Of a DNA stretch of 64,000 nt, positions 1-64,000 are shown piece by piece. A model generated the notes under the pieces. That model did no database searches and was not told the origin of the DNA. It saw nothing but the letters and a program-made list of their open reading frames with translations. Made by a program: the position numbers and the translations under genes. Position 1 is the stretch's first letter. Each line of letters opens with the position of its first letter. This DNA comes from Nitrospira defluvii (lineage in GTDB: Bacteria; Nitrospirota; Nitrospiria; Nitrospirales; Nitrospiraceae), in contig FP929003.1 in NCBI GenBank assembly GCA_000196815.1, positions 4,115,501-4,179,500 of the forward strand, read 5' to 3'.

Positions 1-154
1 CGGGGTCAGCAGCGGGGTTTGGACGGCCGGATCGCACCCTCTGCGGCTTCGCCTCGTGCGGCCGCTTGCTTGACCTGTTGCAGGCCCGCCGTTATAGTCG
101 GATCGACGATGAACAGTCTCGCTCATCGCGACAACCCTGGCAACTGCATCACTC

Positions 155-1243
155 ATGAGCACAGACCTCATCACCGAACTCAAGCCGAGTAAGAGCGCCC
201 CGCTCTTCGGCTTCTGGTATCCGGCCAGCACGAGCACGGCTCTGGCAGTCGGCCAGATGCAAACCCAGGTGATGCTAGGACAACCGATTCTCGTCTGCCG
301 TAACAAGCAGGGCCAGGTGGCGGCCATGCGCGACATCTGCCCCCATCGTGGCATGCCGCTCTCGTTCGGACAGTTTGATGGAGAGCGCGTCGAATGCGCC
401 TACCACGGATGGCAGTTCGATACCTGCGGCCGCTGCCGCCATATTCCGGCCTTGGTGGAAGGATCCCCGCTCCAACCGGAAAAGATCGGCATCACCTCCT
501 ATCCCTGCCAGGATCAGGACGGCTATATCTGGGTGTTTCTCCCGGATCCGCAGCAGCCGAAGCTGCCGGTTCCGGAATTGCCGCGCCTCCCGCTCCCGTC
601 CAAACCCTATCGCATGATCCAGATCTCGACGATATTGGACTGCACGATCGACGACGGCATCGTCGGGCTCATGGACCCGGCCCACGGTCCCTTTGTGCAC
701 CAGAGCTCCTGGTGGCGTACCAAAGCCAGCATGCACGACAAGGCCAAGACCTTCGAGCCGATTCCGAACGGGTTTCGTATGGTTCCCCATGCGCCGTCGA
801 AGAACAGCGGACCCTACAAGCTCCTCAACCGGCTCTACGGCGGTCCCTTGACGACGACCATCGACTTTGTGCTCCCTAATCAACGCTTCGAGTTCGTGCA
901 ATGCGGTTCGATGTACGTCTCTTCGCGTGCCACGGTCACGCCCGTCGGCGAACAACAATGCCGGATCGATTTTGCCGCGGCCTGGAACATCCTTCCGTGG
1001 CTGCCGTTTGCCAAGCCGCTGTTCCGTTATTTCGCCAACATCTTCATGAAGCAGGACAAGCAGGCGATGGAACGGCAAGCCGTGGGACTGAAATACAAAC
1101 CGGCGCTCATGCTGATCGATGACGCCGATACGCCCGCCAAGTGGTACTACAAACTGAAGGCCGCCCATCTCGCCGCCGTCCAAACCGGACGTCCCTTAGA
1201 CCATCCGCTGAAAGACCGCGTGACGCTTCGCTGGAGAAGTTAG
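155..1243 (+). CDS. Rieske [2Fe-2S] non-heme iron oxygenase, alpha-subunit type
   Basis: Probable ring-hydroxylating or demethylating oxygenase of 362 residues. The N-terminal Rieske domain shows C62-P-H64 and C81-x2-H84, the four ligands of the 2Fe-2S cluster. A mononuclear iron motif follows (D174, H177, H182 in DPAHGPFVH), as in pheophorbide a oxygenase, vanillate demethylase and related families. There is no signal peptide, so it is presumably cytoplasmic and needs a separate reductase, which is not seen nearby. The ATG lacks a strong ribosome binding site. The substrate cannot be told from sequence. It is convergent with the antiporter gene, with 9 bp between the stops. Confidence 0.85.
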   Translation: MSTDLITELKPSKSAPLFGFWYPASTSTALAVGQMQTQVMLGQPILVCRNKQGQVAAMRDICPHRGMPLSFGQFDGERVECAYHGWQFDTCGRCRHIPALVEGSPLQPEKIGITSYPCQDQDGYIWVFLPDPQQPKLPVPELPRLPLPSKPYRMIQISTILDCTIDDGIVGLMDPAHGPFVHQSSWWRTKASMHDKAKTFEPIPNGFRMVPHAPSKNSGPYKLLNRLYGGPLTTTIDFVLPNQRFEFVQCGSMYVSSRATVTPVGEQQCRIDFAAAWNILPWLPFAKPLFRYFANIFMKQDKQAMERQAVGLKYKPALMLIDDADTPAKWYYKLKAAHLAAVQTGRPLDHPLKDRVTLRWRS

Positions 1244-1252
1244 CCGACCGGG

Positions 1253-3277
1253 TTATTTGAGCTGGTGACTCGTGCCGTGGTTCGGCTCGTTCAAGAGCGC
1301 CATGGCCCGACGAATCTGGTCGCGGGATCCGAGCAGCGTGACGACATCGCCGGCCTGCAGCCGCACGGTTTCGGAGGGATTCGACTGGGTGACCTGGCTG
1401 CGAGTCCAGGCAATCACCGACGCGCCGGTCCGTGGGCGAATGGAGAGTTCCGTCAGCGACTTTCCCACCGCCGGAGCCTCGTCATCGATCCGGCAGGTTT
1501 CCACTTCGACATCGGTCAGCGTCCCCCCGCGGAGATGATGGGCCAACTCCGGCATCTCGCTCCGCCGCAACAGCGCATACCCTTCGCGCCTGATTTGCTC
1601 CGCTTTTCGGGCCACAAATTCCTGCGGCAAACTGTAGGTGCGCAGCACCAGGGCAAAGATTTCGATCGACGTTTCGAACTCTTCCGGCACCACATCGTCC
1701 GCACCCAGTTGATGCAACTCTTCCAGCTCTCTCAAATAGCGCGTCCGCACGACGATGTGGAGCTTCGGATTCAATCCTTTGGCCACCTTCACCGTTCTCC
1801 GGGCCGTGAACGGATCGGACAAGGCCACGACCAGCACTTTGGCGTCGTCGATCTTCATATGCCGAAGCACGTTGGCATTCGAGCCGTCACCGTAGTAGAT
1901 CGGCACGCCATGACGCGCCTCGCGGCGCACCGTTTCACCGTCCAAGTCCAGGGCCACGTGCGGGATTTCGGTTTCGCTCAATACGCGGGCGAGGTTTCGA
2001 CCATTGAGCCCGTAGCCCACAATAATGACATGGTCTTTGATCCGGATCTGAGAACCTTCCAGCTGCTCGACATGGGCGGCGGTGCGGGTCGGCATCCAAC
2101 CCCGAACGCGTTGCATCGCTTCGATCCGCCGCCCCAGATGGGGCGACCACTGCATCAAGAACGGCGTCACCACCATCGTCAAGACCGAGGTCGCCAAGAA
2201 TAAATTGTAGAGGTCACCGGTGAACAACCCCGCGTCTTGCCCCTGTTGCGCCAGGATAAAACTGAATTCACCCACCTGCGCCAGCGCCATTCCGACCAGG
2301 ACTGCTGACCTCGGCGGAGCCCCTGCCGCAACCATCGCTCCGGTCCCGGCCACCAGCTTTCCGACAATGACGGCCAACAGAAGCCCCAACACAATGAACG
2401 GGTGCTCCAGCACCACACGCATGTCCATCAAGACGCCGATCGACACGAAAAACAGGCTATTGAAACTGTCACGGAAGGGCAGGACTTCGGCCAATGCTTG
2501 ATGGCTGTATTCAGACTCCGAAATAACCAACCCGGCGATAAAGGCACCCAGAGCCAGCGAGAGTCCCCCCAGCGAGGTCAGCCAGGCAATCCCGAGACAG
2601 AGCACGATGATCGAGAGCAAAAACAGCTCACGGCTTCGACTCCGCACGATATGGCGCAGGAGCCGCGGCACGAGATACCAGGCCGCCGCAACGATCAACC
2701 CGACCACAATCGCCGCCTTGACCAAGGTCATCAGTACCGTCCCCATCGCACTCCCGCTCGGAGTGCCCAGGATGGGCGTAACCAGCATCATCGGAACGAC
2801 GGCAAGATCCTGGAAGATCAGAATCGCGACGGTGGCGCGACCGTGAAACGAATCACTCTCCCCCTGTTCCGAAAGGGCTTTCAGCACGATGGCCGTGCTG
2901 CTTAATGAGAGGAGAAAGCCCCAGAAAATCCCTTGTTGATACGAAAGGCCCACCGCCAACGCTCCGAGCAATGCCAGGACCAGGACGCCCCCCGTTTGAA
3001 CCGGCGCGGCAACCATGAGAATGCGTCGGGCAGCTGCAAAGTGTGCGGAGGAAAATTCCATTCCGATCGTAAAGAGCAGCAACACGATCCCGATCTCCGC
3101 GAGGACCTGCACCTGGGACACATCGGGAATCAGATGCAACCCATGGGGACCGATCAGGGCTCCGGCCACCAGGAATCCGGCGATCGACGGCAGGCGAAAT
3201 TGATGGAACACGAAGACCACCGCGGTGGACACCGCATAGATCACCAATAGATCGCCGAGAACTGCGTAGTCACTCAT
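1253..3277 (-). CDS. CPA2-family cation/proton antiporter with TrkA domains (KefB/YbaL type)
   Basis: A 674-residue inner-membrane protein. Roughly residues 1-385 are a chain of 12-13 hydrophobic segments typical of the Na+/H+ exchanger fold (for example the stretch LLLFTIGMEFS). A cytoplasmic Rossmann-type TrkA-N domain follows (motif VGYGLNGRNLARVL near residue 425), then a C-terminal TrkA-C domain (about 590-670). This is the standard Kef/YbaL layout: K+ or Na+ exchange for H+ gated by nucleotide or ligand binding. Length is usual for the family. It stands alone on this strand. No glutathione-linked KefF/KefG partner is visible, so the specific gating ligand is unknown. Confidence 0.9.
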   Translation of the reverse strand: MSDYAVLGDLLVIYAVSTAVVFVFHQFRLPSIAGFLVAGALIGPHGLHLIPDVSQVQVLAEIGIVLLLFTIGMEFSSAHFAAARRILMVAAPVQTGGVLVLALLGALAVGLSYQQGIFWGFLLSLSSTAIVLKALSEQGESDSFHGRATVAILIFQDLAVVPMMLVTPILGTPSGSAMGTVLMTLVKAAIVVGLIVAAAWYLVPRLLRHIVRSRSRELFLLSIIVLCLGIAWLTSLGGLSLALGAFIAGLVISESEYSHQALAEVLPFRDSFNSLFFVSIGVLMDMRVVLEHPFIVLGLLLAVIVGKLVAGTGAMVAAGAPPRSAVLVGMALAQVGEFSFILAQQGQDAGLFTGDLYNLFLATSVLTMVVTPFLMQWSPHLGRRIEAMQRVRGWMPTRTAAHVEQLEGSQIRIKDHVIIVGYGLNGRNLARVLSETEIPHVALDLDGETVRREARHGVPIYYGDGSNANVLRHMKIDDAKVLVVALSDPFTARRTVKVAKGLNPKLHIVVRTRYLRELEELHQLGADDVVPEEFETSIEIFALVLRTYSLPQEFVARKAEQIRREGYALLRRSEMPELAHHLRGGTLTDVEVETCRIDDEAPAVGKSLTELSIRPRTGASVIAWTRSQVTQSNPSETVRLQAGDVVTLLGSRDQIRRAMALLNEPNHGTSHQLK

Positions 3278-3474
3278 CGTGTCATGGGATCGAATTGTGG
3301 TTGCGAACGGGTCTCGGTATGTTGTCGTGACGCAGCATACCGTAGGGGCCTCAGCGGGACAAGGAGTTCCGCTTGTCCGGCCACCCGCGCTCGGTTAGCA
3401 GGTTGCGGAAAAACTCATTTTGAGTCCCAAAGCCACCACAGATACGCGGTGTGGGACGACGTTGAACAGCCTCG

Positions 3475-3597
3475 CAGGATGCGCAAAAAGGCCGTCTAGC
3501 AAGGCCGCAGCGAGCACAGGGGCGAATCGTACTCTTGCGGTACGGTGAGCCGCTGAGCGATGCGAGAACGCCGCTGGCGGACTTTTTCCGCATCCTG
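3475..3597. repeat. Foldback (terminal-inverted-repeat) intergenic element, copy A
   Basis: A 123 bp element with imperfect terminal inverted repeats: the left end CAGGATGCGCAAAAAGGCC mirrors the right end, which reads CAGGATGCGGAAAAAGTCC on the other strand. The centre is GTAC-N7-GTAC flanked by GCGAATC and GGTGAG. It shares this core with copies at 6290, 14643 and 24420, while the arms differ in sequence between copies. It fills most of the 368 bp gap between the antiporter and the HAD gene. The rest of that gap (3278-3474) shows only a partial arm-like sequence near 3400 (CAGGTTGCGGAAAAACTC). Confidence 0.8.
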
Positions 3598-3633
3598 TTA
3601 GAGTCGCGCACGCCGCGTAGGAGAACATGAACC

Positions 3634-3640
3634 GGGGAGG
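3634..3640 (+). promoter_or_regulatory. Ribosome binding site deciding a CTG start
   Basis: GGGGAGG lies 5 nt upstream of CTG at 3646. The in-frame stop TGA at 3628-3630 leaves only 12 sense codons before the invariant HAD aspartate. None of the codons upstream of that aspartate is ATG, GTG or TTG, so the Shine-Dalgarno sequence points to CTG. An out-of-frame ATG lies at 3627. Confidence 0.6.
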
Positions 3641-3645
3641 CCGCT

Positions 3646-4329
3646 CTGCGCGCCATCATTTTCGACTTCAACGGCGTGATCGCCGACGATGAAACGCCCC
3701 ACCTGCGTTATTTTCAGCAAGCGTTGGCCGAAGCGGGACTCAGCCTGAGCCAGGAAGAGTACTACGGGACCTACCTGGGCATGGATGAACGAACCTGCGC
3801 GGCCGCATTACTCGAAAAACGGGACGGAATCTGTGACCCGGCGATTCACACCGGGATTGTCGAACGAAAGGCCGACTTGTTCCGCGCACATACCGCGCTG
3901 CATCAACCGGCATTGTTTCCCTGGGTCACCGGGTTCGTGCAGCGCGCGGCGAAAGCGTACCGTCTGGCAGTGGCATCCGGCGGCCGACGGGAGCAGATCC
4001 GTGCCGCGCTCACCGGCACACCCATCGAACAGGCGTTTGAGGTGATTGTCTCCGCGGATGACTGCGCCGTCGGCAAACCGGACGCGGCGATCTATGAGTT
4101 CACACTCAGGCAGTTGAATGCGCGTATGCCCCGCCCACCCCTGCTCAAGGCCAGCGAATGTCTGGTGATCGAAGATTCTCGGGCAGGAATTCTGGCAGGC
4201 CTGAAGGCGGGCATGCGCGTCCTCGCCGTTGCGACGACCTACCCGGCATCCCAGCTCGTCGACGCACACCTGGTCCTTCCGAGCTTGAATGGTATCGACC
4301 CGGCAGACCTCGCCCGTCGGCTCTTTTAA
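3646..4329 (+). CDS. HAD-superfamily hydrolase, beta-phosphoglucomutase-like, probable CTG start
   Basis: A 227-residue haloacid-dehalogenase-fold protein. Motif I is IIFDFNGVIADDE: nucleophile Asp7 is present, but the second acidic residue is Asn9 instead of the Asp usual for phosphatases and phosphomutases. Motif II is the VASGGRR segment, and motif III/IV lies in KPDAAIYEF and VIEDSRAGILAG. Starting at the first standard start codon (GTG 3676) would remove motif I, so the start must be upstream. CTG 3646 with a good RBS is the only reasonable candidate, unless a base is missing after the out-of-frame ATG at 3627. The substrate is unknown. Confidence 0.75.
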   Translation: MRAIIFDFNGVIADDETPHLRYFQQALAEAGLSLSQEEYYGTYLGMDERTCAAALLEKRDGICDPAIHTGIVERKADLFRAHTALHQPALFPWVTGFVQRAAKAYRLAVASGGRREQIRAALTGTPIEQAFEVIVSADDCAVGKPDAAIYEFTLRQLNARMPRPPLLKASECLVIEDSRAGILAGLKAGMRVLAVATTYPASQLVDAHLVLPSLNGIDPADLARRLF

Positions 4330-4385
4330 TCACTGAAACCGGAAGGGATGATTCATGCTGAGATGCCGCACGCCACCGGCAGGAC

Positions 4386-4787
4386 TTAAAACGGAATGCG
4401 AATACCCATCTGAAACTCGTTCGGCATCATGCCCTTACCCAAGCCTAACGAGTCGCCCAAGAGGTTTTGCTGAGGGAGTCCCGGCATGGGACCGAGGGCC
4501 CGATCCCGCTCCGTCACGTATCCCCCGCCGAATCCGGCCCCCACATACGGGATCAGGGTCTGTTCACTGACCTGGACACGACCACTCAAGGTGGGCGTCT
4601 GTCGAAAGAGGTCGACTTGCCTCTCGCTCGCTGCAGGGGCCTGGGACAAGACGTTCGATGATTGGCTACGCAACTCACTCCAAGCCGCTGTCTCGGTCGA
4701 AGGCGCCTCAGCCAAAGCAAGACCTTGCCCGGCCAGCACCAGCCATCCTGCTACGAGCAACGACAAAATCATCCCGTTTCTGCTCAT
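4386..4787 (-). CDS. Hypothetical exported protein
   Basis: A 133-residue protein with an N-terminal signal peptide (MSRNGMILSLLVAGWLVLAG, cleavage probably after ALAEA). The mature part is Gln/Ser rich and ends with a Gly-rich segment (YVGAGFGGGYVTERD) and a terminal phenylalanine (RIPF). A C-terminal Phe is often seen in outer-membrane barrel proteins, but this one is too short for a full barrel. The start at 4787 was chosen because it begins the signal peptide. The frame stays open upstream to 4892 without a better RBS. I do not recognise a family. It is divergent from a small gene at 4824. Confidence 0.55.
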   Translation of the reverse strand: MSRNGMILSLLVAGWLVLAGQGLALAEAPSTETAAWSELRSQSSNVLSQAPAASERQVDLFRQTPTLSGRVQVSEQTLIPYVGAGFGGGYVTERDRALGPMPGLPQQNLLGDSLGLGKGMMPNEFQMGIRIPF

Positions 4788-4823
4788 GTCCACTGATGCC
4801 CTTTGCATAGAGAGGGGAGCTTT

Positions 4824-5054
4824 ATGTCCACTGTACTCCATACTCTCAGCCGCAACAAGTCCCGACTCGGCATCCAGGACAAGTCGGCTCACAACGACTT
4901 GAGACGCCGCGCCACGCGACTACTCTTAATTTTCCGGGACGGTCTGACTGCGCTTACCGAGGGAAGAATGGAACCGCGTCGGAGAACTGCAGGGACGAAG
5001 GACGCTCCGGCACTGGCGGGACCCCTGGAACATCACCGTCACACGACCGAGTAA
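4824..5054 (+). CDS. Small basic hypothetical protein
   Basis: A 76-codon frame preceded by GAGAGGGGAG about 5 nt before the ATG, a strong ribosome binding site. The product is basic (many Arg/Lys/His) with no membrane segment and no recognised domain. The good RBS argues for translation; the arginine-rich composition typical of out-of-frame GC-rich DNA argues against. It is divergent from the exported protein at 4787. The following 193 bp (5055-5247) show no gene. Confidence 0.35.
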   Translation: MSTVLHTLSRNKSRLGIQDKSAHNDLRRRATRLLLIFRDGLTALTEGRMEPRRRTAGTKDAPALAGPLEHHRHTTE

Positions 5055-5247
5055 CTCGAGGCCATTGATCCGTCGTCACGCATCCCTCTGCATGGATAGC
5101 GCCGAACGCGTGCAGGGGTTCAAGCAACTCTGCTGAGTGTTATCGCAATACGCGGCCAGGTAGGTATCGGAGGTGACCGAGTGGCTTGACGGGCTTCTCA
5201 GCCACCTCCCGGGGGAAACGCTTCCGGAACACGCGCTCCACAGGCCA

Positions 5248-6270
5248 TCACGCCTTGTAGTACTCCCGATACCATTCTACGAAGCGGGCGATGCCGGTCT
5301 CGATAGAGGTCGCAGGCTTGAAGCCCGTATCGCGCATGAGATCCGCGACATCGGCATAGGTCGCAGGCACGTCGCCGGCCTGGAGAGGAAGGAAGTTCTT
5401 TTGGGCTTTCATGCCCAGCGTCTGTTCCAGCACCTCGATAAATCGCAACAACTCGACCGGTTGGTGATTGCCGATGTTGTACAGTCGATAGGGAGCGGAG
5501 CTGCTGCCGGGGTCGGGGTTGTCGCTCGCCCAGGCCGGATCAGCCTGCGCAGGACGATCGAGCGTGCGCAATACGCCTTCGGCGATATCATCGACATAGG
5601 TAAAGTCCCGCTGCATCTTCCCGTGATTGAACACGTCGATGGGCTTGCCTTCCAGAATCGCCTTCGTAAAGAGAAACAACGCCATATCCGGACGGCCCCA
5701 GGGCCCGTAGACGGTAAAGAACCGCAATCCCGTAATCGGGAATCGATAGAGATGCGCGTAACAATGCGCCATGAGCTCGTTCGCCTTCTTGGTCGCGGCG
5801 TAGAGCGATACGGGGTGATCGACATTGTCGTGCACCGAGAACGGCATCTTCGTGTGGCCGCCGTACACCGAACTCGTGGAGGCATAGACCAAGTGCTCGG
5901 CCTTGTGATGCCGACAACCTTCGAGAATGTTCAGGAACCCATCGACGTTACTGGCGGTGTAGGCGTGCGGATTGACCAGGGAGTACCGGACGCCGGCCTG
6001 CGCCGCCAGATGCACGACGCGCCGAATGGCATGCTGCTCAAAAAGCGCCGCCATCCCCGCACGATCGGACAGATCCAGTTTGACGAACTGAAATTGGGGA
6101 TGAGACTTCAGGCGTGCGAGCCGCGCTTCTTTGAGGCGCACATCGTAGTAGTCATTCAGATTGTCCAGACCGAGCACGGTGTCGCCACGATCGAGCAATC
6201 GCCGGCTCACATGAGACCCGATAAATCCGGCGGCGCCGGTGACGAGCACTAATCCTTTCCCAGACCCCAT
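5248..6270 (-). CDS. NAD-dependent nucleotide-sugar epimerase (UDP-glucuronate 4-epimerase type)
   Basis: A 340-residue short-chain dehydrogenase of the extended type. It has the N-terminal NAD-binding motif [10 protein letters not shown] and catalytic Ser/Tyr/Lys in STSSVYG and YAATKKANE. The signatures [16 protein letters not shown] and [14 protein letters not shown] match UDP-glucuronate 4-epimerases (Cap1J/LpsL type). It would convert UDP-GlcA to UDP-GalA for surface polysaccharide. Start 6270 has a good RBS (AAGGAAGGGAGC). The open frame upstream to 6357 runs into repeat copy B and is not coding. No glycosyltransferase is adjacent. Confidence 0.85.
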
Positions 6271-6289
6271 ATCGCTCCCTTCCTTTCCC

Positions 6290-6417
6290 AACAGGCTGTT
6301 GAAAACGCTCGCCAGCATCGTTCCCGCAAGACACTGCCGCCTCACCGTACTGCACAAGTACGATTCGCCGCTTCGCTTGCTGTGGCCTTACCGGACGAGC
6401 TTTCTGAACAGCCTGTT
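6290..6417. repeat. Foldback intergenic element, copy B
   Basis: A 128 bp element in the opposite orientation to copy A. The left end AACAGGCTGTTGAAAACGC is mirrored on the other strand by AACAGGCTGTTCAGAAAGC. The centre is CTCACCGTAC-N7-GTACGATTCGC, the reverse complement of the core in copies A and C. It occupies almost the whole gap between the epimerase and the MBL gene. Confidence 0.8.
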
Positions 6418-6423
6418 AACCGA

Positions 6424-8046
6424 TTACCGTCCGTTGCGCTTCATGAATGCCGGATCCCCGTGATCCAGTCGATAGAGCGACAGGGGCGCCAGGGCCGCGG
6501 CCGCGGATGACACCTGCACCGCCCCATCACTGCCGATCCGGAACAGATCCAAGGCATGAGCACGATGATACCCGCACCCTCGCACGCCGAGAAGGTCTTT
6601 CAGCTTTTCCGGATGCTCCCAGTTCGCCGTGAGAAGCGCCGTACGCGCCGGATTCCGCTGGCTGAACATAAACGACAAGTGATCGGGATACCAGTCGGCA
6701 CCGCCGGTGGCATAGGACACAAACAGCCTCGCCCGGGCGACGGCGCAGAGTTCGTCCAGATACCCGTTCGTGAGGTACCCGTTCTCTCCGACTTCGAGCC
6801 AAAGGCCAGGGTGGGACAGGGGCGCATGGGCGGCATAACTCCGGATTTCCTGTAGCTGCTGTTGCGAGGCCAGTACCAGCGAGATGGGACCATATTTCTG
6901 AACGAGCTGTTGAATGACCCCTTCCTTGATGGCCGACCGGCCGTTGTTGGTCGGGCCGCTGTCGGCATGCACCAGCACATTCTGCCCGCGATCGGTCACG
7001 AGGTAACAGTTTCTCGGCATCTCCAAATCGCAAGGATCTTCGCCGTAAAACGGGACCGAGACCACGGCGCCGCCATCGAAGGTCCAGGTTTCCCCGTGCG
7101 CCAGTTCGACGATCTGGGTGAATCCCAACTCCCGAAGCAGCGGCAGGTAGTCGTAGAAAAACTTCTTCCGATTGCGCCGGCTGGGGATCACGATCGGCAC
7201 GTCCTTCGGCACGTGCAGCAGGGTCCGGGGATCCACGTGATCGTCATGGTCATGGGTCAAAAAAATCGCCGCCGGTTTCGGCAGCATCGAGACCCAGAGG
7301 CTCGGCACGTTCGACTCCGCGAACCAGGGCAACAGCCAGGGATCGAACAACAGGAACCGGTCCTGCTGCCGATACATCAACGCGGCATGGCCCAGATGAA
7401 TCGTGTCCCGATCCCTGGTATTGGACAACCACTGGGCTCGAATCGATGCGTCCTTCGCAGGCGTGAGGCATTCGTATTGAACCAACAGCTCCATCAACTT
7501 GGTCAACAGCCGCTCGCCGTCCCGACCGGCCGTCGCCACGATCGTCTGAATCGCCCCGGCCTGCTGCGTGCCATCCAACATCCCCAGCAGTTTTCCGACC
7601 ACCGGTCCCATGGGACGCTCAAACGGCACAGGAATCGCCTGACGTTTCACGGCATTGAAGATGCGCAGGCCGGTGTTGACCACGGTCGCGGATTTTGTCG
7701 CATCGAAAGGATGCGACCAGTGAAACTGCCCATCCGGCTGGCGCCGGGCCGTGATGTGCTGACTCAGCTGTTGCCGGGAATTGACCAGCTCGGCATAGGC
7801 GTCTTCCAGCCGCACCCTGGTCTGCGGGTCCCCGAGTGTGGCGCGACGGGAGAACACATCGCTGATGGCGGTCTCCACACAGGCAAGAAAGAGGCTGTGG
7901 GCTTCGTGCAAACTCGCCACCACCTCCGGGGCCACACCGCCGATGAAGGGAAACGGCCCCGGGGGCTGAGTACTTTCAAGCTGAACCCACACCCAGGGCG
8001 CCAACCCGACATACTGATCACGCGGCAATGTGTCCCAAATACCCAT
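6424..8046 (-). CDS. MBL-fold metallo-hydrolase with N-terminal helical extension
   Basis: A 540-residue protein. Residues about 1-210 have no recognised domain. Residues about 215-500 resemble metallo-beta-lactamase-fold hydrolases of the UlaG / N-acyl-PE phospholipase D branch. The zinc motif is H265-x-H267-x-D269-H270 (THDHDDHVD), preceded by IHLGHAALMY and followed by a VHADSGPT segment likely to supply another ligand. No signal peptide is present. It begins 5 bp after the VOC gene stop, so the two are probably one transcript. The substrate is unknown. Confidence 0.75.
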   Translation of the reverse strand: MGIWDTLPRDQYVGLAPWVWVQLESTQPPGPFPFIGGVAPEVVASLHEAHSLFLACVETAISDVFSRRATLGDPQTRVRLEDAYAELVNSRQQLSQHITARRQPDGQFHWSHPFDATKSATVVNTGLRIFNAVKRQAIPVPFERPMGPVVGKLLGMLDGTQQAGAIQTIVATAGRDGERLLTKLMELLVQYECLTPAKDASIRAQWLSNTRDRDTIHLGHAALMYRQQDRFLLFDPWLLPWFAESNVPSLWVSMLPKPAAIFLTHDHDDHVDPRTLLHVPKDVPIVIPSRRNRKKFFYDYLPLLRELGFTQIVELAHGETWTFDGGAVVSVPFYGEDPCDLEMPRNCYLVTDRGQNVLVHADSGPTNNGRSAIKEGVIQQLVQKYGPISLVLASQQQLQEIRSYAAHAPLSHPGLWLEVGENGYLTNGYLDELCAVARARLFVSYATGGADWYPDHLSFMFSQRNPARTALLTANWEHPEKLKDLLGVRGCGYHRAHALDLFRIGSDGAVQVSSAAAALAPLSLYRLDHGDPAFMKRNGR

Positions 8047-8051
8047 GGTGG

Positions 8052-8483
8052 TCAGGCGGGGGGCAAGAATTCCATCCGGCTGATCGTCGGTTCGTATAAC
8101 GCCTGGATGACATTCCCGTCCGGATCAGTAAAGTAGAAGGAGTAGCTGCCGTCCCGATGTTGCTTGGGAGGCTTGGCGATGGTGGCCCCATACTGAGCCG
8201 CATCCTGCTGGACATCACGGAACATCTCATCCACGTGCGCAGGGCTTTCCAGAATTACACCGACGTGATCGAGTAACTGCCCACCCAACGGCTGGTATTG
8301 AGCCAACTCGGCAGGCGCGATTTGATGCAAGGCCAGGTTGTCGGATCCCGAACTGAAGTACACATTGTCCGGGTCCGGCTCCCACACCACTTTCATACCC
8401 AGAAATCGCTCATAGAACGAACGAGACCGCGCAAGGTCGGTCACACGCAGGGCCAGATGTCGCAAGCCTCGATGAGTCGGCAC
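8052..8483 (-). CDS. VOC-family (glyoxalase/dioxygenase fold) protein
   Basis: A 143-residue protein with two beta-alpha-beta-beta-beta modules. His at RHLALRVTDL, Glu near DNLALHQ, His in LLDHVGVIL and a late acidic position in FYFTDPDGNVIQALYE resemble the metal-ligand pattern of the family. The GTG start at 8483 has AAGGAG at 8 nt spacing; earlier in-frame starts extend into non-coding DNA. The exact reaction (glyoxalase, fosfomycin-type or extradiol dioxygenase) cannot be assigned. It is co-transcribed with the downstream MBL gene, and divergent from the SUMF1-like gene at 8655. Confidence 0.8.
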   Translation of the reverse strand: MPTHRGLRHLALRVTDLARSRSFYERFLGMKVVWEPDPDNVYFSSGSDNLALHQIAPAELAQYQPLGGQLLDHVGVILESPAHVDEMFRDVQQDAAQYGATIAKPPKQHRDGSYSFYFTDPDGNVIQALYEPTISRMEFLPPA

Positions 8484-8654
8484 GGCGAAGTCTCCTTGGC
8501 CGTATAGTAGGGGGGGGCCCGTCACCCCGTCAATCCTCATTCTCCGGCCTCGGTCCCCCCGGCACACACATTCTCCGCCCAAGCCGTGTCTGAATTCTTC
8601 GCCGCTGTGGTACGATCTGCCATCGATCTTTTTGAACCAAAGGAGTGTTGAGCT

Positions 8655-9494
8655 ATGGTGGCACGATCCGTCCTCGCAATAGTGGTGGCGCTCATCGGAC
8701 TGAACGGCGTGAGTTCGCACGTATTCGCAGCGCAACAGGCGGCTCTCCCCAAAGAGATCACAGGGAAGGATGGCGCGCCGTTGGTCCTGATTCCTTCAGG
8801 GTCGTACCCGATGGGCGTGCCGACCGGAGACCGCGACGGCGGACGCGATGAATACCCCCGCCACGTCATCGAGATCACCGACTTCTATATCGACAAATAT
8901 GAAGTGACGAACGCGCGTTACCTGGAATTCGTGAAGGCCACGAACCACCGTGTTCCGCAGAATCCCAAGAATCCCACCCGCAATCTCTGGGAAGGGATCG
9001 GCATTCCGGCATCCCTGGCCGACCGTCCGGTGATCAACGTCGATTGGGCCGATGCCGATGCCTACTGCAAGTGGGCCGGCAGGCGATTGCCGCGGGAGGC
9101 CGAATGGGAGAAGGCCGCCAAGGGCAACAATGATTGGCGCTTTCCATGGGGCAACGTGGAGCCGACCGACGGACACCTCAATTTCAACCAGAAATGGGTC
9201 GGCGAAAAGACGCTGATGCCGGTGGGCAGTTATGAGAAGGGTAAGAGTCCCTATGGCGTGTATGACATGGCGGGAAACGTCTGGGAATGGGTCAACGACT
9301 GGTACGATTCGAGGTACTACGAAAAGAGCCCCGACAAGAATCCTCCGGGCCCGGACAGCGGCGAGAAGAAGGTCATTCGGGGAGCCGGCTGGCAGAATGA
9401 GACGCCCACAGTCCGTATCTTCACCCGAGTGGACAGCGACCCGACCATGAGAAATGAATCGACCGGATTTCGATGCGCAATGGACGCCAGGTAA
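8655..9494 (+). CDS. Periplasmic SUMF1/FGE-fold protein lacking the active-site cysteines
   Basis: A 279-residue exported protein: signal peptide in residues 1-25 (ending VFA-AQQA), then a full formylglycine-generating-enzyme-like domain. Hallmarks are IPSGSYPMG, DKYEVTNARYLEF, CKWAGRRLPREAEWEKAA, PWGN, DMAGNVWEWVNDWYD and a final GFRCA. True FGE has a catalytic Cys pair in the segment after RGGSW. Here that segment reads RGAGWQNETPTVRIFTR with no Cys, so formylglycine formation is unlikely and a structural or binding role is more probable. RBS AAGGAG precedes the ATG. It is followed 41 bp later by hemD. A paralogue lies at 10884. Confidence 0.85.
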   Translation: MVARSVLAIVVALIGLNGVSSHVFAAQQAALPKEITGKDGAPLVLIPSGSYPMGVPTGDRDGGRDEYPRHVIEITDFYIDKYEVTNARYLEFVKATNHRVPQNPKNPTRNLWEGIGIPASLADRPVINVDWADADAYCKWAGRRLPREAEWEKAAKGNNDWRFPWGNVEPTDGHLNFNQKWVGEKTLMPVGSYEKGKSPYGVYDMAGNVWEWVNDWYDSRYYEKSPDKNPPGPDSGEKKVIRGAGWQNETPTVRIFTRVDSDPTMRNESTGFRCAMDAR

Positions 9495-9535
9495 CTCAGT
9501 CAGCTTGGTAGCCGGCGGTTGAATCACGGAGTACG

Positions 9536-10378
9536 ATGGCCAGTACAGGGTTTAACGGGCTGACCGTCGCCGCGTTTGAATCGCGCATGGCGGCGGAAAT
9601 GACGCGACTGATCGAGCGCCACGGCGGCAAACCGCTGGTGGCGCCGGCCTTGCGGGAAATCCCGCTCGAAGACAATTCTGTCGCGCTCCGGTTCGGTGAG
9701 CAGCTGCTGACTGAAGGTCTCGACGTGCTGGTCCTGCTGACCGGGGCCGGCACGACCACCCTCTTCGAAATCCTGCACAGCCGTCACGCCAAAGACACGA
9801 TCAAGAGTGCTTTGAAAGAGACGGTGCTCATTGCGCGCGGCCCCAAACCGGTAGCCGCACTCAAAGCCCTGGGATTCCAACCGACGTTGACGGTCCCGGA
9901 GCCCAACACCTGGGTGGATGTCGTCTCCACATTGGACGCCCACCGGCCGGTTAACCGGTTACGCGTGGCGGTGCAAGAATACGGGCTGCCGAACCGCGAC
10001 TTGGTGGAGGCGTTGAAGCAGCGCGGAGCCACTGTGGTTTCAGTCCCCGTCTACCGCTGGGCGCTCCCGGAAAACACGGCTCCGCTCAAGCAGTCCATCA
10101 GGCAGATTCTGGACGGGCAGGTGCAGGTGATGCTGGTGACCAATGCCGCACAGATTGATCATGTGATGCTGGTTGTCGAGCAGGAAGGAAAGACGGAGGA
10201 GTTCAAAACGATCTGCCGGAAACTGGTCATCGCGTCCATCGGTCCCACCGCCAGCGAACGCATCCGCAGTCACGGGCTCTCCGTAGACTTCGAACCGTCA
10301 CACGGAAAAATGGGGATTCTGGTAAAAGAGACGAGCGAGCAGGCCCACTCGCTTATGGCGAGGAAAGCGGGCGCGTGA
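9536..10378 (+). CDS. hemD: Uroporphyrinogen-III synthase
   Basis: A 280-residue two-lobed HemD-type protein. It would cyclise hydroxymethylbilane with D-ring inversion to uroporphyrinogen III for heme, siroheme and heme d1. The family is poorly conserved. Recognition rests on the N-terminal GLTVAAFESRMAAEM, the LVLLTGAGTTTLFE segment, the middle VQEYGLPN and the SIGPTASERIRSHGL C-terminal signature. RBS GGAG lies 5 nt from the ATG. Its 3' end overlaps the convergent lipoprotein gene by 26 bp. Confidence 0.85.
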   Translation: MASTGFNGLTVAAFESRMAAEMTRLIERHGGKPLVAPALREIPLEDNSVALRFGEQLLTEGLDVLVLLTGAGTTTLFEILHSRHAKDTIKSALKETVLIARGPKPVAALKALGFQPTLTVPEPNTWVDVVSTLDAHRPVNRLRVAVQEYGLPNRDLVEALKQRGATVVSVPVYRWALPENTAPLKQSIRQILDGQVQVMLVTNAAQIDHVMLVVEQEGKTEEFKTICRKLVIASIGPTASERIRSHGLSVDFEPSHGKMGILVKETSEQAHSLMARKAGA

Positions 10379-10877
10379 CGGGAGGAAGCTTGACGGCTAC
10401 TCCATGCTCAATCGTGAATGATATGTGCCCTCGCTGTGCGCCTCGGTTGGCATAGGCTTCGTAGACTCTACCTTCCTCCAACGCGACGAGGTGATTGCCT
10501 GAGGAGCCCTCGATGAAAAACCCGCGTGGCACCTCGCCGAACCGAATCGCTCCCACTGCGAGAGCATCAATCTCGGGCAACTCATCCAGCGGTTTGAGCA
10601 GTTTCTTGCCGTCTTGCATCCTGTACAGCGATGACTCTTCGTAGGTCGCAACCTCCCATCTCTCGCCGGAGTAGTGAGAGACGACTCCGAACCGGCTTAG
10701 AGGTGCAGGATCCGGTGCATCGTTTTCGTGAACGATGAATAGAACTGATCCGTCCTCATTCACAATCTCGATGTTGAGATCCTCAATCTGACAGGCCGCC
10801 AGCAGCAAAACAAGGCTCATCAGGCCTGAGACGAGCTGATTGGTCCTTCGCTGTGTGGGAATTGCCAGGTGAGGCAC
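10353..10877 (-). CDS. Hypothetical lipoprotein
   Basis: A 174-residue protein with a lipobox-type end to its signal sequence (SLVLLLAAC, Cys29). Lipid attachment to the envelope is therefore predicted. The mature part is acidic and beta-rich with no recognised domain. The GTG start at 10877 directly follows GGAG with little spacing, so the exact start is uncertain; only the hydrophobic segment is essential. It sits 6 bp after the SUMF1-like gene on the same strand and is probably co-transcribed. Its tail overlaps hemD on the opposite strand. Confidence 0.6.
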   Translation of the reverse strand: MPHLAIPTQRRTNQLVSGLMSLVLLLAACQIEDLNIEIVNEDGSVLFIVHENDAPDPAPLSRFGVVSHYSGERWEVATYEESSLYRMQDGKKLLKPLDELPEIDALAVGAIRFGEVPRGFFIEGSSGNHLVALEEGRVYEAYANRGAQRGHISFTIEHGVAVKLPPVTRPLSSP

Positions 10878-10883
10878 CTCCGA

Positions 10884-11810
10884 CTACTTCGCTTCGGTCG
10901 ACTGTCCTGAGGCCCCTTCGTGCACGTCCCGCGCACAACGGAAACCCATCCAGTTCATCTTGGTATTGGGATCCGTGCCATTGCGCTGCGCGACACGCAC
11001 GCTGGGAGTGCTGTCGATCCAGCCTCCGCCGCGAAAGCTCCGCTGGCTCCCCGTCTCCGGGCCTTTCGGATTCTTGTCCGGTCCGGTGGTGTAGTATTTC
11101 GGGTCATACCAGTCTGCGACCCACTCAGCCACATTCCCCGCCATCTGAAACACGCCATAGGGGCTGGCGGCATTGTCGTACTTATTGACCGAGATAATCG
11201 GCGGATAGAGCAGTAACCGCTCCGGACGGTCCCGCACCGGTCCGGAAAGACCGGTCCGGCCGAAGTTTGCACGGGACAGTCCGGCCATCTGATTCCCCCA
11301 GGGGTAGATGCGCCCGTCCTCACCGCGCGCGGCCTTCTCCCATTCCGCTTCGGTCGGCAACCGTTTCCCCGCCCACTTGCAGTACGCCTCTGCGTCGAAC
11401 CAGGACACGTGCATGACCGGGTGACTGACCATCGTCTCTTGAAAATTCCCTCCGTCGTACTGCCAATCGATGAGGGGAACCAGATCCGACGCCAGCACAA
11501 ATTTCAAAAACTGCACCGTGGTCACTTCGTATTTGTCGATCTCATAGGCGTCCAAATAGACTTTCCGCTGCGGGAACTCCGCCAGATAGGAATTCTTGTC
11601 GACCTTTCTATCACTTCCCATGAGGAACTCGCCCGCCGGGATACGGATCATCTCGTCATGCGCCGGCAACTTGGCGCGTTCCATCGCCAGCTTCTTGCCT
11701 TCCGGCGTCCATTCACGAACGACATCGGCAACATCCAGCGCATAGAGGGACCCGCTCATTCCCAAGACCACCGCACTCATAGCCCACAGGGTCGTTCCTA
11801 GCTTACGCAC
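10884..11810 (-). CDS. Second periplasmic SUMF1/FGE-fold protein lacking the active-site cysteines
   Basis: A 308-residue paralogue of the gene at 8655. Signal peptide (residues about 1-24), then IPAGEFLMGSD, DKYEVTTVQFLKF, CKWAGKRLPTEAEWEKAARG, YPWGN, QMAGNVAEWVADWYDPKYY and GFRCARD. The region that holds the FGE Cys pair reads RGGGWIDSTPSVRVAQR, without Cys, as in the paralogue. The GTG start has AAAGGAG upstream. It lies 30 bp downstream of the exported protein at 11841 and 6 bp upstream of the lipoprotein, forming a likely envelope operon. Function unknown. Confidence 0.85.
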   Translation of the reverse strand: MRKLGTTLWAMSAVVLGMSGSLYALDVADVVREWTPEGKKLAMERAKLPAHDEMIRIPAGEFLMGSDRKVDKNSYLAEFPQRKVYLDAYEIDKYEVTTVQFLKFVLASDLVPLIDWQYDGGNFQETMVSHPVMHVSWFDAEAYCKWAGKRLPTEAEWEKAARGEDGRIYPWGNQMAGLSRANFGRTGLSGPVRDRPERLLLYPPIISVNKYDNAASPYGVFQMAGNVAEWVADWYDPKYYTTGPDKNPKGPETGSQRSFRGGGWIDSTPSVRVAQRNGTDPNTKMNWMGFRCARDVHEGASGQSTEAK

Positions 11811-11840
11811 GATGAGACTCCTTTATCTTCGACTCACGCA

Positions 11841-12491
11841 TTACATCGGCTGCTGATTCGGTTCCGCGGCAGCCGGCTGGTGATCGAACTCTTCCAATGG
11901 CTCGAAATTGAGCGGCAACTGAAACAGATAGTCGATCAGGGGCCTGAATTTGACGTGCTGGTACTCAACAATCCAGCTCCCGTCTTTCTTGGCCAGTTTC
12001 ATCGGAAAGTGGATATCGGTCGCGAGCCATTGATAGTAGACTTCCGTCCGCTCGCCATCCTTCACCGTCACTTCATAGAGCGTGGTCGGATGCCCCTCGC
12101 GCGTTTCCGTCCCGATCTCTTCGCGCGACACCTCCCCTTCCAGCCGCTCCGTGACCTTCAGATCCTGCTCCGCCTGGTACGGCACAGTCTTGAAGTGCTT
12201 CATACGCGACAGCAGGAGCCAGACCACCTTCTTGTCTTTGCGCACAATGCTGATGTTGACGGGCCCCATCGTGTGATGTTCGATCCGCCACATGTTGTCC
12301 CGATAGAAGATGTTGGACTTTTGAGTTCGACCATTGATCTTGGTGATTTGATCGGCCGTAAACTCCAGCGCCCCGGCCTCCACGGCAGCCAGGCTCCAGA
12401 GCACCGCCAGCACGGTCACCCACCTGCCCATCCACATCCCGCGTATCCTACCGATGCCCGATCCGCATTTTCCAGCCCGCTTGCGACACAT
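11841..12491 (-). CDS. Exported LolA/DUF4412-like protein
   Basis: A 216-residue protein with a hydrophobic export segment (VTVLAVLWSLAAVEAGALEF). The mature part resembles the half-barrel of outer-membrane lipoprotein carrier or DUF4412-type proteins: FTADQITKINGRTQKSNIFYRD, MWRIEH, a VVWLLLSRMKHFKTVPY segment and YYQWLATDIHFPMKL. Such proteins bind lipid or lipoprotein, but this member is not clearly LolA. Start 12491 has TAGGAG at 7 nt; a second possible start lies at 12437. It heads the run 11841 - SUMF1-like - lipoprotein. Confidence 0.6.
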   Translation of the reverse strand: MCRKRAGKCGSGIGRIRGMWMGRWVTVLAVLWSLAAVEAGALEFTADQITKINGRTQKSNIFYRDNMWRIEHHTMGPVNISIVRKDKKVVWLLLSRMKHFKTVPYQAEQDLKVTERLEGEVSREEIGTETREGHPTTLYEVTVKDGERTEVYYQWLATDIHFPMKLAKKDGSWIVEYQHVKFRPLIDYLFQLPLNFEPLEEFDHQPAAAEPNQQPM

Positions 12492-12737
12492 GACGATGCT
12501 CCTACTCTCGGCCTCCGAATGACCCCTGTTGATCCATCACCCCACACCACCCATCAGCCTACGACCCCGAGCCGCCAGTGAAACGGCCGAGGGACCGGCC
12601 AGAACAAGAACCGGATGCCCGGGGGCGTCCTCCCGCGCCTCAACCATCTGCTGTGTCGGTGACAACCGGCATCACGGAGAGGGCGTCCCGCAGCGCTGAT
12701 TCAGAGAGACCTCGCTGCATGCGCCGCGGCTGGATTC

Positions 12738-12765
12738 GCCTGCCCGGCATGGTGACCGGGCAGGC
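12738..12765. terminator. Perfect 10 bp hairpin downstream of the YceI gene
   Basis: GCCTGCCCGG, an 8 nt loop, then CCGGGCAGGC. It lies about 30 bp beyond the stop of the YceI gene on the minus strand. No T-run follows on either strand, so intrinsic termination is uncertain; it may protect the 3' end. The remainder of the 302 bp gap 12492-12793 shows no gene. Confidence 0.4.
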
Positions 12766-12793
12766 ATGCGGCCTCTGAGAGAGGGGATTCGAC

Positions 12794-13405
12794 TTACGAC
12801 TTGGCCTTAATACACTCAATGTCCAGCTTGATAAAGACCTCGTCTCCAACTACCAGTCCTCCGCTATCGAGGGCCTTGTTCCACACCATGCCGAAGTCTT
12901 TCCGGTTCACTTTGCCTTCGGCCGTAAATCCGGCCCGGGTATTCCCCCACGGATCCTTGGTGACCCCGTTGAAATTGCCCGTGAGCGTCACCTCTTTCGT
13001 CACCCCATGCAGAGTCAGATCACCGACGGCGGTATAGCCGTCGCCCGTCTTTTTATAGCTCTTCATTTTGTACGTGATCGTCGGGTATTTCTCGACATCG
13101 AAGAAATCGGGATTGCGCAGATGCGCGTCGCGCTTTTCATGGTTGGTCGTCACCGAGGCTGTCTTGATCGTCGCTTCAAGCGCCTTGACCGTCCCGGCGT
13201 CGGGGTCCATTTCGATAAATCCGGTGTAGTCTTTGAAATGCCCGGTGGTTTTTGAAATCACCATATGGGCGACTTTGAACTCCACGATCGAATGATCCAG
13301 ATCCACATCGTATCGCGCCGTCTCGGCATGCCCGAACGTCGCGCCGAACAGCACCGTTGCGCCCATACACCACATGGCCATCGCACGACCGATCCGATTC
13401 GTCAT
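12794..13405 (-). CDS. YceI-family periplasmic lipid-binding-type protein
   Basis: A 203-residue protein with a signal peptide (ending TFGHA). The YceI lipocalin-like fold is marked by YDVDLDHSIVEFKVAHM, GHFKDYTGFIEMDPD, a KRDAHLRNPDFFDVEKYP core, GDLTLHGVTKEVTL and NRKDFGMVWN. Family members bind polyisoprenoids or amides in the periplasm. RBS AGGAG precedes the ATG. It begins 2 bp after the TonB-like gene, so the two are clearly one operon, which may link it to envelope energy or transport work. Confidence 0.9.
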   Translation of the reverse strand: MTNRIGRAMAMWCMGATVLFGATFGHAETARYDVDLDHSIVEFKVAHMVISKTTGHFKDYTGFIEMDPDAGTVKALEATIKTASVTTNHEKRDAHLRNPDFFDVEKYPTITYKMKSYKKTGDGYTAVGDLTLHGVTKEVTLTGNFNGVTKDPWGNTRAGFTAEGKVNRKDFGMVWNKALDSGGLVVGDEVFIKLDIECIKAKS

Positions 13406-13407
13406 AG

Positions 13408-14433
13408 CTACTCCTTTGCAGGACCGCTTCCGGCGGTACCTTCCTTCGGTGATGGGGGCACGACAGGCTTGGACGGCTTTTTCTCGACCGTCATTTGCAC
13501 ATCGCGGGTCGCGACTTTCGCCCCCGTTCGCATGCGCACATGCACATCGACGACATCGCTGCTGATATCCGGCGGTATCGGAGGGAACGGATGGGCGTGG
13601 ATGATCGTTTGCAACCCGGCGTCGTTGACATCCCGCGCGCCCGAGCCTTTCTCCAACTGAATCAACTGCGCCACACCGCTTGCATACATCTTAAAATGCA
13701 CACGCACCGTCTCGCTGCTGGGAGCCCGGCGGATAGAGCGTATCTGCCGGCTCCAGTTCCGGCTGATCAAATCGCTGACTTGTTTCCAATAGGCTTTGGA
13801 TTCTCCGGGGGGCGGCAAGGGCAAGAGATCTTCCTCGGCGATGGTCGCATTCACCGCCATCACCTGCTCCGTCGCCTTTTGTACGGCCTCGGCATCGGCT
13901 TCAGGACTCTCGGCAGGCGGCCCGGGGACGACCTCGGTTTCGGCTTCTTCGACCGGCCGGTCGCCGAGTGTGACATAGACATCACGCTTGAGAAACTCTT
14001 CGAGCCCCGTGATTTTGGCGCGAGCAAACGACACCCGAATCCGCACGGCCTTCGGATGCACGGTGGTCCGGCTCTTCAATATGGAATTGGGCTCCAGAAT
14101 CGCCGTGCCCTGAAAGACCGCGGGAGCGGCGTCTTCGCTCAACGACACCGTCTGACTCTGAAAGCCGGGAGACTCGATGATCGCCATGACGGACTCGGTT
14201 CCTGCGGGCACCCCGCCAAGGGTGATGCCGAGCACGACATCCTTGCCGACCTGGACCGATCCATCCGGCTCCGTGCTGACCAGTTCAAATTGGGCCCACC
14301 GCTTCGCAGGCGTCGGCGTCGAGGCGGGAGAGGCAGCTGCTGCGACCGGGGCAGCCAAGATTAGAAGACCTAGCGCAAGCCAAAATCCGCCGAGAGCCGG
14401 GCCCGGAACCCTGCCGAACGTGTATCGCATCAT
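13408..14433 (-). CDS. TonB/TolA C-terminal-domain exported protein
   Basis: A 341-residue protein. It has a hydrophobic N-terminal segment (residues about 15-35), a Pro/Ala/Ser linker, a central beta-rich region and a C-terminal TonB-type fold near residues 215-300 (YWKQVSDLISRNWSRQI, VRVHFKMYASGVAQLIQLEKGSG, DAGLQTIIHAHPFPPIP). Unusually, about 40 further residues rich in Pro, Lys and Gly follow. TonB and TolA carry energy from the inner membrane to the outer membrane. No exbB/exbD lies nearby. RBS AGGATGCG precedes the ATG. Confidence 0.7.
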   Translation of the reverse strand: MMRYTFGRVPGPALGGFWLALGLLILAAPVAAAASPASTPTPAKRWAQFELVSTEPDGSVQVGKDVVLGITLGGVPAGTESVMAIIESPGFQSQTVSLSEDAAPAVFQGTAILEPNSILKSRTTVHPKAVRIRVSFARAKITGLEEFLKRDVYVTLGDRPVEEAETEVVPGPPAESPEADAEAVQKATEQVMAVNATIAEEDLLPLPPPGESKAYWKQVSDLISRNWSRQIRSIRRAPSSETVRVHFKMYASGVAQLIQLEKGSGARDVNDAGLQTIIHAHPFPPIPPDISSDVVDVHVRMRTGAKVATRDVQMTVEKKPSKPVVPPSPKEGTAGSGPAKE

Positions 14434-14642
14434 CGCATCCTACCCAGGAGCCCTACCCAGTTCAACCCGTATTTTGACCCGGCGATTCGGGGGAACCGCA
14501 TGTTCACACTCAGGCCAGAGACCACCTAAATGGACCTGGTGGGGCAAGTTCTCGCTTCGGCTAGGCAGATGGGTGACAATCAGTCGGCAGCGCGCAACCG
14601 GGTCCGAGCCGACTGCGATCACATATTCCAGGCGCATCACTC

Positions 14643-14833
14643 GCAAACTGTTCAAACAGACCATCCAGCAAGGCCGCAGCAAGCGAAGCGGCGAATCGTA
14701 CACGTGTCGTACGGTGAGCCACTGAGGTTCACGACGCGCTGAATACAGCGCGTCACGCTGGTGAACGCCGCCGAGACAGTGAGGCGGCAGTGTCTTGCGA
14801 GAACGCCGCTGGCGGACTGTTTCAACGGGTTGC
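14643..14833. repeat. Foldback intergenic element, copy C (enlarged)
   Basis: A 191 bp version in the same orientation as copy A. The left end GCAAACTGTTCAAACAG is mirrored by GCAACCCGTTGAAACAG on the other strand. The core is GCGAATCGTAC-N7-GTACGGTGAG. About 65 bp extra sits to the right of the core, including a perfect 9 bp hairpin (GACGCGCTG-AATA-CAGCGCGTC, 14733-14754) nested in GTTCAC/GTGAAC. The rest of the 434 bp gap 14434-14867 holds no gene that I can support. Confidence 0.8.
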
Positions 14834-14855
14834 TAGGCATTTTCGGCGGTCTTGT

Positions 14856-14868
14856 TATAATGAGCCCA
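14856..14868 (+). promoter_or_regulatory. tdh: TATAAT -10 element placing transcription start at the tdh ATG
   Basis: A perfect TATAAT (14856-14861) ends 6 nt before the ATG at 14868, and no Shine-Dalgarno sequence lies in between. A normal -10 to start distance would begin the transcript at or next to the A of the ATG, giving a leaderless mRNA. No convincing -35 is seen at 17 bp. Confidence 0.5.
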
Positions 14869-15902
14869 TGCGCGCACTCGTGAAGACCGCCGCTCAACCG
14901 GGGTTGACCTATACCGATCGCCCGGATCCCGCACCCGGTCCATCTGAGGCCGTCATCCGGGTCAAGGCCACGTCGCTGTGTGGAACCGATGCCCACATCT
15001 ATAACTGGGATGCCTGGGCCCACAGCCGCATTCATCCTCCCAGGACGATCGGACATGAAATGTGCGGCGAGGTGGTGGCCGTCGGGGCGGATGTCACGCT
15101 CGTGTGCGTGGGTGACTATGTCGCGGCTGAATCGCACTTGACCTGCGGCGCCTGCTTTCAATGCCGCACCGGCCAGGCCCATGTGTGCAAGAACTACCGG
15201 ATTCTCGGCGTCGATCTGGACGGCTCGTTTGCCGACTACGTCGTGCTCCCTGAAACCGTGCTTTGGAAAACATCCCCGGACATTCCGCCGGAGCTGGCGT
15301 GCCTACAAGAACCTTTGGGCAATGCCGTCGATGCGGCCCTGGTGGAAGACTTGACCGGTCACACCGTCCTGATCACCGGCTGCGGCCCCACCGGCCTGTT
15401 CGCCGCGGCCGTCGCCCGCACCGCAGGAGCCGCCACCATTATCGCCACCGATGTCAGCGATTACCGCCTGAGCCTGGCCAAACAAGTGGGCGTCGATCAC
15501 GTATTCAACGCCAAGAGCGACGGCGCGGAGGCCATTGCCTCAGCGATTCTCGACATCACGAGGGGAGAAGGCGTCGATGCGTCGTTGGAAATGTCCGGAC
15601 ACCCCACAGCCTTGCACCACGCCTTCCGCTCGGTAAAAAACGGCGGTCGCGTCACGCTGTTCGGCATTCCCACCGGCCCCGTCACCTGCGACCTCGCCAA
15701 CGAGGTCATCTTCAAAGGCATCCGAGTCCATGGGATTACCGGTCGTCGCCTGTTCAGCACCTGGTATCGCCTGGCCGGTCTCTTCAAAGCCGGCCTCAAT
15801 ATCCGTCCGGTCCTCACCCATACCTTCCCCCTCAAAGACTTTGCCCAAGGATTTGAATTGATCAAATCCGGCCAATGCGGCAAAGTAGTCCTGTTTCCAT
15901 AG
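14868..15902 (+). CDS. tdh: Zinc-dependent L-threonine 3-dehydrogenase
   Basis: A 344-residue medium-chain dehydrogenase that would oxidise L-threonine to 2-amino-3-ketobutyrate with NAD+. Catalytic zinc ligands Cys38 (SLCGTD) and His63-Glu64 (IGHEMCGE) and the structural zinc cysteines 93, 96, 99 and 107 are all present, as is the Rossmann motif GCGPTGLFAA. The assignment over other zinc alcohol dehydrogenases is supported by kbl 65 bp downstream, the next enzyme of the pathway. An in-frame extension upstream to 14790 lies inside repeat copy C and is not coding. Confidence 0.92.
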   Translation: MRALVKTAAQPGLTYTDRPDPAPGPSEAVIRVKATSLCGTDAHIYNWDAWAHSRIHPPRTIGHEMCGEVVAVGADVTLVCVGDYVAAESHLTCGACFQCRTGQAHVCKNYRILGVDLDGSFADYVVLPETVLWKTSPDIPPELACLQEPLGNAVDAALVEDLTGHTVLITGCGPTGLFAAAVARTAGAATIIATDVSDYRLSLAKQVGVDHVFNAKSDGAEAIASAILDITRGEGVDASLEMSGHPTALHHAFRSVKNGGRVTLFGIPTGPVTCDLANEVIFKGIRVHGITGRRLFSTWYRLAGLFKAGLNIRPVLTHTFPLKDFAQGFELIKSGQCGKVVLFP

Positions 15903-15967
15903 TTCCTCAGGAGTGAGGACGCTGCGGCTTCCTGTTCACATCTGACGTTTCACCTCTCACGAGGATC

Positions 15968-17158
15968 ATGGCCTACACCTCGCTCAAAACAGCCGCCGAG
16001 CAACAACTGGCGGAGATCCGCGCAGCCGGTCTCTACAAGACCGAACGGCAGATCCTGAGCCCGCAGAGCACCGAGATTCATGTGGCACAGGGGGACGTCA
16101 TCAATCTCTGCGCAAACAACTACCTCGGGTTGGCGAATCATCCGGATGTGAGACAGGCGGCCGTCGACGGACTCAGAAAATTCGGGTATGGCATGGCTTC
16201 CGTGCGATTCATCTGCGGAACGCAACGACTGCACAAAACCCTCGAAGCAGCGATCAGCACCTTTTTGGGCACTGCAGACACCATCCTCTATAGCTCCTGC
16301 TTCGACGCCAACGGCGGACTCTTCGAAACCCTGCTCGACGAGCGGGATACCATTATCAGCGATGCCTTGAACCACGCGAGCCTGATCGACGGTATACGGC
16401 TCTGCAAAGCCGCCCGTCTGCGCTATGCCCATGCCGACATGGCCGAGCTGGAAACACGACTAGTGGAATCGGCCTCAAGCCGCGTGCGCATGATCGTGAC
16501 CGACGGGGTGTTTTCAATGGACGGCGATCTGGCGAAGCTGGACCGCATTGTGGAGCTGGCCGATCGATACGATGCCGCCGTGGTCGTGGACGACAGTCAT
16601 GCCACCGGCGTGTTGGGGAAAGGCGGACGCGGCACTCCGGACCATTTCGGAGTCTCGGGGCGGATCGACCTCGTCACGAGCACCCTTGGCAAGGCGCTGG
16701 GCGGGGCAACCGGTGGATTTACCACCGGCAGGAACGAACTCATCGAGCTGTTACGGCAACGGTCACGGCCCTATCTCTTCTCAAATAGTCTACCGCCGGT
16801 CATCGCCGCAGCGACACTGAAGGCCATTGAGTTGGTGGAACGAGGCGACGACCGGCGCCATACCTTGATGGAGCAGGCCCGCTGGCTCCGGGGGCAGCTG
16901 ACCGCTCTTGGCTTCACCCTCGTGCCCGGCACCCATCCGATTATTCCGGTCATGCTGGGGGAGGCAACGGTCGCAACCCAGATGGCCGACCGCCTGCTAC
17001 AGGAAGGGATCTACGTGGTGGGATTCAGCTATCCGGTCGTGCCGAAAGGACAGGCTCGCATTCGCTTGCAGCTGTCTGCAGCCCACACCCGCCCGCAACT
17101 TGAGCGTGCTGTCGCCGCCTTCGCGAAGGTGGGTCGTGAGCTCAGGGTGATTGAATAA
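15968..17158 (+). CDS. kbl: 2-amino-3-ketobutyrate CoA ligase (glycine C-acetyltransferase)
   Basis: A 396-residue PLP enzyme of the alpha-oxoamine synthase family. It cleaves 2-amino-3-ketobutyrate with CoA to glycine and acetyl-CoA. Signatures are [27 protein letters not shown] (Asp208, His211 contacting PLP) and [13 protein letters not shown] with Schiff-base Lys242. Length matches E. coli Kbl. With tdh immediately upstream it forms the threonine-to-glycine route; the reverse direction cannot be excluded. Its stop is only 3 bp from the convergent mlaA stop. Confidence 0.95.
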
Positions 17159-17161
17159 CCG

Positions 17162-18142
17162 TTATTCCCTGATGGCGTTTCGCCGTTTCTGAATGTAGGC
17201 GTTCTTCACCGCCGTATACAGATCAAGCGTCGCTTCCTCGACCCCCTGAAATTTCTCCAGATTCAACGAGCGATCGTTCAGAATTTCTTCGACCCGGCCG
17301 CCAATCTGCGCGATCGACGAGGTCGTCCGATTGTGGTGGGCGACCAATGAAGGAATCCCGTTAACCTCGATAATGGGGAACACCATCCAGTTGATCGGAT
17401 TCAGGGCAATATCTCCGACATACCCGATGAGATCCCGAAGAGTAAACGGAGGCAGAAAGGGCAGCACCACGTAAGGCCCGGGCTTCATGCCGTAATACCC
17501 CAATGTCTGCCCGGTATCCTCTTCAGGCGTCGTGATGTCCATATACTTCGCGACATCGACCAGCCCGCCCAATCCGAAGGTGCTGTTCAGAAGAAACCGG
17601 CCGACCTCGGTGCCGGCACCGGATAATTTGCCCTGGGCGAGATTGTTGATCAGCCGGGAGGGAAAACGGATGTTATAAAACAGGTTACTGATCCCGATCT
17701 GCACCGGGTTAGGCACCACTGCGTTATACCCCTGCGCAGCCGGCTTGAGGACCCAGCGGTCCACTTGCCTGTTGAATTCGAACACTTTCGTATTGAGCGG
17801 CTCCCAGGGGTCATACTCTTCCCCCCCCGCAGGCTCGTCGCTCTTGGCAAACGGGTCGTAAAACGGATCTTCGGCCGGTTCGACAGTCGGGTCCGTAGCC
17901 GCAGGCAGAACGTTCTTATTCGCCACCAACATCACATTGGACGAGACGGCCGGGGCGGCAGCGACCTGAACAGTTTTCGCCCCCTCGCCTCGAGACTCCG
18001 CCCGTGCAACGGACTCCACCCCGACACTTGTATTCAACGCGGTTTGAGACGGCCCGCCGGCACATCCCACCACCGTCAAGACCGAAACTGCACACAGCAC
18101 CCTCACGAACCTTCTCGCGTTCACCCCTATCCGATGCACCAT
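17162..18142 (-). CDS. mlaA: MlaA (VacJ) phospholipid-removal lipoprotein
   Basis: A 326-residue lipoprotein with lipobox VVGC (about residue 27). A long Ala/Pro/Glu linker precedes the MlaA domain: YDPWEPLNTKVFEFNRQVDRWVLKP, an NLFYNIRFPSRLINNLAQG segment, RFLLNSTFGLGGLVD and TLGYYGMKPGPYVVLPFLPP. MlaA forms the outer-membrane channel that removes misplaced outer-leaflet phospholipid to the MlaC/MlaBDEF system, which is not in this window. The linker of about 90 residues is longer than in E. coli. Confidence 0.93.
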   Translation of the reverse strand: MVHRIGVNARRFVRVLCAVSVLTVVGCAGGPSQTALNTSVGVESVARAESRGEGAKTVQVAAAPAVSSNVMLVANKNVLPAATDPTVEPAEDPFYDPFAKSDEPAGGEEYDPWEPLNTKVFEFNRQVDRWVLKPAAQGYNAVVPNPVQIGISNLFYNIRFPSRLINNLAQGKLSGAGTEVGRFLLNSTFGLGGLVDVAKYMDITTPEEDTGQTLGYYGMKPGPYVVLPFLPPFTLRDLIGYVGDIALNPINWMVFPIIEVNGIPSLVAHHNRTTSSIAQIGGRVEEILNDRSLNLEKFQGVEEATLDLYTAVKNAYIQKRRNAIRE

Positions 18143-18364
18143 GCCTCCTCACCGAAAGCTCATCATGCCCGATTCGACGCAACCACCACACCGATCCGGT
18201 GCGACAAGCGGACGCACTCTAGCAGAATATACGGACAGCTGCCAGATGATGACGAGCCTCATGCCGACCTCACGGTCAAGCCCGCGATCGCTCCATCGCA
18301 TCTTACCAAGCGAGCCGATCCTGACCAGAAAAAACACAGAAGGTGCGGAGCGCCTCTCACGACC

Positions 18365-19126
18365 TCAGCGACCGAACGCAGCGGCAATGAAGGCGGACAG
18401 CTTGGCAAAATAGGCTCGCCCGCCGACCGACGGCACATCGTTGTGATCGGCCCCGCGCACGATGTAGAACTCCTTCGGCTCTTTCGCGGCGGCAAACGCC
18501 CGTTGGCCCAGCTCGATCGGGATAATGTCGTCACGATCTCCGTGCACGAACAGCTTGGGCAATGACAAATGTGGGAGCCGATCCTCCAGTCGAAACGAGG
18601 CTTCCAGCAACCAGTGCACCGGTAAACCCATGTAATGATGGCGGGCCACGGCCTCGATCGAAGGGAAGCAGGACTCCAGCAGCAGCCCCATGGCAGGCCG
18701 CTGCGTCGCCAGTTCCCCGGCCACCGCGCCGCCCAATGAGCGCCCGAAAATCATCAGACGTTCCGGCCTGATTCGGCGAATGCGCGTGAGATAGTCATAG
18801 GCCCCGATCGCATCCCGATAGAGCCCGTTTTCCGAGGGACGCCCCTGGCTCCTTCCATACCCTCGATAGTCGAACAGAAACACCGACAGCCCCAACCGGT
18901 ACAGGGCGCGAAGATTGTCCAACCGGTGGATCATATTGCCCGCATTCCCGTGGCACCAGAGCAGGACCGGAGACGCGGCAGACTGCTCTGCATACCAACC
19001 GAACAGCTTCGTCCCATCGGGAGCTTGAAACCAGACATCCTCCAACGGCACGCCGCCGGCCGCGGACCAATCGCCCTCTTTCCACGGCTCCGGATGATAG
19101 ACAAAGAATTGATCGAGCAGACTCAT
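18365..19126 (-). CDS. Alpha/beta hydrolase (BEM46/YfhR type)
   Basis: A 253-residue hydrolase. Oxyanion-hole segment LLWCHGNAGN, nucleophile elbow GRSLGG, then acid Asp in HGDRDDIIP and His in GADHNDVP complete a catalytic triad. There is no clear signal peptide; residues 1-8 are weakly hydrophobic. The family includes membrane-associated hydrolases of unknown natural substrate. It begins 15 bp after the DUF4105 gene on the same strand and is probably co-transcribed with it. A 222 bp gap separates it from mlaA downstream. Confidence 0.85.
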   Translation of the reverse strand: MSLLDQFFVYHPEPWKEGDWSAAGGVPLEDVWFQAPDGTKLFGWYAEQSAASPVLLWCHGNAGNMIHRLDNLRALYRLGLSVFLFDYRGYGRSQGRPSENGLYRDAIGAYDYLTRIRRIRPERLMIFGRSLGGAVAGELATQRPAMGLLLESCFPSIEAVARHHYMGLPVHWLLEASFRLEDRLPHLSLPKLFVHGDRDDIIPIELGQRAFAAAKEPKEFYIVRGADHNDVPSVGGRAYFAKLSAFIAAAFGR

Positions 19127-19141
19127 GGCATTCTTTATGAG

Positions 19142-21043
19142 TTAAAAAAACGCCTGTACGGTGAACAGCACGTCATTATCGTGATCACGATGGCTGTACT
19201 CCAGACGAAGGGCCCAGTTCTGTGCGAGCGAGTACCGTTGGCCGACCGACCAACGCATGTCATCGGATTGATCCCCCAGCGCATAGCGTAAGTAGCCCGT
19301 TGAGGCCAACAAGCGCCACCGCTCAGTCAGATCAGCATAGAATCCCACCGAGGCTCCACCTCCGACCCGATGACGCTCATCATAGGCTCGGCTGTAGCTC
19401 CCCTCCACCTCCGCAAACGCAAAGAAGACTTCGCGCCGCAACAGATGCGTTTCGGCCGACGCGCCGATTCCACCGTTGGCACTCCAGTTACTGCAGAGTT
19501 CACACCCTCGGTGCGTGATGGTCTGCATGCCCAGATTCAATTTCCACGACGGCGCACGAAACAGGCCGTCGATGGGAGACAACGACAACACATTGATCAC
19601 GGTTGCCCGCTCAACTCGCGTCTGCTCGGCCCGGTTGTAGTGGCGCAGGCTGAGGGAACCCACTTCGATCTGCGCATCCGGCGTGTAGCCGGGCTCTGGA
19701 TCGAGCAGATCATGATAGGCGGCACGGACCGTGATCTCTTCGAACGTATCGTTGTTACGCCAGCCTCCTCCCAGCGACGCACGCGACGTGCGGTGTCCCG
19801 ATTCCGGCTGCAGGCTGAAGGGGCGAATAGCGAGGTCTTCCGAGGGAATCCGCAATTGGCTGCGGGTGGTCAGGAGTTGCCGATTGTGGGCACGGTAGTC
19901 CGCCGGGTGATCTTCGTCGCGATCCCCCTTATACCGGACATAGTCCGACGCCACATCCAACAGAAAGGCTTGGCGCGCCAACGGCAAACTCTTGACCTCC
20001 GCGGATTGCCCGGCCGAGGCATCGCGCACCAGCCGTTTCACCACTCGCTGTTCCGATGCGGACAAACGCTCGCGCTTGCGGCGGATCACCGTGACCCGCG
20101 AGGGACGGAAGGCAATGTCGTGGACCAGACCCGGTTGTCCCGCCAACAGCCGGACCGTATCCGCCGGGACCGTCCAGAACCGGAAGTGCTCCGTGAGATG
20201 CAGCGAAGGATCGGCATATTCCAATAGCGCTAGCAGGTGATAGGAACAATTCTCCTTGAAGAAGAAATAGTCGAACGACGCATTGCCCAACTCCCACGCA
20301 TGCATGAGCAAGCGCCGGATCTGGCCTACGTCGAAATTCAGGCGATATTCCCAGATGTCGCGATTTTCGATATCCCGGTACTCCTGCACCTTCAGGTAAT
20401 ACGGGATCGTCGAAAAATATCCTGAATACCCACCGAAGATGCCGCGCACAGGATAAGCCAGGCCTTCACCCTGCGGCACATCGGCAGCGAAGTTGATCGT
20501 GTAGGCCAAGATGCGCGTCTGGGGAGTCTGGCCCCGCTGATCGATTCGGAGAAACGTATGGCCGAACATCGAGGCGGGATTATTCATGTAGGCGGACGGG
20601 AAGATCAGGGTGACCGCCTCCGCATCGAATCCGGCAAACCATCCATCGAAGCGGTCACACGTCAAGGGCTTGAGCCGAGCCTCATCGAAACCCAGTTGCC
20701 CCTTCAACCAGGCGTAGCGCGCGACAAAGGCACATTGCGCCGGCTGTTTCGAACGGCCCACGAGTTCATCGGAAAAGAAACCGGCCAGCGTGGCATCCAG
20801 CTCCGTCTGCGGATCGGTCTTGCCATTGAGAGACAAGAAGAAGCCGGGATCGTCCTGTTCACTCGTAGACCCGCCGAACAGATCGGCCCGATAATGCAGC
20901 AACAGGTGCCACTCGCGCTGCTCCGCCAGCCGCAGCCCGCGCGCCTGCCGCTGGAGCTGCGCGAGATAAGAAGGAATCGCGTCATCCGCGGTGGCAGGCA
21001 CCGCCAAGAGAAGACCGGCCAACAGGAACAACAGAATCTGCAC
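19142..21043 (-). CDS. DUF4105 outer-envelope protein with C-terminal barrel-like region
   Basis: A 633-residue exported protein with signal peptide 1-19. The DUF4105 (Lnb N-terminal periplasmic type) core is marked by FPSAYMNNPASMFGHTFLRID, FAADVPQGEGLAYPVRGIFGGYSGYF, RDIWEYRL and FKENCSYHLLALLEYA. The Cys/His residues in those motifs fit a papain-like peptidase or lipase core. Residues about 390-633 alternate in beta-strand fashion and end in FF, consistent with an outer-membrane barrel. The GTG start has no RBS and lies just past a terminator hairpin, so the start is uncertain. Confidence 0.8.
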   Translation of the reverse strand: MQILLFLLAGLLLAVPATADDAIPSYLAQLQRQARGLRLAEQREWHLLLHYRADLFGGSTSEQDDPGFFLSLNGKTDPQTELDATLAGFFSDELVGRSKQPAQCAFVARYAWLKGQLGFDEARLKPLTCDRFDGWFAGFDAEAVTLIFPSAYMNNPASMFGHTFLRIDQRGQTPQTRILAYTINFAADVPQGEGLAYPVRGIFGGYSGYFSTIPYYLKVQEYRDIENRDIWEYRLNFDVGQIRRLLMHAWELGNASFDYFFFKENCSYHLLALLEYADPSLHLTEHFRFWTVPADTVRLLAGQPGLVHDIAFRPSRVTVIRRKRERLSASEQRVVKRLVRDASAGQSAEVKSLPLARQAFLLDVASDYVRYKGDRDEDHPADYRAHNRQLLTTRSQLRIPSEDLAIRPFSLQPESGHRTSRASLGGGWRNNDTFEEITVRAAYHDLLDPEPGYTPDAQIEVGSLSLRHYNRAEQTRVERATVINVLSLSPIDGLFRAPSWKLNLGMQTITHRGCELCSNWSANGGIGASAETHLLRREVFFAFAEVEGSYSRAYDERHRVGGGASVGFYADLTERWRLLASTGYLRYALGDQSDDMRWSVGQRYSLAQNWALRLEYSHRDHDNDVLFTVQAFF

Positions 21044-21050
21044 AGCGGGA

Positions 21051-21088
21051 GAAAAAAGAACAGGGCCCCGGTCGATGGCCGGAGCCCT
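21051..21088 (-). terminator. Intrinsic terminator after the DUF3015 gene
   Basis: On the minus strand AGGGCTCCGG, a 7 nt loop and CCGGGGCCCT form a 10 bp stem with one mismatch, followed by GTTCTTTTTTC. It lies between the DUF3015 stop (21101) and the DUF4105 start (21043), so it should separate the two transcripts, at least partly. Confidence 0.75.
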
Positions 21089-21100
21089 GCCGGAAAGAGG

Positions 21101-21607
21101 TTAACGAGCGACGGCCTGTGCGAGGACGGGGTTCTCGGCGATCGCCTCGTTCAAGGCCTTCACCAGGGCCACCGACGAGGTTTCACCTTCCTGCAGGAAG
21201 GTGCTGTACCGCTCCTGGGTCAGCGCAAAGAACGCGCCATGCTGCGCCTCGGGAATTCTCATGAGGGAGGCGAGGGACGCCAGGTGTTCGCCCTTCCCTT
21301 GCGCCATCTCCTCCGACAAATTCTCAAAATTGATCACGGCAAACACATGCGCTTTCTCAGAGGCCCAAACCTGGCCGTCATTCGTACAGCCGGACGTTCC
21401 CGAGCTGATCGCAAACGTGTTCATGCCCGTAGCATTCGTTGTCACCATCATCACTTGCGGGGCGATGTTCTTCTGATTCTTGAAATCCGCCCAGGCCAGT
21501 TTCCCCAACCCGCAGCCCGGGCCGGTATCGGGATTGGCCGCCAGGACCAACCCGGCCTGCGAGATCACCGCCATCGTGCCCAACGCAACAACGAGTGTCT
21601 TCAGCAT
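21101..21607 (-). CDS. DUF3015-family exported protein
   Basis: A 168-residue protein with signal peptide (MLKTLVVALGTMAVISQAG, cleavage near VLAA). The mature start GPGCGLGKLAWADF and the pair of Cys with TSGCTNDG are typical of DUF3015. Function unknown. The start was set at 21607 because GAAAGGAGGAG lies just upstream; the open frame to 21703 is an extension. An intrinsic terminator follows. Confidence 0.85.
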   Translation of the reverse strand: MLKTLVVALGTMAVISQAGLVLAANPDTGPGCGLGKLAWADFKNQKNIAPQVMMVTTNATGMNTFAISSGTSGCTNDGQVWASEKAHVFAVINFENLSEEMAQGKGEHLASLASLMRIPEAQHGAFFALTQERYSTFLQEGETSSVALVKALNEAIAENPVLAQAVAR

Positions 21608-21813
21608 ACTTCTCCTCCTTTCAAGAAGTGAATGACTCCTGCCAACAGGCGATACGCTCACTGCCAGCGGCATTATAACCAAGCTTTTCAGACTGCAGAA
21701 CAAGAATCTCTCAATGGAGCTCCCGAGGACAGGGCTGCTCGGTCCGTGGATTGGATATGGGTCAAGTTCGCTCGGTCTGACTTGAGGAACAACAGGCCGA
21801 GCGCACGTGGCAA

Positions 21814-22300
21814 TCAGAACCGTTTGGGGCCAGCGAGGCCAGGGTTGAAAAACAAGAACCCCTCATGCGATTCCGCGTTGGGCTGGTGCGTGTGGCCATA
21901 GACGCAAATGGCGGGCCGCGCCCGCGCCAGGAACTTCGCCCCTTCACGGGTCATCCGTCCTCCTTCGAAAAGACGATGGTAGAGAGCGATCCGTGCTCCG
22001 CCAGTTCGATGACCTGCTCGGCAGGAAACCCACAAGCCTCGAATCCATTCACATTGCCAGAAACGACCGTGACCGGGGCTATCCGTTCCAGTTGCTCGAT
22101 GACCTTGCACTTCCCGATGCCTCCGGCCTGCAAGATGTGCTGACCCCAGCAAGGTGATGCGGGATGGTCGGATCGAACAGTCCATACATATCCGAGACCA
22201 CCCCGATGCACATCATCAGGCGTGCTTATTTCGCGGAATCCACCCTCGCCAACGAGTTCCCAGGAACAGTGCGGCACGAGTCCCTGCAAATGCCCAGCAA
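21814..22300 (-). pseudogene. Decayed metallophosphoesterase (YfcE/MJ0936 type)
   Basis: Two reading frames together cover most of a small phosphodiesterase. The first (to about 22010) contains QHILQAGGIGKCKVIEQLE and VTVVSGNVNGFE. The second resumes at ARIALYHRLFEGGRMT and carries the intact YGHTHQP motif and FFNPGLAGPKRF. A frameshift between them, replacement of the usual HxGD metal ligands (QAGGIG where the family has HAGDIG) and loss of the N-terminal DTHG motif all indicate decay. The left limit is the stop of the second frame; the right limit is approximate. Confidence 0.7.
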
Positions 22301-22462
22301 AACTAACAAGTGCCTTGGAGACGAACGTAAACCATGCCTACCATGACTACTGCGCTGAGAGGCATGTGATAATCGTTACTGCTGTTAAGAAACAACACTT
22401 GGTTAGGACTTCGCATTGAGGAGGGAGGGAAAAAGCCTCATATGTGCAGCCGAATCAATGGG

Positions 22463-22493
22463 CGCCAATGCCCGACAATGGCGGGCATTGGCG
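22463..22493. terminator. Perfect 12 bp hairpin below a lipoprotein gene
   Basis: CGCCAATGCCCG, a 7 nt loop, CGGGCATTGGCG. It lies about 40 bp after the stop of the gene at 22531 (minus strand). No T-run follows on that strand, so it may be a terminator or a 3' stabiliser. The rest of the gap 22301-22530 shows nothing further. Confidence 0.5.
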
Positions 22494-22530
22494 TGAATAC
22501 CAATTCAAATAGCACCCTGCACAACAACCC

Positions 22531-23025
22531 TTAGTGAATACCTTTCACCGTGCCTTTGTAACCCGTCACCTGAACTTCCACGTTCTTAAAAAGCCAGAAA
22601 TCCTGTACATCAGCCACATACCGTGGCGCAATGATTATGTCTGCGCCTGATTTGCTAATGGCATCATAAGCGGCTTGGGATGCTGCCTCATGCGCACCAA
22701 CGGAAAATAGGTTAAACAAGCCCGAGAAAAAATCACCCGGTTGAACTGCATATGGATTATACACACCTAGCTGACTAACCACGGCGCCGTCATATAGTAC
22801 GCCATCCGCATACTTATTTGAACTGCCAAATGGAATGGTCAAAAAGTACGTAATTTTTGCCTGACCGGATATTTTCTCGCCGACCGCCACATCGGCTTTC
22901 AACTCATTTGCGGCTAACCTGACCTGTAGCGGAGCCGATACCGTATTGGCGTTGTGTGCAATGCACCCACTCGCCAAAGCAGCGACTGAGAACAGCAAGG
23001 GAGCAATGAGTCTCAGCTTCTTCAT
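22531..23025 (-). CDS. Hypothetical lipoprotein
   Basis: A 164-residue protein with a lipobox signal (LLFSVAALASGC, Cys21). Mature protein: NELKADVAVGEKISGQAKITYF, an aromatic middle (VYNPYAVQPGDFFSGLFNLFSVG) and a small-residue C-terminus ending TGYKGTVKGIH. No family recognised with certainty. RBS AAAGGAG precedes the ATG. The gene and its flanks are visibly AT-richer than neighbouring genes, which suggests acquisition from elsewhere. It stands alone. Confidence 0.7.
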   Translation of the reverse strand: MKKLRLIAPLLFSVAALASGCIAHNANTVSAPLQVRLAANELKADVAVGEKISGQAKITYFLTIPFGSSNKYADGVLYDGAVVSQLGVYNPYAVQPGDFFSGLFNLFSVGAHEAASQAAYDAISKSGADIIIAPRYVADVQDFWLFKNVEVQVTGYKGTVKGIH

Positions 23026-23246
23026 GGGAACTCCTTTTGTGAGAGTTAAGGGAACGAAAACCAGGTTGCTTTATACAATACAGCTCTTAAATTGGCAACA
23101 GCACAATACTTACGGCTTCCCTGTCAGAGATGGAGTCACAGCATGATGACGCAAATATGTGTCGCACCTGTAGTGTCTAAAGATTTCCTTGTACGAGTAG
23201 CCCATGCGCATCCAAGATGACTCCGATACGCATTACACGCCTCGCG

Positions 23247-24380
23247 TTACTTCTTCAGTTCGGACGCGCTCAGTGAATCCTGAACGCTTTTCCACTCGAA
23301 GGTGAACGGCTCGGAGGTCTGCTTGGGCAATGCGGCCAGCTCCGCTTTCAACCGCCCGGCGCGGGCCGCGCTCATGGGGTGCGTGGAGAAGAGCTCCACA
23401 CCTTCCTTGTCTTTTTCCGAGAGACGTTCAAAAAACCGGATCATGCCGTCCGGGGCGATTCGTGCATCGGCCAAGAGTCGAATGCCGGTGACATCCGCTT
23501 CCGTCTCCTGCTCGCGGCCGAACTTCAATGTGGCCAACTCCAAACCCAGTTGCCTGGCCAGCCCGATCAGACCTTGCTGATCTCCCACGAGAATACTCAC
23601 CACCGCGGCTAATCCCATCATCTTTACGAGCCGTTCCATCCCATGCCGCTGCAACACGTGGTTCAACTCATGACTCAACACTCCGGCCACTTCTTCGCCG
23701 CTCTCCGCCTTCTTCATCAAGCCGGTGAACACCACCACATAGCCCCCCGGCAACGCAAACGCGTTCACCACCGGGCTCTGTACCACCGACACCTGAAACG
23801 TGTAGGGGTTGTTGGGAATCTTGGCCGTCATGCGCTGGGTCATTTCCTGCACCGCGCTGACGGCCGGGCCGTCCTTGAGCACCGTTTCTTTGGAGAGGAA
23901 GTCCTGGTAGACCGTTTCGCCGAGCTTCTGTTCCCACTGAACCGGTATGCGGGCGACCGCCCATTCGACGATCAGATCCGACCCGAACCACAGCATCAAT
24001 CCCAGTCCGACCACCACCCCTACGGCACTGCCCCACAAGGCACGATGGCTGTGGCGCGCCCGACGAACCTGCTCGGCCGCCCGTTCCACATGCGCCATCA
24101 ATGCAGAGGGAGCGGCGCGTCGAAACGCGATGATCAATGCCGGATCCTTGAGATACAACGTCCGGACCGATGCGCCGGCTCCCCACGACACCACCAGCTG
24201 ATCATGATCCAGCCCCCCCGCCTCAACGGACATGGCCGTGAATGCGATGGCCTCTTCGACGAGCGGAGAGTTCCCGACCGGAGCCATGGTCAGACCATCC
24301 GCCGACACCGTGACATGACAAGGCGCACCGGCGGCAGGCAGGCCATCACCGAAACAGAGCGCGTTGGGAGTAGGGTTCAT
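23247..24380 (-). CDS. M48-family zinc metallopeptidase with N-terminal domain and one membrane segment
   Basis: A 377-residue protein. Residues 1-110 form an N-terminal domain (probably cytoplasmic), one transmembrane segment spans about 115-135 (WGSAVGVVVGLGLMLWFG), and the M48 peptidase follows. The HExxH motif is H237-E238-L-N-H241 (SHELNHVLQRHG) and the third ligand Glu lies in EQETEADVTG. The family includes HtpX, LoiP and BepA; with a single N-terminal anchor the catalytic part should face the periplasm. The substrate is unknown. Confidence 0.88.
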   Translation of the reverse strand: MNPTPNALCFGDGLPAAGAPCHVTVSADGLTMAPVGNSPLVEEAIAFTAMSVEAGGLDHDQLVVSWGAGASVRTLYLKDPALIIAFRRAAPSALMAHVERAAEQVRRARHSHRALWGSAVGVVVGLGLMLWFGSDLIVEWAVARIPVQWEQKLGETVYQDFLSKETVLKDGPAVSAVQEMTQRMTAKIPNNPYTFQVSVVQSPVVNAFALPGGYVVVFTGLMKKAESGEEVAGVLSHELNHVLQRHGMERLVKMMGLAAVVSILVGDQQGLIGLARQLGLELATLKFGREQETEADVTGIRLLADARIAPDGMIRFFERLSEKDKEGVELFSTHPMSAARAGRLKAELAALPKQTSEPFTFEWKSVQDSLSASELKK

Positions 24381-24419
24381 CAGGCTTGGACGTTCCTCAT
24401 AAAGAAATACTGCCTTTGA

Positions 24420-24545
24420 GGCGGGCGTTCAAAACGCCGGCCAACGCGGCCGCAGGCGAGAAAAAACCGGAGGCGTACCCTCTGGGGTACGTTGAGGATT
24501 TTTTCGAACCGAGAACAAAGTTGGCCGGCGTTTTCAGCGCCCGCC
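24420..24545. repeat. Foldback intergenic element, copy D
   Basis: A 126 bp element with the best terminal inverted repeat of the four: GGCGGGCGTTCAAAACGCC against GGCGGGCGCTGAAAACGCC, continuing GGCCAAC in both (26 bp, two mismatches). The centre is GTAC-N8-GTAC between GGAGGC and GTTGAGG, a variant of the core seen in copies A-C. It lies between the AIM24 and M48 genes. Confidence 0.75.
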
Positions 24546-24554
24546 ATTCAGCCG

Positions 24555-25238
24555 TTATTCCGAAACAGGGATGAACTGTCGTATCCAATTCCCAAAACTG
24601 CCGGGATTGCGGCTTTGGATGTAGACCACGCCGGGGCCACGGAAGCGGCACACCAGCCCTTCACCGGACGTCAAACTGGCAATCCAGCCGGAGGAGGCCT
24701 TTTCGATATTGTATGTGGTGGTGGACGTCCAGGCGACCAGGTGGCTATTGTCGACGATGTACTCTTCGTTCGGCTTCAGCTCTATTTTGTGGATCGCCCC
24801 GAAGCTGTTCAGGATCAGCTGGCCGGTCCCGCCGATCTTCAGGATAAAAAACCCTTCGCCGCCCAGCAGGCCGCGCGTGAGACTTTGCATCTTGCTCTCG
24901 ATCTTCACTCCTTCCGCGCCGGCCAGAAACCCATCCTTCTGCACCATGTATTCATTCACGCCGTCGAGATCCAGCAAGACAATTTCACCGGGTACGGTCG
25001 GGGCCAGGAGCACTTCCCCCGCTCCACGGCTGGCGCGGAGCGTCTGGAAGAAAAACTTCTCGCCGCTGAGCATCTTCCGTGACAAGGCGCCCAGGAAACC
25101 GCCCTCCATTTTGCTTTCGATATCGATCGTCGGCGAGGCGGCCACCATGGCGCCGGACTCGGCTTTCACCGTCTCCCCTTCGTTCAGATAGACGCGCACC
25201 ATCGGAAATGCCCCGGGATACAGAATCTCACTCTTCAT
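24555..25238 (-). CDS. AIM24/TIGR00266-family protein
   Basis: A 227-residue beta-prism-type protein. Diagnostic segments are YPGAFPMVRVYLNEGETVKA, ESGAMVAASPTIDIESKMEGG, GEVLLAPTVPGEIVLLDL, EYIVDNSHLVAWTSTT and FRGPGVVYIQSR. Bacterial members are widespread and functionally uncharacterised; the yeast homologue acts in mitochondrial inner-membrane organisation. The start at 25238 has GAAGGGAG upstream. In the following gap 25239-25498 a short frame (to about 25423) encodes a protein-like tail (VLCDRRGLLKIGRVYSDRD) but no start is evident. Confidence 0.9.
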   Translation of the reverse strand: MKSEILYPGAFPMVRVYLNEGETVKAESGAMVAASPTIDIESKMEGGFLGALSRKMLSGEKFFFQTLRASRGAGEVLLAPTVPGEIVLLDLDGVNEYMVQKDGFLAGAEGVKIESKMQSLTRGLLGGEGFFILKIGGTGQLILNSFGAIHKIELKPNEEYIVDNSHLVAWTSTTTYNIEKASSGWIASLTSGEGLVCRFRGPGVVYIQSRNPGSFGNWIRQFIPVSE

Positions 25239-25498
25239 CTCGCGCTCCCTTCTTGAAACCACAGCCCCCTGACGATGCAGCCGATTCTGTGGAATGTCCC
25301 CCATCCTGTCAAGTCACGCCCGACTTCCAGCCAGGCACCGTCTTATGCGACCGGCGCGGCCTGCTCAAGATCGGCAGAGTTTACTCCGATAGAGACCACA
25401 CGGGCACCCTCATGTTCGAATAGGCGAGTCGTCTTCACGACGAATGCCCTGGTGACCGACCACCCGGCTGACGGCATGGACCGTATGCGAGCGTACCC

Positions 25499-25834
25499 AT
25501 GAAGAGAGTCGTCATCGAAGAACTCACGACTGGCATGATTCTCGCCAAACCGGTCACCAACAACGCCGGGTTGGTAGTGCTTCCTGTCGGCGCCGAGCTG
25601 GATGAAGCGACCCTCTCACGATTGCAGCGACTCGGCCTGACGTCCGTCTATGTGGAGGGGGAGTCGGGCGACGCGAGCGGCAAGACGCTCGACGAACTGG
25701 AGGCCGAGCTCGACCACCGCTTTCGACTGGTGGCGCAGGATCCGATTCAATGCCAACTACGCGAGGCGATTCGACTCCACCTTCGAACCACGCATGGAAT
25801 CAGCGACCATCCGGAGGCGACGCCATCGGCATGA
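25499..25834 (+). CDS. Small protein resembling the N-terminal domain of HD-GYP proteins
   Basis: A 111-residue protein. KRVVIEELTTGMILAKPVTNNAG and VVLPVGAELDEATLSRLQRLGL strongly resemble the linker or N-terminal module that precedes HD-GYP phosphodiesterase domains; the catalytic HD domain itself is absent. Its stop overlaps the start of the HDOD gene (ATGA), so translation is coupled. It is the first gene of a three-gene signalling operon and probably acts as a stand-alone regulatory partner. Confidence 0.7.
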   Translation: MKRVVIEELTTGMILAKPVTNNAGLVVLPVGAELDEATLSRLQRLGLTSVYVEGESGDASGKTLDELEAELDHRFRLVAQDPIQCQLREAIRLHLRTTHGISDHPEATPSA

Positions 25835-26667
25835 ACCCATCAGGGAACATTGATCTCCGACGGCGGATCGAGCAAGTCGGTGAGCTACCGACCCTCCCGC
25901 ATGTCGTCCAAAAACTGGCTTCCATGATCGGCCGCCCCAACGTATCGGCGGAAGAAATCGGGGCTCTGATTGAAAAGGATCAAGTGCTGTCCGCCAAAGT
26001 TTTACGGCTGGCCAATTCGCCGTTTTATGGATTTCCTTCGCGGATCGCGTCGGTCGCCCATGCCGTAGTGGTCCTGGGCTTGAACGTGGTGAAGGGCCTC
26101 ACCCTTTGCGCGACGGCGTTCGACATGATGCGAAACGCCGGCATGAACGAACTCTGGCGGCACTCGCTCGGGGTTGCGATGACCGCGCATATTCTGGGCA
26201 CCAAGGCGGCCATGAAAAATCCCGAGGAAGTGTTTGTCGCCGGGCTCCTGCACGACATCGGCAAGGTCGTGCTGTACGTGAAATGGCCCGATGTCGGCCA
26301 ACAGATCACCGCCGTGACCCGCAACACGTCCCAGCCCCTGATGAACGTGGAACAGGAATTGTTCGAGGTGACCCATGCCGATGTCGGAGGCTGGCTCGCG
26401 AGCGCCTGGCACCTTCCGACCAGCCTGCGCGAACCCATTCTCCACCACCACACCCCTGCGGCCGCTCAGGACGCGAAACTCCAAACTGCCATCGTGCACG
26501 TCGCCGATGTCCTGGTGAAGGGTCTGGCCTGCGGCAATCCCGGCGACAACCTGGTCCCGCCGCTCTCCCGGCAAGCCTGGGATCTGGTGGGTCTGGACGC
26601 GCAGAGCCTCGCCCACTGCCTCGCCCAGGCCTCGGAAGAGTTCCAGACCATCGACGACTACTTATGA
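25831..26667 (+). CDS. HDOD-domain signalling protein
   Basis: A 278-residue HDOD protein. RRRIEQVGELPTLPHVVQKLASMI starts the domain. LIEKDQVLSAKVLRLANSPFYGF and VFVAGLLHDIGKVVLYVKWPD follow; the latter retains the HD pair of the ancestral phosphohydrolase. HDOD proteins are usually non-catalytic regulators of motility, two-component output or c-di-GMP signalling. Coupled by ATGA overlaps to the genes on both sides. The start was set at 25831 because of the overlap. Confidence 0.9.
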   Translation: MNPSGNIDLRRRIEQVGELPTLPHVVQKLASMIGRPNVSAEEIGALIEKDQVLSAKVLRLANSPFYGFPSRIASVAHAVVVLGLNVVKGLTLCATAFDMMRNAGMNELWRHSLGVAMTAHILGTKAAMKNPEEVFVAGLLHDIGKVVLYVKWPDVGQQITAVTRNTSQPLMNVEQELFEVTHADVGGWLASAWHLPTSLREPILHHHTPAAAQDAKLQTAIVHVADVLVKGLACGNPGDNLVPPLSRQAWDLVGLDAQSLAHCLAQASEEFQTIDDYL

Positions 26668-27638
26668 GCGGATCTGAACAGAACCGGCGCATTCTGTTGC
26701 TGCACAGCGACCCGCTTGAAATCGAACGATTGACAGCGGGATTGAACCGGTCAGGATTTACGGTGGTGGCTGCGGATGCCGGCCGCCTGGCGATGCACGA
26801 ACTGGTGCATGACCCGCCCTGTCTGGTGCTCGCGGCCGAAGGCACCCACGGCCGGTCGGCAGATACGTTAGCCCGGGACTTGCGCGCCGACCCCTTCCTG
26901 GGACGATTGCCCCTGATCATGTTGGTGCGTGATATCCGGGTCAACGATTTGGATTGGGCAACGCTGGGGGTGGACGACTATATCGCCGTCCCCTACCGCC
27001 CCGACGAAGTGCCGCAGCGGGTACGCCTCTGCCTGAGCCGGCTTGAACGCTCGCTGGACGCGAATCCCCTTACCAGACTCCCCGGCAACAGCACGATTCT
27101 CCATGAAACGACCGCCCGCATCGAAAGCCGGCAGCCCTTCGCGCTGGCTTACCTGGATATCGACAACTTCAAGTCGTTCAACGACCGCTATGGCTATGCC
27201 CGCGGCGACGAAGTCCTGGTCGTCACCTGCCGCATCCTTACGACCGTGGTCAGTGAACTGACCGGTACCGACGGGTTCGTCGGGCATGTGGGTGGAGACG
27301 ACTTTGTGTTTATGAGCGCCCCCTCCTCCATCGATGCAATTTGTCAGACTCTCATCAAGCGGTTCGACCTGGTCATTCCGGACTTTTACGATCCGGAGGA
27401 TCGACAGGCGGGATTCATCGACTCCGTCGATCGCCGCGGCAACCACGAACGATTTCCCATCATGAGTCTGTCCATCGCCGTGGTGACGAATGAACATCGC
27501 GTGATCTCCCACCCGGGAGATGTCAGTAAGATTGCCTCGGAATTGAAGAAGGTCGCCAAGAGCCGGCCCGGTAGCGTCTACGTGAAAGACGGCCGGAAAA
27601 CAGATTCTGCTGATTCAGCGTCTGAATCGACCTGTTAG
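26664..27638 (+). CDS. Degenerate-receiver GGDEF protein (GGDDF)
   Basis: A 324-residue protein. Residues 8-125 have a receiver fold whose phosphoacceptor position is not acidic (CLVLAAEG where Asp is expected). Residues 135-310 form a GGDEF domain: PLTRLPGN, LAYLDIDNFKSFNDRYGYARGD and GGDDF at 210-214. The Glu-to-Asp change in GGDEF may lower or alter cyclase activity, and no RxxD inhibitory site precedes it. Translation is coupled to the HDOD gene (ATGA at 26664). Together the operon looks like a c-di-GMP-linked regulator lacking phosphorylation control. Confidence 0.85.
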   Translation: MSGSEQNRRILLLHSDPLEIERLTAGLNRSGFTVVAADAGRLAMHELVHDPPCLVLAAEGTHGRSADTLARDLRADPFLGRLPLIMLVRDIRVNDLDWATLGVDDYIAVPYRPDEVPQRVRLCLSRLERSLDANPLTRLPGNSTILHETTARIESRQPFALAYLDIDNFKSFNDRYGYARGDEVLVVTCRILTTVVSELTGTDGFVGHVGGDDFVFMSAPSSIDAICQTLIKRFDLVIPDFYDPEDRQAGFIDSVDRRGNHERFPIMSLSIAVVTNEHRVISHPGDVSKIASELKKVAKSRPGSVYVKDGRKTDSADSASESTC

Positions 27639-27688
27639 GTGTGCAAGAACACTGTCATGGGGAGAGACCGATCGGCACGCTCCAATGA

Positions 27689-28195
27689 TTACTGTGCCGA
27701 TGGCCCGCCGGGTGCCTGTCCGCCGCCGTTCACGCCATACTGACGACGAAGTTCACGCCGGTAGGCGCGCCGTTCCTCAGGAGACATGCTTTTGAATTTT
27801 TCCCGCAGTTCTTTACGCTGTTCGGGCGGGAGGGACCTGAACCACCGCCGGGCGTCGCGCACCGACTCGCGTTGTTCAGGAGGAAGCTGGCGAAACTGCT
27901 GATACCGCTCACGCAGCTGTTGCTGCTGCTCCGGCGGAAGCGTCCGCCATTGCTTGAACCGTTGCTTGGCTTCCTGACGCTCTTCCGGCGTCATCGTCCC
28001 CCACTGCTGCGCCCCGTTGCGCAACCGTTGTTGTTTGCGCGGGGGCAGCTGATCCCAGGTGTCACTGAACCGCTGCAGCAGTTGCTGCTCGCCGGGGCTC
28101 AACTGGCTCCACGGCACGCCCGCCGGATCGCCCTGCGCCCAGGCAGAAGCCACGCCAGCTCCCAACACAAGTACCCACACAAGTAGCGCTCTCAT
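27689..28195 (-). CDS. DUF3106-family exported protein
   Basis: A 168-residue protein with signal peptide (ending ASAWAQ). The mature part is dominated by repeats of the form L(S/P)PEEQ-x-L...R-x-R-x(W/F), for example QLPPRKQQRLR, TLPPEQQQQLRERY, QLPPEQRESVRD and SLPPEQRKELRE, the DUF3106 signature. Gln/Arg-rich helices suggest a Spy/CpxP-like periplasmic binding or sensing role (inference). Last gene of the ECF sigma operon; its ATG overlaps the stop of the preceding gene (ATGA). Confidence 0.85.
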   Translation of the reverse strand: MRALLVWVLVLGAGVASAWAQGDPAGVPWSQLSPGEQQLLQRFSDTWDQLPPRKQQRLRNGAQQWGTMTPEERQEAKQRFKQWRTLPPEQQQQLRERYQQFRQLPPEQRESVRDARRWFRSLPPEQRKELREKFKSMSPEERRAYRRELRRQYGVNGGGQAPGGPSAQ

Positions 28196-28518
28196 GGTCC
28201 GGGCTGCATCCTCATCGGCTCACGTGGGCCGTTCGAATTGCGATTCGGCTCACGGCCCTTCAACGGGGTTCGGGAACTTGTCGCCGGGCCTCTCGTATCG
28301 TCCTTGGATGTCGGACGTTCCTCTCTGGGAAGATCCTCGGTGACTTCAAATGGATCCACCCAGCGGCCTGAGTCGTTCTGCCAGGACCCCAGGAAGTCGA
28401 GAAAATCGGCATCGATCTCGTCCGGTTTCGGCGCCGGTTCCGGAGCGGCCTGGGCCAGAGAGGCACACAGACACAGACCGAGCCACAGCCAAGGACTAGC
28501 CGGTCGTGGCGGTGCCAT
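28192..28518 (-). CDS. Small exported protein of the sigma operon
   Basis: A 108-residue protein with an N-terminal signal (WLWLGLCLCASLAQA) and an acidic then Arg/Pro-rich mature part, with a conserved-looking segment DADFLDFLGSWQNDSG. No recognised domain. It overlaps the upstream membrane-protein gene by 23 bp and the downstream DUF3106 gene by 4 bp, strong evidence that it is a real member of this operon despite low complexity. Confidence 0.65.
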   Translation of the reverse strand: MAPPRPASPWLWLGLCLCASLAQAAPEPAPKPDEIDADFLDFLGSWQNDSGRWVDPFEVTEDLPREERPTSKDDTRGPATSSRTPLKGREPNRNSNGPREPMRMQPGP

Positions 28519-28855
28519 CGGCCAGCCAGTGGTAAAATTCGAGATCTTCCGACAATTCGATATTTTCAGGTGATTGCATCAGATCAAGATCTTCGAGCAG
28601 CAGATGGGAGTGGTTCACACTATTGGATTGCCACGTCCACAGGCTGACGGCCAGTGCCATCATCGACGCCAGCGCCATACCGCCGGCCCACCTGAGCCAG
28701 GGCCGCCGTCGCCGTGAGGCTGCCTCCAGCGCATTCAGCCTGGCACGCTGCACCGACAGCACCGTCTTCTGCTCGAGATCCTGCACACTCTGATCGAGGA
28801 GGTGTTTCGCCGTCACCGCGAGCGGATTCCGTTGTTCATCCGATCGTTCGTTCAT
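28496..28855 (-). CDS. Single-pass membrane protein, probable anti-sigma partner (DUF3619-like)
   Basis: A 119-residue protein: a soluble N-terminal helix region, a basic stretch (RRRRPWLR), one membrane segment ([20 protein letters not shown]) and a short acidic tail. This topology, with the gene directly after an ECF sigma factor and coupled by ATGA, fits the DUF3619-type partner of sigma-DUF3619-DUF3106 operons. No zinc-binding anti-sigma motif is visible, so binding to sigma is inferred from context. ATG 28855 is preferred over the in-frame TTG at 28861. Confidence 0.65.
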
Positions 28856-29469
28856 GGCCAATGCGCTCCCAACCGCGTTCGCAACACCTGCAATGCCCTG
28901 AACAAATGCGTTTTGACACTGCCTTGCGAACAGCCCATGGCTTGAGCCGTTTGCGCGACATCCAGCTCTTCCCAGATGCGCAATAGAAACGCCTGCTGTT
29001 GCCGCAGCGGAAGGGCTCGCAACGCGACCTCCAACTCCGCACAGGCCCGCTTGCGCTGCACCTCCTCATCCGGCGCTGCGGCGGTCGCATCGGCGATTTG
29101 TTCCAGCGGATCTTCCCCCTCCTCCTCATCCTGGGAGACGCGGAAAAATTCCCGCACGCGATTGCGTACCCTCTCGCGGCGATACCAGTCGCGGATGCGA
29201 CTCTGCAGAATACAGTGGAACAACGGGCCCCATTCCTCCTCGGCCCGTTCGCCATACTTGTGTGCCAGCTTCAACATGGCATCCTGCACCAGATCGAGCG
29301 CCTCATCCTCATTCCCCGTGGCGATATGGGCCATGCGGAATGCGCGCCGCTCAATCCCTGCCAGGAACCGATCCAATGCCTGGGTTTGATCCAGTGATCC
29401 CACCCTCTCACCCAGGCACAGGCTGCCTGGCTGTCCATCGACGGCAATCTGGGAATGACAGCCGTTCAT
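28852..29469 (-). CDS. ECF-type RNA polymerase sigma-70 factor
   Basis: A 205-residue sigma factor. Region 2 lies about residues 25-95 ([25 protein letters not shown] and [14 protein letters not shown]). An acidic linker follows ([12 protein letters not shown]), then region 4 at about 145-200 ([22 protein letters not shown] and the helix-turn-helix ...[16 protein letters not shown]). The ATG at 29469 has AGGTGGGA close upstream; a GTG 6 bp earlier is an alternative. First gene of a four-gene overlapping operon that probably responds to an envelope signal. The promoter it recognises is not evident. Confidence 0.9.
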
Positions 29470-29800
29470 TCCCACCTATCCACTACCACGCGGGAACCTG
29501 CTAGGCCACAATCTTCAATACCTGTCGACACGAGGAACGCCTGCTGCAGGCCCATCCCATAGTGGGCACTTCTCCGAACGCAGACACTGGTGGCCCGGCT
29601 GAAGCTGAGATCGGATAGATTTTCGACTCGAACGACCGTGAAATCAAGGAAAGGCAGGCAATGCACCATGGCATCACCGACCATCCCCTCGCCCATCCCC
29701 TCTTCCCGTCTAAGGCTCGTCATGCCCTCTCCCCTTCCTGGAAGACCGCGTGCTCGGAGAGGACAACGCATCAGGATGCTTCCGGTTGACCGGGCTGGAA

Positions 29801-29820
29801 GGGAGGGTGGGGGGGAGGGG
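29801..29820 (+). other. G-quadruplex-type G-run in the gap after the ECF operon
   Basis: Four G-tracts within 20 nt (GGGAGGGTGGGGGGGAGGGG) on the plus strand, about 36 bp beyond the stop of the giant TPR gene. The surrounding gap 29476-29855 (380 bp) has no gene that I can support; it should hold the promoter of the sigma operon. Confidence 0.6.
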
Positions 29821-29855
29821 CAGCAGTAGACCAGAATGTGGGTGAGGGGATCGGG

Positions 29856-32800
29856 TTACTTGGATTTATCGGCGTCTGCAGGCCGCTTTCCACCGGCCCA
29901 TGCGACCGAGGGAATCGGCGCCACCAGGTCGTACCGGTCCTGTGCTTCATTGTCCTTCAAATCCTGGCCGACACTATAGAGGACGCCCTTCTTCATATTC
30001 ACCAGGATGGGGAAACCGGTGAAGGGGTCGTAGACGCCTTGCCCCGCCTTGGCAATTCTGGTGAGCAGGTCTTGCTCCGGTGGCGTCCGTCGCAACCAGG
30101 CCTGCAGGGATGCCAACCGTAAGCGCGCATCCGTTTCCAGCACTCGACCTGCGTAGGTCTCCCATGTCGGAAGGGGATCCACCCCGACGAGGCTTTCAAT
30201 GGGATTCATCACCATGTCCCCGATCCCATACGGAGGCGGGTGTACGAACTGAGACTGTTTCGGCAAATCGGTATACCGCCCCTCTGCAGCAGCCTTGCCC
30301 GCAGCCTCATAATATTGCGCATAGGCATTGAACCGGCGCTGCTTCGGCAACGGTAACGCTGCCGCGATGGAGCCATAGAACGGCCGGGCATCGGATCGGT
30401 CCTCGGTTACCGCTTCGTCCAGCGTCTTGGTGGCCAGCACGAACTGACTCTGCATCGGCCAACGAACCGACTGCTCTGTCTGCTCAAGCGGCCGGGCGAG
30501 TTTAGCCAATCGGCTGACGAATCGGTCGTCAAGCTCAGGCCGGAGCAAGAGTCCGCTCATGACCATGACATCATCCTTCATCGCGGCACTGGCCAGCATT
30601 TTCACCGGCAATGTCTTAGCCTGCCCCAAGACCGTACGCCAGGCCGTCAAATCGGTCTCAAGTCGTGCAACCCCGGCCTCAACATCCTGTGCAAACCCCT
30701 CGGCAATATAGAGTTGATGAGCATAGAGAATCAGACCGCAGTTCGGGGTAATTGGTTGTCCATATCCCCAATCTTCAAAGGGCTTTGTCAGCCACTGCCG
30801 GTATCGGCCCATACTGACCTCGGCCCGGGATGCCCACCCCTTCACATCCGTCGCCTCCGCACGCATCTGCGCCGCCGGATCGGCAGTCTTCATCCACTTG
30901 CCCATCGACTCCGCCGAAGCTCCCTGATCCCCGCCGGACGATGCTCCCTCACCGGTCAGGCAAGTGTGGGCATAGGCACGATCGGCCCCCTCAACGCGCC
31001 GGTCTATCCCGGCCTGTACTGGATCCTGGGACGCCGCGGCGCCGAATCCAAGGAGAAGGACATATCCGTTCTTGCTGGAATCCTGCAATGTACGTTGCGG
31101 CACCGACGTCATCGCACGATAGGCCGCGCCGGGCTGCTCCTCCAGGACGAGCCACGTCAGCGCGACCGCCCCGACCACTCCGCCGATCAGGGCCAGCGTG
31201 AGTCCGACCAACGCGAGAGCCATGACGACTAAGGACTGGGTCGTCGAGACTCCGGCTCCCACCAGAGAGGCTACCAGCTCGCCCATTCGAGTCCACGCGC
31301 CGGCTCCGGCAGGCTGACTCGGCTTGGGCCGAGCAACAGGCGCGTCCACGGGCATAGGCGCCACAGCTTCCTGTTCGTCGGGCAGGCGTTCCACAACAAC
31401 AACGGCGGGCTCCTGTTGCTCGACAGACACAGCAGGAACAGGAGCCGGCGCTTCATCCGAAACGGTCGCAGGGGGATCGGCCTCAGCAACTTCATCCGGA
31501 ACGGGAGCTGCCGGCTTCTTGAGCCAGCGTGTCAGCATGTTCCCGGTTGAGGCGCTCGGAGTCGGCTTAGACGACGAGTCATCCCACAGAATCCGCAGCC
31601 CCTCACCTGCATCGGTCTGAGAATCGGCCTGAGCCGTTGAAGTCGGCGCCTGCTCCTCCGAAGAAGCCACAGACTCAGCAGGTGTCTCCAGGAGTTCTTC
31701 CGCTGGAGTAACGGCCGTCGCTTGCGTGGGTTCGACCAGAGGGAATACCGGCTCCTCCGTTGCGGCAACGATCGGCGAGGGAGCCGGTGGAAGTGAGACT
31801 GTCTCAGGAGCCGGAGTGAGTGATGTCTCCACCGGGGGCTCAGTGAATTCGCTTATGGAAACCCTGTCAACGTCACGAACCTCCACCGCCAATTGAGAGG
31901 ATGGCTCCTGATCGGTCACCACCATCTCCGGTTCTGATTGAGGTGTCACCTCCGGATCAACCGGCGACAAGGGAGCATCCGGTGCAACCGGCTGCTCGTC
32001 GGCCAGGGAAGGCGTGGCGACAGGAGCTAGGTCCTCGGCGACCGCCTCCGGCGCAGGCTCGACCATGACATTCTGTAAGCCAAGACTCTCCGCGTGCTGC
32101 TCCACCGGTAGGACTGGTTCCAAGGGCAATTCCGCAACCGCCTCGTCGACCGGGGCCTGAAGCTCTTCGACGACGACCAGCTCCGGTTCCGTCGGCGGCA
32201 CGTCGGTGCTCACGGCGATGGCAAACTCCGTCACCGGTTCGACTGGAGCAGAACGCGGTTCCTCTAAAACCGTGGCGACAACCGACTCACGGTCGGCCAG
32301 GCGCAACGGAGGCTCCACCGCTCGATCGGTCGTGGATTCGGCCGGTTGCTCAGCTTCAGGCACGGCGTCCGGAATCGGCCCCTCGACCGCCTTGGAATTC
32401 TCGACTGGAATACGAATAGATTCCTCAGGCACCGCAATCGGCGCATCCGGGGAGAGAATCCGCAACTCCGAAGTCTCTGTGGCGGCAGGCTCCACAGGGC
32501 GATCAGCAACGGCTTCAACCGAATACGCCTCTCCGACAACCGGTGCCTCAGTCGCATCGGACACGACAGGCAAAACTACCGTGGTGTCCTGCACTGCCAC
32601 GGCACCCCCGGTAAAGGCCGGGCCAAATTCCGGCTCAGGCTCCTGGCGCGGAATCGTGACGTCATCCACTTCAATCTGTTCCCATGGCATGGGCGCCGAC
32701 AAAGATGTGGCTGCACCGGCCTGATCAGCCGGGATGTCCGGTACCGTCGCCTCGAACAAGGGGGTCTCTTCCTCTGCGGGAGCTGGTGGAGCCGTCAGCG

Positions 32801-34730
32801 AGCCGGCCGTCTGCTCCTGTACCGCAGCATCGGGCGCAGGCTTCTGCTCACCATCCGAAAGCGTCTGAGCGGGCGTAGGAGACGCTTGCATGGCCGCCAC
32901 AGCCGCAAGAATTTCCTCCCATGAGAGTCCCGATGAGGTGAGTTCCGAAGGACGCGGTGAAGGAAGCGACTCCGCGTCCTGATTGACCTCGACCGCCTGG
33001 TTTGGCGCAGGAGACTCGATCGTTTGCTCGACCTCGTCCGTTCCAAGCTCCGCCAGGGGCTGAGTATGCGGATCCACAGCACTCGTTGCTTCTTCGATCT
33101 GATCCCAGGGCATCGGCGCAGGACTCGTCGGGGCTTGGGCAATAGGGTGGCTACTGGCCTGGGTGAGCACTTCGATCGTCGGCGTGAGGGGCCCAGACAC
33201 TGATGCCTGGAGGGCCATCTCGTCGGACGGCATCGGAGCGGCGGCAGCCGGCGGTTCAGGTTCGACAGGTTGGATTGGAGCCACCCCGGCCAACGACAGC
33301 GTTGAGACCTCATTCTGCGTTGGCGGCAATGACTCGGGTTCAACCATGACCGGTTCCGGACTCGACGGCGGCGGCGAGGGGATTACGACCGCAACCTCTT
33401 CGATCTGGTCCCAAGGCATGGGCGCGGGGCTCGCCGGTGCTGTGGCAATCGGGTGCGCACTGGACTGCGTGAGGACCTCGATCGTGGGGCCTGCCGACTC
33501 GGCCACTGATGGTGTGGGAGCCGTCTCTCCCGAATGGGTAGGAGTAATACCCGCCGGCGCCGCCGGTCCTTCAGGCTGCGGAGGAATGGTCCCAGCGGCC
33601 TCTTCCACTTGGTCCCAAGGCATCGGAACGGACTGTGCCAACGGTGTAGCAATCGGGTCAGGACCGGTTTTCGCCGACGCGTCAACCATTGGGGGGGACA
33701 TTTCAGCAACCGGTGCAGGCACTATTTCGGTCGGCTCTGTCGAAGCAAGATCGACATCTACGACAGGACGATCACTTTCACCGGCAACCGGCACCGGCTC
33801 CACCGCCGGGGTGACGGCTGAAACGGAGGACTCAGATTGAGGTGGAACGTCCGACTCCTGCGGCGCATCGACCGGCAGCGTGACCGACAGTGACTCCTCC
33901 GGCCTAGCCTGCGGTAGACCTTCCGTCACCGCCTCCAGGGTGGAAGAGGGAGTGGCGGCAGCGATCACCTCAGGGGACTGCTCGACCGCCGAGATCTGGA
34001 CTTCCTGTTGGCATGGGACATCACCGGAGGCCGTCTCCACCTGCTCCCAAGGCATAACCACGGCGGAGTCTGTGCCAGGGGGAGTCTCGTCGAGTGCCGG
34101 AGCTGGAGCGGTCGCACTGAGAGTATCGACCGCGGAAGGCTGGGGAGACGCTTGCAGGACCTGCCCCGTAACCGTGTCGAACATGGCCGCGAAACGAAAG
34201 GCCACCGGACTTCCCGGGGCTAGGGAACGAATCCGCACAAAGAGATCGCTCGCCCGGTTCGGATGGTCGGTGTCCGGATCTTCCAGCAACACCTCCACCG
34301 CCTTGCCGTACTCGGCCACCGCCGCCATGACGTCGCCCTTTTCCTCATAGACACGGCCCAGCATCTCCAGGAACGGAACATAGCGGGGTCCCGCCGTTAG
34401 ATATTCCCGCAGGAGCGACTCCGCCAACCAATAGTCCTGCCGCTCCATCGCCTCCCGAGCCAGCGATTCAAACGCCGTCCTGGCGCTCATGAGGCTGCCC
34501 AGCCGCAGGTGGAGCGTGGCGAAGAGGCGCCGGGCTTCCGCGTTGAGCGGGTCAAGCGCGAGCAGGTCTTTCAACGCAGAGGACGCCCGGCCATACTTGC
34601 CGGCGTTCATTTGTGTAATGGCATCCTCGAGAAGCGCCGACTTTTTGTTGAAGCCGATGCTCCCCTTTTTCTGGACCTTCGGGGGGACTTTTTTGTCTGA
34701 CTTGAGAGGAGATTTCTTATCAGATCGCAC
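29856..34730 (-). CDS. Giant TPR protein with low-complexity repeat region, one membrane segment and unknown C-terminal domain
   Basis: A 1624-residue protein. Residues 1-30 are Lys-rich. About 30-185 form TPR-like helical repeats (ITQMNAGKYGRASSALKDLL, LAREAMERQDYWLAESLLRE). About 190-1140 are Pro/Ala/Glu/Val-rich and disordered, with the motif [VP]MPW[DE]Q[IV]E beginning at M226, M370, M438, M540 and M681. Two of these sit in near-identical copies of TIEVLTQ..HPIA..P.SPAPMPWDQIEE. One membrane segment lies at about 1168-1198. The C-terminal 420 residues are globular, helical and unrecognised (VWAGGKRP near the end). Topology: N-terminus probably cytoplasmic, C-terminus periplasmic. GTG start. 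Confidence 0.75.
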   Translation of the reverse strand: MRSDKKSPLKSDKKVPPKVQKKGSIGFNKKSALLEDAITQMNAGKYGRASSALKDLLALDPLNAEARRLFATLHLRLGSLMSARTAFESLAREAMERQDYWLAESLLREYLTAGPRYVPFLEMLGRVYEEKGDVMAAVAEYGKAVEVLLEDPDTDHPNRASDLFVRIRSLAPGSPVAFRFAAMFDTVTGQVLQASPQPSAVDTLSATAPAPALDETPPGTDSAVVMPWEQVETASGDVPCQQEVQISAVEQSPEVIAAATPSSTLEAVTEGLPQARPEESLSVTLPVDAPQESDVPPQSESSVSAVTPAVEPVPVAGESDRPVVDVDLASTEPTEIVPAPVAEMSPPMVDASAKTGPDPIATPLAQSVPMPWDQVEEAAGTIPPQPEGPAAPAGITPTHSGETAPTPSVAESAGPTIEVLTQSSAHPIATAPASPAPMPWDQIEEVAVVIPSPPPSSPEPVMVEPESLPPTQNEVSTLSLAGVAPIQPVEPEPPAAAAPMPSDEMALQASVSGPLTPTIEVLTQASSHPIAQAPTSPAPMPWDQIEEATSAVDPHTQPLAELGTDEVEQTIESPAPNQAVEVNQDAESLPSPRPSELTSSGLSWEEILAAVAAMQASPTPAQTLSDGEQKPAPDAAVQEQTAGSLTAPPAPAEEETPLFEATVPDIPADQAGAATSLSAPMPWEQIEVDDVTIPRQEPEPEFGPAFTGGAVAVQDTTVVLPVVSDATEAPVVGEAYSVEAVADRPVEPAATETSELRILSPDAPIAVPEESIRIPVENSKAVEGPIPDAVPEAEQPAESTTDRAVEPPLRLADRESVVATVLEEPRSAPVEPVTEFAIAVSTDVPPTEPELVVVEELQAPVDEAVAELPLEPVLPVEQHAESLGLQNVMVEPAPEAVAEDLAPVATPSLADEQPVAPDAPLSPVDPEVTPQSEPEMVVTDQEPSSQLAVEVRDVDRVSISEFTEPPVETSLTPAPETVSLPPAPSPIVAATEEPVFPLVEPTQATAVTPAEELLETPAESVASSEEQAPTSTAQADSQTDAGEGLRILWDDSSSKPTPSASTGNMLTRWLKKPAAPVPDEVAEADPPATVSDEAPAPVPAVSVEQQEPAVVVVERLPDEQEAVAPMPVDAPVARPKPSQPAGAGAWTRMGELVASLVGAGVSTTQSLVVMALALVGLTLALIGGVVGAVALTWLVLEEQPGAAYRAMTSVPQRTLQDSSKNGYVLLLGFGAAASQDPVQAGIDRRVEGADRAYAHTCLTGEGASSGGDQGASAESMGKWMKTADPAAQMRAEATDVKGWASRAEVSMGRYRQWLTKPFEDWGYGQPITPNCGLILYAHQLYIAEGFAQDVEAGVARLETDLTAWRTVLGQAKTLPVKMLASAAMKDDVMVMSGLLLRPELDDRFVSRLAKLARPLEQTEQSVRWPMQSQFVLATKTLDEAVTEDRSDARPFYGSIAAALPLPKQRRFNAYAQYYEAAGKAAAEGRYTDLPKQSQFVHPPPYGIGDMVMNPIESLVGVDPLPTWETYAGRVLETDARLRLASLQAWLRRTPPEQDLLTRIAKAGQGVYDPFTGFPILVNMKKGVLYSVGQDLKDNEAQDRYDLVAPIPSVAWAGGKRPADADKSK

Positions 34731-35130
34731 TGTGTAAACCTATAAAGTTACAGACATTTATCGCGCCGCATGACTCCATAACTAGAATGCCGGCTGGGAC
34801 CATCCCAACCGGGCAATCCACTGCCTTGAACAACCGCACCATTCAGGGAAAAGCAAGGGAAGTGCCTTGGCCACTACATGGTCCTCTTCTGAGCCATGAT
34901 GCGGTGATAACCGTGGAAGGCGTGCCGCTTTCCCGGATAAGGTCACCCGGATCTCCGACACAGCCATGTGTCTATCCTTTTCGGCATTCCTGGGCACGAT
35001 CTTGATTAGGGATTCTCCTGTGCCGGTTCTGACACAGAGCCTGGAAGTCGCCACCGTCGAAAGGCCTGGGGACCGCTCGAGAATGATCTTTGATCCGTCA
35101 CCGGGGGTTCGTATACTGTGCTTAACGAGT
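34731..35130. other. 400 bp intergenic region
   Basis: Separates the divergent giant TPR gene and the HAD phosphatase gene. It holds AT-rich sequence just upstream of the TPR gene (TTTATAGGTTTACACA on its strand), which may contain its promoter. Open frames on both strands lack ribosome binding sites and protein-like composition. Confidence 0.4.
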
Positions 35131-35967
35131 ATGCCATCGACCAAGCCCCACATCCTCATCCTTACAGACCTCGATGGAACACTCCTCGACGCCACTACCT
35201 ATTCCTACGAGGCAGCCACGGACGCCCTCTCGGCCATTCGGGCCCTGGATGCGTCCCTGATCCTGGTTTCGAGCAAGACCCGATCGGAAATGGAGCCACT
35301 GCGACTTCGCCTGGACAATCGCCATCCCTTTATCGTCGAAAACGGCGGGGCGTTATTCATCCCCAAAGCTTATTTCCCATTTCCTTTTGAACAGGCCGCA
35401 CCCCGCGGGGATTACGAGGTGGTTGAAATCGGCACGCCCTATGCCCGGCTGCGGACGGCCCTGAAAGAAATCGGTCGGGATCTGGGTTGTCGATTGCGAG
35501 GGTTCGGGGATCTTTCTCTCGAAGAGGTGTCAGCCCTCACGGGGCTGTCTCCTGCGGAAACTCTACCGGCCACCCAACGGGAATACGATGAGCCGGTTGT
35601 GGTGGAGTCGAATGGGATGGCCTGGAGCCGCTTGTCAGCAGCGGCGGAAACCCGCGGCTTGCGCTGGACCCGAGGGGGGCGGTTCTATCATTTGATGGGA
35701 GAAAACGATAAAGGGGTTGCGAGCCGGCGACTCATTGCCTGGTACGAGCGGCGCGCACAGCAGGAAGGCCGCGCCCTGATCACCGTGGGCATCGGGGATA
35801 GTCTGAACGACCTTCCCATGCTGGAAGCTGTGAACTACCCCATCCTCGTCCGAAATCCGGACGGTTCCTACGATCCGGATGTGCAGTGCCCCCACCTCAC
35901 CCGCGCTGAAGGAGTGGGGCCTGTGGGATGGAACCGAAGCCTCATGGATCTGTTGCCGACCCTTTGA
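35131..35967 (+). CDS. Mannosyl-3-phosphoglycerate phosphatase-type HAD hydrolase
   Basis: A 278-residue HAD phosphatase (Cof/MPGP branch). Motif I is LTDLDGTLLD (Asp13, Asp15), motif II LILVSSKTRSE, then FIVENGGALFIPKAYFPFP characteristic of MPGP. The specificity-cap segment GRFYHLMGENDKG and motif IV GIGDSLNDLPML follow. It would dephosphorylate mannosyl- or glucosyl-3-phosphoglycerate to the compatible solute. The glycosyltransferase at 37063 plausibly makes its substrate. Start 35131 was chosen because the hydrophobic strand of motif I starts just after; the RBS is weak. Confidence 0.85.
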   Translation: MPSTKPHILILTDLDGTLLDATTYSYEAATDALSAIRALDASLILVSSKTRSEMEPLRLRLDNRHPFIVENGGALFIPKAYFPFPFEQAAPRGDYEVVEIGTPYARLRTALKEIGRDLGCRLRGFGDLSLEEVSALTGLSPAETLPATQREYDEPVVVESNGMAWSRLSAAAETRGLRWTRGGRFYHLMGENDKGVASRRLIAWYERRAQQEGRALITVGIGDSLNDLPMLEAVNYPILVRNPDGSYDPDVQCPHLTRAEGVGPVGWNRSLMDLLPTL

Positions 35968-36022
35968 CGATCAGCGGATCGGCACTCCCGAACCACCCGG
36001 CACCAACGCTGCAATGGTCGAC

Positions 36023-36250
36023 TCATGGTGACTCCTTCGCAGAGACAGGAGGACGACGCCGACACTGGAGACCTGCCAGAAGCCCACCGGCAAACCCCAG
36101 TCCGACCGCAAACGCCACAAGGCCCACAAGCGAGCGGTTGAACACGAACGGGCTCTGACGCCGGTGCGGGTAACGGGGCACGGCCGCTTCGCCGCCCAGC
36201 CAGCGACGCGCCTTGGCCTCAGCATCGACATCTGAAATTTTATCGGTCAC
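36023..36250 (-). CDS. Small single-pass membrane protein
   Basis: A 75-residue protein: charged N-terminal half, one membrane segment (SLVGLVAFAVGLGFAGGLLAGL) and a short basic tail. The GTG start at 36250 has AGAAGGA at about 7 nt. It lies 47 bp after the channel-like gene on the same strand, so it probably belongs to the osmolyte operon. No family recognised. Confidence 0.6.
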   Translation of the reverse strand: MTDKISDVDAEAKARRWLGGEAAVPRYPHRRQSPFVFNRSLVGLVAFAVGLGFAGGLLAGLQCRRRPPVSAKESP

Positions 36251-36297
36251 GCCAGATCCTTCTCATCTATGTGTTATTGGTCGAAACAGCACTTGCC

Positions 36298-37005
36298 TTA
36301 GAGATGGCGCAAGTCATCGGGCGCCCCGTCCCGCGTGCGGATCGAAAGCCCGCGCTCAAGATAGTCCTTCGCCAAATCCTTGGCGCCTAGTCCGAAGGCA
36401 ATCGCCCCGGCCATGACGAGCCCACCGAGTGTAATGCCGAATCCCACCACCACGATATTCTGGGCGATCCCGAGTTGCTCAAGCGCCATGGCGACCGCCA
36501 ACAGTTGAATCCCCCATCGCGAGCAGGTGGCTACCAGGCGTGCCGGAGGCAACCCAGCATTCACGGCGGCGATCAGAACCGCCTGGGACACAAAGTTGGA
36601 TAATAACCAACCGGCGACGAGAATGAGACCCGCCGTCACGAGATGCGGCACATAGGCCAGGAACGACTTGGCAAAATCGTTGATCGGCTGGAGATTGAGC
36701 GCGCCGAGGGCGGCGACGGTCGCGAAAATCATGACCAGCCAGTAGGCCGCTTGCCCAACCAGGCGTGACGGATCGGTCTTGACCCCTCCGCGCAGCAATG
36801 CGCCCGTTACTCCCAGCCGATCGAACAATCGATCCAGCCCCACTACCCGCAGCAACCGCTCCAACGCCTGACTGGCGGTCCACGCGACCACCAATCCCGC
36901 GAAAAAAATGATCGACATCGCCAGCAGGCTCGGTAACACCGCAAGCACCTGCCGCGCCATCAACTCCAGGGGATCGAGTAGCCCCTTCTCAAAAAATTCT
37001 TTCAT
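36298..37005 (-). CDS. TM-helix-repeat membrane protein (CmpX/MscS-related)
   Basis: A 235-residue membrane protein with about four to five hydrophobic segments and the duplicated conserved TM-helix motif: LPSLLAMSIIFFAGLVVAW and VPHLVTAGLILVAGWLLSNF. A glycine-rich last helix (GFGITLGGLVMAGAIAFGLG) resembles the pore helix of small mechanosensitive channels. No MscS beta domain follows, so it is the short CmpX-like form. RBS AGGAGGGAAGT precedes the ATG. Its position behind the osmolyte synthase gene (57 bp gap) supports a role in osmotic or turgor response. Confidence 0.75.
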   Translation of the reverse strand: MKEFFEKGLLDPLELMARQVLAVLPSLLAMSIIFFAGLVVAWTASQALERLLRVVGLDRLFDRLGVTGALLRGGVKTDPSRLVGQAAYWLVMIFATVAALGALNLQPINDFAKSFLAYVPHLVTAGLILVAGWLLSNFVSQAVLIAAVNAGLPPARLVATCSRWGIQLLAVAMALEQLGIAQNIVVVGFGITLGGLVMAGAIAFGLGAKDLAKDYLERGLSIRTRDGAPDDLRHL

Positions 37006-37062
37006 ACTTCCCTCCTCCGGCCTCTACAGCAGCCTGCCTTCAGATGGATCGAGTCGCGCGCA

Positions 37063-38364
37063 TTACCCTGCATGTGGCTCATTCCAGCGCGCCACCAGAT
37101 AAGACTTATCCTTTTCAAACGCTTGGCACAAGGCTTCGATGCGGCCCTCGGCCTCGCTCGAGGTGAGCCCCTGGGTATCCAGCACAAACGAGGCGGTTCG
37201 TCCCAGGTACAAGGGAGTGAAGGCCTTCAAGACGTGGTCGCGTGGCAACACACGATTGCGATAGGCTACAGCGGCGTCATACACGACCCGCGCCCACAGA
37301 TTGTCGGCAATCCGAAAGTCTTGCGCTGAACAGGTTCCCAACGGCCGCAGACTCTGTCTGGTACCGGGAGCGAGAATCTGATCCCAAATCGTCCCCAAAT
37401 CGCTCAGGCCCTGCCGAAAGGTGCTGATCATCCGATCGACGTTGACGTTGACCGGCTCGACCCCGACCTCGTATTGAAACCCGAACAACGGTACGGCATT
37501 CGAACCATCCGTCTTGCCCCACACCGCATAGTGATCTTCCATCAACGCGAACACGGCGCCCAGTACCTGCACCAACATCGCCGACAGGTCCGCCGCCGGA
37601 TCTTTGGGGTTGTGGATCTTCGCGCCCAGAAAACTTTGACAGACGCGCGCTCCGCTGGCGATCGCCTCCGTCGTCATCCAGATGTCGATGCCGAACTTGG
37701 CCACTTCCGATTCCCACACATGCTTGTCGAGATAGTGCTGAGCCAACTGGCCGGAAAAGCCGAAATCGCCGCCGATGGGCTGTCTGATACGATGACCGTA
37801 GAGGGTTCGTGTCAGCGGATACACAATGCTATTGGTGATGGTCCCGTCATACTTGTGCCGCAAATAATAGGGCGCGACATAGTCGAACCCCTGCTCAAAT
37901 ACCGGGCTGACCAGCAACTCGATCCATTCCGGGGTGATGCTCCGCAGATCCGAATCCACGACGGCACAGGCCTTGGCTTTCAAACGACGCGCAATTTCAA
38001 AGATCGTGCGAAAGGCGCTCCCCTTGCCGGGAATGCCGTGATACGGAGTGATGATCTTATGGAGCGAGCTCTGCTGATCGCCGATGAAGAGGGTCTTGAG
38101 ATCGACGACGGCCTGCGAAACCACCTGCTGCGTCCCGTCGGTCGAGCCACCGTCCGAATTCACCAATACGGCGCGGGCTTCCGGAAAATACTTGGCCAGG
38201 CCGGCGCTCACCGCCTTGACGACATGCCCGATGGTTTCGACATTGTTGAAGCTGGGAATCCCGACCAAAATATCCGTATGGGCGAATTGGTCGACCTGCG
38301 CCTCCGTTTCAGGCGTCAGCGGGGTGGTAGGGGTCGCATCGGGAAGTTGGGGGCCAGGCGTCAT
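37063..38364 (-). CDS. Glucosyl/mannosyl-3-phosphoglycerate synthase-type glycosyltransferase
   Basis: A 433-residue GT-A glycosyltransferase. ILVGIPSFNNVETIGHVV starts the fold. NSDGGSTDGT (69-78) and GKGSAFRTIFEIA follow, then the metal-binding Asp-Ser-Asp (137-139) in AVVDSDLRS and GGDFGFSG further on. The layout resembles the GT81 glucosyl-3-phosphoglycerate / mannosylglycerate synthases. Donor choice (GDP-mannose or NDP-glucose) cannot be read. With the phosphatase at 35131 it completes a two-step route to a glycosylglycerate compatible solute. No clear RBS at the ATG. Confidence 0.8.
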   Translation of the reverse strand: MTPGPQLPDATPTTPLTPETEAQVDQFAHTDILVGIPSFNNVETIGHVVKAVSAGLAKYFPEARAVLVNSDGGSTDGTQQVVSQAVVDLKTLFIGDQQSSLHKIITPYHGIPGKGSAFRTIFEIARRLKAKACAVVDSDLRSITPEWIELLVSPVFEQGFDYVAPYYLRHKYDGTITNSIVYPLTRTLYGHRIRQPIGGDFGFSGQLAQHYLDKHVWESEVAKFGIDIWMTTEAIASGARVCQSFLGAKIHNPKDPAADLSAMLVQVLGAVFALMEDHYAVWGKTDGSNAVPLFGFQYEVGVEPVNVNVDRMISTFRQGLSDLGTIWDQILAPGTRQSLRPLGTCSAQDFRIADNLWARVVYDAAVAYRNRVLPRDHVLKAFTPLYLGRTASFVLDTQGLTSSEAEGRIEALCQAFEKDKSYLVARWNEPHAG

Positions 38365-38662
38365 ACGTCAAGTCTCGCACGCCTCCGCCCTGGCAAACCG
38401 TCTATGACATGACCGAACTGGACCGGCGAAAGGCTGGTATGTGTGACAATGTGTCTTCGCTAAGAGACACCATCTTGCCCGATGATGTCAAGCAATCCTG
38501 CCGCCGTGCGCTCGAACACCTTCTGCATCTCACGCTCGCATTGCGACAGCACAGCCGCCCGATAAGCGACGGATCTCAATGGCACAAGACGCATGTACGC
38601 AGACGCACGAGCCGGCAGGTGAGGACAGAGAGCGAGGACAAACAGAGGAGCATTCGAATCGG

Positions 38663-39028
38663 CTAGCCGGCGTCGGAAATGACGATCTGTTCTTTCCGAT
38701 CGGTACTGAACGGAGATGTCGTGTCATGGGCACTGACGAAGTCGTTTAAGCGGAGTTGGTCATCGGCGTCCATAAGAATGGGATCGACGCCCAGCTTCGA
38801 CTCGCTAGCCCAACGGATCGTCGCCAGCCTCACCGAGAGGGGCCTGGGCTGCCCCGGAATATGCAAATGCAGTTGGAGCAAGTCTCCCGCCTGCAAACCT
38901 CTGAGGCCGGTCCGTGACCATCCCGGGATCGAGAGATCGAGCATCCGGCCGTTCCACACCAACAACCCGTCTTCGGAACGGGATCCGGTACATTCGACGA
39001 TAAAACGCGGGCGATTCTGTTGTTCCAT
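38663..39028 (-). CDS. PilZ-domain protein 1 (reduced c-di-GMP motif)
   Basis: A 121-residue protein consisting of one PilZ-like barrel. The second PilZ motif is present (DLSIPGW, form DxSxxG) but the first motif RxxxR is not, so c-di-GMP affinity is doubtful. GGAGG lies 5 nt before the ATG at 39028. First of three PilZ genes in a row, all on this strand but spaced by 160-225 bp. The gap 38365-38662 before it shows no convincing gene. Confidence 0.7.
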   Translation of the reverse strand: MEQQNRPRFIVECTGSRSEDGLLVWNGRMLDLSIPGWSRTGLRGLQAGDLLQLHLHIPGQPRPLSVRLATIRWASESKLGVDPILMDADDQLRLNDFVSAHDTTSPFSTDRKEQIVISDAG

Positions 39029-39252
39029 CCATGCCTCCAAGCAAACGCCTCGGCAGAATATGAAAAACAACGAATTGCCTGATAGTCCCCGAAAGGTGGG
39101 GGCGCTCCGAACGAGGCAACTTATCCTGTTCAGGGAGGTTCGTGGTATCGCCGGCGAAACAGAAGGAAGAGGGCACGAAAACGAGAGCGGCTTGCTGCAA
39201 ACCCGACTCAGACTAGGTCGAAGAGCCGAAAAATCGATGACGGATCAAAGGA

Positions 39253-39597
39253 TCATGCAACTCGTGAAGATCCCGACTCTTTGAGCACTGACTCCACAAA
39301 TTTGTGAATGCGTGCTTGGGCGGTGGCGCTCATCCTGACGGTTTGCAGCCCGAAGACACGGTCTTGCACCCACTGAACCGTCACCCCATCCACATCAATC
39401 GCCTTCGGCTGGTCAGGCAAAAAGACACGCAACGTGAGTTTCATGCCGACCGTGACCGGCTTATCCCCGTCAATCCGCCAGCCCTTGACCGAAAGATCGC
39501 ACACCTTGCCGGTTCCAACCAGGCCCTCCCCAAGATAATAGAGGAAGCAGCTGACGGGCACACGGGAATGGGAGCGAGATGTCTGTGACTTAGCCAT
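39253..39597 (-). CDS. PilZ-domain protein 2
   Basis: A 114-residue single-domain PilZ protein with both c-di-GMP motifs: R8-x3-R12 (RSHSR) and D34-L-S-V-K-G39. Followed by LTLRVFLPDQ and VQWVQDRVFGLQ strands and a C-terminal helix. Single-domain PilZ proteins act as c-di-GMP adaptors. The second methionine (39597) is preferred. Paralogous to the next gene (shared GWRIDG). Confidence 0.8.
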   Translation of the reverse strand: MAKSQTSRSHSRVPVSCFLYYLGEGLVGTGKVCDLSVKGWRIDGDKPVTVGMKLTLRVFLPDQPKAIDVDGVTVQWVQDRVFGLQTVRMSATAQARIHKFVESVLKESGSSRVA

Positions 39598-39759
39598 GAT
39601 TTCCGGCAAGGGAGAGGGCTCGATGCCGTCTCAGCCTCGCGACGACTCAGTCTACTCAACTCGCTGGGGATGGCCAAGAATATTCAGTTTCTCGTCAGGG
39701 CAAGTCGTCTCGCTTCGCAATGTCATAGATCGGAAAAAGAAAAATGGAGAGGACAGCGG

Positions 39760-40134
39760 TCAGACTAAGGCCGTGACGAACTGTTCGAGGCGAGCATGCT
39801 CATCGGCCTTGATCTCATTCACCTCAATCCCGAATTCCTGCCCACGCGACCACCGCACGACCGCGCGGTCTATAAACACGGTCGGATGCTGGTCGGGAAG
39901 AAACACGCAGAGGGTCACGACCGTTCCGGGCTCGACCGGATGCGTCCCGTCGATACGCCACCCATTGAGGGAAAGGTTCCAGGCGACGCCGGTTCCCTGG
40001 AGCGCATCGCTGGAGTAATACACAGAACACTGAACGGGAAAACGACGAAACGACCGTAACTGAAAGGTAGTGGCGACTGCAGCCGGCGAGGAGCGCGGGG
40101 CCAATGGAGCGACCTGTTTGTTGCCACCGGTCAT
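39760..40134 (-). CDS. PilZ-domain protein 3
   Basis: A 124-residue PilZ protein. A 20-residue Ala/Pro-rich lead precedes R27-x3-R31 (RSFRR) and N53-L-S-L-N-G58, the complete c-di-GMP pocket. Core strands VVTLCVFLPDQHP and VVRWSRGQEFGIE match PilZ 2. Its start lies 37 bp from the left end of the integrated element. In the uninterrupted chromosome it would have faced the tRNA-His gene, so insertion may have replaced its upstream region. Confidence 0.8.
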   Translation of the reverse strand: MTGGNKQVAPLAPRSSPAAVATTFQLRSFRRFPVQCSVYYSSDALQGTGVAWNLSLNGWRIDGTHPVEPGTVVTLCVFLPDQHPTVFIDRAVVRWSRGQEFGIEVNEIKADEHARLEQFVTALV

Positions 40135-40170
40135 TTGGCGACCCGCTCAAGTGATTCGCATCCGAAGCCA

Positions 40171-40194
40171 TTGGGGTGAGTGACGGGTTTCGAA
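40171..40194 (+). repeat. attL core (24 bp)
   Basis: TTGGGGTGAGTGACGGGTTT followed by CGAA, identical to 53526-53549. It contains the last 23 bases of the tRNA-His gene (other strand) plus one base. Reading frame GTG AGT GAC GGG TTT CGA continues open to 40361 on the element side. Confidence 0.92.
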
Positions 40195-40361
40195 TTACAT
40201 CGAGCACCCAGCCCCATCAATCAAATCAAGCACTTGCATCTGCAAATCGCGGCAAAAGTGAGCAAATTGTACGCGAATCCGCAACCAGCCGCAACCAACC
40301 TTTAGAGTGCCTTAACCCTGACGGTTCGTCTGATCCTCATCCACCCAAGGAGGAGCAGTGA
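40194..40361 (+). other. Detached integrase C-terminal coding segment
   Basis: In the integrated state this is an orphan frame at the left end: 55 codons and a TGA, in phase with the integrase across the att core. In the circular form it directly continues the integrase after Arg413 (ITSSTQPHQSNQ ... PHPPKEEQ). The tail is hydrophilic (Ser, Gln, Asn, Pro, Glu rich). The joining is computed from the two att copies, not observed. Confidence 0.65.
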
Positions 40362-40441
40362 TGGGGCGTCCGAGCTACGCGGGCAATGGCGCAACGCGTA
40401 ACAACAAAATCGACAACCTGCGCCACCAAACTAGAAGCTGA
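40361..40441 (+). CDS. 26-residue peptide gene at the element's left end
   Basis: ATG at 40361 overlaps the stop of the detached integrase tail (TGATG) and is preceded by AAGGAGGAG at 5 nt, one of the best ribosome binding sites in the window. The product is MGRPSYAGNGATRNNKIDNL plus six residues. It may be a real micropeptide or a translational relay between integrase and the coiled-coil gene 17 bp downstream. No homologue recognised. Confidence 0.4.
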   Translation: MGRPSYAGNGATRNNKIDNLRHQTRS

Positions 40442-40458
40442 CACAAGGAGAGTAAGTC

Positions 40459-41952
40459 ATGGCCAAAGGTCTACTAGCATCCGCGATGCTGTCCGGCTTG
40501 GGGCAAGGGGTCGCGAATGCGGCCGGCACCGGCGTGCAGGTCTACAGCGCAATGATGCTTCAGGAACAGCGCGAGAAGATGGAGCTGCGCAAGATGGAAC
40601 TGATGGAGAAGGCTTCGGCGGCAAGGGAACAGCGCGGCTATGATTTCCAGCGTGGGCTGCAACAGGAGCGGATTGGATCCGACATGGTAAACCGGTCACT
40701 CGATCGAGAAAGCGCCGATGCCAGAGAAGAGCTCGGCCATGACTTTCAACGCGGGATGCAACAGGAACGGATTGGGGCAGACACCCTTAATCGAAGCTTG
40801 GACCGTGGGCATGCCGACGCCCTGGAGGGGCGACGAGAGGAATTCATGACGGGACGGGACCAAACCGCTCTCGGAGGTGACATCCTGCGGGACACACTCC
40901 GATACCGTCACGACCAGGACCGTCGCGACGAAGATCGGCTGGAACATTCTCAGGAGTTTCGCGACAAACTTAAAGAAGAGCGGCGGCAGCATGACGACCG
41001 CATGGGCATTGAACGTGAAAAGCTGAAGAGTGACCGAAAGCTCTCCAAAGAAGATGAGCTGTTTGTGCACATCTTAGGCGAAGAGCTAAAAGATCTTCGC
41101 AAAGAAATTACCGATCCGATGACATCGGCTGAGCGCGTGACAGCAGCACGTCAAGAGTATAACCAGACACGCTCTACATTGATGCAGGTGTTGGGGCACC
41201 AAGAGAAACCAACGTCTCCTGCTAATTTGGCGATCCGCAATCGTTTTGGGAATCCGGCACTGACTGGCAAGAGTACTCCCCAACCACCGCCATCCTCACC
41301 TCCACGCGGAGAACGCGTATTGCCGCCTCAAACAACTCCAACACCTGCTCCAATGCTGCAGAACGGTCCCACCGATGCGCTGGACTATGGAGCCAATCGA
41401 GCCATTGAAGGCGTCAAGAACACACTGGGATCACTCAAGGATTCTCTATTTCCGCAAGGAGCTCAGCCGCTTGCGCCGATCGTCCGCGAACCGAAAGAGG
41501 AGGCGATTTCGACCATTCGCGGAGAGACCAATGCTGCGCTTAAGGATACAGACCAAAAGCAATCAGGCGACAAGGCCCCACGACTCAAGGGAGAAATGGA
41601 GCGGAGCGTAGAGGACATATTCGCAGCGGCGAGAGGAACCGCCGATGAGCTTAACAAGCAGTATGGCAACAACCCGACAACCAACCCGCTTGCGTTCTTT
41701 AATTCGCCTGAGTTCGATAGTCTTAGCCCTCGGAAGCAGCAGGACCTTCGGACTGTGTACCATCAGTTCACGCAAGGGAACATGTCCCGCGATGTGGTGC
41801 TTTCTTCGGTGCATGCGGTCCTCGATGACCCATGGGGAACGATCAAGGCCGAACAGATTGGAAGGCTTTTGAACGGCATGAGGAATGAAAAGTCTGGAGA
41901 GCAACAACGGGTATCCCGAGGCTTCTTGGAGAATACCATGGCGCTGGCGTAA
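40459..41952 (+). CDS. Coiled-coil phage-type protein with 33-residue tandem repeat
   Basis: A 497-residue protein. The N-terminus is small-residue and hydrophobic (GLLASAMLSGLGQGVANAAGTG), like DNA-ejection or pilot proteins. A long charged coiled coil (about 30-230) contains two near-identical copies of a repeat with cores GYDFQRGLQQERIGSDMVNR and GHDFQRGMQQERIGADTLNR. A Pro-rich hinge (about 275-300) leads to a helical C-terminus. A virion-associated or ejection role is inferred from shape and position beside terminase-like genes. Strong RBS AAGGAGAG. Alternatives: scaffold or packaging modifier. Confidence 0.6.
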   Translation: MAKGLLASAMLSGLGQGVANAAGTGVQVYSAMMLQEQREKMELRKMELMEKASAAREQRGYDFQRGLQQERIGSDMVNRSLDRESADAREELGHDFQRGMQQERIGADTLNRSLDRGHADALEGRREEFMTGRDQTALGGDILRDTLRYRHDQDRRDEDRLEHSQEFRDKLKEERRQHDDRMGIEREKLKSDRKLSKEDELFVHILGEELKDLRKEITDPMTSAERVTAARQEYNQTRSTLMQVLGHQEKPTSPANLAIRNRFGNPALTGKSTPQPPPSSPPRGERVLPPQTTPTPAPMLQNGPTDALDYGANRAIEGVKNTLGSLKDSLFPQGAQPLAPIVREPKEEAISTIRGETNAALKDTDQKQSGDKAPRLKGEMERSVEDIFAAARGTADELNKQYGNNPTTNPLAFFNSPEFDSLSPRKQQDLRTVYHQFTQGNMSRDVVLSSVHAVLDDPWGTIKAEQIGRLLNGMRNEKSGEQQRVSRGFLENTMALA

Positions 41953-42161
41953 TGGTATCGTCAGTGACCAGCAATGGCGATGAGACGGAACAACGACTGC
42001 TTCAGGCCAATGAGTTAGTGACTCGACTGACACTATTCCGGAACGGCAAAGTAAAAATGACTTCCGCCCAAGTCTCAGCAGCAAAGATAGTCATTAGGAA
42101 AAGCATTCCGGCTGGTCAAGGTCGACGACCTAAATCTGAAAGGAAGCCAAATGACCGCTGA
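41952..42161 (+). CDS. Small hypothetical phage protein
   Basis: A 69-residue basic protein starting at an ATG that overlaps the preceding stop (TAATG) and ending 11 bp inside the next gene. Tight packing suggests translational coupling. The helix ANELVTRLTLFRNGKVKMTS followed by AQVSAAKIVIRKSIP resembles small DNA-binding or terminase-accessory proteins, without a firm match. Confidence 0.55.
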   Translation: MVSSVTSNGDETEQRLLQANELVTRLTLFRNGKVKMTSAQVSAAKIVIRKSIPAGQGRRPKSERKPNDR

Positions 42162-42513
42162 AAAACAATCAAGTTCAACCAGAGGGGGGAGAAGGCCTGG
42201 GGCCGGCCGAAAGAAAGGAGTACCGAACAAGCTGACGGCAGCGCTCCGGGCAAGACTGGACGAGACCGGGATGACGCCTCTTGAAGCGATGCATAGGGCT
42301 ATGAACGAATTGTGCGCCAAGGCAGACCGTATGGAGCTGGGAAAACATGTCACCATAGATGCCAAGGTAATGGACTATCTGGATTTGTTGGAGCGAGCAG
42401 CCGAAATCGCTTCGAAACTTGCACCGTATCGGCACCCGAAGTTGCAATCAATTGAGCATAAGGGCGAGGGGGGCGGACCGATTCAGCAACGTGTCATCGT
42501 GGAGTTTGTCTAG
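42151..42513 (+). CDS. Terminase-associated small protein (GRRPGAGRKKG type)
   Basis: A 120-residue protein. The N-terminal basic segment GGRRPGAGRKKGVPNKLT is a hallmark of phage proteins found beside or as small terminase subunits. A helical middle (TPLEAMHRAMNEL) and an oligomerisation-type helix (DLLERAAEIASKLAPY) follow. It ends in a beta strand (QRVIVEFV). RBS GAAAGGAAG. DNA recognition for packaging is plausible. Confidence 0.65.
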   Translation: MTAEKQSSSTRGGRRPGAGRKKGVPNKLTAALRARLDETGMTPLEAMHRAMNELCAKADRMELGKHVTIDAKVMDYLDLLERAAEIASKLAPYRHPKLQSIEHKGEGGGPIQQRVIVEFV

Positions 42514-42528
42514 GGCCCGCAGGAACCT

Positions 42529-43107
42529 ATGAGCACTCCACGAACAAAGGCCATCTCCCCTCCTCAGGAAGCATTCTGCCTGCTCATTGTGGCGGGCCAT
42601 AACCAGTCCGACGCCTACCGGAAGGCGTATGACTGTACTCGCATGAAGGCGAAAACCATCAATGAAAAGGCCTCCCGCATGATGGCACTCGGCAAGATTA
42701 AGGCAAGGGTCGCTGAGCTCATACGGCCGGTAATTGCCACGGCCCAAATGAGTCGTGAGCAATGGCTAGAGCAGATTGCTCGCGTAGCCATGTTCGACCC
42801 AAGAAAGATGTTCGATGCCAAGGGGTACCCTATTGGAATTCTTGAACTGGGTGAGAATGAGGCTGCGGCACTGGCAGGCTTCGAATGCTATGAAGACTTT
42901 GCCGGCAAGGGCGAGGAGCGCAAGGCCTCGGGGTATACGAAGAAATTTAGGCTCGTCGATCGACTACGCGCGCTCGAACTGTACGGAAAAGGTATGGCTT
43001 ATTATGCCGAGCGTCAAGAGCACACTGGAAAAGATGGCGGACCGATAAAACTTGAAACCACTCTTACCGCAGAGGAGGCGTATGTCCGTATGGTAAGAGG
43101 AAACTAA
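42529..43107 (+). CDS. Terminase small subunit-like protein (Terminase_2 type)
   Basis: A 192-residue protein. ISPPQEAFCLLIVAGHNQSD and AYRKAYDC followed by INEKASRMMALGKIKARVAEL form the Terminase_2-type helix-turn-helix that binds pac or cos. The C-terminal half (SREQWLEQIARVAMFDPRKMF, VDRLRALELYGKGM) oligomerises in relatives. No large subunit follows; the strand switches instead. A lone small subunit is characteristic of phage satellites that redirect a helper's packaging machine. The packaging site would be expected nearby. Confidence 0.8.
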   Translation: MSTPRTKAISPPQEAFCLLIVAGHNQSDAYRKAYDCTRMKAKTINEKASRMMALGKIKARVAELIRPVIATAQMSREQWLEQIARVAMFDPRKMFDAKGYPIGILELGENEAAALAGFECYEDFAGKGEERKASGYTKKFRLVDRLRALELYGKGMAYYAERQEHTGKDGGPIKLETTLTAEEAYVRMVRGN

Positions 43108-43127
43108 CGCGCCTCGTCGTGTCTCAA

Positions 43128-43616
43128 TCACTTGACTGGGACTGGCTTCAAAAATTCGTCAATCCATCCTTGCAATTCGTCCCAACTGTGAGGGAACAGT
43201 TCTGTAGCTAAACCGCGAAACGGGATGTGAACACCCCATCCAATATACAAATGCTCAGTCTCCCCCAGCATGATAAATCGCCTCCGCTCTTCCTGAAGAA
43301 TCTTTACCTGCCGCTCGAACGGTTGATGCGAATAATTCTGCGCTGGCGTGTCGCACAAAAGGCTCTCCCGGCCTAGAAAATGGAGATCGGCTCCATTCCG
43401 CGTGAACATTCCCGCACAGCGCCCGTAAGAATAGCCTGACCAGTAGTTGAACCAAGCAAAGTGGCCTTTGGGCAACAAGTATAGAACGGAGTATCGAATC
43501 TCCGGGGGAGAGTCGAACTCATTCGCCACTGAACGAGAACGCACGCTGACATAAAGATACGTCCCACTGACTGAGCCTGGAAATGTTCCTGCGGTTTTGT
43601 GCGAAGAGGCAGTCAC
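43128..43616 (-). CDS. Hypothetical cargo protein
   Basis: A 162-residue soluble protein, rich in aromatic residues (YLYVSVRSRS, HFAWFNYWSGYSYGRC, LYIGWGVHIPF). No signal peptide, membrane segment or recognised domain. The GTG start has GGAGGTAATAA upstream, a good RBS. It is the last gene of the reverse-strand block of the element, the position where satellites often carry defence or fitness genes; no function can be assigned. Confidence 0.6.
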   Translation of the reverse strand: MTASSHKTAGTFPGSVSGTYLYVSVRSRSVANEFDSPPEIRYSVLYLLPKGHFAWFNYWSGYSYGRCAGMFTRNGADLHFLGRESLLCDTPAQNYSHQPFERQVKILQEERRRFIMLGETEHLYIGWGVHIPFRGLATELFPHSWDELQGWIDEFLKPVPVK

Positions 43617-43868
43617 TTATTACCTCCGAAGAGGACCCTTGATGATAGCAGGTCTCGGGACCTCAACGAGCCACATACATCAGATATGTTTGGATTGGGG
43701 GATAAATAATCTCACCTTGGTTGGACCATCGGAGCTAGCCGTGTCGAGAAACCATGGTTCCTAGGAATGCGTGATATTTGAATCGTTCGAAGGCCAGAAC
43801 ATGGGGCGAAAGCCTTCCAGGCAATGCGGTGCCTGGTGGTTCCGTTCGGTTCTGGGGCGAAGAGGAGC

Positions 43869-44147
43869 TTACGCGGGAGGAGTGGTCAGGATCGTTTCGA
43901 ATAAGGCGAGAGCTTCAGGGCTTGCCGTGAGACTTGCGGTATCGAGAACGACCGTGCGGCCGTATCTGACCTTCCCCGTATCACGATCCTTCCAGCCGGC
44001 GGAGATCTGGAGTTTCCCGGCCGTGGGGTAGTAACAGATTCGGAGCTTGTCGGTTGTCACCTTGAGCGGGGATTCTTTTTCCCAGTAGGCGTCACCTCCA
44101 GCTTGCGCGTACGCTTTTGTCAAAAAAGCCCTCTCGGCCTTATCCAA
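43869..44147 (-). CDS. Hypothetical protein, possibly a truncated remnant
   Basis: A 92-codon frame with protein-like composition (LRICYYPTAGKLQISAGWKD, VVLDTASLTASPEALALFE). It opens with TTG immediately after an in-frame stop (TAG AAT TTG), with no ribosome binding site. It may therefore be the C-terminal remnant of a longer gene. Codon use is closer to the GC-rich host than to its neighbours in the element. Confidence 0.4.
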   Translation of the reverse strand: MDKAERAFLTKAYAQAGGDAYWEKESPLKVTTDKLRICYYPTAGKLQISAGWKDRDTGKVRYGRTVVLDTASLTASPEALALFETILTTPPA

Positions 44148-44262
44148 ATTCTAGCACAGCCTTGAGTCATGCAGAGCGATGCCCCTCGCTTGTTCGATAG
44201 TCTCATCGTAGACCTGGTAGATGATCATGTTTTCCTCATTGATCGGTCACGAAGGCCACTGT

Positions 44263-44294
44263 ACGTGCAACAACCGGACGCGGTTATTGCACGT
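44263..44294. repeat. Palindrome 1 (GTGCAA-type), 32 bp
   Basis: ACGTGCAACAACCG, spacer GACG, CGGTTATTGCACGT: 14 bp arms with one mismatch. Its right arm is the exact inverse of the left arm of palindrome 2 (12 bp, GTGCAATAACCG). Both have central AC. It lies in the 230 bp gap between the remnant gene and the GIY-YIG gene. No other regulatory signal is clear in that gap. Confidence 0.7.
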
Positions 44295-44377
44295 CCTGAC
44301 GGGGAATCTAGATGCTAGACGGCAGACTCAGTCCCGATCTGGCAGGTAGTCTGCCCATTGAGGAGAAGGGCGGAAGC

Positions 44378-45520
44378 TCAATCACAGTGCTCGTAATTCG
44401 AAGCCTGACAGGTCTTTGACATTGACCGAGCCGTTGAGAGTTGGGCTGGCGTCATTTGCTCCTCTAACGCTCGACAAAAACTTGATGCCCTGGGCTCCCC
44501 GTGCCACGTAGCTAGACTTAACCACATGTAGGCTTTAATCGGGTCAGCGGGTATACCACGGCCCAATTTGTACATCCATCCCAAATAGTACTGTCCTTCA
44601 GCACTCCCTTGCTTTGCTGCCGCACGGAAGCAATCCACTGCGTCCGCATCACTATGCGGAAGGCCGCAGCCATTCATATAGTCTAGCCCTCTCTGCACAA
44701 GCGCCGAGGGATTACCCCATATGGACGGCCCCTGATAATCGAATGGCTGTTCCCGTCTTATTTCTCTTGGCATAGAACCATCCAAAGCGCCTGCCGCAGA
44801 TGTGGACCTATCTGCCTGCACCTCCAACTGAGAACGGCTGAGTGCAATTTTCCGATCTCGCTCCTGCTCAAATTCTCGATACCTCGCAGACATTTTTCGC
44901 CTATTCTCAAAAAATTCAAACAATCCCCATCCAGGAAGCACCGCCCAGAAAACAGCGGACACGATAGCCGCTCCGTCAGTCGTTTTAGGCGCGACAATGC
45001 CAATGAGAAAGAAAACGATAACACCACCGGTAATCCAGTATTGCCAAAATGGGCGAGGCGGACATTGCCGTTCGATGCTCTCATCGAATGCTTTTCGGAT
45101 AGCGGCCTCATCTTTCGCTAGGCGTGCCTGAAACTCCTGGCGCGCAACTGTAGCCTTTCTCTCCTGCTCTCGATCTCGTAGCGCTTGTCGGTGCAGACCC
45201 TCGGCTCGCACTCTTTCTGCACGCTTGTAGGACTCTGTGATCTCCGTTCCCCCAGCTGCCTGTTTAATTGCAGCTATGGCCTCCTCGGGACTGCAGCGGA
45301 ACCATTCTTTATTTTCTCGGCTAGACGACAGGATTCTGTGCGCCCGCTGCTCAATCGCTCGTGGGTCTTCGACTAACACATCGTAGTCGACGACATAGGG
45401 GTGGGGGGACCCGGTATGATTTAATTCACCGGCGCGAAGGTCAGGATCTTTCGAGGAATAACCAACTTTGACCAACCCTTGCATGGCTTTGTTGCTGATG
45501 ACATATACCCATCCCTTCAT
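44378..45520 (-). CDS. GIY-YIG (T5orf172-type) domain - two-TM - Sel1-repeat fusion protein
   Basis: A 380-residue protein (positions below count from the upstream in-frame GTG at 45532). Residues 7-90 are a T5orf172/MUG113-type GIY-YIG domain: GWVYVISN, VKVGYSS, LNHTGSPHPY, then EQRAH and KEWFRC, with the catalytic Glu probably in EQRAH. Residues 100-158 form a charged coiled coil. Two membrane segments lie at about 163-181 and 186-208, a second coiled coil at 209-240, and two Sel1 repeats at about 275-346 (AVDCFRAAAKQGSAEGQYYLG). Three Cys lie near the C-terminus. The combination of a nuclease-type domain with a membrane anchor and a Sel1 sensor suggests a defence effector; that role is inference. 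Confidence 0.75.
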   Translation of the reverse strand: MKGWVYVISNKAMQGLVKVGYSSKDPDLRAGELNHTGSPHPYVVDYDVLVEDPRAIEQRAHRILSSSRENKEWFRCSPEEAIAAIKQAAGGTEITESYKRAERVRAEGLHRQALRDREQERKATVARQEFQARLAKDEAAIRKAFDESIERQCPPRPFWQYWITGGVIVFFLIGIVAPKTTDGAAIVSAVFWAVLPGWGLFEFFENRRKMSARYREFEQERDRKIALSRSQLEVQADRSTSAAGALDGSMPREIRREQPFDYQGPSIWGNPSALVQRGLDYMNGCGLPHSDADAVDCFRAAAKQGSAEGQYYLGWMYKLGRGIPADPIKAYMWLSLATWHGEPRASSFCRALEEQMTPAQLSTARSMSKTCQASNYEHCD

Positions 45521-45596
45521 GCCCAATCCCACATCTTCAGCATCATCACATAGCCAAGTGGGCGCTGGGGTAACAGTTCGACGCCACCCCTGGCGA

Positions 45597-45770
45597 TTAC
45601 AGCTTTTTCTTCTCGCGGCACTTCTTCACGAAGTCTTCGATCGCTATCTCTAATAGTTGATTCGCCGGCATCTTGCGATCCAACGCGATGTGCCTCAATT
45701 CCGTGAGCAATTCCTCTTGCAGTCTCAAGGCAAAGAGCTTTCTGACAACTGGCGACTTAGGTCTAGCCAT
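45597..45770 (-). CDS. Small ribbon-helix-helix-type regulator
   Basis: A 57-residue protein: MARPKSPVVRKLFALRLQEE then a two-helix segment (LRHIALDRKMPANQLLEIAIEDFV) and a Lys-rich end. The strand-helix-helix pattern fits CopG/Arc-type repressors or antitoxins. The ATG at 45770 is preferred over a TTG at 45818. It is divergent from a second RHH-like gene (45884), sharing a 113 bp control region. It directly precedes the GIY-YIG gene on the same strand (76 bp) and could control it. Confidence 0.65.
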   Translation of the reverse strand: MARPKSPVVRKLFALRLQEELLTELRHIALDRKMPANQLLEIAIEDFVKKCREKKKL

Positions 45771-45840
45771 GGCGAGGCCAGAGGTTACCTGAGCACAACA
45801 TACCGTGCAACATGCCAATTGACAGCATTATATTCATTCT

Positions 45841-45873
45841 GATAGCATTAACTACTTGCTATCTACTTATAAT
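45841..45873 (+). promoter_or_regulatory. Operator-like palindrome and -10 box between two RHH genes
   Basis: GATAGCA-N9-TGCTATC (45841-45863) is a perfect 7+7 palindrome. TATAAT follows at 45868-45873, and RBS GGAGGG precedes the ATG at 45884. A related half-site (GACAGCATTA) lies at 45821. A repressor bound at the palindrome would cover the -35 region of the rightward promoter. Confidence 0.65.
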
Positions 45874-45883
45874 ACGGAGGGCC

Positions 45884-46054
45884 ATGACGATGCCGCGACT
45901 AATGGTTCAGCTTACCGAATCCCTCAAAGCAAAACTTGATGCAGTGCGGAAGCAAGGTTTCACCGCCAGTGGTCTGATTCGGCATTTACTCACTCAACAT
46001 TTCGACCAGCCTAAGAACAGGCAGAAAGGGAAGGCACATGCTGACAAACGTTAA
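45884..46054 (+). CDS. Small ribbon-helix-helix-type regulator (rightward)
   Basis: A 56-residue protein: MTMPRLMVQLTESLKAKLDA, then VRKQGFTASGLIRHLLTQHF and a basic tail. Strand-helix-helix arrangement of CopG-type proteins. RBS CGGAGGG. An ATG 6 bp further on is an alternative start. It is divergent from the other RHH gene with an operator-like palindrome in between, the layout of a satellite or phage regulatory switch. Its end overlaps the next gene by 17 bp. Confidence 0.65.
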   Translation: MTMPRLMVQLTESLKAKLDAVRKQGFTASGLIRHLLTQHFDQPKNRQKGKAHADKR

Positions 46055-46325
46055 AAGTAACGAAAGGCGAACGCTTTGGTTGGTTTGCGACTCACGCGCA
46101 AACGGCAAGTGGATACACCTGGGGCACTTCCTAGCAAGCCGGAAGGAGGGGGAACGGAAGCTGCGGTGGCTGCGTCAATGGCACCCAACGGCGTTCCTGA
46201 TGGAGGCAGATGCAAAGAAATGCCTTGTGATGGATGACAATCCTCTTCCCGTTAGGTCGCCAAAAGAAAGTCCAGCCGTGACGGAGAGGCCGCGACTTCG
46301 CTTGGTCGGGCTCGTTTCGAACTGA
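46038..46325 (+). CDS. Small hypothetical protein
   Basis: A 95-residue basic protein (TLWLVCDSRANGKWIHLGHF, ERKLRWLRQWHPTAFLMEA). The ATG overlaps the preceding gene and has AGGGAAGG upstream. The tryptophan-rich pattern resembles small phage single-strand-binding or Arc-like adaptors, but no family can be named. Part of the rightward early operon of the element. Confidence 0.55.
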   Translation: MLTNVKSNERRTLWLVCDSRANGKWIHLGHFLASRKEGERKLRWLRQWHPTAFLMEADAKKCLVMDDNPLPVRSPKESPAVTERPRLRLVGLVSN

Positions 46326-46373
46326 ACCGGCTTCACGGTGGCGACGCGGCTGAAAAAGCAGAAAGGCAATTCG

Positions 46374-46661
46374 ATGACAATCCATTCTGAGATGCCCGAT
46401 GAAGCTAGACAAACCAGCTCCACTCCAAAGACACATGGCGCTGAGGCCATCCGCCGCGAGTTCTTGGAAAGCGAGCGCGCCAAGTGGCTCACGATCAAGG
46501 AAGCCGCCTTCGTCCTGAGCGTGTGCCAGAACACCATCTTTTGCATGATCAGTAACGGCTTGCCGGTACGGCGCGAGGGGAAAGTCATCCGGATTCATGT
46601 CGAGGATTTACGCCCCCGTGACATGCAGGAGAGTCGCGAGGTGACACGCAGAATTCGATGA
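46374..46661 (+). CDS. HTH_17/AlpA-type excisionase-like regulator
   Basis: A 95-residue protein. After a hydrophilic lead, WLTIKEAAFVLSVCQNTIF followed by MISNGLPVRREGKVIRIHVEDL is a winged helix-turn-helix of the excisionase/AlpA class, which bends DNA at att or activates satellite genes. AGAAAGG lies 7 nt from the chosen ATG. One of three HTH_17-like proteins in the element (others at 49091 and 51872). Confidence 0.8.
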   Translation: MTIHSEMPDEARQTSSTPKTHGAEAIRREFLESERAKWLTIKEAAFVLSVCQNTIFCMISNGLPVRREGKVIRIHVEDLRPRDMQESREVTRRIR

Positions 46662-46743
46662 CAATCCTGACCTGAAACTCTGAGAACACTTTCAGAAATT
46701 TGATATTTCGAACAACAAATAAACTGGGGAAGGAGAAATCACT

Positions 46744-47202
46744 ATGGCAACTAGTACCGCGAGCAGTCGTAAGACAGACAACCAAGTAGTGGCTAAAAAA
46801 TCTAGAGAACGAATCGTCATGCTCGAGGAGCGCCCTCGCCCGGAGTGGTTCGTAAAAATCAAAACTTCCACCGGTGAAACCCAGTGGTTTGTGCGTATAT
46901 CGATTACCGGCTTATGCGTGCGACGTTACGGCCCATTCCCAAACAAGCAAGCCTGCTGTCTGTTCCTAGATTCAGCCGTAAATGAATTGATTGATGGAGT
47001 CATGGAGCTTACTGACGTCCAGGATAAATACCGGCTGCCAAATCGGCCCTTCCAGAATCGTGGTGGTCAATATCCCATTATTGAGCGCGAGCTGATCTTG
47101 CATGCACCGACGGTCAATCCTCGAACTGTCGTACGTCGTACAGCAAGAACAACGATTAGGCATGGCATCAGACGAGTCACTCAGAGAACCTCTGTGCAAT
47201 AA
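46744..47202 (+). CDS. Hypothetical basic protein
   Basis: A 152-residue protein with a compact middle (PEWFVKIKTSTGETQWFVRI, RRYGPFPNKQACCLFLDSAV) and an Arg/Thr-rich tail. The WFVKI...FVRI pattern suggests a small beta-sheet nucleic-acid-binding module; unassigned. RBS GGAAGGAG. Its stop codon lies inside palindrome 2, directly upstream of the serine recombinase. Confidence 0.55.
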   Translation: MATSTASSRKTDNQVVAKKSRERIVMLEERPRPEWFVKIKTSTGETQWFVRISITGLCVRRYGPFPNKQACCLFLDSAVNELIDGVMELTDVQDKYRLPNRPFQNRGGQYPIIERELILHAPTVNPRTVVRRTARTTIRHGIRRVTQRTSVQ

Positions 47203-47220
47203 CCGACCGGTCATTGCACA
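47193..47220. repeat. Palindrome 2 (GTGCAA-type), 28 bp, before the serine recombinase gene
   Basis: TGTGCAATAACCGA and CCGGTCATTGCACA form a 28 bp dyad with one mismatch and central AC. Twenty-eight bp with a 2 bp centre is the size of a resolvase crossover site. It shares the 12-mer GTGCAATAACCG with palindrome 1 at 44263 in inverse orientation. It lies 24 bp before the recombinase ATG. Confidence 0.75.
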
Positions 47221-47244
47221 TCGCAAGTCCTGGAGGAGGGACTT

Positions 47245-47940
47245 ATGAAGGCAATCGGCTACTGCAGAGTTTCAACCGAAGGGCAAGCGCAGGACGGGGT
47301 AAGTTTGGCCGCGCAGCAAGCCCGGATATTCGCATGGTGTGAATTGAATGGGTATGGACTTATGGAACTTCATGCTGACGCCGGCCTATCCGGTTGTCGG
47401 TCTGATAATCGTCCAGGCCTCCAAGCGGCGCTTTCAGCGGCCTGTAGAGAGGGGGCGGCGTTAATTGTCTACAGCCTCAGTCGTTTGGCTCGCTCAACGA
47501 AGGATGCCATCTCGATCAGTGACCGCCTCGCCAAAAGCGGAGCGGACCTGGTCAGCCTTTCCGAAAAGCTCGACACAGCATCGGCCGCAGGGAAAATGAT
47601 TTTTCGTATGTTGGCTGTTTTGGCAGAATTCGAGCGGGATCAAGTGGCTGAACGAACGAAAGGAGCCCTTGGCCACCTTAGGAGCAAAGGCAAACGGATT
47701 AGCGGCCGTCTTCCCTTTGGATACGATCTTGCCGAGGATGGAGAAACACTGTTGCTCAATTCCACCGAACAGTCCGGCCTTCAGATAATCGCTGACCTGA
47801 GAACCCAAGGGTTCGGACGGCGTCGCATCGCAGATCACCTGAACAAGCAGGGCGTTCCATCGAAGACGGGAAAGTTGTGGTCTCCGCAAGCAGTCGGAGG
47901 AATTCTCAAGCGCGGCCTTGTTGCCACGTCGGTGAATTGA
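47245..47940 (+). CDS. Serine recombinase (resolvase/invertase with recombinase domain)
   Basis: A 231-residue serine recombinase. The catalytic domain has nucleophile Ser10 (YCRVSTEGQAQDG), DAGLSGCRSDNRPGL, YSLSRLARSTKD and the long helix LAVLAEFERDQVAERTKGAL. A short C-terminal Recombinase domain carries FGYDLAEDGETLLLN and an HTH (RTQGFGRRRIADHLNKQGV). Much shorter than phage large-serine integrases; it is closer to resolvases and invertases. The element already has a tyrosine integrase, so this enzyme probably has a second job such as inversion or dimer resolution. RBS TGGAGGAGGG. Confidence 0.9.
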   Translation: MKAIGYCRVSTEGQAQDGVSLAAQQARIFAWCELNGYGLMELHADAGLSGCRSDNRPGLQAALSAACREGAALIVYSLSRLARSTKDAISISDRLAKSGADLVSLSEKLDTASAAGKMIFRMLAVLAEFERDQVAERTKGALGHLRSKGKRISGRLPFGYDLAEDGETLLLNSTEQSGLQIIADLRTQGFGRRRIADHLNKQGVPSKTGKLWSPQAVGGILKRGLVATSVN

Positions 47941-48055
47941 TACCGTACCAGCACGATTCTAGAACGGGGCAACGGCTGGCCTCATGAACCAGCCGGCGGG
48001 CGTTCCTGGCGCCCGTGCCCCCCATCCTCATCCAGGAACCCGACAGGAGGGGAAT

Positions 48056-48868
48056 ATGCCTCGAAAACGAAAAAACGGGCCTCTATCTGCAGGGATGGAT
48101 TTTGCCCTTGAAGTAGTTCGCAGCGTAGTGGATGAGAGACCATTAGCTCCTGCGAAATTCACTTCAGAGCGAAAGCCAAAGCAGAAAGCGCATGTCCCTG
48201 AGTCTCTCATTTGGGATCTGCACGTTAAGCATCCGCCTGATGGACCGTTCCCATTTCTGACTAAGGCCGGCCTAAAAAAGCTACCATCTCTATACCGAGA
48301 TGGCCACGTCGATAAATGGGGAAGGATCGCCCTGGACGAATACCAAATTGCATATGCCAGGTCGCAGGACCCACTGCTTGTCTTGGAGGCCTTCATGTGG
48401 GCTCATCGGAACAAGCTTTACCCACCCATTTGGGTTCTGGAGATCTTGTGCTCTGCACTCGAAAAATACATTAAGGACGGAAGGCGCGAAACTATAGAGC
48501 AGCTATTGAACCTATCCGGGGTACCTGGCGGAGGATCTGTATTTATAATTCGAGCTAAAAGACGCAGAGATCGGATGTTGGCAGAGTGGATTTGCTGGTA
48601 CGCTGATCTAAAGCCGTGCAGCCTTGTCCAGGCAGTAAAGGTTGTCGCTGATTATTGGGACGAGTGTGTGCGAAAGGGGATTTATCAATTCGGCTATCGC
48701 TTAGACAAATCAATACAGAAGGAGGCCCTCATTCAATATTACGAAAAGCGATGGAAGCGAGAGTTTGGTTGTGATGAGAAGTATTTGGATATTCAAGAAC
48801 GTTTGCGCAGCTTAACCGCCGAACAAAAAAAGGAGTTCGTAAGAAAGATAGAGAGAAAACAATTCTAG
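48056..48868 (+). CDS. Hypothetical protein of the element
   Basis: A 270-residue soluble, basic, helix-rich protein (LLVLEAFMWAHRNKLYPPIW, IIRAKRRRDRMLAEWICWY, EEYL-type C-terminal helices). No recognised domain, no membrane segment. The start is at 48056 after GACAGGAGGGG. It is AT-rich relative to the host. Position between the recombinase and the replication module offers no clear role. Confidence 0.6.
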   Translation: MPRKRKNGPLSAGMDFALEVVRSVVDERPLAPAKFTSERKPKQKAHVPESLIWDLHVKHPPDGPFPFLTKAGLKKLPSLYRDGHVDKWGRIALDEYQIAYARSQDPLLVLEAFMWAHRNKLYPPIWVLEILCSALEKYIKDGRRETIEQLLNLSGVPGGGSVFIIRAKRRRDRMLAEWICWYADLKPCSLVQAVKVVADYWDECVRKGIYQFGYRLDKSIQKEALIQYYEKRWKREFGCDEKYLDIQERLRSLTAEQKKEFVRKIERKQF

Positions 48869-48996
48869 TTCTTGCAGCCGCTCCTTCCCTTTGAACGCAC
48901 CCCCGCAGACTCTCTCAAGTTCCGCTCTTGGCATCTCTACTTCACATTTTTGAATAGCGCCACCATGCGAATGAAAGCCGCACATGGGGCGAATAA

Positions 48997-49025
48997 CTGT
49001 ACAAATTTAAATCTGATTCGTACAG
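48997..49025. promoter_or_regulatory. CTGTAC inverted repeat before the replication module
   Basis: CTGTAC-N17-GTACAG in the AT-rich gap between the gene ending at 48868 and the small HTH gene at 49091. The spacer contains AAATTTAAAT. Likely operator of the replication operon; the regulator is unknown. Confidence 0.45.
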
Positions 49026-49090
49026 CGAGCGCGCTTAGAAGCTTCGGTATAAAGAAGGCATGGATTTGGCGGACAGGCTGGAGGAAGACC

Positions 49091-49267
49091 ATGAATCAAA
49101 CTTTGGTGCCGGTAAAAGAAATCGTCGCACAGGGAGTTGGTGGCAGATCAAGTATTTACCAGATGATTAAGGTTGGCCAGATCCCATCATACCGTGTCGG
49201 CAAGCGGGGCATTCGCGTTTGCCTAAGTGAGGTACTGTCGGTGCTCCGCCGCCCAGAAATGAAATAA
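49091..49267 (+). CDS. Small HTH_17-type DNA-binding protein
   Basis: A 58-residue protein almost entirely made of a helix-turn-helix: LVPVKEIVAQGVGGRSSIYQ, then MIKVGQIPSYRVGKRGIRVC. This is the excisionase/AlpA pattern. The ATG at 49091 follows GGAGGAAGACC. First gene of the replication run, about 65 bp after the CTGTAC inverted repeat. Xis or an activator of replication genes is likely. Confidence 0.75.
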   Translation: MNQTLVPVKEIVAQGVGGRSSIYQMIKVGQIPSYRVGKRGIRVCLSEVLSVLRRPEMK

Positions 49268-49271
49268 AAAC

Positions 49272-49304
49272 GCCGCGCCCCGGGGTGCAATCCCAAAGCG
49301 CGGC
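49272..49304. promoter_or_regulatory. GCCGCGC/GCGCGGC inverted repeat
   Basis: Seven-bp arms with a 19 nt loop in the short gap after the HTH gene and just before the next RBS. No T-run follows. It could be an attenuator, a weak terminator or an RNA processing hairpin. Confidence 0.3.
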
Positions 49305-49323
49305 AAAACCGAGGAGCGAACAA

Positions 49324-49625
49324 ATGGTACCTGCTAATCTATCAGGCAACACCGCGCCGATCAATCCCCTTAAAACCAGTTCTAAGGTTTCCAGGGCATC
49401 CTCTGTCCCTTCGCATCTTGGCCACAAACCCAACCTCCACGCATGCCAAGGCTCAATCGCTATTCGGATGGAACTAGCCGGCCTAATGTCTACAGAAATC
49501 ATCGCCCATGATTCAGCGATGGAAGATAGACTCGAGGAGTTCCTAGGGGCCGCGTCCCCTCTCCTAAAACAGCTGCAGGAGACATTGATTGCCTTTGGCA
49601 AGGAAGACATTGGAGTGACCCACTG

Positions 49626-49626
<1 letters not shown>
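49324..49626 (+). CDS. Small hypothetical protein of the replication operon
   Basis: A 100-residue protein. Low-complexity Ser/Pro lead, then helices (AIRMELAGLMSTEIIAHDSA, MEDRLEEFLGAASPLLKQL). GAGGAG lies 7 nt before the ATG at 49324. The stop overlaps the initiator start (TGATG), so the two are translationally coupled; an accessory to replication is plausible. Confidence 0.6.
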
Positions 49627-50530
<904 letters not shown>

Positions 50531-50534
<4 letters not shown>

Positions 50535-51868
50535 CCATGACGACTATCGAACACCCCACGATGCCACCCCACGATCTGGACGCTGAGCGGGCCATCCTTG
50601 GAGCTATTCTGCTCTGCCCTGCAGTCTTGGCCACTGTGGGGGAACTCGTCCAGGAGACAGACTTTTACGATTCCCATCACCAAGGCATCTTCTCGGCAAT
50701 GTGCCGGCTGGAGAACGCGGGAGGCGCAATTGATCACATCGTGGTCGCCGAAGAATTGAAACGGAGAGGACTCCTTGAGAAGGTTGGCGGAAGCGCGGCG
50801 GTCGCTGAACTGATCGAAACCGTCGCCACGGCCGCCAATGTCACGACCCACTGTCGCGTGGTGCAGGAAAAAGCCCGGCGCCGAGCCGTGCGACAAATGG
50901 CCTTTGACTTGTTCACCCGATCGACCGACGAGCAGGAGACGCTGGATGCGCTGATCGACCAGGCAGAGCAGACCATCTTCGGAGGACAGGATCTAGGCCA
51001 AGCTTCCTCCAGAATCACAACCGCCCAGCTGGTCAACGAACGCCTGCACCATCTGGAAACCCTATACAAGAGCCGACGACCTTTCACGGGTATTTCGACA
51101 GGCTTTGCCACCTTGGATCGCCTCACGGCCGGACTTCAACCCGGCACCCTGAACATCATCGCTGCTCGTCCCAGCATGGGGAAAACTGCCCTCGCGCTTT
51201 CAATTGCCGCTCATGTCGCCCTGGAAACGAACCTGCCCGTCCAGATTTTCAGCTTGGAAATGTCCAAAGAGGAGTTGATCGATCGCTTGTTTGCGCTCAC
51301 CGCCCAGATCGATCTTCACGCCATCCGAACAGGAAAGGTATCGAGTGCTGATTGGTTTGATCTCGCTACTTCGGCAGATCAACTCTCGAACGCGCCCCTG
51401 TTCATCGAGGATTCAGGCTCTATCACCATGGCTCAACTGCGTCGGCGCGCCCGACGAGCAAAGGCCAAAACAGGACTCGCCTTGATGATCGTGGATTATC
51501 TCCAGCTCATGACACCAAGCTTGCGGGGAGAATCACGCCAGCAAGAAATTAGCGACATGTCGCGTGCCCTGAAGCTCCTGGCCAAGGAATTGGGCGTCCC
51601 GATCATCGCCCTCTCTCAGCTCAATCGAAAAGTCGAAGAGCGAGGCGACAAGCGGCCGATGCTGTCTGACCTTCGGGAAAGCGGTTCGATTGAACAGGAT
51701 GCTGACTTGGTCGCGTTCATCTATCGGGACGAAGTGTACAACCCGGACTCTCTCGACAAAGGCCTTGCGGAAATCCTTGTCCGGAAACACCGCAGCGGAC
51801 CGGTGGGTGAGCAGAAGCTGTTATTCCGAGAACAGTATGCCAAGTTCGAGGATCTGCCAGCGGACTGA
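50531..51868 (+). CDS. DnaB-type replicative helicase of the element
   Basis: A 445-residue DnaB-family helicase. The N-terminal DnaB domain starts at PPHDLDAERAILGAILLCP. Walker A is ARPSMGKTALAL (Lys218), Walker B LMIVDYLQLM, with the DnaB signature VPIIALSQLNRKVEERGDKR and SGSIEQDADLVAFIYRDE. The ATG overlaps the initiator stop (ATGA). An own helicase next to an initiator means the element can drive its replication largely independently of host loading. Host-like composition suggests a phage copy of chromosomal descent. Confidence 0.93.
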
Positions 51869-51871
51869 CTG

Positions 51872-52207
51872 ATGCGACAGGATCAACCGAGTGCCTTACA
51901 AGCAGATGTGTCTTTGGGGGAACGGGGACGCGTGGCGCCGGCTGCCTCGTCAGCCCTGCAGCTTCCTGGATACCTCGACTTGAAGGCCTTGGCCGGTTAC
52001 AGTTCGTGTTCGGTTCGCTGGTTGCGGGACCGCCTGACCGATCCTCTGGCCCCTCTGCCCCATCATCGTATCGGGGGCAAGATTCTGATCAGGCGAGAGG
52101 ATTTTGATGTGTGGATCGGCCAATTCCGAACGGTCCGGCCCTCGACCGAGTTGGGCGCACTCGTTGATGATGTCCTGGACGGTTTGTTCAGCAAACAGCC
52201 GTCTTGA
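51872..52207 (+). CDS. HTH DNA-binding protein preceding the integrase
   Basis: A 111-residue protein. A disordered lead of about 40 residues precedes a winged HTH (LKALAGYSSCSVRWLRDRLT, then IGGKILIRREDFDVWIGQF) of the excisionase/MerR-like class. It ends 102 bp before the integrase start. As the HTH protein next to int it is the best candidate for the recombination directionality factor (Xis). Confidence 0.75.
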   Translation: MRQDQPSALQADVSLGERGRVAPAASSALQLPGYLDLKALAGYSSCSVRWLRDRLTDPLAPLPHHRIGGKILIRREDFDVWIGQFRTVRPSTELGALVDDVLDGLFSKQPS

Positions 52208-52309
52208 TAGGATGGCAGCGGAGCATATCCAAATGGACCTGAACACTCACGATAACCGAACCCCAGAACAATGGTGCGAGGCCGCACCTTCGCACGCGAG
52301 GCTGATCCC

Positions 52310-53584
52310 ATGGGCGTGAAGATTCGACAATGGAAGGGTGCCTGGTGGATCTTCATCGATCACCAAGGCATGCGGAAGGCCAAGCGGATCGGCATCGGCG
52401 AGCCGGGCAAGAAGGCCGCCAAGCTCGCCGCACAGCAGATTCAAGCCCGTCTCGCCCTAGGGCAGCCAGCGTTTCAGGGCCAGAAGTCTGGCATGACACT
52501 CGAACGCTATACCGAAGTCTTCTTGGAGCGAATTGAGCACGCGCGGAAGCGCACAACCTTTGTCGACTACACCAAGATCCTGAATCGGGACATCTTGCCG
52601 ACCTTGCGAGGTCTCGACCTGCAGGACATTACCCGCGAAAAGGTCAAAGCTATGGCCCTGGCTGGCCTCCAGAGGGGACAATCACCGAAAACCATGCAGA
52701 ACATCGTCCGCTGCCTCAGCAGCCTTCTGAGCCACGCCCTGGAAGATAATCTGGTCACGGTGAATCCTGCGCTCAAACCAGGCAAGTTTCTCCCGAAGAT
52801 CACGAAGCGCCACAAGATCACGCCACTGACGAGGGAAGAAGTCGCCTTGCTAATTGAGACCGCCAAGGCCAAGCTTCCTCGCTACTATCCGCTCTTCCTC
52901 TGCGCGGTCCGTACCGGTCTTCGCATGGGCGAGTTGCTCGCACTCCAGTGGGGTGACATCGACTGGCAGGGCCGGTTCATCGAGGTTCAACGGAACTACA
53001 CCCATTTCCGACTGACGACACCAAAGAGCGGAGAGAGTCGACGGGTGGACATGTCGAGGGAGTTGGCCCAGACGCTTCGAGACCTCCTCACAGAGCGCCA
53101 AATTGAGGCTGCAGCGAGCCAGTGGACAGACACCCCGGCCTGGGTCTTCTGCAGTGAGACCGGGGGACTCCTGCACCCGCACAACTTGCGCGATCGCGTG
53201 TTCTACGGCCTCCTGACGAAAGCGAAGCTCAGGAAGGTACGATTTCACGACCTGCGACACACGTTCGCGTCACTGCTCCTGCAGCAGGGGGAAAGTCTGG
53301 TCTACGTGAAGGAACAGATGGGGCATTCATCAATTCAGGTGACCGTGGATCTGTACGGACATCTGATTCCGGGCGGGAACAAACAGGCTGTCGATCGGCT
53401 CGATACCCCGGCGAGTCAGTGGCTTCCCGAGGCTCAATCCGCAACCTCCGCGCAACCGCCGAGGCATGAGACCCCGGCGGCTTCGTCCGATCAGTCGATC
53501 TATCAGGTAGTTGCGAGAGGAGAGGTTGGGGTGAGTGACGGGTTTCGAACCCGCGACCTCCGGATCCACAATCCGGCGCTCTAA
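52310..53584 (+). CDS. Tyrosine integrase whose 3' end crosses the att core
   Basis: A 424-residue integrase of the phage/ICE type. The N-terminal Arm-DNA-binding region starts at MGVKIRQWKG; the SAM-like core-binding domain spans about 60-150. Catalytic Arg205, His313, Arg316, His339 and Tyr349 are all present. The frame runs through the att core: codons to Arg413 are element DNA including the core, and the last 11 residues (TRDLRIHNPAL) are encoded by the antisense of tRNA-His. On excision those 11 are replaced by a 55-residue tail encoded at 40194-40361. An ATG at 52271 is an alternative, weaker start. Confidence 0.92.
   Translation: MGVKIRQWKGAWWIFIDHQGMRKAKRIGIGEPGKKAAKLAAQQIQARLALGQPAFQGQKSGMTLERYTEVFLERIEHARKRTTFVDYTKILNRDILPTLRGLDLQDITREKVKAMALAGLQRGQSPKTMQNIVRCLSSLLSHALEDNLVTVNPALKPGKFLPKITKRHKITPLTREEVALLIETAKAKLPRYYPLFLCAVRTGLRMGELLALQWGDIDWQGRFIEVQRNYTHFRLTTPKSGESRRVDMSRELAQTLRDLLTERQIEAAASQWTDTPAWVFCSETGGLLHPHNLRDRVFYGLLTKAKLRKVRFHDLRHTFASLLLQQGESLVYVKEQMGHSSIQVTVDLYGHLIPGGNKQAVDRLDTPASQWLPEAQSATSAQPPRHETPAASSDQSIYQVVARGEVGVSDGFRTRDLRIHNPAL
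53526..53549 (+). repeat. attR core (24 bp)
   Basis: Identical to 40171-40194. It covers the CCA end, acceptor strand and most of the T-arm of tRNA-His on the other strand, and lies inside the integrase reading frame. Confidence 0.92.
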
Positions 53585-53604
53585 CCAGCTGAGCTACACC
53601 CACC
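53527..53604 (-). tRNA. tRNA-His (anticodon GTG)
   Basis: On the minus strand: the extra 5' G of tRNA-His, acceptor arm GTGGGTG pairing with CACTCAC (one G-T pair), D-arm AGCTCAGCTGGTTAGAGC, anticodon stem CCGGA/TCCGG with loop TTGTGGA (anticodon GTG), T-arm GCGGG-TTCGAAA-CCCGT, discriminator C and encoded CCA. The gene is intact; the element's core restores its 3' end. The following 171 bp (53605-53775) show no gene. Confidence 0.97.
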
Positions 53605-53775
53605 ACACAACGTCAACGAGGAGCGCGCATCTTAACAAACCCCGCAGAATAGTCGCAACCGCCCCAAGACCTCATCCTGACTCAGCTTTTGCTGCATAGA
53701 TAGACTGGCCGGGCGAAGTCGCGACGCGTTCTGTATCTCTGATCGCATGAACGAAATCGACTTGGGACTCGACCG

Positions 53776-54495
53776 TCAACGTCCCCGGCGATCGAAGGCC
53801 GCTTGCATTTCCTCCAGGATGGCCGTCGTGGCGGCGGGAGGATCCTGAGCATCGCGAATCGGGCGACCGATCACCAGATAGTCGGCGCCGGCGGCAATGG
53901 TCTGGGTCGGCGTCGTTACTCGCGCGTGATCATCCGTCCCTTTTCCCGCCGGCCGGACCCCTGGGGTCACGATAACCAGATTCGGGCCTACCTTGGCACG
54001 AATCGCCTGCGGCTCCTCTCCCGACGCCACCACCCCGTCGCAGCCCACTTCGGCCGCAAGCAAGGCCCGCGCCGTCACCAAATCCTGAACACTTCGCTGT
54101 ATGCCCATCTCCCGCAAATCTTCTCCGTCGAAATTGGTCAGCACCGTTACCGCCAGCAGTTTGAGATCGGACGATCCCCGTCCCTGCACCGCAGCCATCA
54201 ACGCTTTTCGGTTCGCATGGACGGTCAGAAAGGTGGCACCCATCGCGGCGACCCGGGCCGTCGCACGCCGGACGGTTTCTTCAATATCGAGGAACTTAAG
54301 ATCAAGGAATACCCGCTTCCCGCGGTCCACCAGCTTCCGGACGATGTCCGGCCCCGCCACCGTGTACAACTCCAGGCCGACTTTCACAAATCGCACCTGG
54401 TCTCCCATGCGAGCCACCAGCGCATCCGCTTCCGCCGCGGAGGGAACATCCAGCGCGACAATCAACCGATCTCGTGCATCAATCCGTGTCATCAT
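53776..54495 (-). CDS. pyrF: Orotidine 5'-phosphate decarboxylase
   Basis: A 239-residue TIM-barrel enzyme, final step of UMP synthesis. RLIVALDVPSAAEADALV contains the first catalytic Asp, FVKVGLELYT the substrate Lys, and FLDLKFLDIEETV the D-x-K-x-x-D catalytic array. VIVTPGVRPAG and YLVIGRPI are the phosphate-binding segments of this family. Two ATGs at the start (54495, 54492). It is divergent from rpsT over a 115 bp shared promoter region. Confidence 0.96.
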   Translation of the reverse strand: MMTRIDARDRLIVALDVPSAAEADALVARMGDQVRFVKVGLELYTVAGPDIVRKLVDRGKRVFLDLKFLDIEETVRRATARVAAMGATFLTVHANRKALMAAVQGRGSSDLKLLAVTVLTNFDGEDLREMGIQRSVQDLVTARALLAAEVGCDGVVASGEEPQAIRAKVGPNLVIVTPGVRPAGKGTDDHARVTTPTQTIAAGADYLVIGRPIRDAQDPPAATTAILEEMQAAFDRRGR

Positions 54496-54610
54496 GTGTA
54501 CGCCGTTGCCCTCGAGGTTGCCTCGTGGCCAGGCTGACTCCTTTCAGTATCCTTGACCTCTCTTCTCATCCTATGTTACAAGCTCAAGCTTTGAACGTAG
54601 GAGAATCCGT

Positions 54611-54886
54611 ATGCCTGTTGTCCACAAATCCACGATTCGCCGTGCCCGTCAATCTGAGAAGCGCCGCTTGCGCAACCGCGCCACCATCAGCTCGGTCCGG
54701 AGCATCCTCCGCAAGGTTCAGGATGCGATCGCGGCCAAAAAGCCGGATGAAGCCAAAGCCACCCTCAGGGAAGCCACGTCAGCTCTTGGCAAGGCGGTCA
54801 CTAAAGGGGTCTTGAAGCCGAATACGGCCTCGCGCCGCGTGTCCCGGCTGACTGTGCGCGTGAACGCGCTCACCGCTTCCGCGTAA
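54611..54886 (+). CDS. rpsT: 30S ribosomal protein S20
   Basis: A 91-residue basic protein: KSTIRRARQSEKRRLRNRAT, then TISSVRSILRKVQDAI, and ending TASRRVSRLTVRVNAL. Typical length of S20, which binds 16S rRNA in the lower body of the 30S subunit. RBS AGGAGAA 6 nt before the ATG. Its last 17 bp overlap the convergent holA stop. Confidence 0.97.
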   Translation: MPVVHKSTIRRARQSEKRRLRNRATISSVRSILRKVQDAIAAKKPDEAKATLREATSALGKAVTKGVLKPNTASRRVSRLTVRVNALTASA

Positions 54887-55979
54887 CGGTTCTGACATTC
54901 GACACCGGTCTCGAACCCGTCGGGCGCGGGACCGGTGGTGCTGGTTGCACCCGCGCTCCGGATGATGCTGATTTCGACGGCTGGCCACAGAGTCGGAACA
55001 AGAGGTCTTCCATCACGCGAACAGGGGCGCTTCCACTCCCGCCTTTGAGCTTCGAGTCAGTGTCCAGAAACCAGCGAAACGTCTGCGTCAATTGCGCGTC
55101 TGAGAATTGCGCCAGAAAACCGCGCACCCGGGATGGATCGATCCGTAACGTTCTGGCCGCCTCCCCTTCCCGCCCCCCGGATTTGAGCTGCTCCTTCATT
55201 TTCCACAACCGCCGGTATTGCCAGACCAACGCACCGAGAATCCGGAGCGGAGCCTCTCCATTTTCAAGATTTCGAGCAAGGATCCGTAACGCCCGTCCAT
55301 GATCATGCGCTCCGATGGCGTTCATGAGATCGAACACCGACGCACCGGACTCCGTCCCCCTCAACGCCTCGACATCCGCCAGTTGCGCGGTTCGGTCAGG
55401 CGGCACATAGGCGGCGAGCTTCTCTAACTCCCGCTTCACCGCATAGAGAGACTCACTCCCCACTTCCTTGAGCAGCTGCGTCGCCTCTTCGTGGATGCGC
55501 ACACCCAGCGCCGCCGCTTCCTGGCGAATCCAGGCCGACAGCTGCGCATCACGCAGCGGGGCGCAATTGACCGTCACTCCCCCTTTCGTCAAGGCTTGGG
55601 TCCATTTCATCCGTCCATCCAGCTTGGCGGCCACCACGATCAACGTCGTCGTGTCATTCGGCGCGGCGAAATAGGAGAGGAGTTTTTCACCTTCCCGGGC
55701 CGGGAGCTTTTCGACCGACTTATAGACCACCACGCGGCGTTCGGCGAATACGGGAATCTCCGACGCGCAGGCCAACACATCCTCAACCGAGCAGTCGTCG
55801 CCATGAAAAATATCGCAATTGAATCCGGTATCCGCCGCCGGTCCCAAGGCTGCGGCCCGCAATGCGGCCACGGACTGGTCCCGGAGATAGTCTTCTTCGC
55901 CGACCACGGCATACAGCGGCATCACCCCGCTACGCGCGAGGGATTGAGGCAGTTCCAGACTCATCACTGAAGCGCTCAT
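54870..55979 (-). CDS. holA: DNA polymerase III delta subunit
   Basis: A 369-residue clamp-loader subunit. The delta fold is marked by PLYAVVGEEDYLRDQSVAAL, FAERRVVVYKSVEKLPA, LIVVAAKLDGRMKW and VGSESLYAVKRELEKLAAY, and the C-terminal collar by ALRILARNLENGEAPLRILG. The last 40 residues are a Ser/Pro/Arg-rich extension. It opens the beta clamp for loading. Downstream of leuS and lptE, the common leuS-lptE-holA order. Confidence 0.93.
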   Translation of the reverse strand: MSASVMSLELPQSLARSGVMPLYAVVGEEDYLRDQSVAALRAAALGPAADTGFNCDIFHGDDCSVEDVLACASEIPVFAERRVVVYKSVEKLPAREGEKLLSYFAAPNDTTTLIVVAAKLDGRMKWTQALTKGGVTVNCAPLRDAQLSAWIRQEAAALGVRIHEEATQLLKEVGSESLYAVKRELEKLAAYVPPDRTAQLADVEALRGTESGASVFDLMNAIGAHDHGRALRILARNLENGEAPLRILGALVWQYRRLWKMKEQLKSGGREGEAARTLRIDPSRVRGFLAQFSDAQLTQTFRWFLDTDSKLKGGSGSAPVRVMEDLLFRLCGQPSKSASSGARVQPAPPVPRPTGSRPVSNVRTVTRKR

Positions 55980-55999
55980 CCGCAGAAGCTTTCCATTAG

Positions 56000-56689
56000 T
56001 TATCGGGGCACACCGGGCTGTACCCCACCGTACGGAACGGCCTCGACTTTCACCGGTCGCTTCAACGCCTTGTCCAACTCGCCCGTATCCAGAAAGAGCA
56101 GGAATCGTGAGGCCAGATCTTCCGCAACGAACCGGCCGGCTTGCTCCAACGCCCGGTTTTGCAGCACCCGGTTGAATTGCAGATCCTGGGTGAGAAAAAA
56201 CTCAGAGGTTCCCTTCGCGACCTGGTACCAGACGACCTTTTTCGTTTTGGCCTCCTCGATCCTCACACTCACGAGCATTTCCACCCGGCTTTCAAATGTC
56301 GTGGTCTGATCGAAACTCAAGGTCGGCAGCGTGATCTGCATGATCTGTCCGGATAAATAGAGATCGGCCCCGGCCGAAGGACCCACGATTTCCGCCCCCG
56401 CCCCCGCCGAGAATTCCCGACGCAGGTAATTGGCGAGCTTGACCTCGAAATTCGCCTCGTAGGTACTGTTGGCAACAGGAAGGATGGCCAGGCGTGGCGC
56501 GTGCGGCCGCTTCGTCGCTGTCTCCGACGCGCCGCCGACCGTGGGACCGGCGCCCTGCACTCGAAACTGATAGCCACAGCCGGGGAGCGAGACACTCAAC
56601 GCAAAGAACATAATCAGCCACACCACGCGGCCAGGAGCCTCCGGGCCGACACGTGCTGTGTTGTTCCTGTGACGTTCAGGCTGGCGCAC
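56000..56689 (-). CDS. lptE: LPS-assembly lipoprotein LptE
   Basis: A 229-residue lipoprotein with signal segment VVWLIMFFALSVSLPGC (Cys38) and the typical GYQF start of LptE/RlpB. LAILPVANSTYEANFEVKLA and FLTQDLQFNRVLQNRALEQA follow. LptE plugs the LptD barrel that inserts LPS in the outer membrane. It begins 4 bp after the leuS stop with a GTG. The true start could be a later GTG (about residue 23) that shortens the n-region. Confidence 0.88.
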   Translation of the reverse strand: MRQPERHRNNTARVGPEAPGRVVWLIMFFALSVSLPGCGYQFRVQGAGPTVGGASETATKRPHAPRLAILPVANSTYEANFEVKLANYLRREFSAGAGAEIVGPSAGADLYLSGQIMQITLPTLSFDQTTTFESRVEMLVSVRIEEAKTKKVVWYQVAKGTSEFFLTQDLQFNRVLQNRALEQAGRFVAEDLASRFLLFLDTGELDKALKRPVKVEAVPYGGVQPGVPR

Positions 56690-56693
56690 GGCA

Positions 56694-59129
56694 TCACACC
56701 ACGAAGTTGATCAGTTTCTTCTCAACGTAAATGACCTTCTTCGGCTCTTTCCCCTGCAGCCATTCAGCCACTTCTTTTTTAGCCAGAGGTTCCAACAGCT
56801 CGCGTGACGCCCCGGCATCGACTTCGAGTTTTCCCCGGAGCTTTCCGTTCACCTGAATCGGGATCGTCAGCCGGTCGCTGACCACCAACGCGGGATCGAA
56901 CTGCGGCCACGGCTGCTGGCCGGCGCTCGGTTGTTGACCGAGACGTTCCCACAACTCCTCGCTCAGATGCGGCGCAAACGGCAAGAGCAACAACACAAAC
57001 GGTTCCAGCAGGCGGCGCGGCCGCTGCTCCAGTTTCGTCATCTCGTTGGTGAACACCATCATTTGCGAGATCGCCGTATTGAAGCGTAAGGCATCGATAT
57101 CGTCGGTGACTTTCTTGATGGTGTAATGGAGCAACCGCAGCTGCTCAGGCGACGGCTCGGCATCCGTAACCGCCGGACTCAATGCGCCCTCGTCGCCGAT
57201 CAGCAACCGCCAGACTCGATCGAGGAATCGTGTGATCCCCTCCACACCGCGGGTACTCCAGGGCTTCATCGATTCGAGCGGGCCCATGAACATTTCATAG
57301 AGCCGCACCGCGTCGGCCCCGAACTGGTCGATCATCTCGTCCGGGTTCACCACATTGCCGCGCGACTTCGACATCTTCTGATTGTCTTCGCCCAACACAA
57401 TGCCCTGGTGCACGAGCTTCTTGAACGGTTCCGGCGTGCTGACCACCCCGGCATCGAACAAGACCTTGTGCCAGAACCGGCTATACAATAGATGCAGCAC
57501 CGCATGTTCGCTGCCGCCGATGTAGAGGTCCACCGGCATCCAATAGCGTTCCTTCGCCGGATCGACCACCTGCGCGGGATTCTTCGGATCGATAAACCGC
57601 AGGTAATACCAGCAAGACCCGGCCCACTGCGGCATCGTGTTCGTCTCCCGTCGCGCCGGTTTGCCGGTGGCAGGATCCGTCGTCTCCAGCCAGTCGTGGA
57701 GATTCGCCAAGGGGCTTTCGCCGCTGCCGGAGGGTTTGAAATTCTTGGTTTCAGGCAACGGGAGCGGCAATTGCTCCTCAGGCAGGGGACGTGGCTCGCC
57801 GTCGACCCACACAATCGGAAAGGGTTCGCCCCAATAACGCTGCCGGGCGAAGAGCCAGTCACGGAGCTTGTAATTGATCGTCTTCTTACCCCTGCCCTTG
57901 GTTTCGAGCCAGGCCGTCATTGTTGGAATGGCGTCGCTGGGCAATAATCCATCGAGCGAGCAGGATCCATCCGGCGTGGTCGAGTTGACGACTCGCCCCC
58001 GGTCCGTCTCGACAAACGCCGCCTTCTCCACCTGTCCGCCCTGAATGACTTCCCGAATCGGGAGGCGGTATTGCGTGGCAAACGCCCAGTCACGCTCATC
58101 ATGGGCAGGCACCGCCATAATGGCGCCGGTGCCGTAACTCATGAGCACGTAATCGGCAATCCAGATCGGCAGCCGCTCCTGGTTCACCGGATTAACGGCA
58201 TACCCGCCGGTGAATACACCGGTCTTGACCTTATCCAGTTCCTGACGCTGCAGATCGCTCTTACGGGACGCCGCCTCGCGGTAGGCCGTCACCTGCTCAC
58301 GCTGCTCCGGCGTCGTCACCACGTCGACGAGCGGATGTTCCGGCGCCAAGACCATATAGGTCGCACCGAAGAGCGTGTCGGGGCGGGTCGTAAACACGCG
58401 CAGATTGCCCCTCTGGTCGGCCAATGGAAAATCGACTTCCGCGCCGATCGACCGGCCGATCCAATTCTTCTGCATCTCGAGCGTGCTGGTCGGCCATTCG
58501 ACCAGGGTCAGGTCCTCCAGCAATCGCTCCGCATAGGCGGTGATCTTCAAGACCCACTGCCGCATCGGCTTGCGAATGACGTCGAACCCGCCGACCTCGC
58601 TCTTGCCGTCCACAATTTCTTCGTTGGCCAGCACGGTCCCCAAGGCCGGACACCAGTTCACCGGCACCTCCGCCACGTAGGCAAGACCCCGTTCGAACAG
58701 CTTCAGAAAGATCCACTGGGTCCACCGATAGTAGTCCTGGTCGGTGGTGCTGAGCTCACGTTCCCAGTCGTAGGAGAGCCCGACTCGCTTCATTTGCCGT
58801 TTAAAGGTCGCAATATTCTGCGCAGTGGTGATGGCAGGATGCACGCCGGTTTTCACGGCATACTGTTCCGCGGGCAACCCGAACGCATCCCACCCCATGG
58901 GGTGTAATACGTTGAAGCCGCGCATCCGCTTATAGCGGGATACGATATCCGTGGCCGTATACCCTTCCAAGTGCCCGACGTGCAGACCCGACCCCGACGG
59001 GTAAGGAAACATGTCGAGGCAATAGAACTTGGGCTTCGACTGATCGTCCAGCGCCCGAAACGGGCGATGCGTCTCCCAATAGGTCTGCCACTTCGATTCG
59101 AGGGCCTGATGATCGTATGTCTTGCTCAT
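56694..59129 (-). CDS. leuS: Leucyl-tRNA synthetase
   Basis: An 811-residue class I synthetase. HIGH-type motif [11 protein letters not shown] (His50, His53), the CP1 editing domain ([19 protein letters not shown]), the KMSKS loop [17 protein letters not shown] and an anticodon-binding C-terminal region are in order. The start at 59129 begins [19 protein letters not shown], the usual LeuRS N-terminus; the open frame upstream to 59303 is an extension. Heads the leuS-lptE-holA run. Confidence 0.97.
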
Positions 59130-59355
59130 TGTGGTATCGTCATATGCGAGGCAATCGTTCCTATTCGATGAAAGAACGGACGACTCTAGCACACGCCGCA
59201 CGGAGCGACAAGGACGAGACGGGACAAACAGGAACTGATTCGACCGCGAAGAGTCCCTCCTCCCTTGATCCCGGAATCGAGTCCTGTTCAAATGCCGGAA
59301 CAACCGGTCGCCGAAGATCGACCGCGCACGACCTCACAGACTTTTGCCAACGCCG

Positions 59356-60000
59356 ATGTACGCCACCTACATCTTCCCGCGACTCATGGACTGGGTGCTC
59401 CGGGGCGAACGGTTTCAGACCGAACGCCGGCTTCTGCTGACTCCGGTGCATGGACTCGTCCTGGAAATCGGGTTCGGAACCGGATTGAATCTGCCGCACT
59501 ACCCCCCGACCGTGACCGCTCTGCACACCGTCGATCCCGCCCCACTCTTACCCGATCGAGTCGCCGTACGGGTGGCACAGGCTTCGTTCCCCGTTCATAT
59601 TCAGCATGTCAGTGCCGAACGATTGCCCTATGACGATGCCAGCTTCGACTACGCGGTCAGCACCTTCACCCTCTGCACCATTCCGGATCCTGCGAAGGCG
59701 CTACGCGACATTCGCCGGGTGCTGAAGCCGGATGGCCACTTCCTTTTCCTGGAACATGGCCGCAGCGACGATCCCCTCATCGCCCGATGGCAGGATCGGC
59801 TCAACCCGCTGCAACACGTCCTGGCTTGCGGCTGCAATCTCAATCGCCGCATCGATCGACTGGTACTGGACGCAGGCCTGCAACTGGAACAGCTCGATCG
59901 TTATTGCCTTCCCGGCGTCCCGAGAATCGGCGGGGAAATGTATCGCGGCACCGCCTGCGTCAGCGGACAATCGTCCCTGCATTCCGGCCTCGACACCTGA
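59356..60000 (+). CDS. SAM-dependent methyltransferase (METTL7/UbiE-like)
   Basis: A 214-residue class I methyltransferase. Motif I is VLEIGFGTGLNLPHYPP, the acidic residue of motif II HTVDPAP, then YDDASFDYAVSTFTLCTIPD and VLKPDGHFLFLEHGRSD. The LNPLQHVLACGCNLNRRIDR C-terminal segment is typical of the METTL7-like group acting on lipophilic substrates. ATG 59356 was chosen over a TTG 12 bp earlier; neither has a clear RBS. It is divergent from leuS. Confidence 0.82.
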   Translation: MYATYIFPRLMDWVLRGERFQTERRLLLTPVHGLVLEIGFGTGLNLPHYPPTVTALHTVDPAPLLPDRVAVRVAQASFPVHIQHVSAERLPYDDASFDYAVSTFTLCTIPDPAKALRDIRRVLKPDGHFLFLEHGRSDDPLIARWQDRLNPLQHVLACGCNLNRRIDRLVLDAGLQLEQLDRYCLPGVPRIGGEMYRGTACVSGQSSLHSGLDT

Positions 60001-60108
60001 CCCGCTCGTCACGACTTTGGCCTCACACCGCTTTCGGAACCAGCCGAAGCAGCGACGACATGAAACAGGAAAATTGTATCCCTCTCGGCAATTTTGTAGA
60101 CTACACCG

Positions 60109-60114
60109 TATAAT
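60109..60114 (+). promoter_or_regulatory. Putative -10 box of the hybrid kinase gene
   Basis: TATAAT 46 bp upstream of the chosen kinase ATG, in the only AT-rich stretch of the 159 bp gap. No good -35 at the usual distance. Confidence 0.4.
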
Positions 60115-60159
60115 GTACTATCTTCAGAATCGCCCATGCAGCAGACGGGAGTGACCCGG

Positions 60160-63100
60160 ATGTCCTCCTCGCAGTCGTTTCCCGACAGAGAGCCTCCGTC
60201 GACCTCTCCATTATTCAAACCCATAGATTCAGCCCGGGACAGCAGCATCGCCTTGCAACGGGTGACGCTTCTTTATGAGGCGATGCCGGCCGCGCTGGTG
60301 GCCGGGCTCGGCTGCGCACTCGCCCTGATTGCAGTCAATTGGCCTGTCGTCCCGCACGACCGGCTGCTCGCCTGGCTGCTGTACCATCTGGTCCTCGCAG
60401 CAGGCCGATACGGGCTCGCCCGAAAGTTCACGGCCACCAGGCCGGGCCCCGCCAACATCGAGCGCTGGGACCGGGCATTTCTGGCCGGCACGACACTCGC
60501 GGGTCTCGGCTGGGGCGCCTCTGCCCTGTTGCTGCTTCCGGAATCCTCGCCGGCCCACCAGGTTTTTCTGGCCTTCGTGCTCGCAGGCATTACAGCCGGC
60601 GCCGCCTCCACCCTAGCGGCTCGCTTCGACGCCTTTTTGTCTTTCTCTCTTCCGATATTGACGCCACTCATCCTGCGACTCTTCGCCCTCGACCATGAGC
60701 AAGCCCTGCCGATGGCGATCTGCACCCTGCTCTTCTCGCTGCTCATGGTCTACACGGCGTACCGGACGTCCAACACTGTCCTGGAAACCCTCCGGCTGAA
60801 ATATCACAACGCCCAATTGGTGGATCAACTCACCGGGCAATTGCAGGAAGGGGAGCAGATGGAACTGCTCCTCACCGTCAAGACCGAACACCATCGCTTT
60901 ATCATGGAGTATGCGCAGGACATCATCTATCGGACAGACCGGAGCGGCCGTTTCACGTTCATCAATCCCGCGGTCATCCGGCTCCTGGGGTATCACGAGA
61001 CGGAGATGCTCGGCCATCGGGCGCTGGATTTCGTTCATCCCGATTACCGCCGCCCGACCGAACGTTTCTACCTCCGGCAATTTCTCCGGAAGACAGCCAG
61101 CACCTATTGTGAATTCCCTCTAGTCACCCACACGCAACAGACCCTGTGGGTCGGGCAGAATGTGCAGCTGCTGCAACGCGACGAGGAGGTCATCGGGTTC
61201 CAGGCCGTGGTACGCGACATTTCCGTCCGGAAACAGACCGAAGAAGCGTTACGCGTCAGCCAGGAGCGATACCGCGCGCTGTTCGAGAGCAGCCCCGAAA
61301 TGCTGCTGACCGTCGACGCCCAGGGCACATTGCTGACGGTCAATACCACCACCGCCGCCGAATTGGGCTACGAGGCCGACGAGCTGATCGGTCAACCGGT
61401 GGCGCGAATCGTTCACCCGGATGACCACGGCAGCATGGAAAAGCACTTTGCCGACTCCCTCCGTCGACCGGGAGAAGTCCTCCGCTGGAATTTCCGGAAG
61501 CTGCGCAAGGACGGGAGCCTGCTCTGGGTGAGAGAAGCCGCCCGGGCCGTGCGTAACTCCGACGGACAGTTCGATATCATCATCGTGTGCGAAAACGTGA
61601 CCGAACAGAAAGGCATCGAAGATGCCCTGACCCAGACGCGCCAACTCCTGGAGTCCATCGTCGAGCACATTCCCCACATGGTCTTTTTAAAAGACGCGCA
61701 AGAATTGCGCTTCGTCCAGTTCAATAAAGCGGGCGAAGACCTGATCGGCCTGCCGCGAGAGGCGCTCCTGGGAAAGAATGATTTCGATTTCTTCCCTCTG
61801 GAGCAGGCGGAATTCTTTACCGCCAGAGACCGCGAGGTCCTGACCGGCGGCACGATGATGGACATTCCGGCCGAACCGATCCAGACCAAAGATCATGGCC
61901 TCCGGTGGCTCCACACCAAGAAGCTTCCCCTCTACGACCAGGCCGGCATGCCGCGCTATCTGCTCGGTATTTCGGAAGACATCACGGACCGGAAACAACG
62001 CGAAGAGGCCGAACGGCTGCGCTTGGGGAAATTGGAGACACAACAAGCCGTGCTGCATGAGTTGGCGGAAGATCCGGCCATCCATAGCGGACACCCGCAG
62101 CAAGCCTTCCCGGTCATTACCGAATATGCGGTGAGCACGTTTGCCGTCGAACGAGCCGGCATCTGGCTCTTTGACGAGCATCAGTCCGCATTGATCCTGC
62201 AGGATCTGTTCGAAGCCACCCCCAAACACCATCTGCAGGGAACGACGCTCTCGACCGGTGAATACCCGGCCTACCTGCATGCGCTCGAAACCGAACCCTA
62301 CTCGCTCGCGGCCCATGACGCGCAGACCGATCCCCGCACGAAGGAATTGACACCGTCGTACCTGACCCCGCTTGGCATCGTGGCCATGTTGGACGCCCCG
62401 ATCCGCCGGCATGGTCGCGTGGTCGGCGTGTTATGCCTCGAACACATCGGTCCGGCCAGAGTCTGGACCACAGAGGAACAAACGTTCGCCGCCTCCCTGG
62501 CCGCCATGGCGACCCTGACCCTGGAGGCGTCGGACCGCCGTCAGGCTCAAGAGGCGCTGGAGCACCATGTCCGTGAACGCACCGGCGAGTTGCGCCGGAC
62601 GACTGCCCATCTTCAGACCATCATCGAAGAGTCCCCGCTGGCAATGATCGAATTGGACCAAGCGGGCCTCGTGACCACATGGAATGCCGCCGCCACCGCC
62701 CTCTTCGGCTGGACTAAAGACGAGGTGCTGGGCAAGGAGCTCCCTTATGTGCCTCCCGGCCAGGAGGAGGTGTCGGAAGAATTGTGGACGGCAGTGATGA
62801 GCGGCGCCGCACCGCGCAATCTCGAATTGCGCCGCCAGAAAAATGACGGAACCCTGGTAGATGTGAACATGTGGGGCAGCCTGCTCCAAGGTCCGGCAGG
62901 CCAGGCGGTCGGCTCCATCGGATTCTTCGTCGATATCACGAAGCACAAACAACTCGAAGATCAGCTCCGGCAGGCCCACAAGATGGAAGGGATCGGCCGC
63001 TTGGCCGGCGGCGTGGCCCACGATTTCAACAACCTGCTCACCGTCATCAACGGGTGCGCCACGCTCGTGTTGGACCAGGTGCGGGCCGAGGATCCGCTTC

Positions 63101-64000
63101 GTCGCTCGCTGACCGAGATCCTGACCGCCGGCCAGCGGGCGGCGGCCTTGACCAGGCAGCTTCTGGCCTTCAGCCGGCGCCAAGTGTTGACGTTCCAGGT
63201 CTTCGACCTCAATGAGGCGCTCTCGTCCATCAGCTCTATGATCGAACGGTTGATCGGCGAAGACATCAGCCTGGTCAGAAATCTCGACTCGCGGCCCTGT
63301 ACCATTCGCGCAGACAGAGGACAGATCGATCAAGTGGTGCTGAATCTGGCCGTAAACGCCAAAGATGCCATGCCTACCGGCGGAACCCTCACGATGGCGA
63401 CGCAGGTTCTGCTGATCACACCGGACAGCCCCGTGCCCCATCCCGCATTACTCCCGGGAGCCTATGCGCACCTGTCGATCCGCGACTCCGGGCAGGGCAT
63501 GGACCGCACGACCCTCTCCCATATTTTCGAACCCTTCTTCACCACCAAAGAAGAAGGCAAAGGAACCGGACTGGGATTGGCCACGGTCTACGGCATCGTC
63601 AAACAAAGTCAGGGGTTCATCTTCGCCGACAGCAGACCAGGTGAGGGCTCGACCTTCGACCTCTACTTTCCGTTGGTCGAAGCGCCGCCGCTCGCTGCCG
63701 CGCCGGCACTCCCATCCCGGCCACACTGCGGGCGGGAGACGATCCTGCTGGTCGAGGATCAGCATGCCGTCCGGCTGCTGCTCACCCAGGCCCTGTCCGA
63801 TTACGGCTACACCCTGCTGGAAGCCTCCAGCGGACAGGAAGCGCTCCGCCTCGTCGCCGCCGCCCGCACCCCCATTCATATTCTGCTTACGGACGTCGTG
63901 ATGCCGCAGATGACAGGACCAGCCTTGGCCGAGCACCTGCGTCGGCAATGGCCCGGGCTACGGGTGCTCTTTATGTCGGGATATGCCGAGGGAAGCGTGT
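60160..64000 (+). CDS. Hybrid sensor histidine kinase, truncated by the window edge
   Basis: At least 1280 residues, open to the right edge. It has a membrane region of several hydrophobic segments (about 45-210), a coiled-coil linker and PAS domains at about 250-360, 370-490 and 500-620 (SRERY..LFESSPEMLLTVD is the second). A GAF domain lies at about 645-790 and a further PAS at about 815-925. HisKA has His954 (GGVAHDFNNLL), and HATPase follows (NLAVNAKDAM, DSGQGM, GTGLGLATVYGIV). The receiver has Asp1245 (LLTDVVMPQMTG). The ATG at 60160 has GGGAG upstream; an ATG 24 bp earlier lacks one. Confidence 0.9.
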   Translation, partial: MSSSQSFPDREPPSTSPLFKPIDSARDSSIALQRVTLLYEAMPAALVAGLGCALALIAVNWPVVPHDRLLAWLLYHLVLAAGRYGLARKFTATRPGPANIERWDRAFLAGTTLAGLGWGASALLLLPESSPAHQVFLAFVLAGITAGAASTLAARFDAFLSFSLPILTPLILRLFALDHEQALPMAICTLLFSLLMVYTAYRTSNTVLETLRLKYHNAQLVDQLTGQLQEGEQMELLLTVKTEHHRFIMEYAQDIIYRTDRSGRFTFINPAVIRLLGYHETEMLGHRALDFVHPDYRRPTERFYLRQFLRKTASTYCEFPLVTHTQQTLWVGQNVQLLQRDEEVIGFQAVVRDISVRKQTEEALRVSQERYRALFESSPEMLLTVDAQGTLLTVNTTTAAELGYEADELIGQPVARIVHPDDHGSMEKHFADSLRRPGEVLRWNFRKLRKDGSLLWVREAARAVRNSDGQFDIIIVCENVTEQKGIEDALTQTRQLLESIVEHIPHMVFLKDAQELRFVQFNKAGEDLIGLPREALLGKNDFDFFPLEQAEFFTARDREVLTGGTMMDIPAEPIQTKDHGLRWLHTKKLPLYDQAGMPRYLLGISEDITDRKQREEAERLRLGKLETQQAVLHELAEDPAIHSGHPQQAFPVITEYAVSTFAVERAGIWLFDEHQSALILQDLFEATPKHHLQGTTLSTGEYPAYLHALETEPYSLAAHDAQTDPRTKELTPSYLTPLGIVAMLDAPIRRHGRVVGVLCLEHIGPARVWTTEEQTFAASLAAMATLTLEASDRRQAQEALEHHVRERTGELRRTTAHLQTIIEESPLAMIELDQAGLVTTWNAAATALFGWTKDEVLGKELPYVPPGQEEVSEELWTAVMSGAAPRNLELRRQKNDGTLVDVNMWGSLLQGPAGQAVGSIGFFVDITKHKQLEDQLRQAHKMEGIGRLAGGVAHDFNNLLTVINGCATLVLDQVRAEDPLRRSLTEILTAGQRAAALTRQLLAFSRRQVLTFQVFDLNEALSSISSMIERLIGEDISLVRNLDSRPCTIRADRGQIDQVVLNLAVNAKDAMPTGGTLTMATQVLLITPDSPVPHPALLPGAYAHLSIRDSGQGMDRTTLSHIFEPFFTTKEEGKGTGLGLATVYGIVKQSQGFIFADSRPGEGSTFDLYFPLVEAPPLAAAPALPSRPHCGRETILLVEDQHAVRLLLTQALSDYGYTLLEASSGQEALRLVAAARTPIHILLTDVVMPQMTGPALAEHLRRQWPGLRVLFMSGYAEGSV

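Follow-up and report, generated by a model that had tools for sequence, protein, structure and literature searches.

Genome context of the element

The window analysed here, a stretch of 64,000 nucleotides from the genome of Nitrospira defluvii (4.317 Mb, one contig), contains a 13-kb mobile element that bears its own insertion site inside the 3' end of its integrase gene (int). The element (40171-53549, about 13.36 kb) is delimited by two exact copies of the 24-bp core TTGGGGTGAGTGACGGGTTTCGAA, at 40171-40194 and 53526-53549, which are the only ones in the window; the 24 bp represent the block of identity, which cannot be extended on either side, and the crossover point lies somewhere within this block. 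A PilZ gene flanks the left core, and at 17 other Nitrospira loci a PilZ gene is found directly beside an intact tRNA-His gene with the same core (empty attB); the element ends are independently supported by these loci, at which the same PilZ–tRNA-His junction is present and the element is absent. The features of the locus are summarized in Table 1. In genome G028, an empty PilZ–tRNA-His junction is found on contig C28 (L164), yet both element ends are present on contigs C53 and C63, which may reflect a further insertion site, a mixture of strains or partial excision in the population.

The element encodes a terminase small subunit, a DnaB-like helicase, a DnaD-like loader, a serine recombinase and two helix-turn-helix genes, and no match to capsid, portal or tail families was obtained for the subset of its ORFs that was tested; judged by these predictions, the gene content is satellite-like. 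Elsewhere in this genome (G000:C1:1565816-1566927; L002, L007) lies a further integrase relative that has decayed, with 45% identity and two internal TGA codons.

Table 1. Features of the integrase gene, the attachment site and the predicted free-state tail (positions in the window)
Feature	Position	Strand	Remarks
Core, far junction (detached 3' end of tRNA-His)	40171..40194	+	Exact repeat; empty-site junctions at 17 congeneric loci
Free-state C-terminal tail frame, 55 residues + stop	40194..40361	+	Joined to int by predicted excision; open in 19/19 left ends
Putative arm-type site pair, other side of core, TCCGCAACCAGCCGCAACC	40278..40296	+	83 bp from core
Ribosome-binding-like AAGGAGGAG, then TGATG	40347..40363	+	Tail stop overlaps ATG of short ORF
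Candidate excisionase gene (helix-turn-helix), immediately upstream of int	51872..52207	+	HTH_17 E 3.3e-4 (below gathering score); phrog_1840 excisionase E 1.4e-4; both scores weak
Tyrosine-recombinase integrase gene, integrated form, 424 aa	52310..53584	+	PF00589 E 1.5e-26; last 11 residues antisense tRNA-His
Putative arm-type site pair inside int, TCCGCAACCTCCGCGCAACC	53438..53457	+	CGCAACC pair; 68 bp from core; encodes most of SATSAQP motif
Core, integrase-side junction	53526..53549	+	Within codons GVSDGFR; exact repeat of 40171-40194
Intact tRNA-His(GTG), attB target	53527..53603	-	ARAGORN

The integrase and its two predicted C-termini

The integrase was assigned to the tyrosine recombinases by its catalytic hexad (R205, K239, H313, R316, H339 and Y349, invariant in 26 relatives) and by its fold, which matches the Tn1549 and lambda integrases in Foldseek; an alternative upstream ATG at 52271 is possible, with which the protein would comprise 437 residues. 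In the AlphaFold model, both the catalytic domain and an N-terminal sheet of three strands, of the kind that binds arm sites, are predicted with confidence, and residues 371-424 have pLDDT values below 50.

The core occupies codons 407-413, and past it the integrated gene encodes TRDLRIHNPAL, i.e. 11 residues read antisense through tRNA-His, with the stop at 53584. An earlier note on this DNA had reported the core in the integrase frame at both ends, an integrated gene ending in antisense tRNA-His residues, and an integrase of 468 instead of 424 residues after joining of the cores; the first two statements were borne out directly, and the third was reproduced as a prediction, with the joined ORF ending at 40361. 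The free form is a prediction because circular attP was found neither in viral_contigs nor in 175 Nitrospiraceae genomes. Since the swap starts after residue 413, 64 residues beyond the catalytic tyrosine and within a segment that is predicted to be disordered, both forms should be catalytically competent.

Distribution among relatives

Integrases that read into an antisense tRNA are represented by at least 40 relatives in Nitrospira, Acidobacteria and Deltaproteobacteria. A scripted classification of 83 loci, including the window's own copy (L001), yielded 44 overlaps of int with an antisense tRNA (a few of which carry internal stops, hence 'at least 40'), 11 loci with a tRNA nearby and no overlap, 21 with none, and seven uncertain cases. 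The targeted tRNAs are those for His, Met, Arg, Leu, Lys and Thr. Both cores could be located in six elements at tRNA-His (12-18 kb) and in elements at tRNA-Arg, tRNA-Thr and tRNA-Leu. In the tRNA-Leu element L029, the DNA outside the left core (L029:2730-2834) looks like the terminal part of a further int gene, which suggests tandem elements in this tRNA-Leu gene. Two contigs with integrases of the same family are filed as Klebsiella pneumoniae (L022) and Nitrosospira (L058, whose integrase is Nitrospira-like); these organism names are probably binning errors. No phage genome with a close int was found, the best phage matches being only about 32% identical.

Comparison with known systems

For phage Mx8, attP is described as lying within the coding sequence of int, such that integration makes a new 3' end of the gene (PMC6070905, citing Tojo 1996 and Magrini 1999), and the authors of Islander allow for integrase overlap because attP is spanned by the integrases of Mx8 and SSV (PMC4383910). 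The present element has the same elements of layout as far as the review describes them, a comparison at the level of the arrangement: a tyrosine integrase, attP inside int, and a new int 3' end after integration. The core is part of the int reading frame, as is also the case in relatives at several tRNA genes, and the C-terminus would be replaced with the ORF kept intact (468 vs 424 residues). In contrast to Mx8, which is an isolated phage of which both forms were tested according to that description, the Nitrospira element is known from its sequence, targets tRNA-His, and has a frame that runs on to an overlap with the next gene. State-dependent int C-termini are already known from Mx8, and we judge the Nitrospira case to be a further example.

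The precedent that the earlier note had offered was a mycobacteriophage repressor. Phage BPs does carry attP in its repressor gene, with a longer viral form that bears a degradation tag (PMC4557955), and shares with the present element an attP inside a gene and the resulting state-dependent C-termini; the gene is, however, a repressor there and an integrase here, and the Mx8 integrase is the closer precedent (PMC6070905, PMC4383910). In archaeal integrases of the SSV type, the att site likewise lies inside the gene for the enzyme, in many cases at a tRNA gene, and integrases that disrupt their own gene are regarded as exclusively archaeal in a review (PMC8371274). On integration, an SSV-type integrase loses its N-terminal part and its activity, whereas the Nitrospira int exchanges a disordered C-terminal tail and keeps its catalytic domain whole; a suicidal integrase of this type was rejected because the core follows the catalytic Y349. 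The Nitrospira gene is thus changed rather than disrupted.

In phage lambda, the DNA on the other side of attP (sib) is continuous with int only when the genome is circular, and it influences how int is expressed; sib acts on the mRNA, and the Int protein is unchanged. The Nitrospira element resembles lambda in that DNA beyond attP would join int only in the circle, but differs in that no terminator-like hairpin of the sib kind was found at 40100-40700 in the window. The sib control of lambda int is mentioned in PMC6379469.

Repeat pairs around the core

Clustered pairs of CGCAACC occur only twice in the window, at 53438 and at 40278, i.e. on either side of the core when the element ends are joined. 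Of 18 distinct int genes at tRNA-His, 17 have the int-side pair (CGCAACC-type) at one fixed distance to the core, with widely differing residues in between, and the distance of the far-side pair to the core is identical in all 19 left ends that were compared. Furthermore, both arms are alike within single elements, with GCAACCCCCGCGCAACCACTTT in each arm of L024 and GCACCC repeats in each arm of L029. By sequence, putative arm-type sites are repeated on both sides of the core, as in a bivalent (lambda-like) attP, and we infer that the CGCAACC pairs serve as arm-type sites. We favour an arrangement in which the whole attP module is embedded in the 3' end of int, with one pair in int, the core, and the second pair beyond the left core. 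The int-side pair encodes a conserved SAT-x-AQP peptide, and the recurrence of this motif near integrase C-termini suggests that it is largely the imprint of arm-type DNA sites.

The predicted free-state tail

A stretch of 54 open codons is no rarity in this DNA: it arises in 12% of local shuffles and follows 34% of start points chosen arbitrarily in the window. Therefore, a single locus cannot establish a functional tail, and relatives were compared. Only this comparison gives the open frame meaning. A pattern search in 175 Nitrospiraceae genomes yielded 19 tRNA-His left ends from 18 genomes, which are related sequences and include the window's own copy as well as L134 at a different core. 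The tail frame is open for 42-59 codons in 19 of 19; the closing of frame 40194-40361 in homologues, which the earlier note had named as evidence against its reading, was not observed in the tRNA-His lineage. Outside this lineage the tail comprises 22, 45 or 2 residues, which gives a range of 2 to 59 residues across the lineages of the integrase family. In the tRNA-Arg members, int runs into this region in a different phase and terminates after 22 residues.

The amino-acid sequence of the tail is not conserved. For the 84 bp between core and repeats, the differences amount to 0.36, 0.29 and 0.25 at the three codon positions, with a pN/pS of 0.94, equal to that of shuffled columns (null 0.93); neither test indicates selection at the amino-acid level in this block, and such selection was rejected as a candidate. 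The pattern fits a constraint on the DNA, not on the protein: what is conserved is the spacing of the DNA and, in the tRNA-His lineage, the openness of the frame.

These results do not support the proposal of the earlier note that stability, activity or directionality could depend on integration state through the tail. A genuine state switch would require that a free form with an acidic, Ser-rich tail and an integrated form with a tRNA-coded tail ending in -NPAL differ in activity, specificity or half-life and so bias integration versus excision. We consider such a switch unlikely: the tail amino acids are without purifying selection, the tail length varies from 2 to 59 residues between lineages, and the swapped segment is predicted to be disordered and lies 64 residues beyond the catalytic tyrosine. 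On its side stand the frame kept open in 19 of 19, the tagged viral repressor of BPs (PMC4557955), and the Mx8 int, with exactly the same layout, whose forms are reported to differ in specificity in the description consulted (PMC6070905).

Stops in the tail frame are rarer than expected. In a simulation on a tree and without a frame constraint, stops were expected in 6.5-9 of the 19 tails and none was observed (P 0-0.03 depending on settings; 108 bp of related sequences, with the tree derived from the same block). In most left ends the tail stop overlaps a recognisable start of the next ORF (ATGA, GTGA, TTGA or TGATG), and the core-to-stop distance is 2 mod 3 in all five length classes, i.e. 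in phase with the start of the next gene. This next ORF often begins with MSxRLxLP, and intact copies carry a TSCPD domain; in several relatives (left ends L138 and L135) the first gene beside attP is predicted to encode a TSCPD-domain protein.

A translational coupling of int to the left-end gene in the circle is possible on these grounds. It is weaker as a present-day function because the next gene amounts to a short ORF in the window and has decayed or been truncated in many relatives, with only the first 16-50 codons open, and it is not general because the tRNA-Arg relatives stop after 22 residues. An extended version appears quite unlikely to us, namely that excision fuses int in frame across attP and brings the left-end gene into the int operon only in the circle, that the tRNA-coded C-terminus -AL (a possible protease signal) is swapped for the acidic tail, and that Int abundance and expression of the left-end gene would both report the integration state.

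Finally, it is very unlikely that the tail frame is incidental and that base composition and the attachment-site constraint alone keep the DNA after the core open: the frequency of 54 open codons in comparable stretches (12-34%), a second frame of the same tail DNA that is also long in most relatives, and the differing lengths between lineages agree with it, but not the absence of stops in 19 tails or the single phase of the five length classes with the next gene's start, nor one of the two tRNA-Arg left ends (L160), in which int enters in another phase and a stop has arisen in the frame homologous to the His tail, a single case and a weak natural control for frame retention.

Proposed mechanism

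The reading that we prefer, and hold to be probable, is that of a compact int–attP module in which the swap is automatic, direction is set by a separate excisionase-like gene, and the tail residues drift in a frame that is probably kept open through coupling. Such a module would target the 3' end of tRNA-His, with the whole attP contained in the free-form int ORF: an arm pair in the codons of the disordered linker, the core, and the second arm pair in the 55 codons of the tail. When the module recombines with tRNA-His, the 55-residue tail would be traded for the 11 antisense-tRNA residues, and excision would restore the tail; the swap would follow automatically because the attachment site is written inside int. 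With an identical catalytic domain in both states, both forms should be competent, and direction may be set by the gene upstream of int that resembles an excisionase. The tail would be largely free to drift in its amino acids because it is the DNA that is constrained as attachment site, and the frame would remain stop-free in the tRNA-His lineage probably because ribosomes on the circle terminate int translation where the next gene starts, which would couple this translation to the left-end gene. The C-terminal swap would then be mainly a consequence of the compact module, with a regulatory effect being possible.

The Mx8-type arrangement is usually treated as an oddity; in this integrase family, which extends over Nitrospira, Acidobacteria and Deltaproteobacteria, it is common. 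If the coupling is true, excision would also switch the expression of the gene beside attP.
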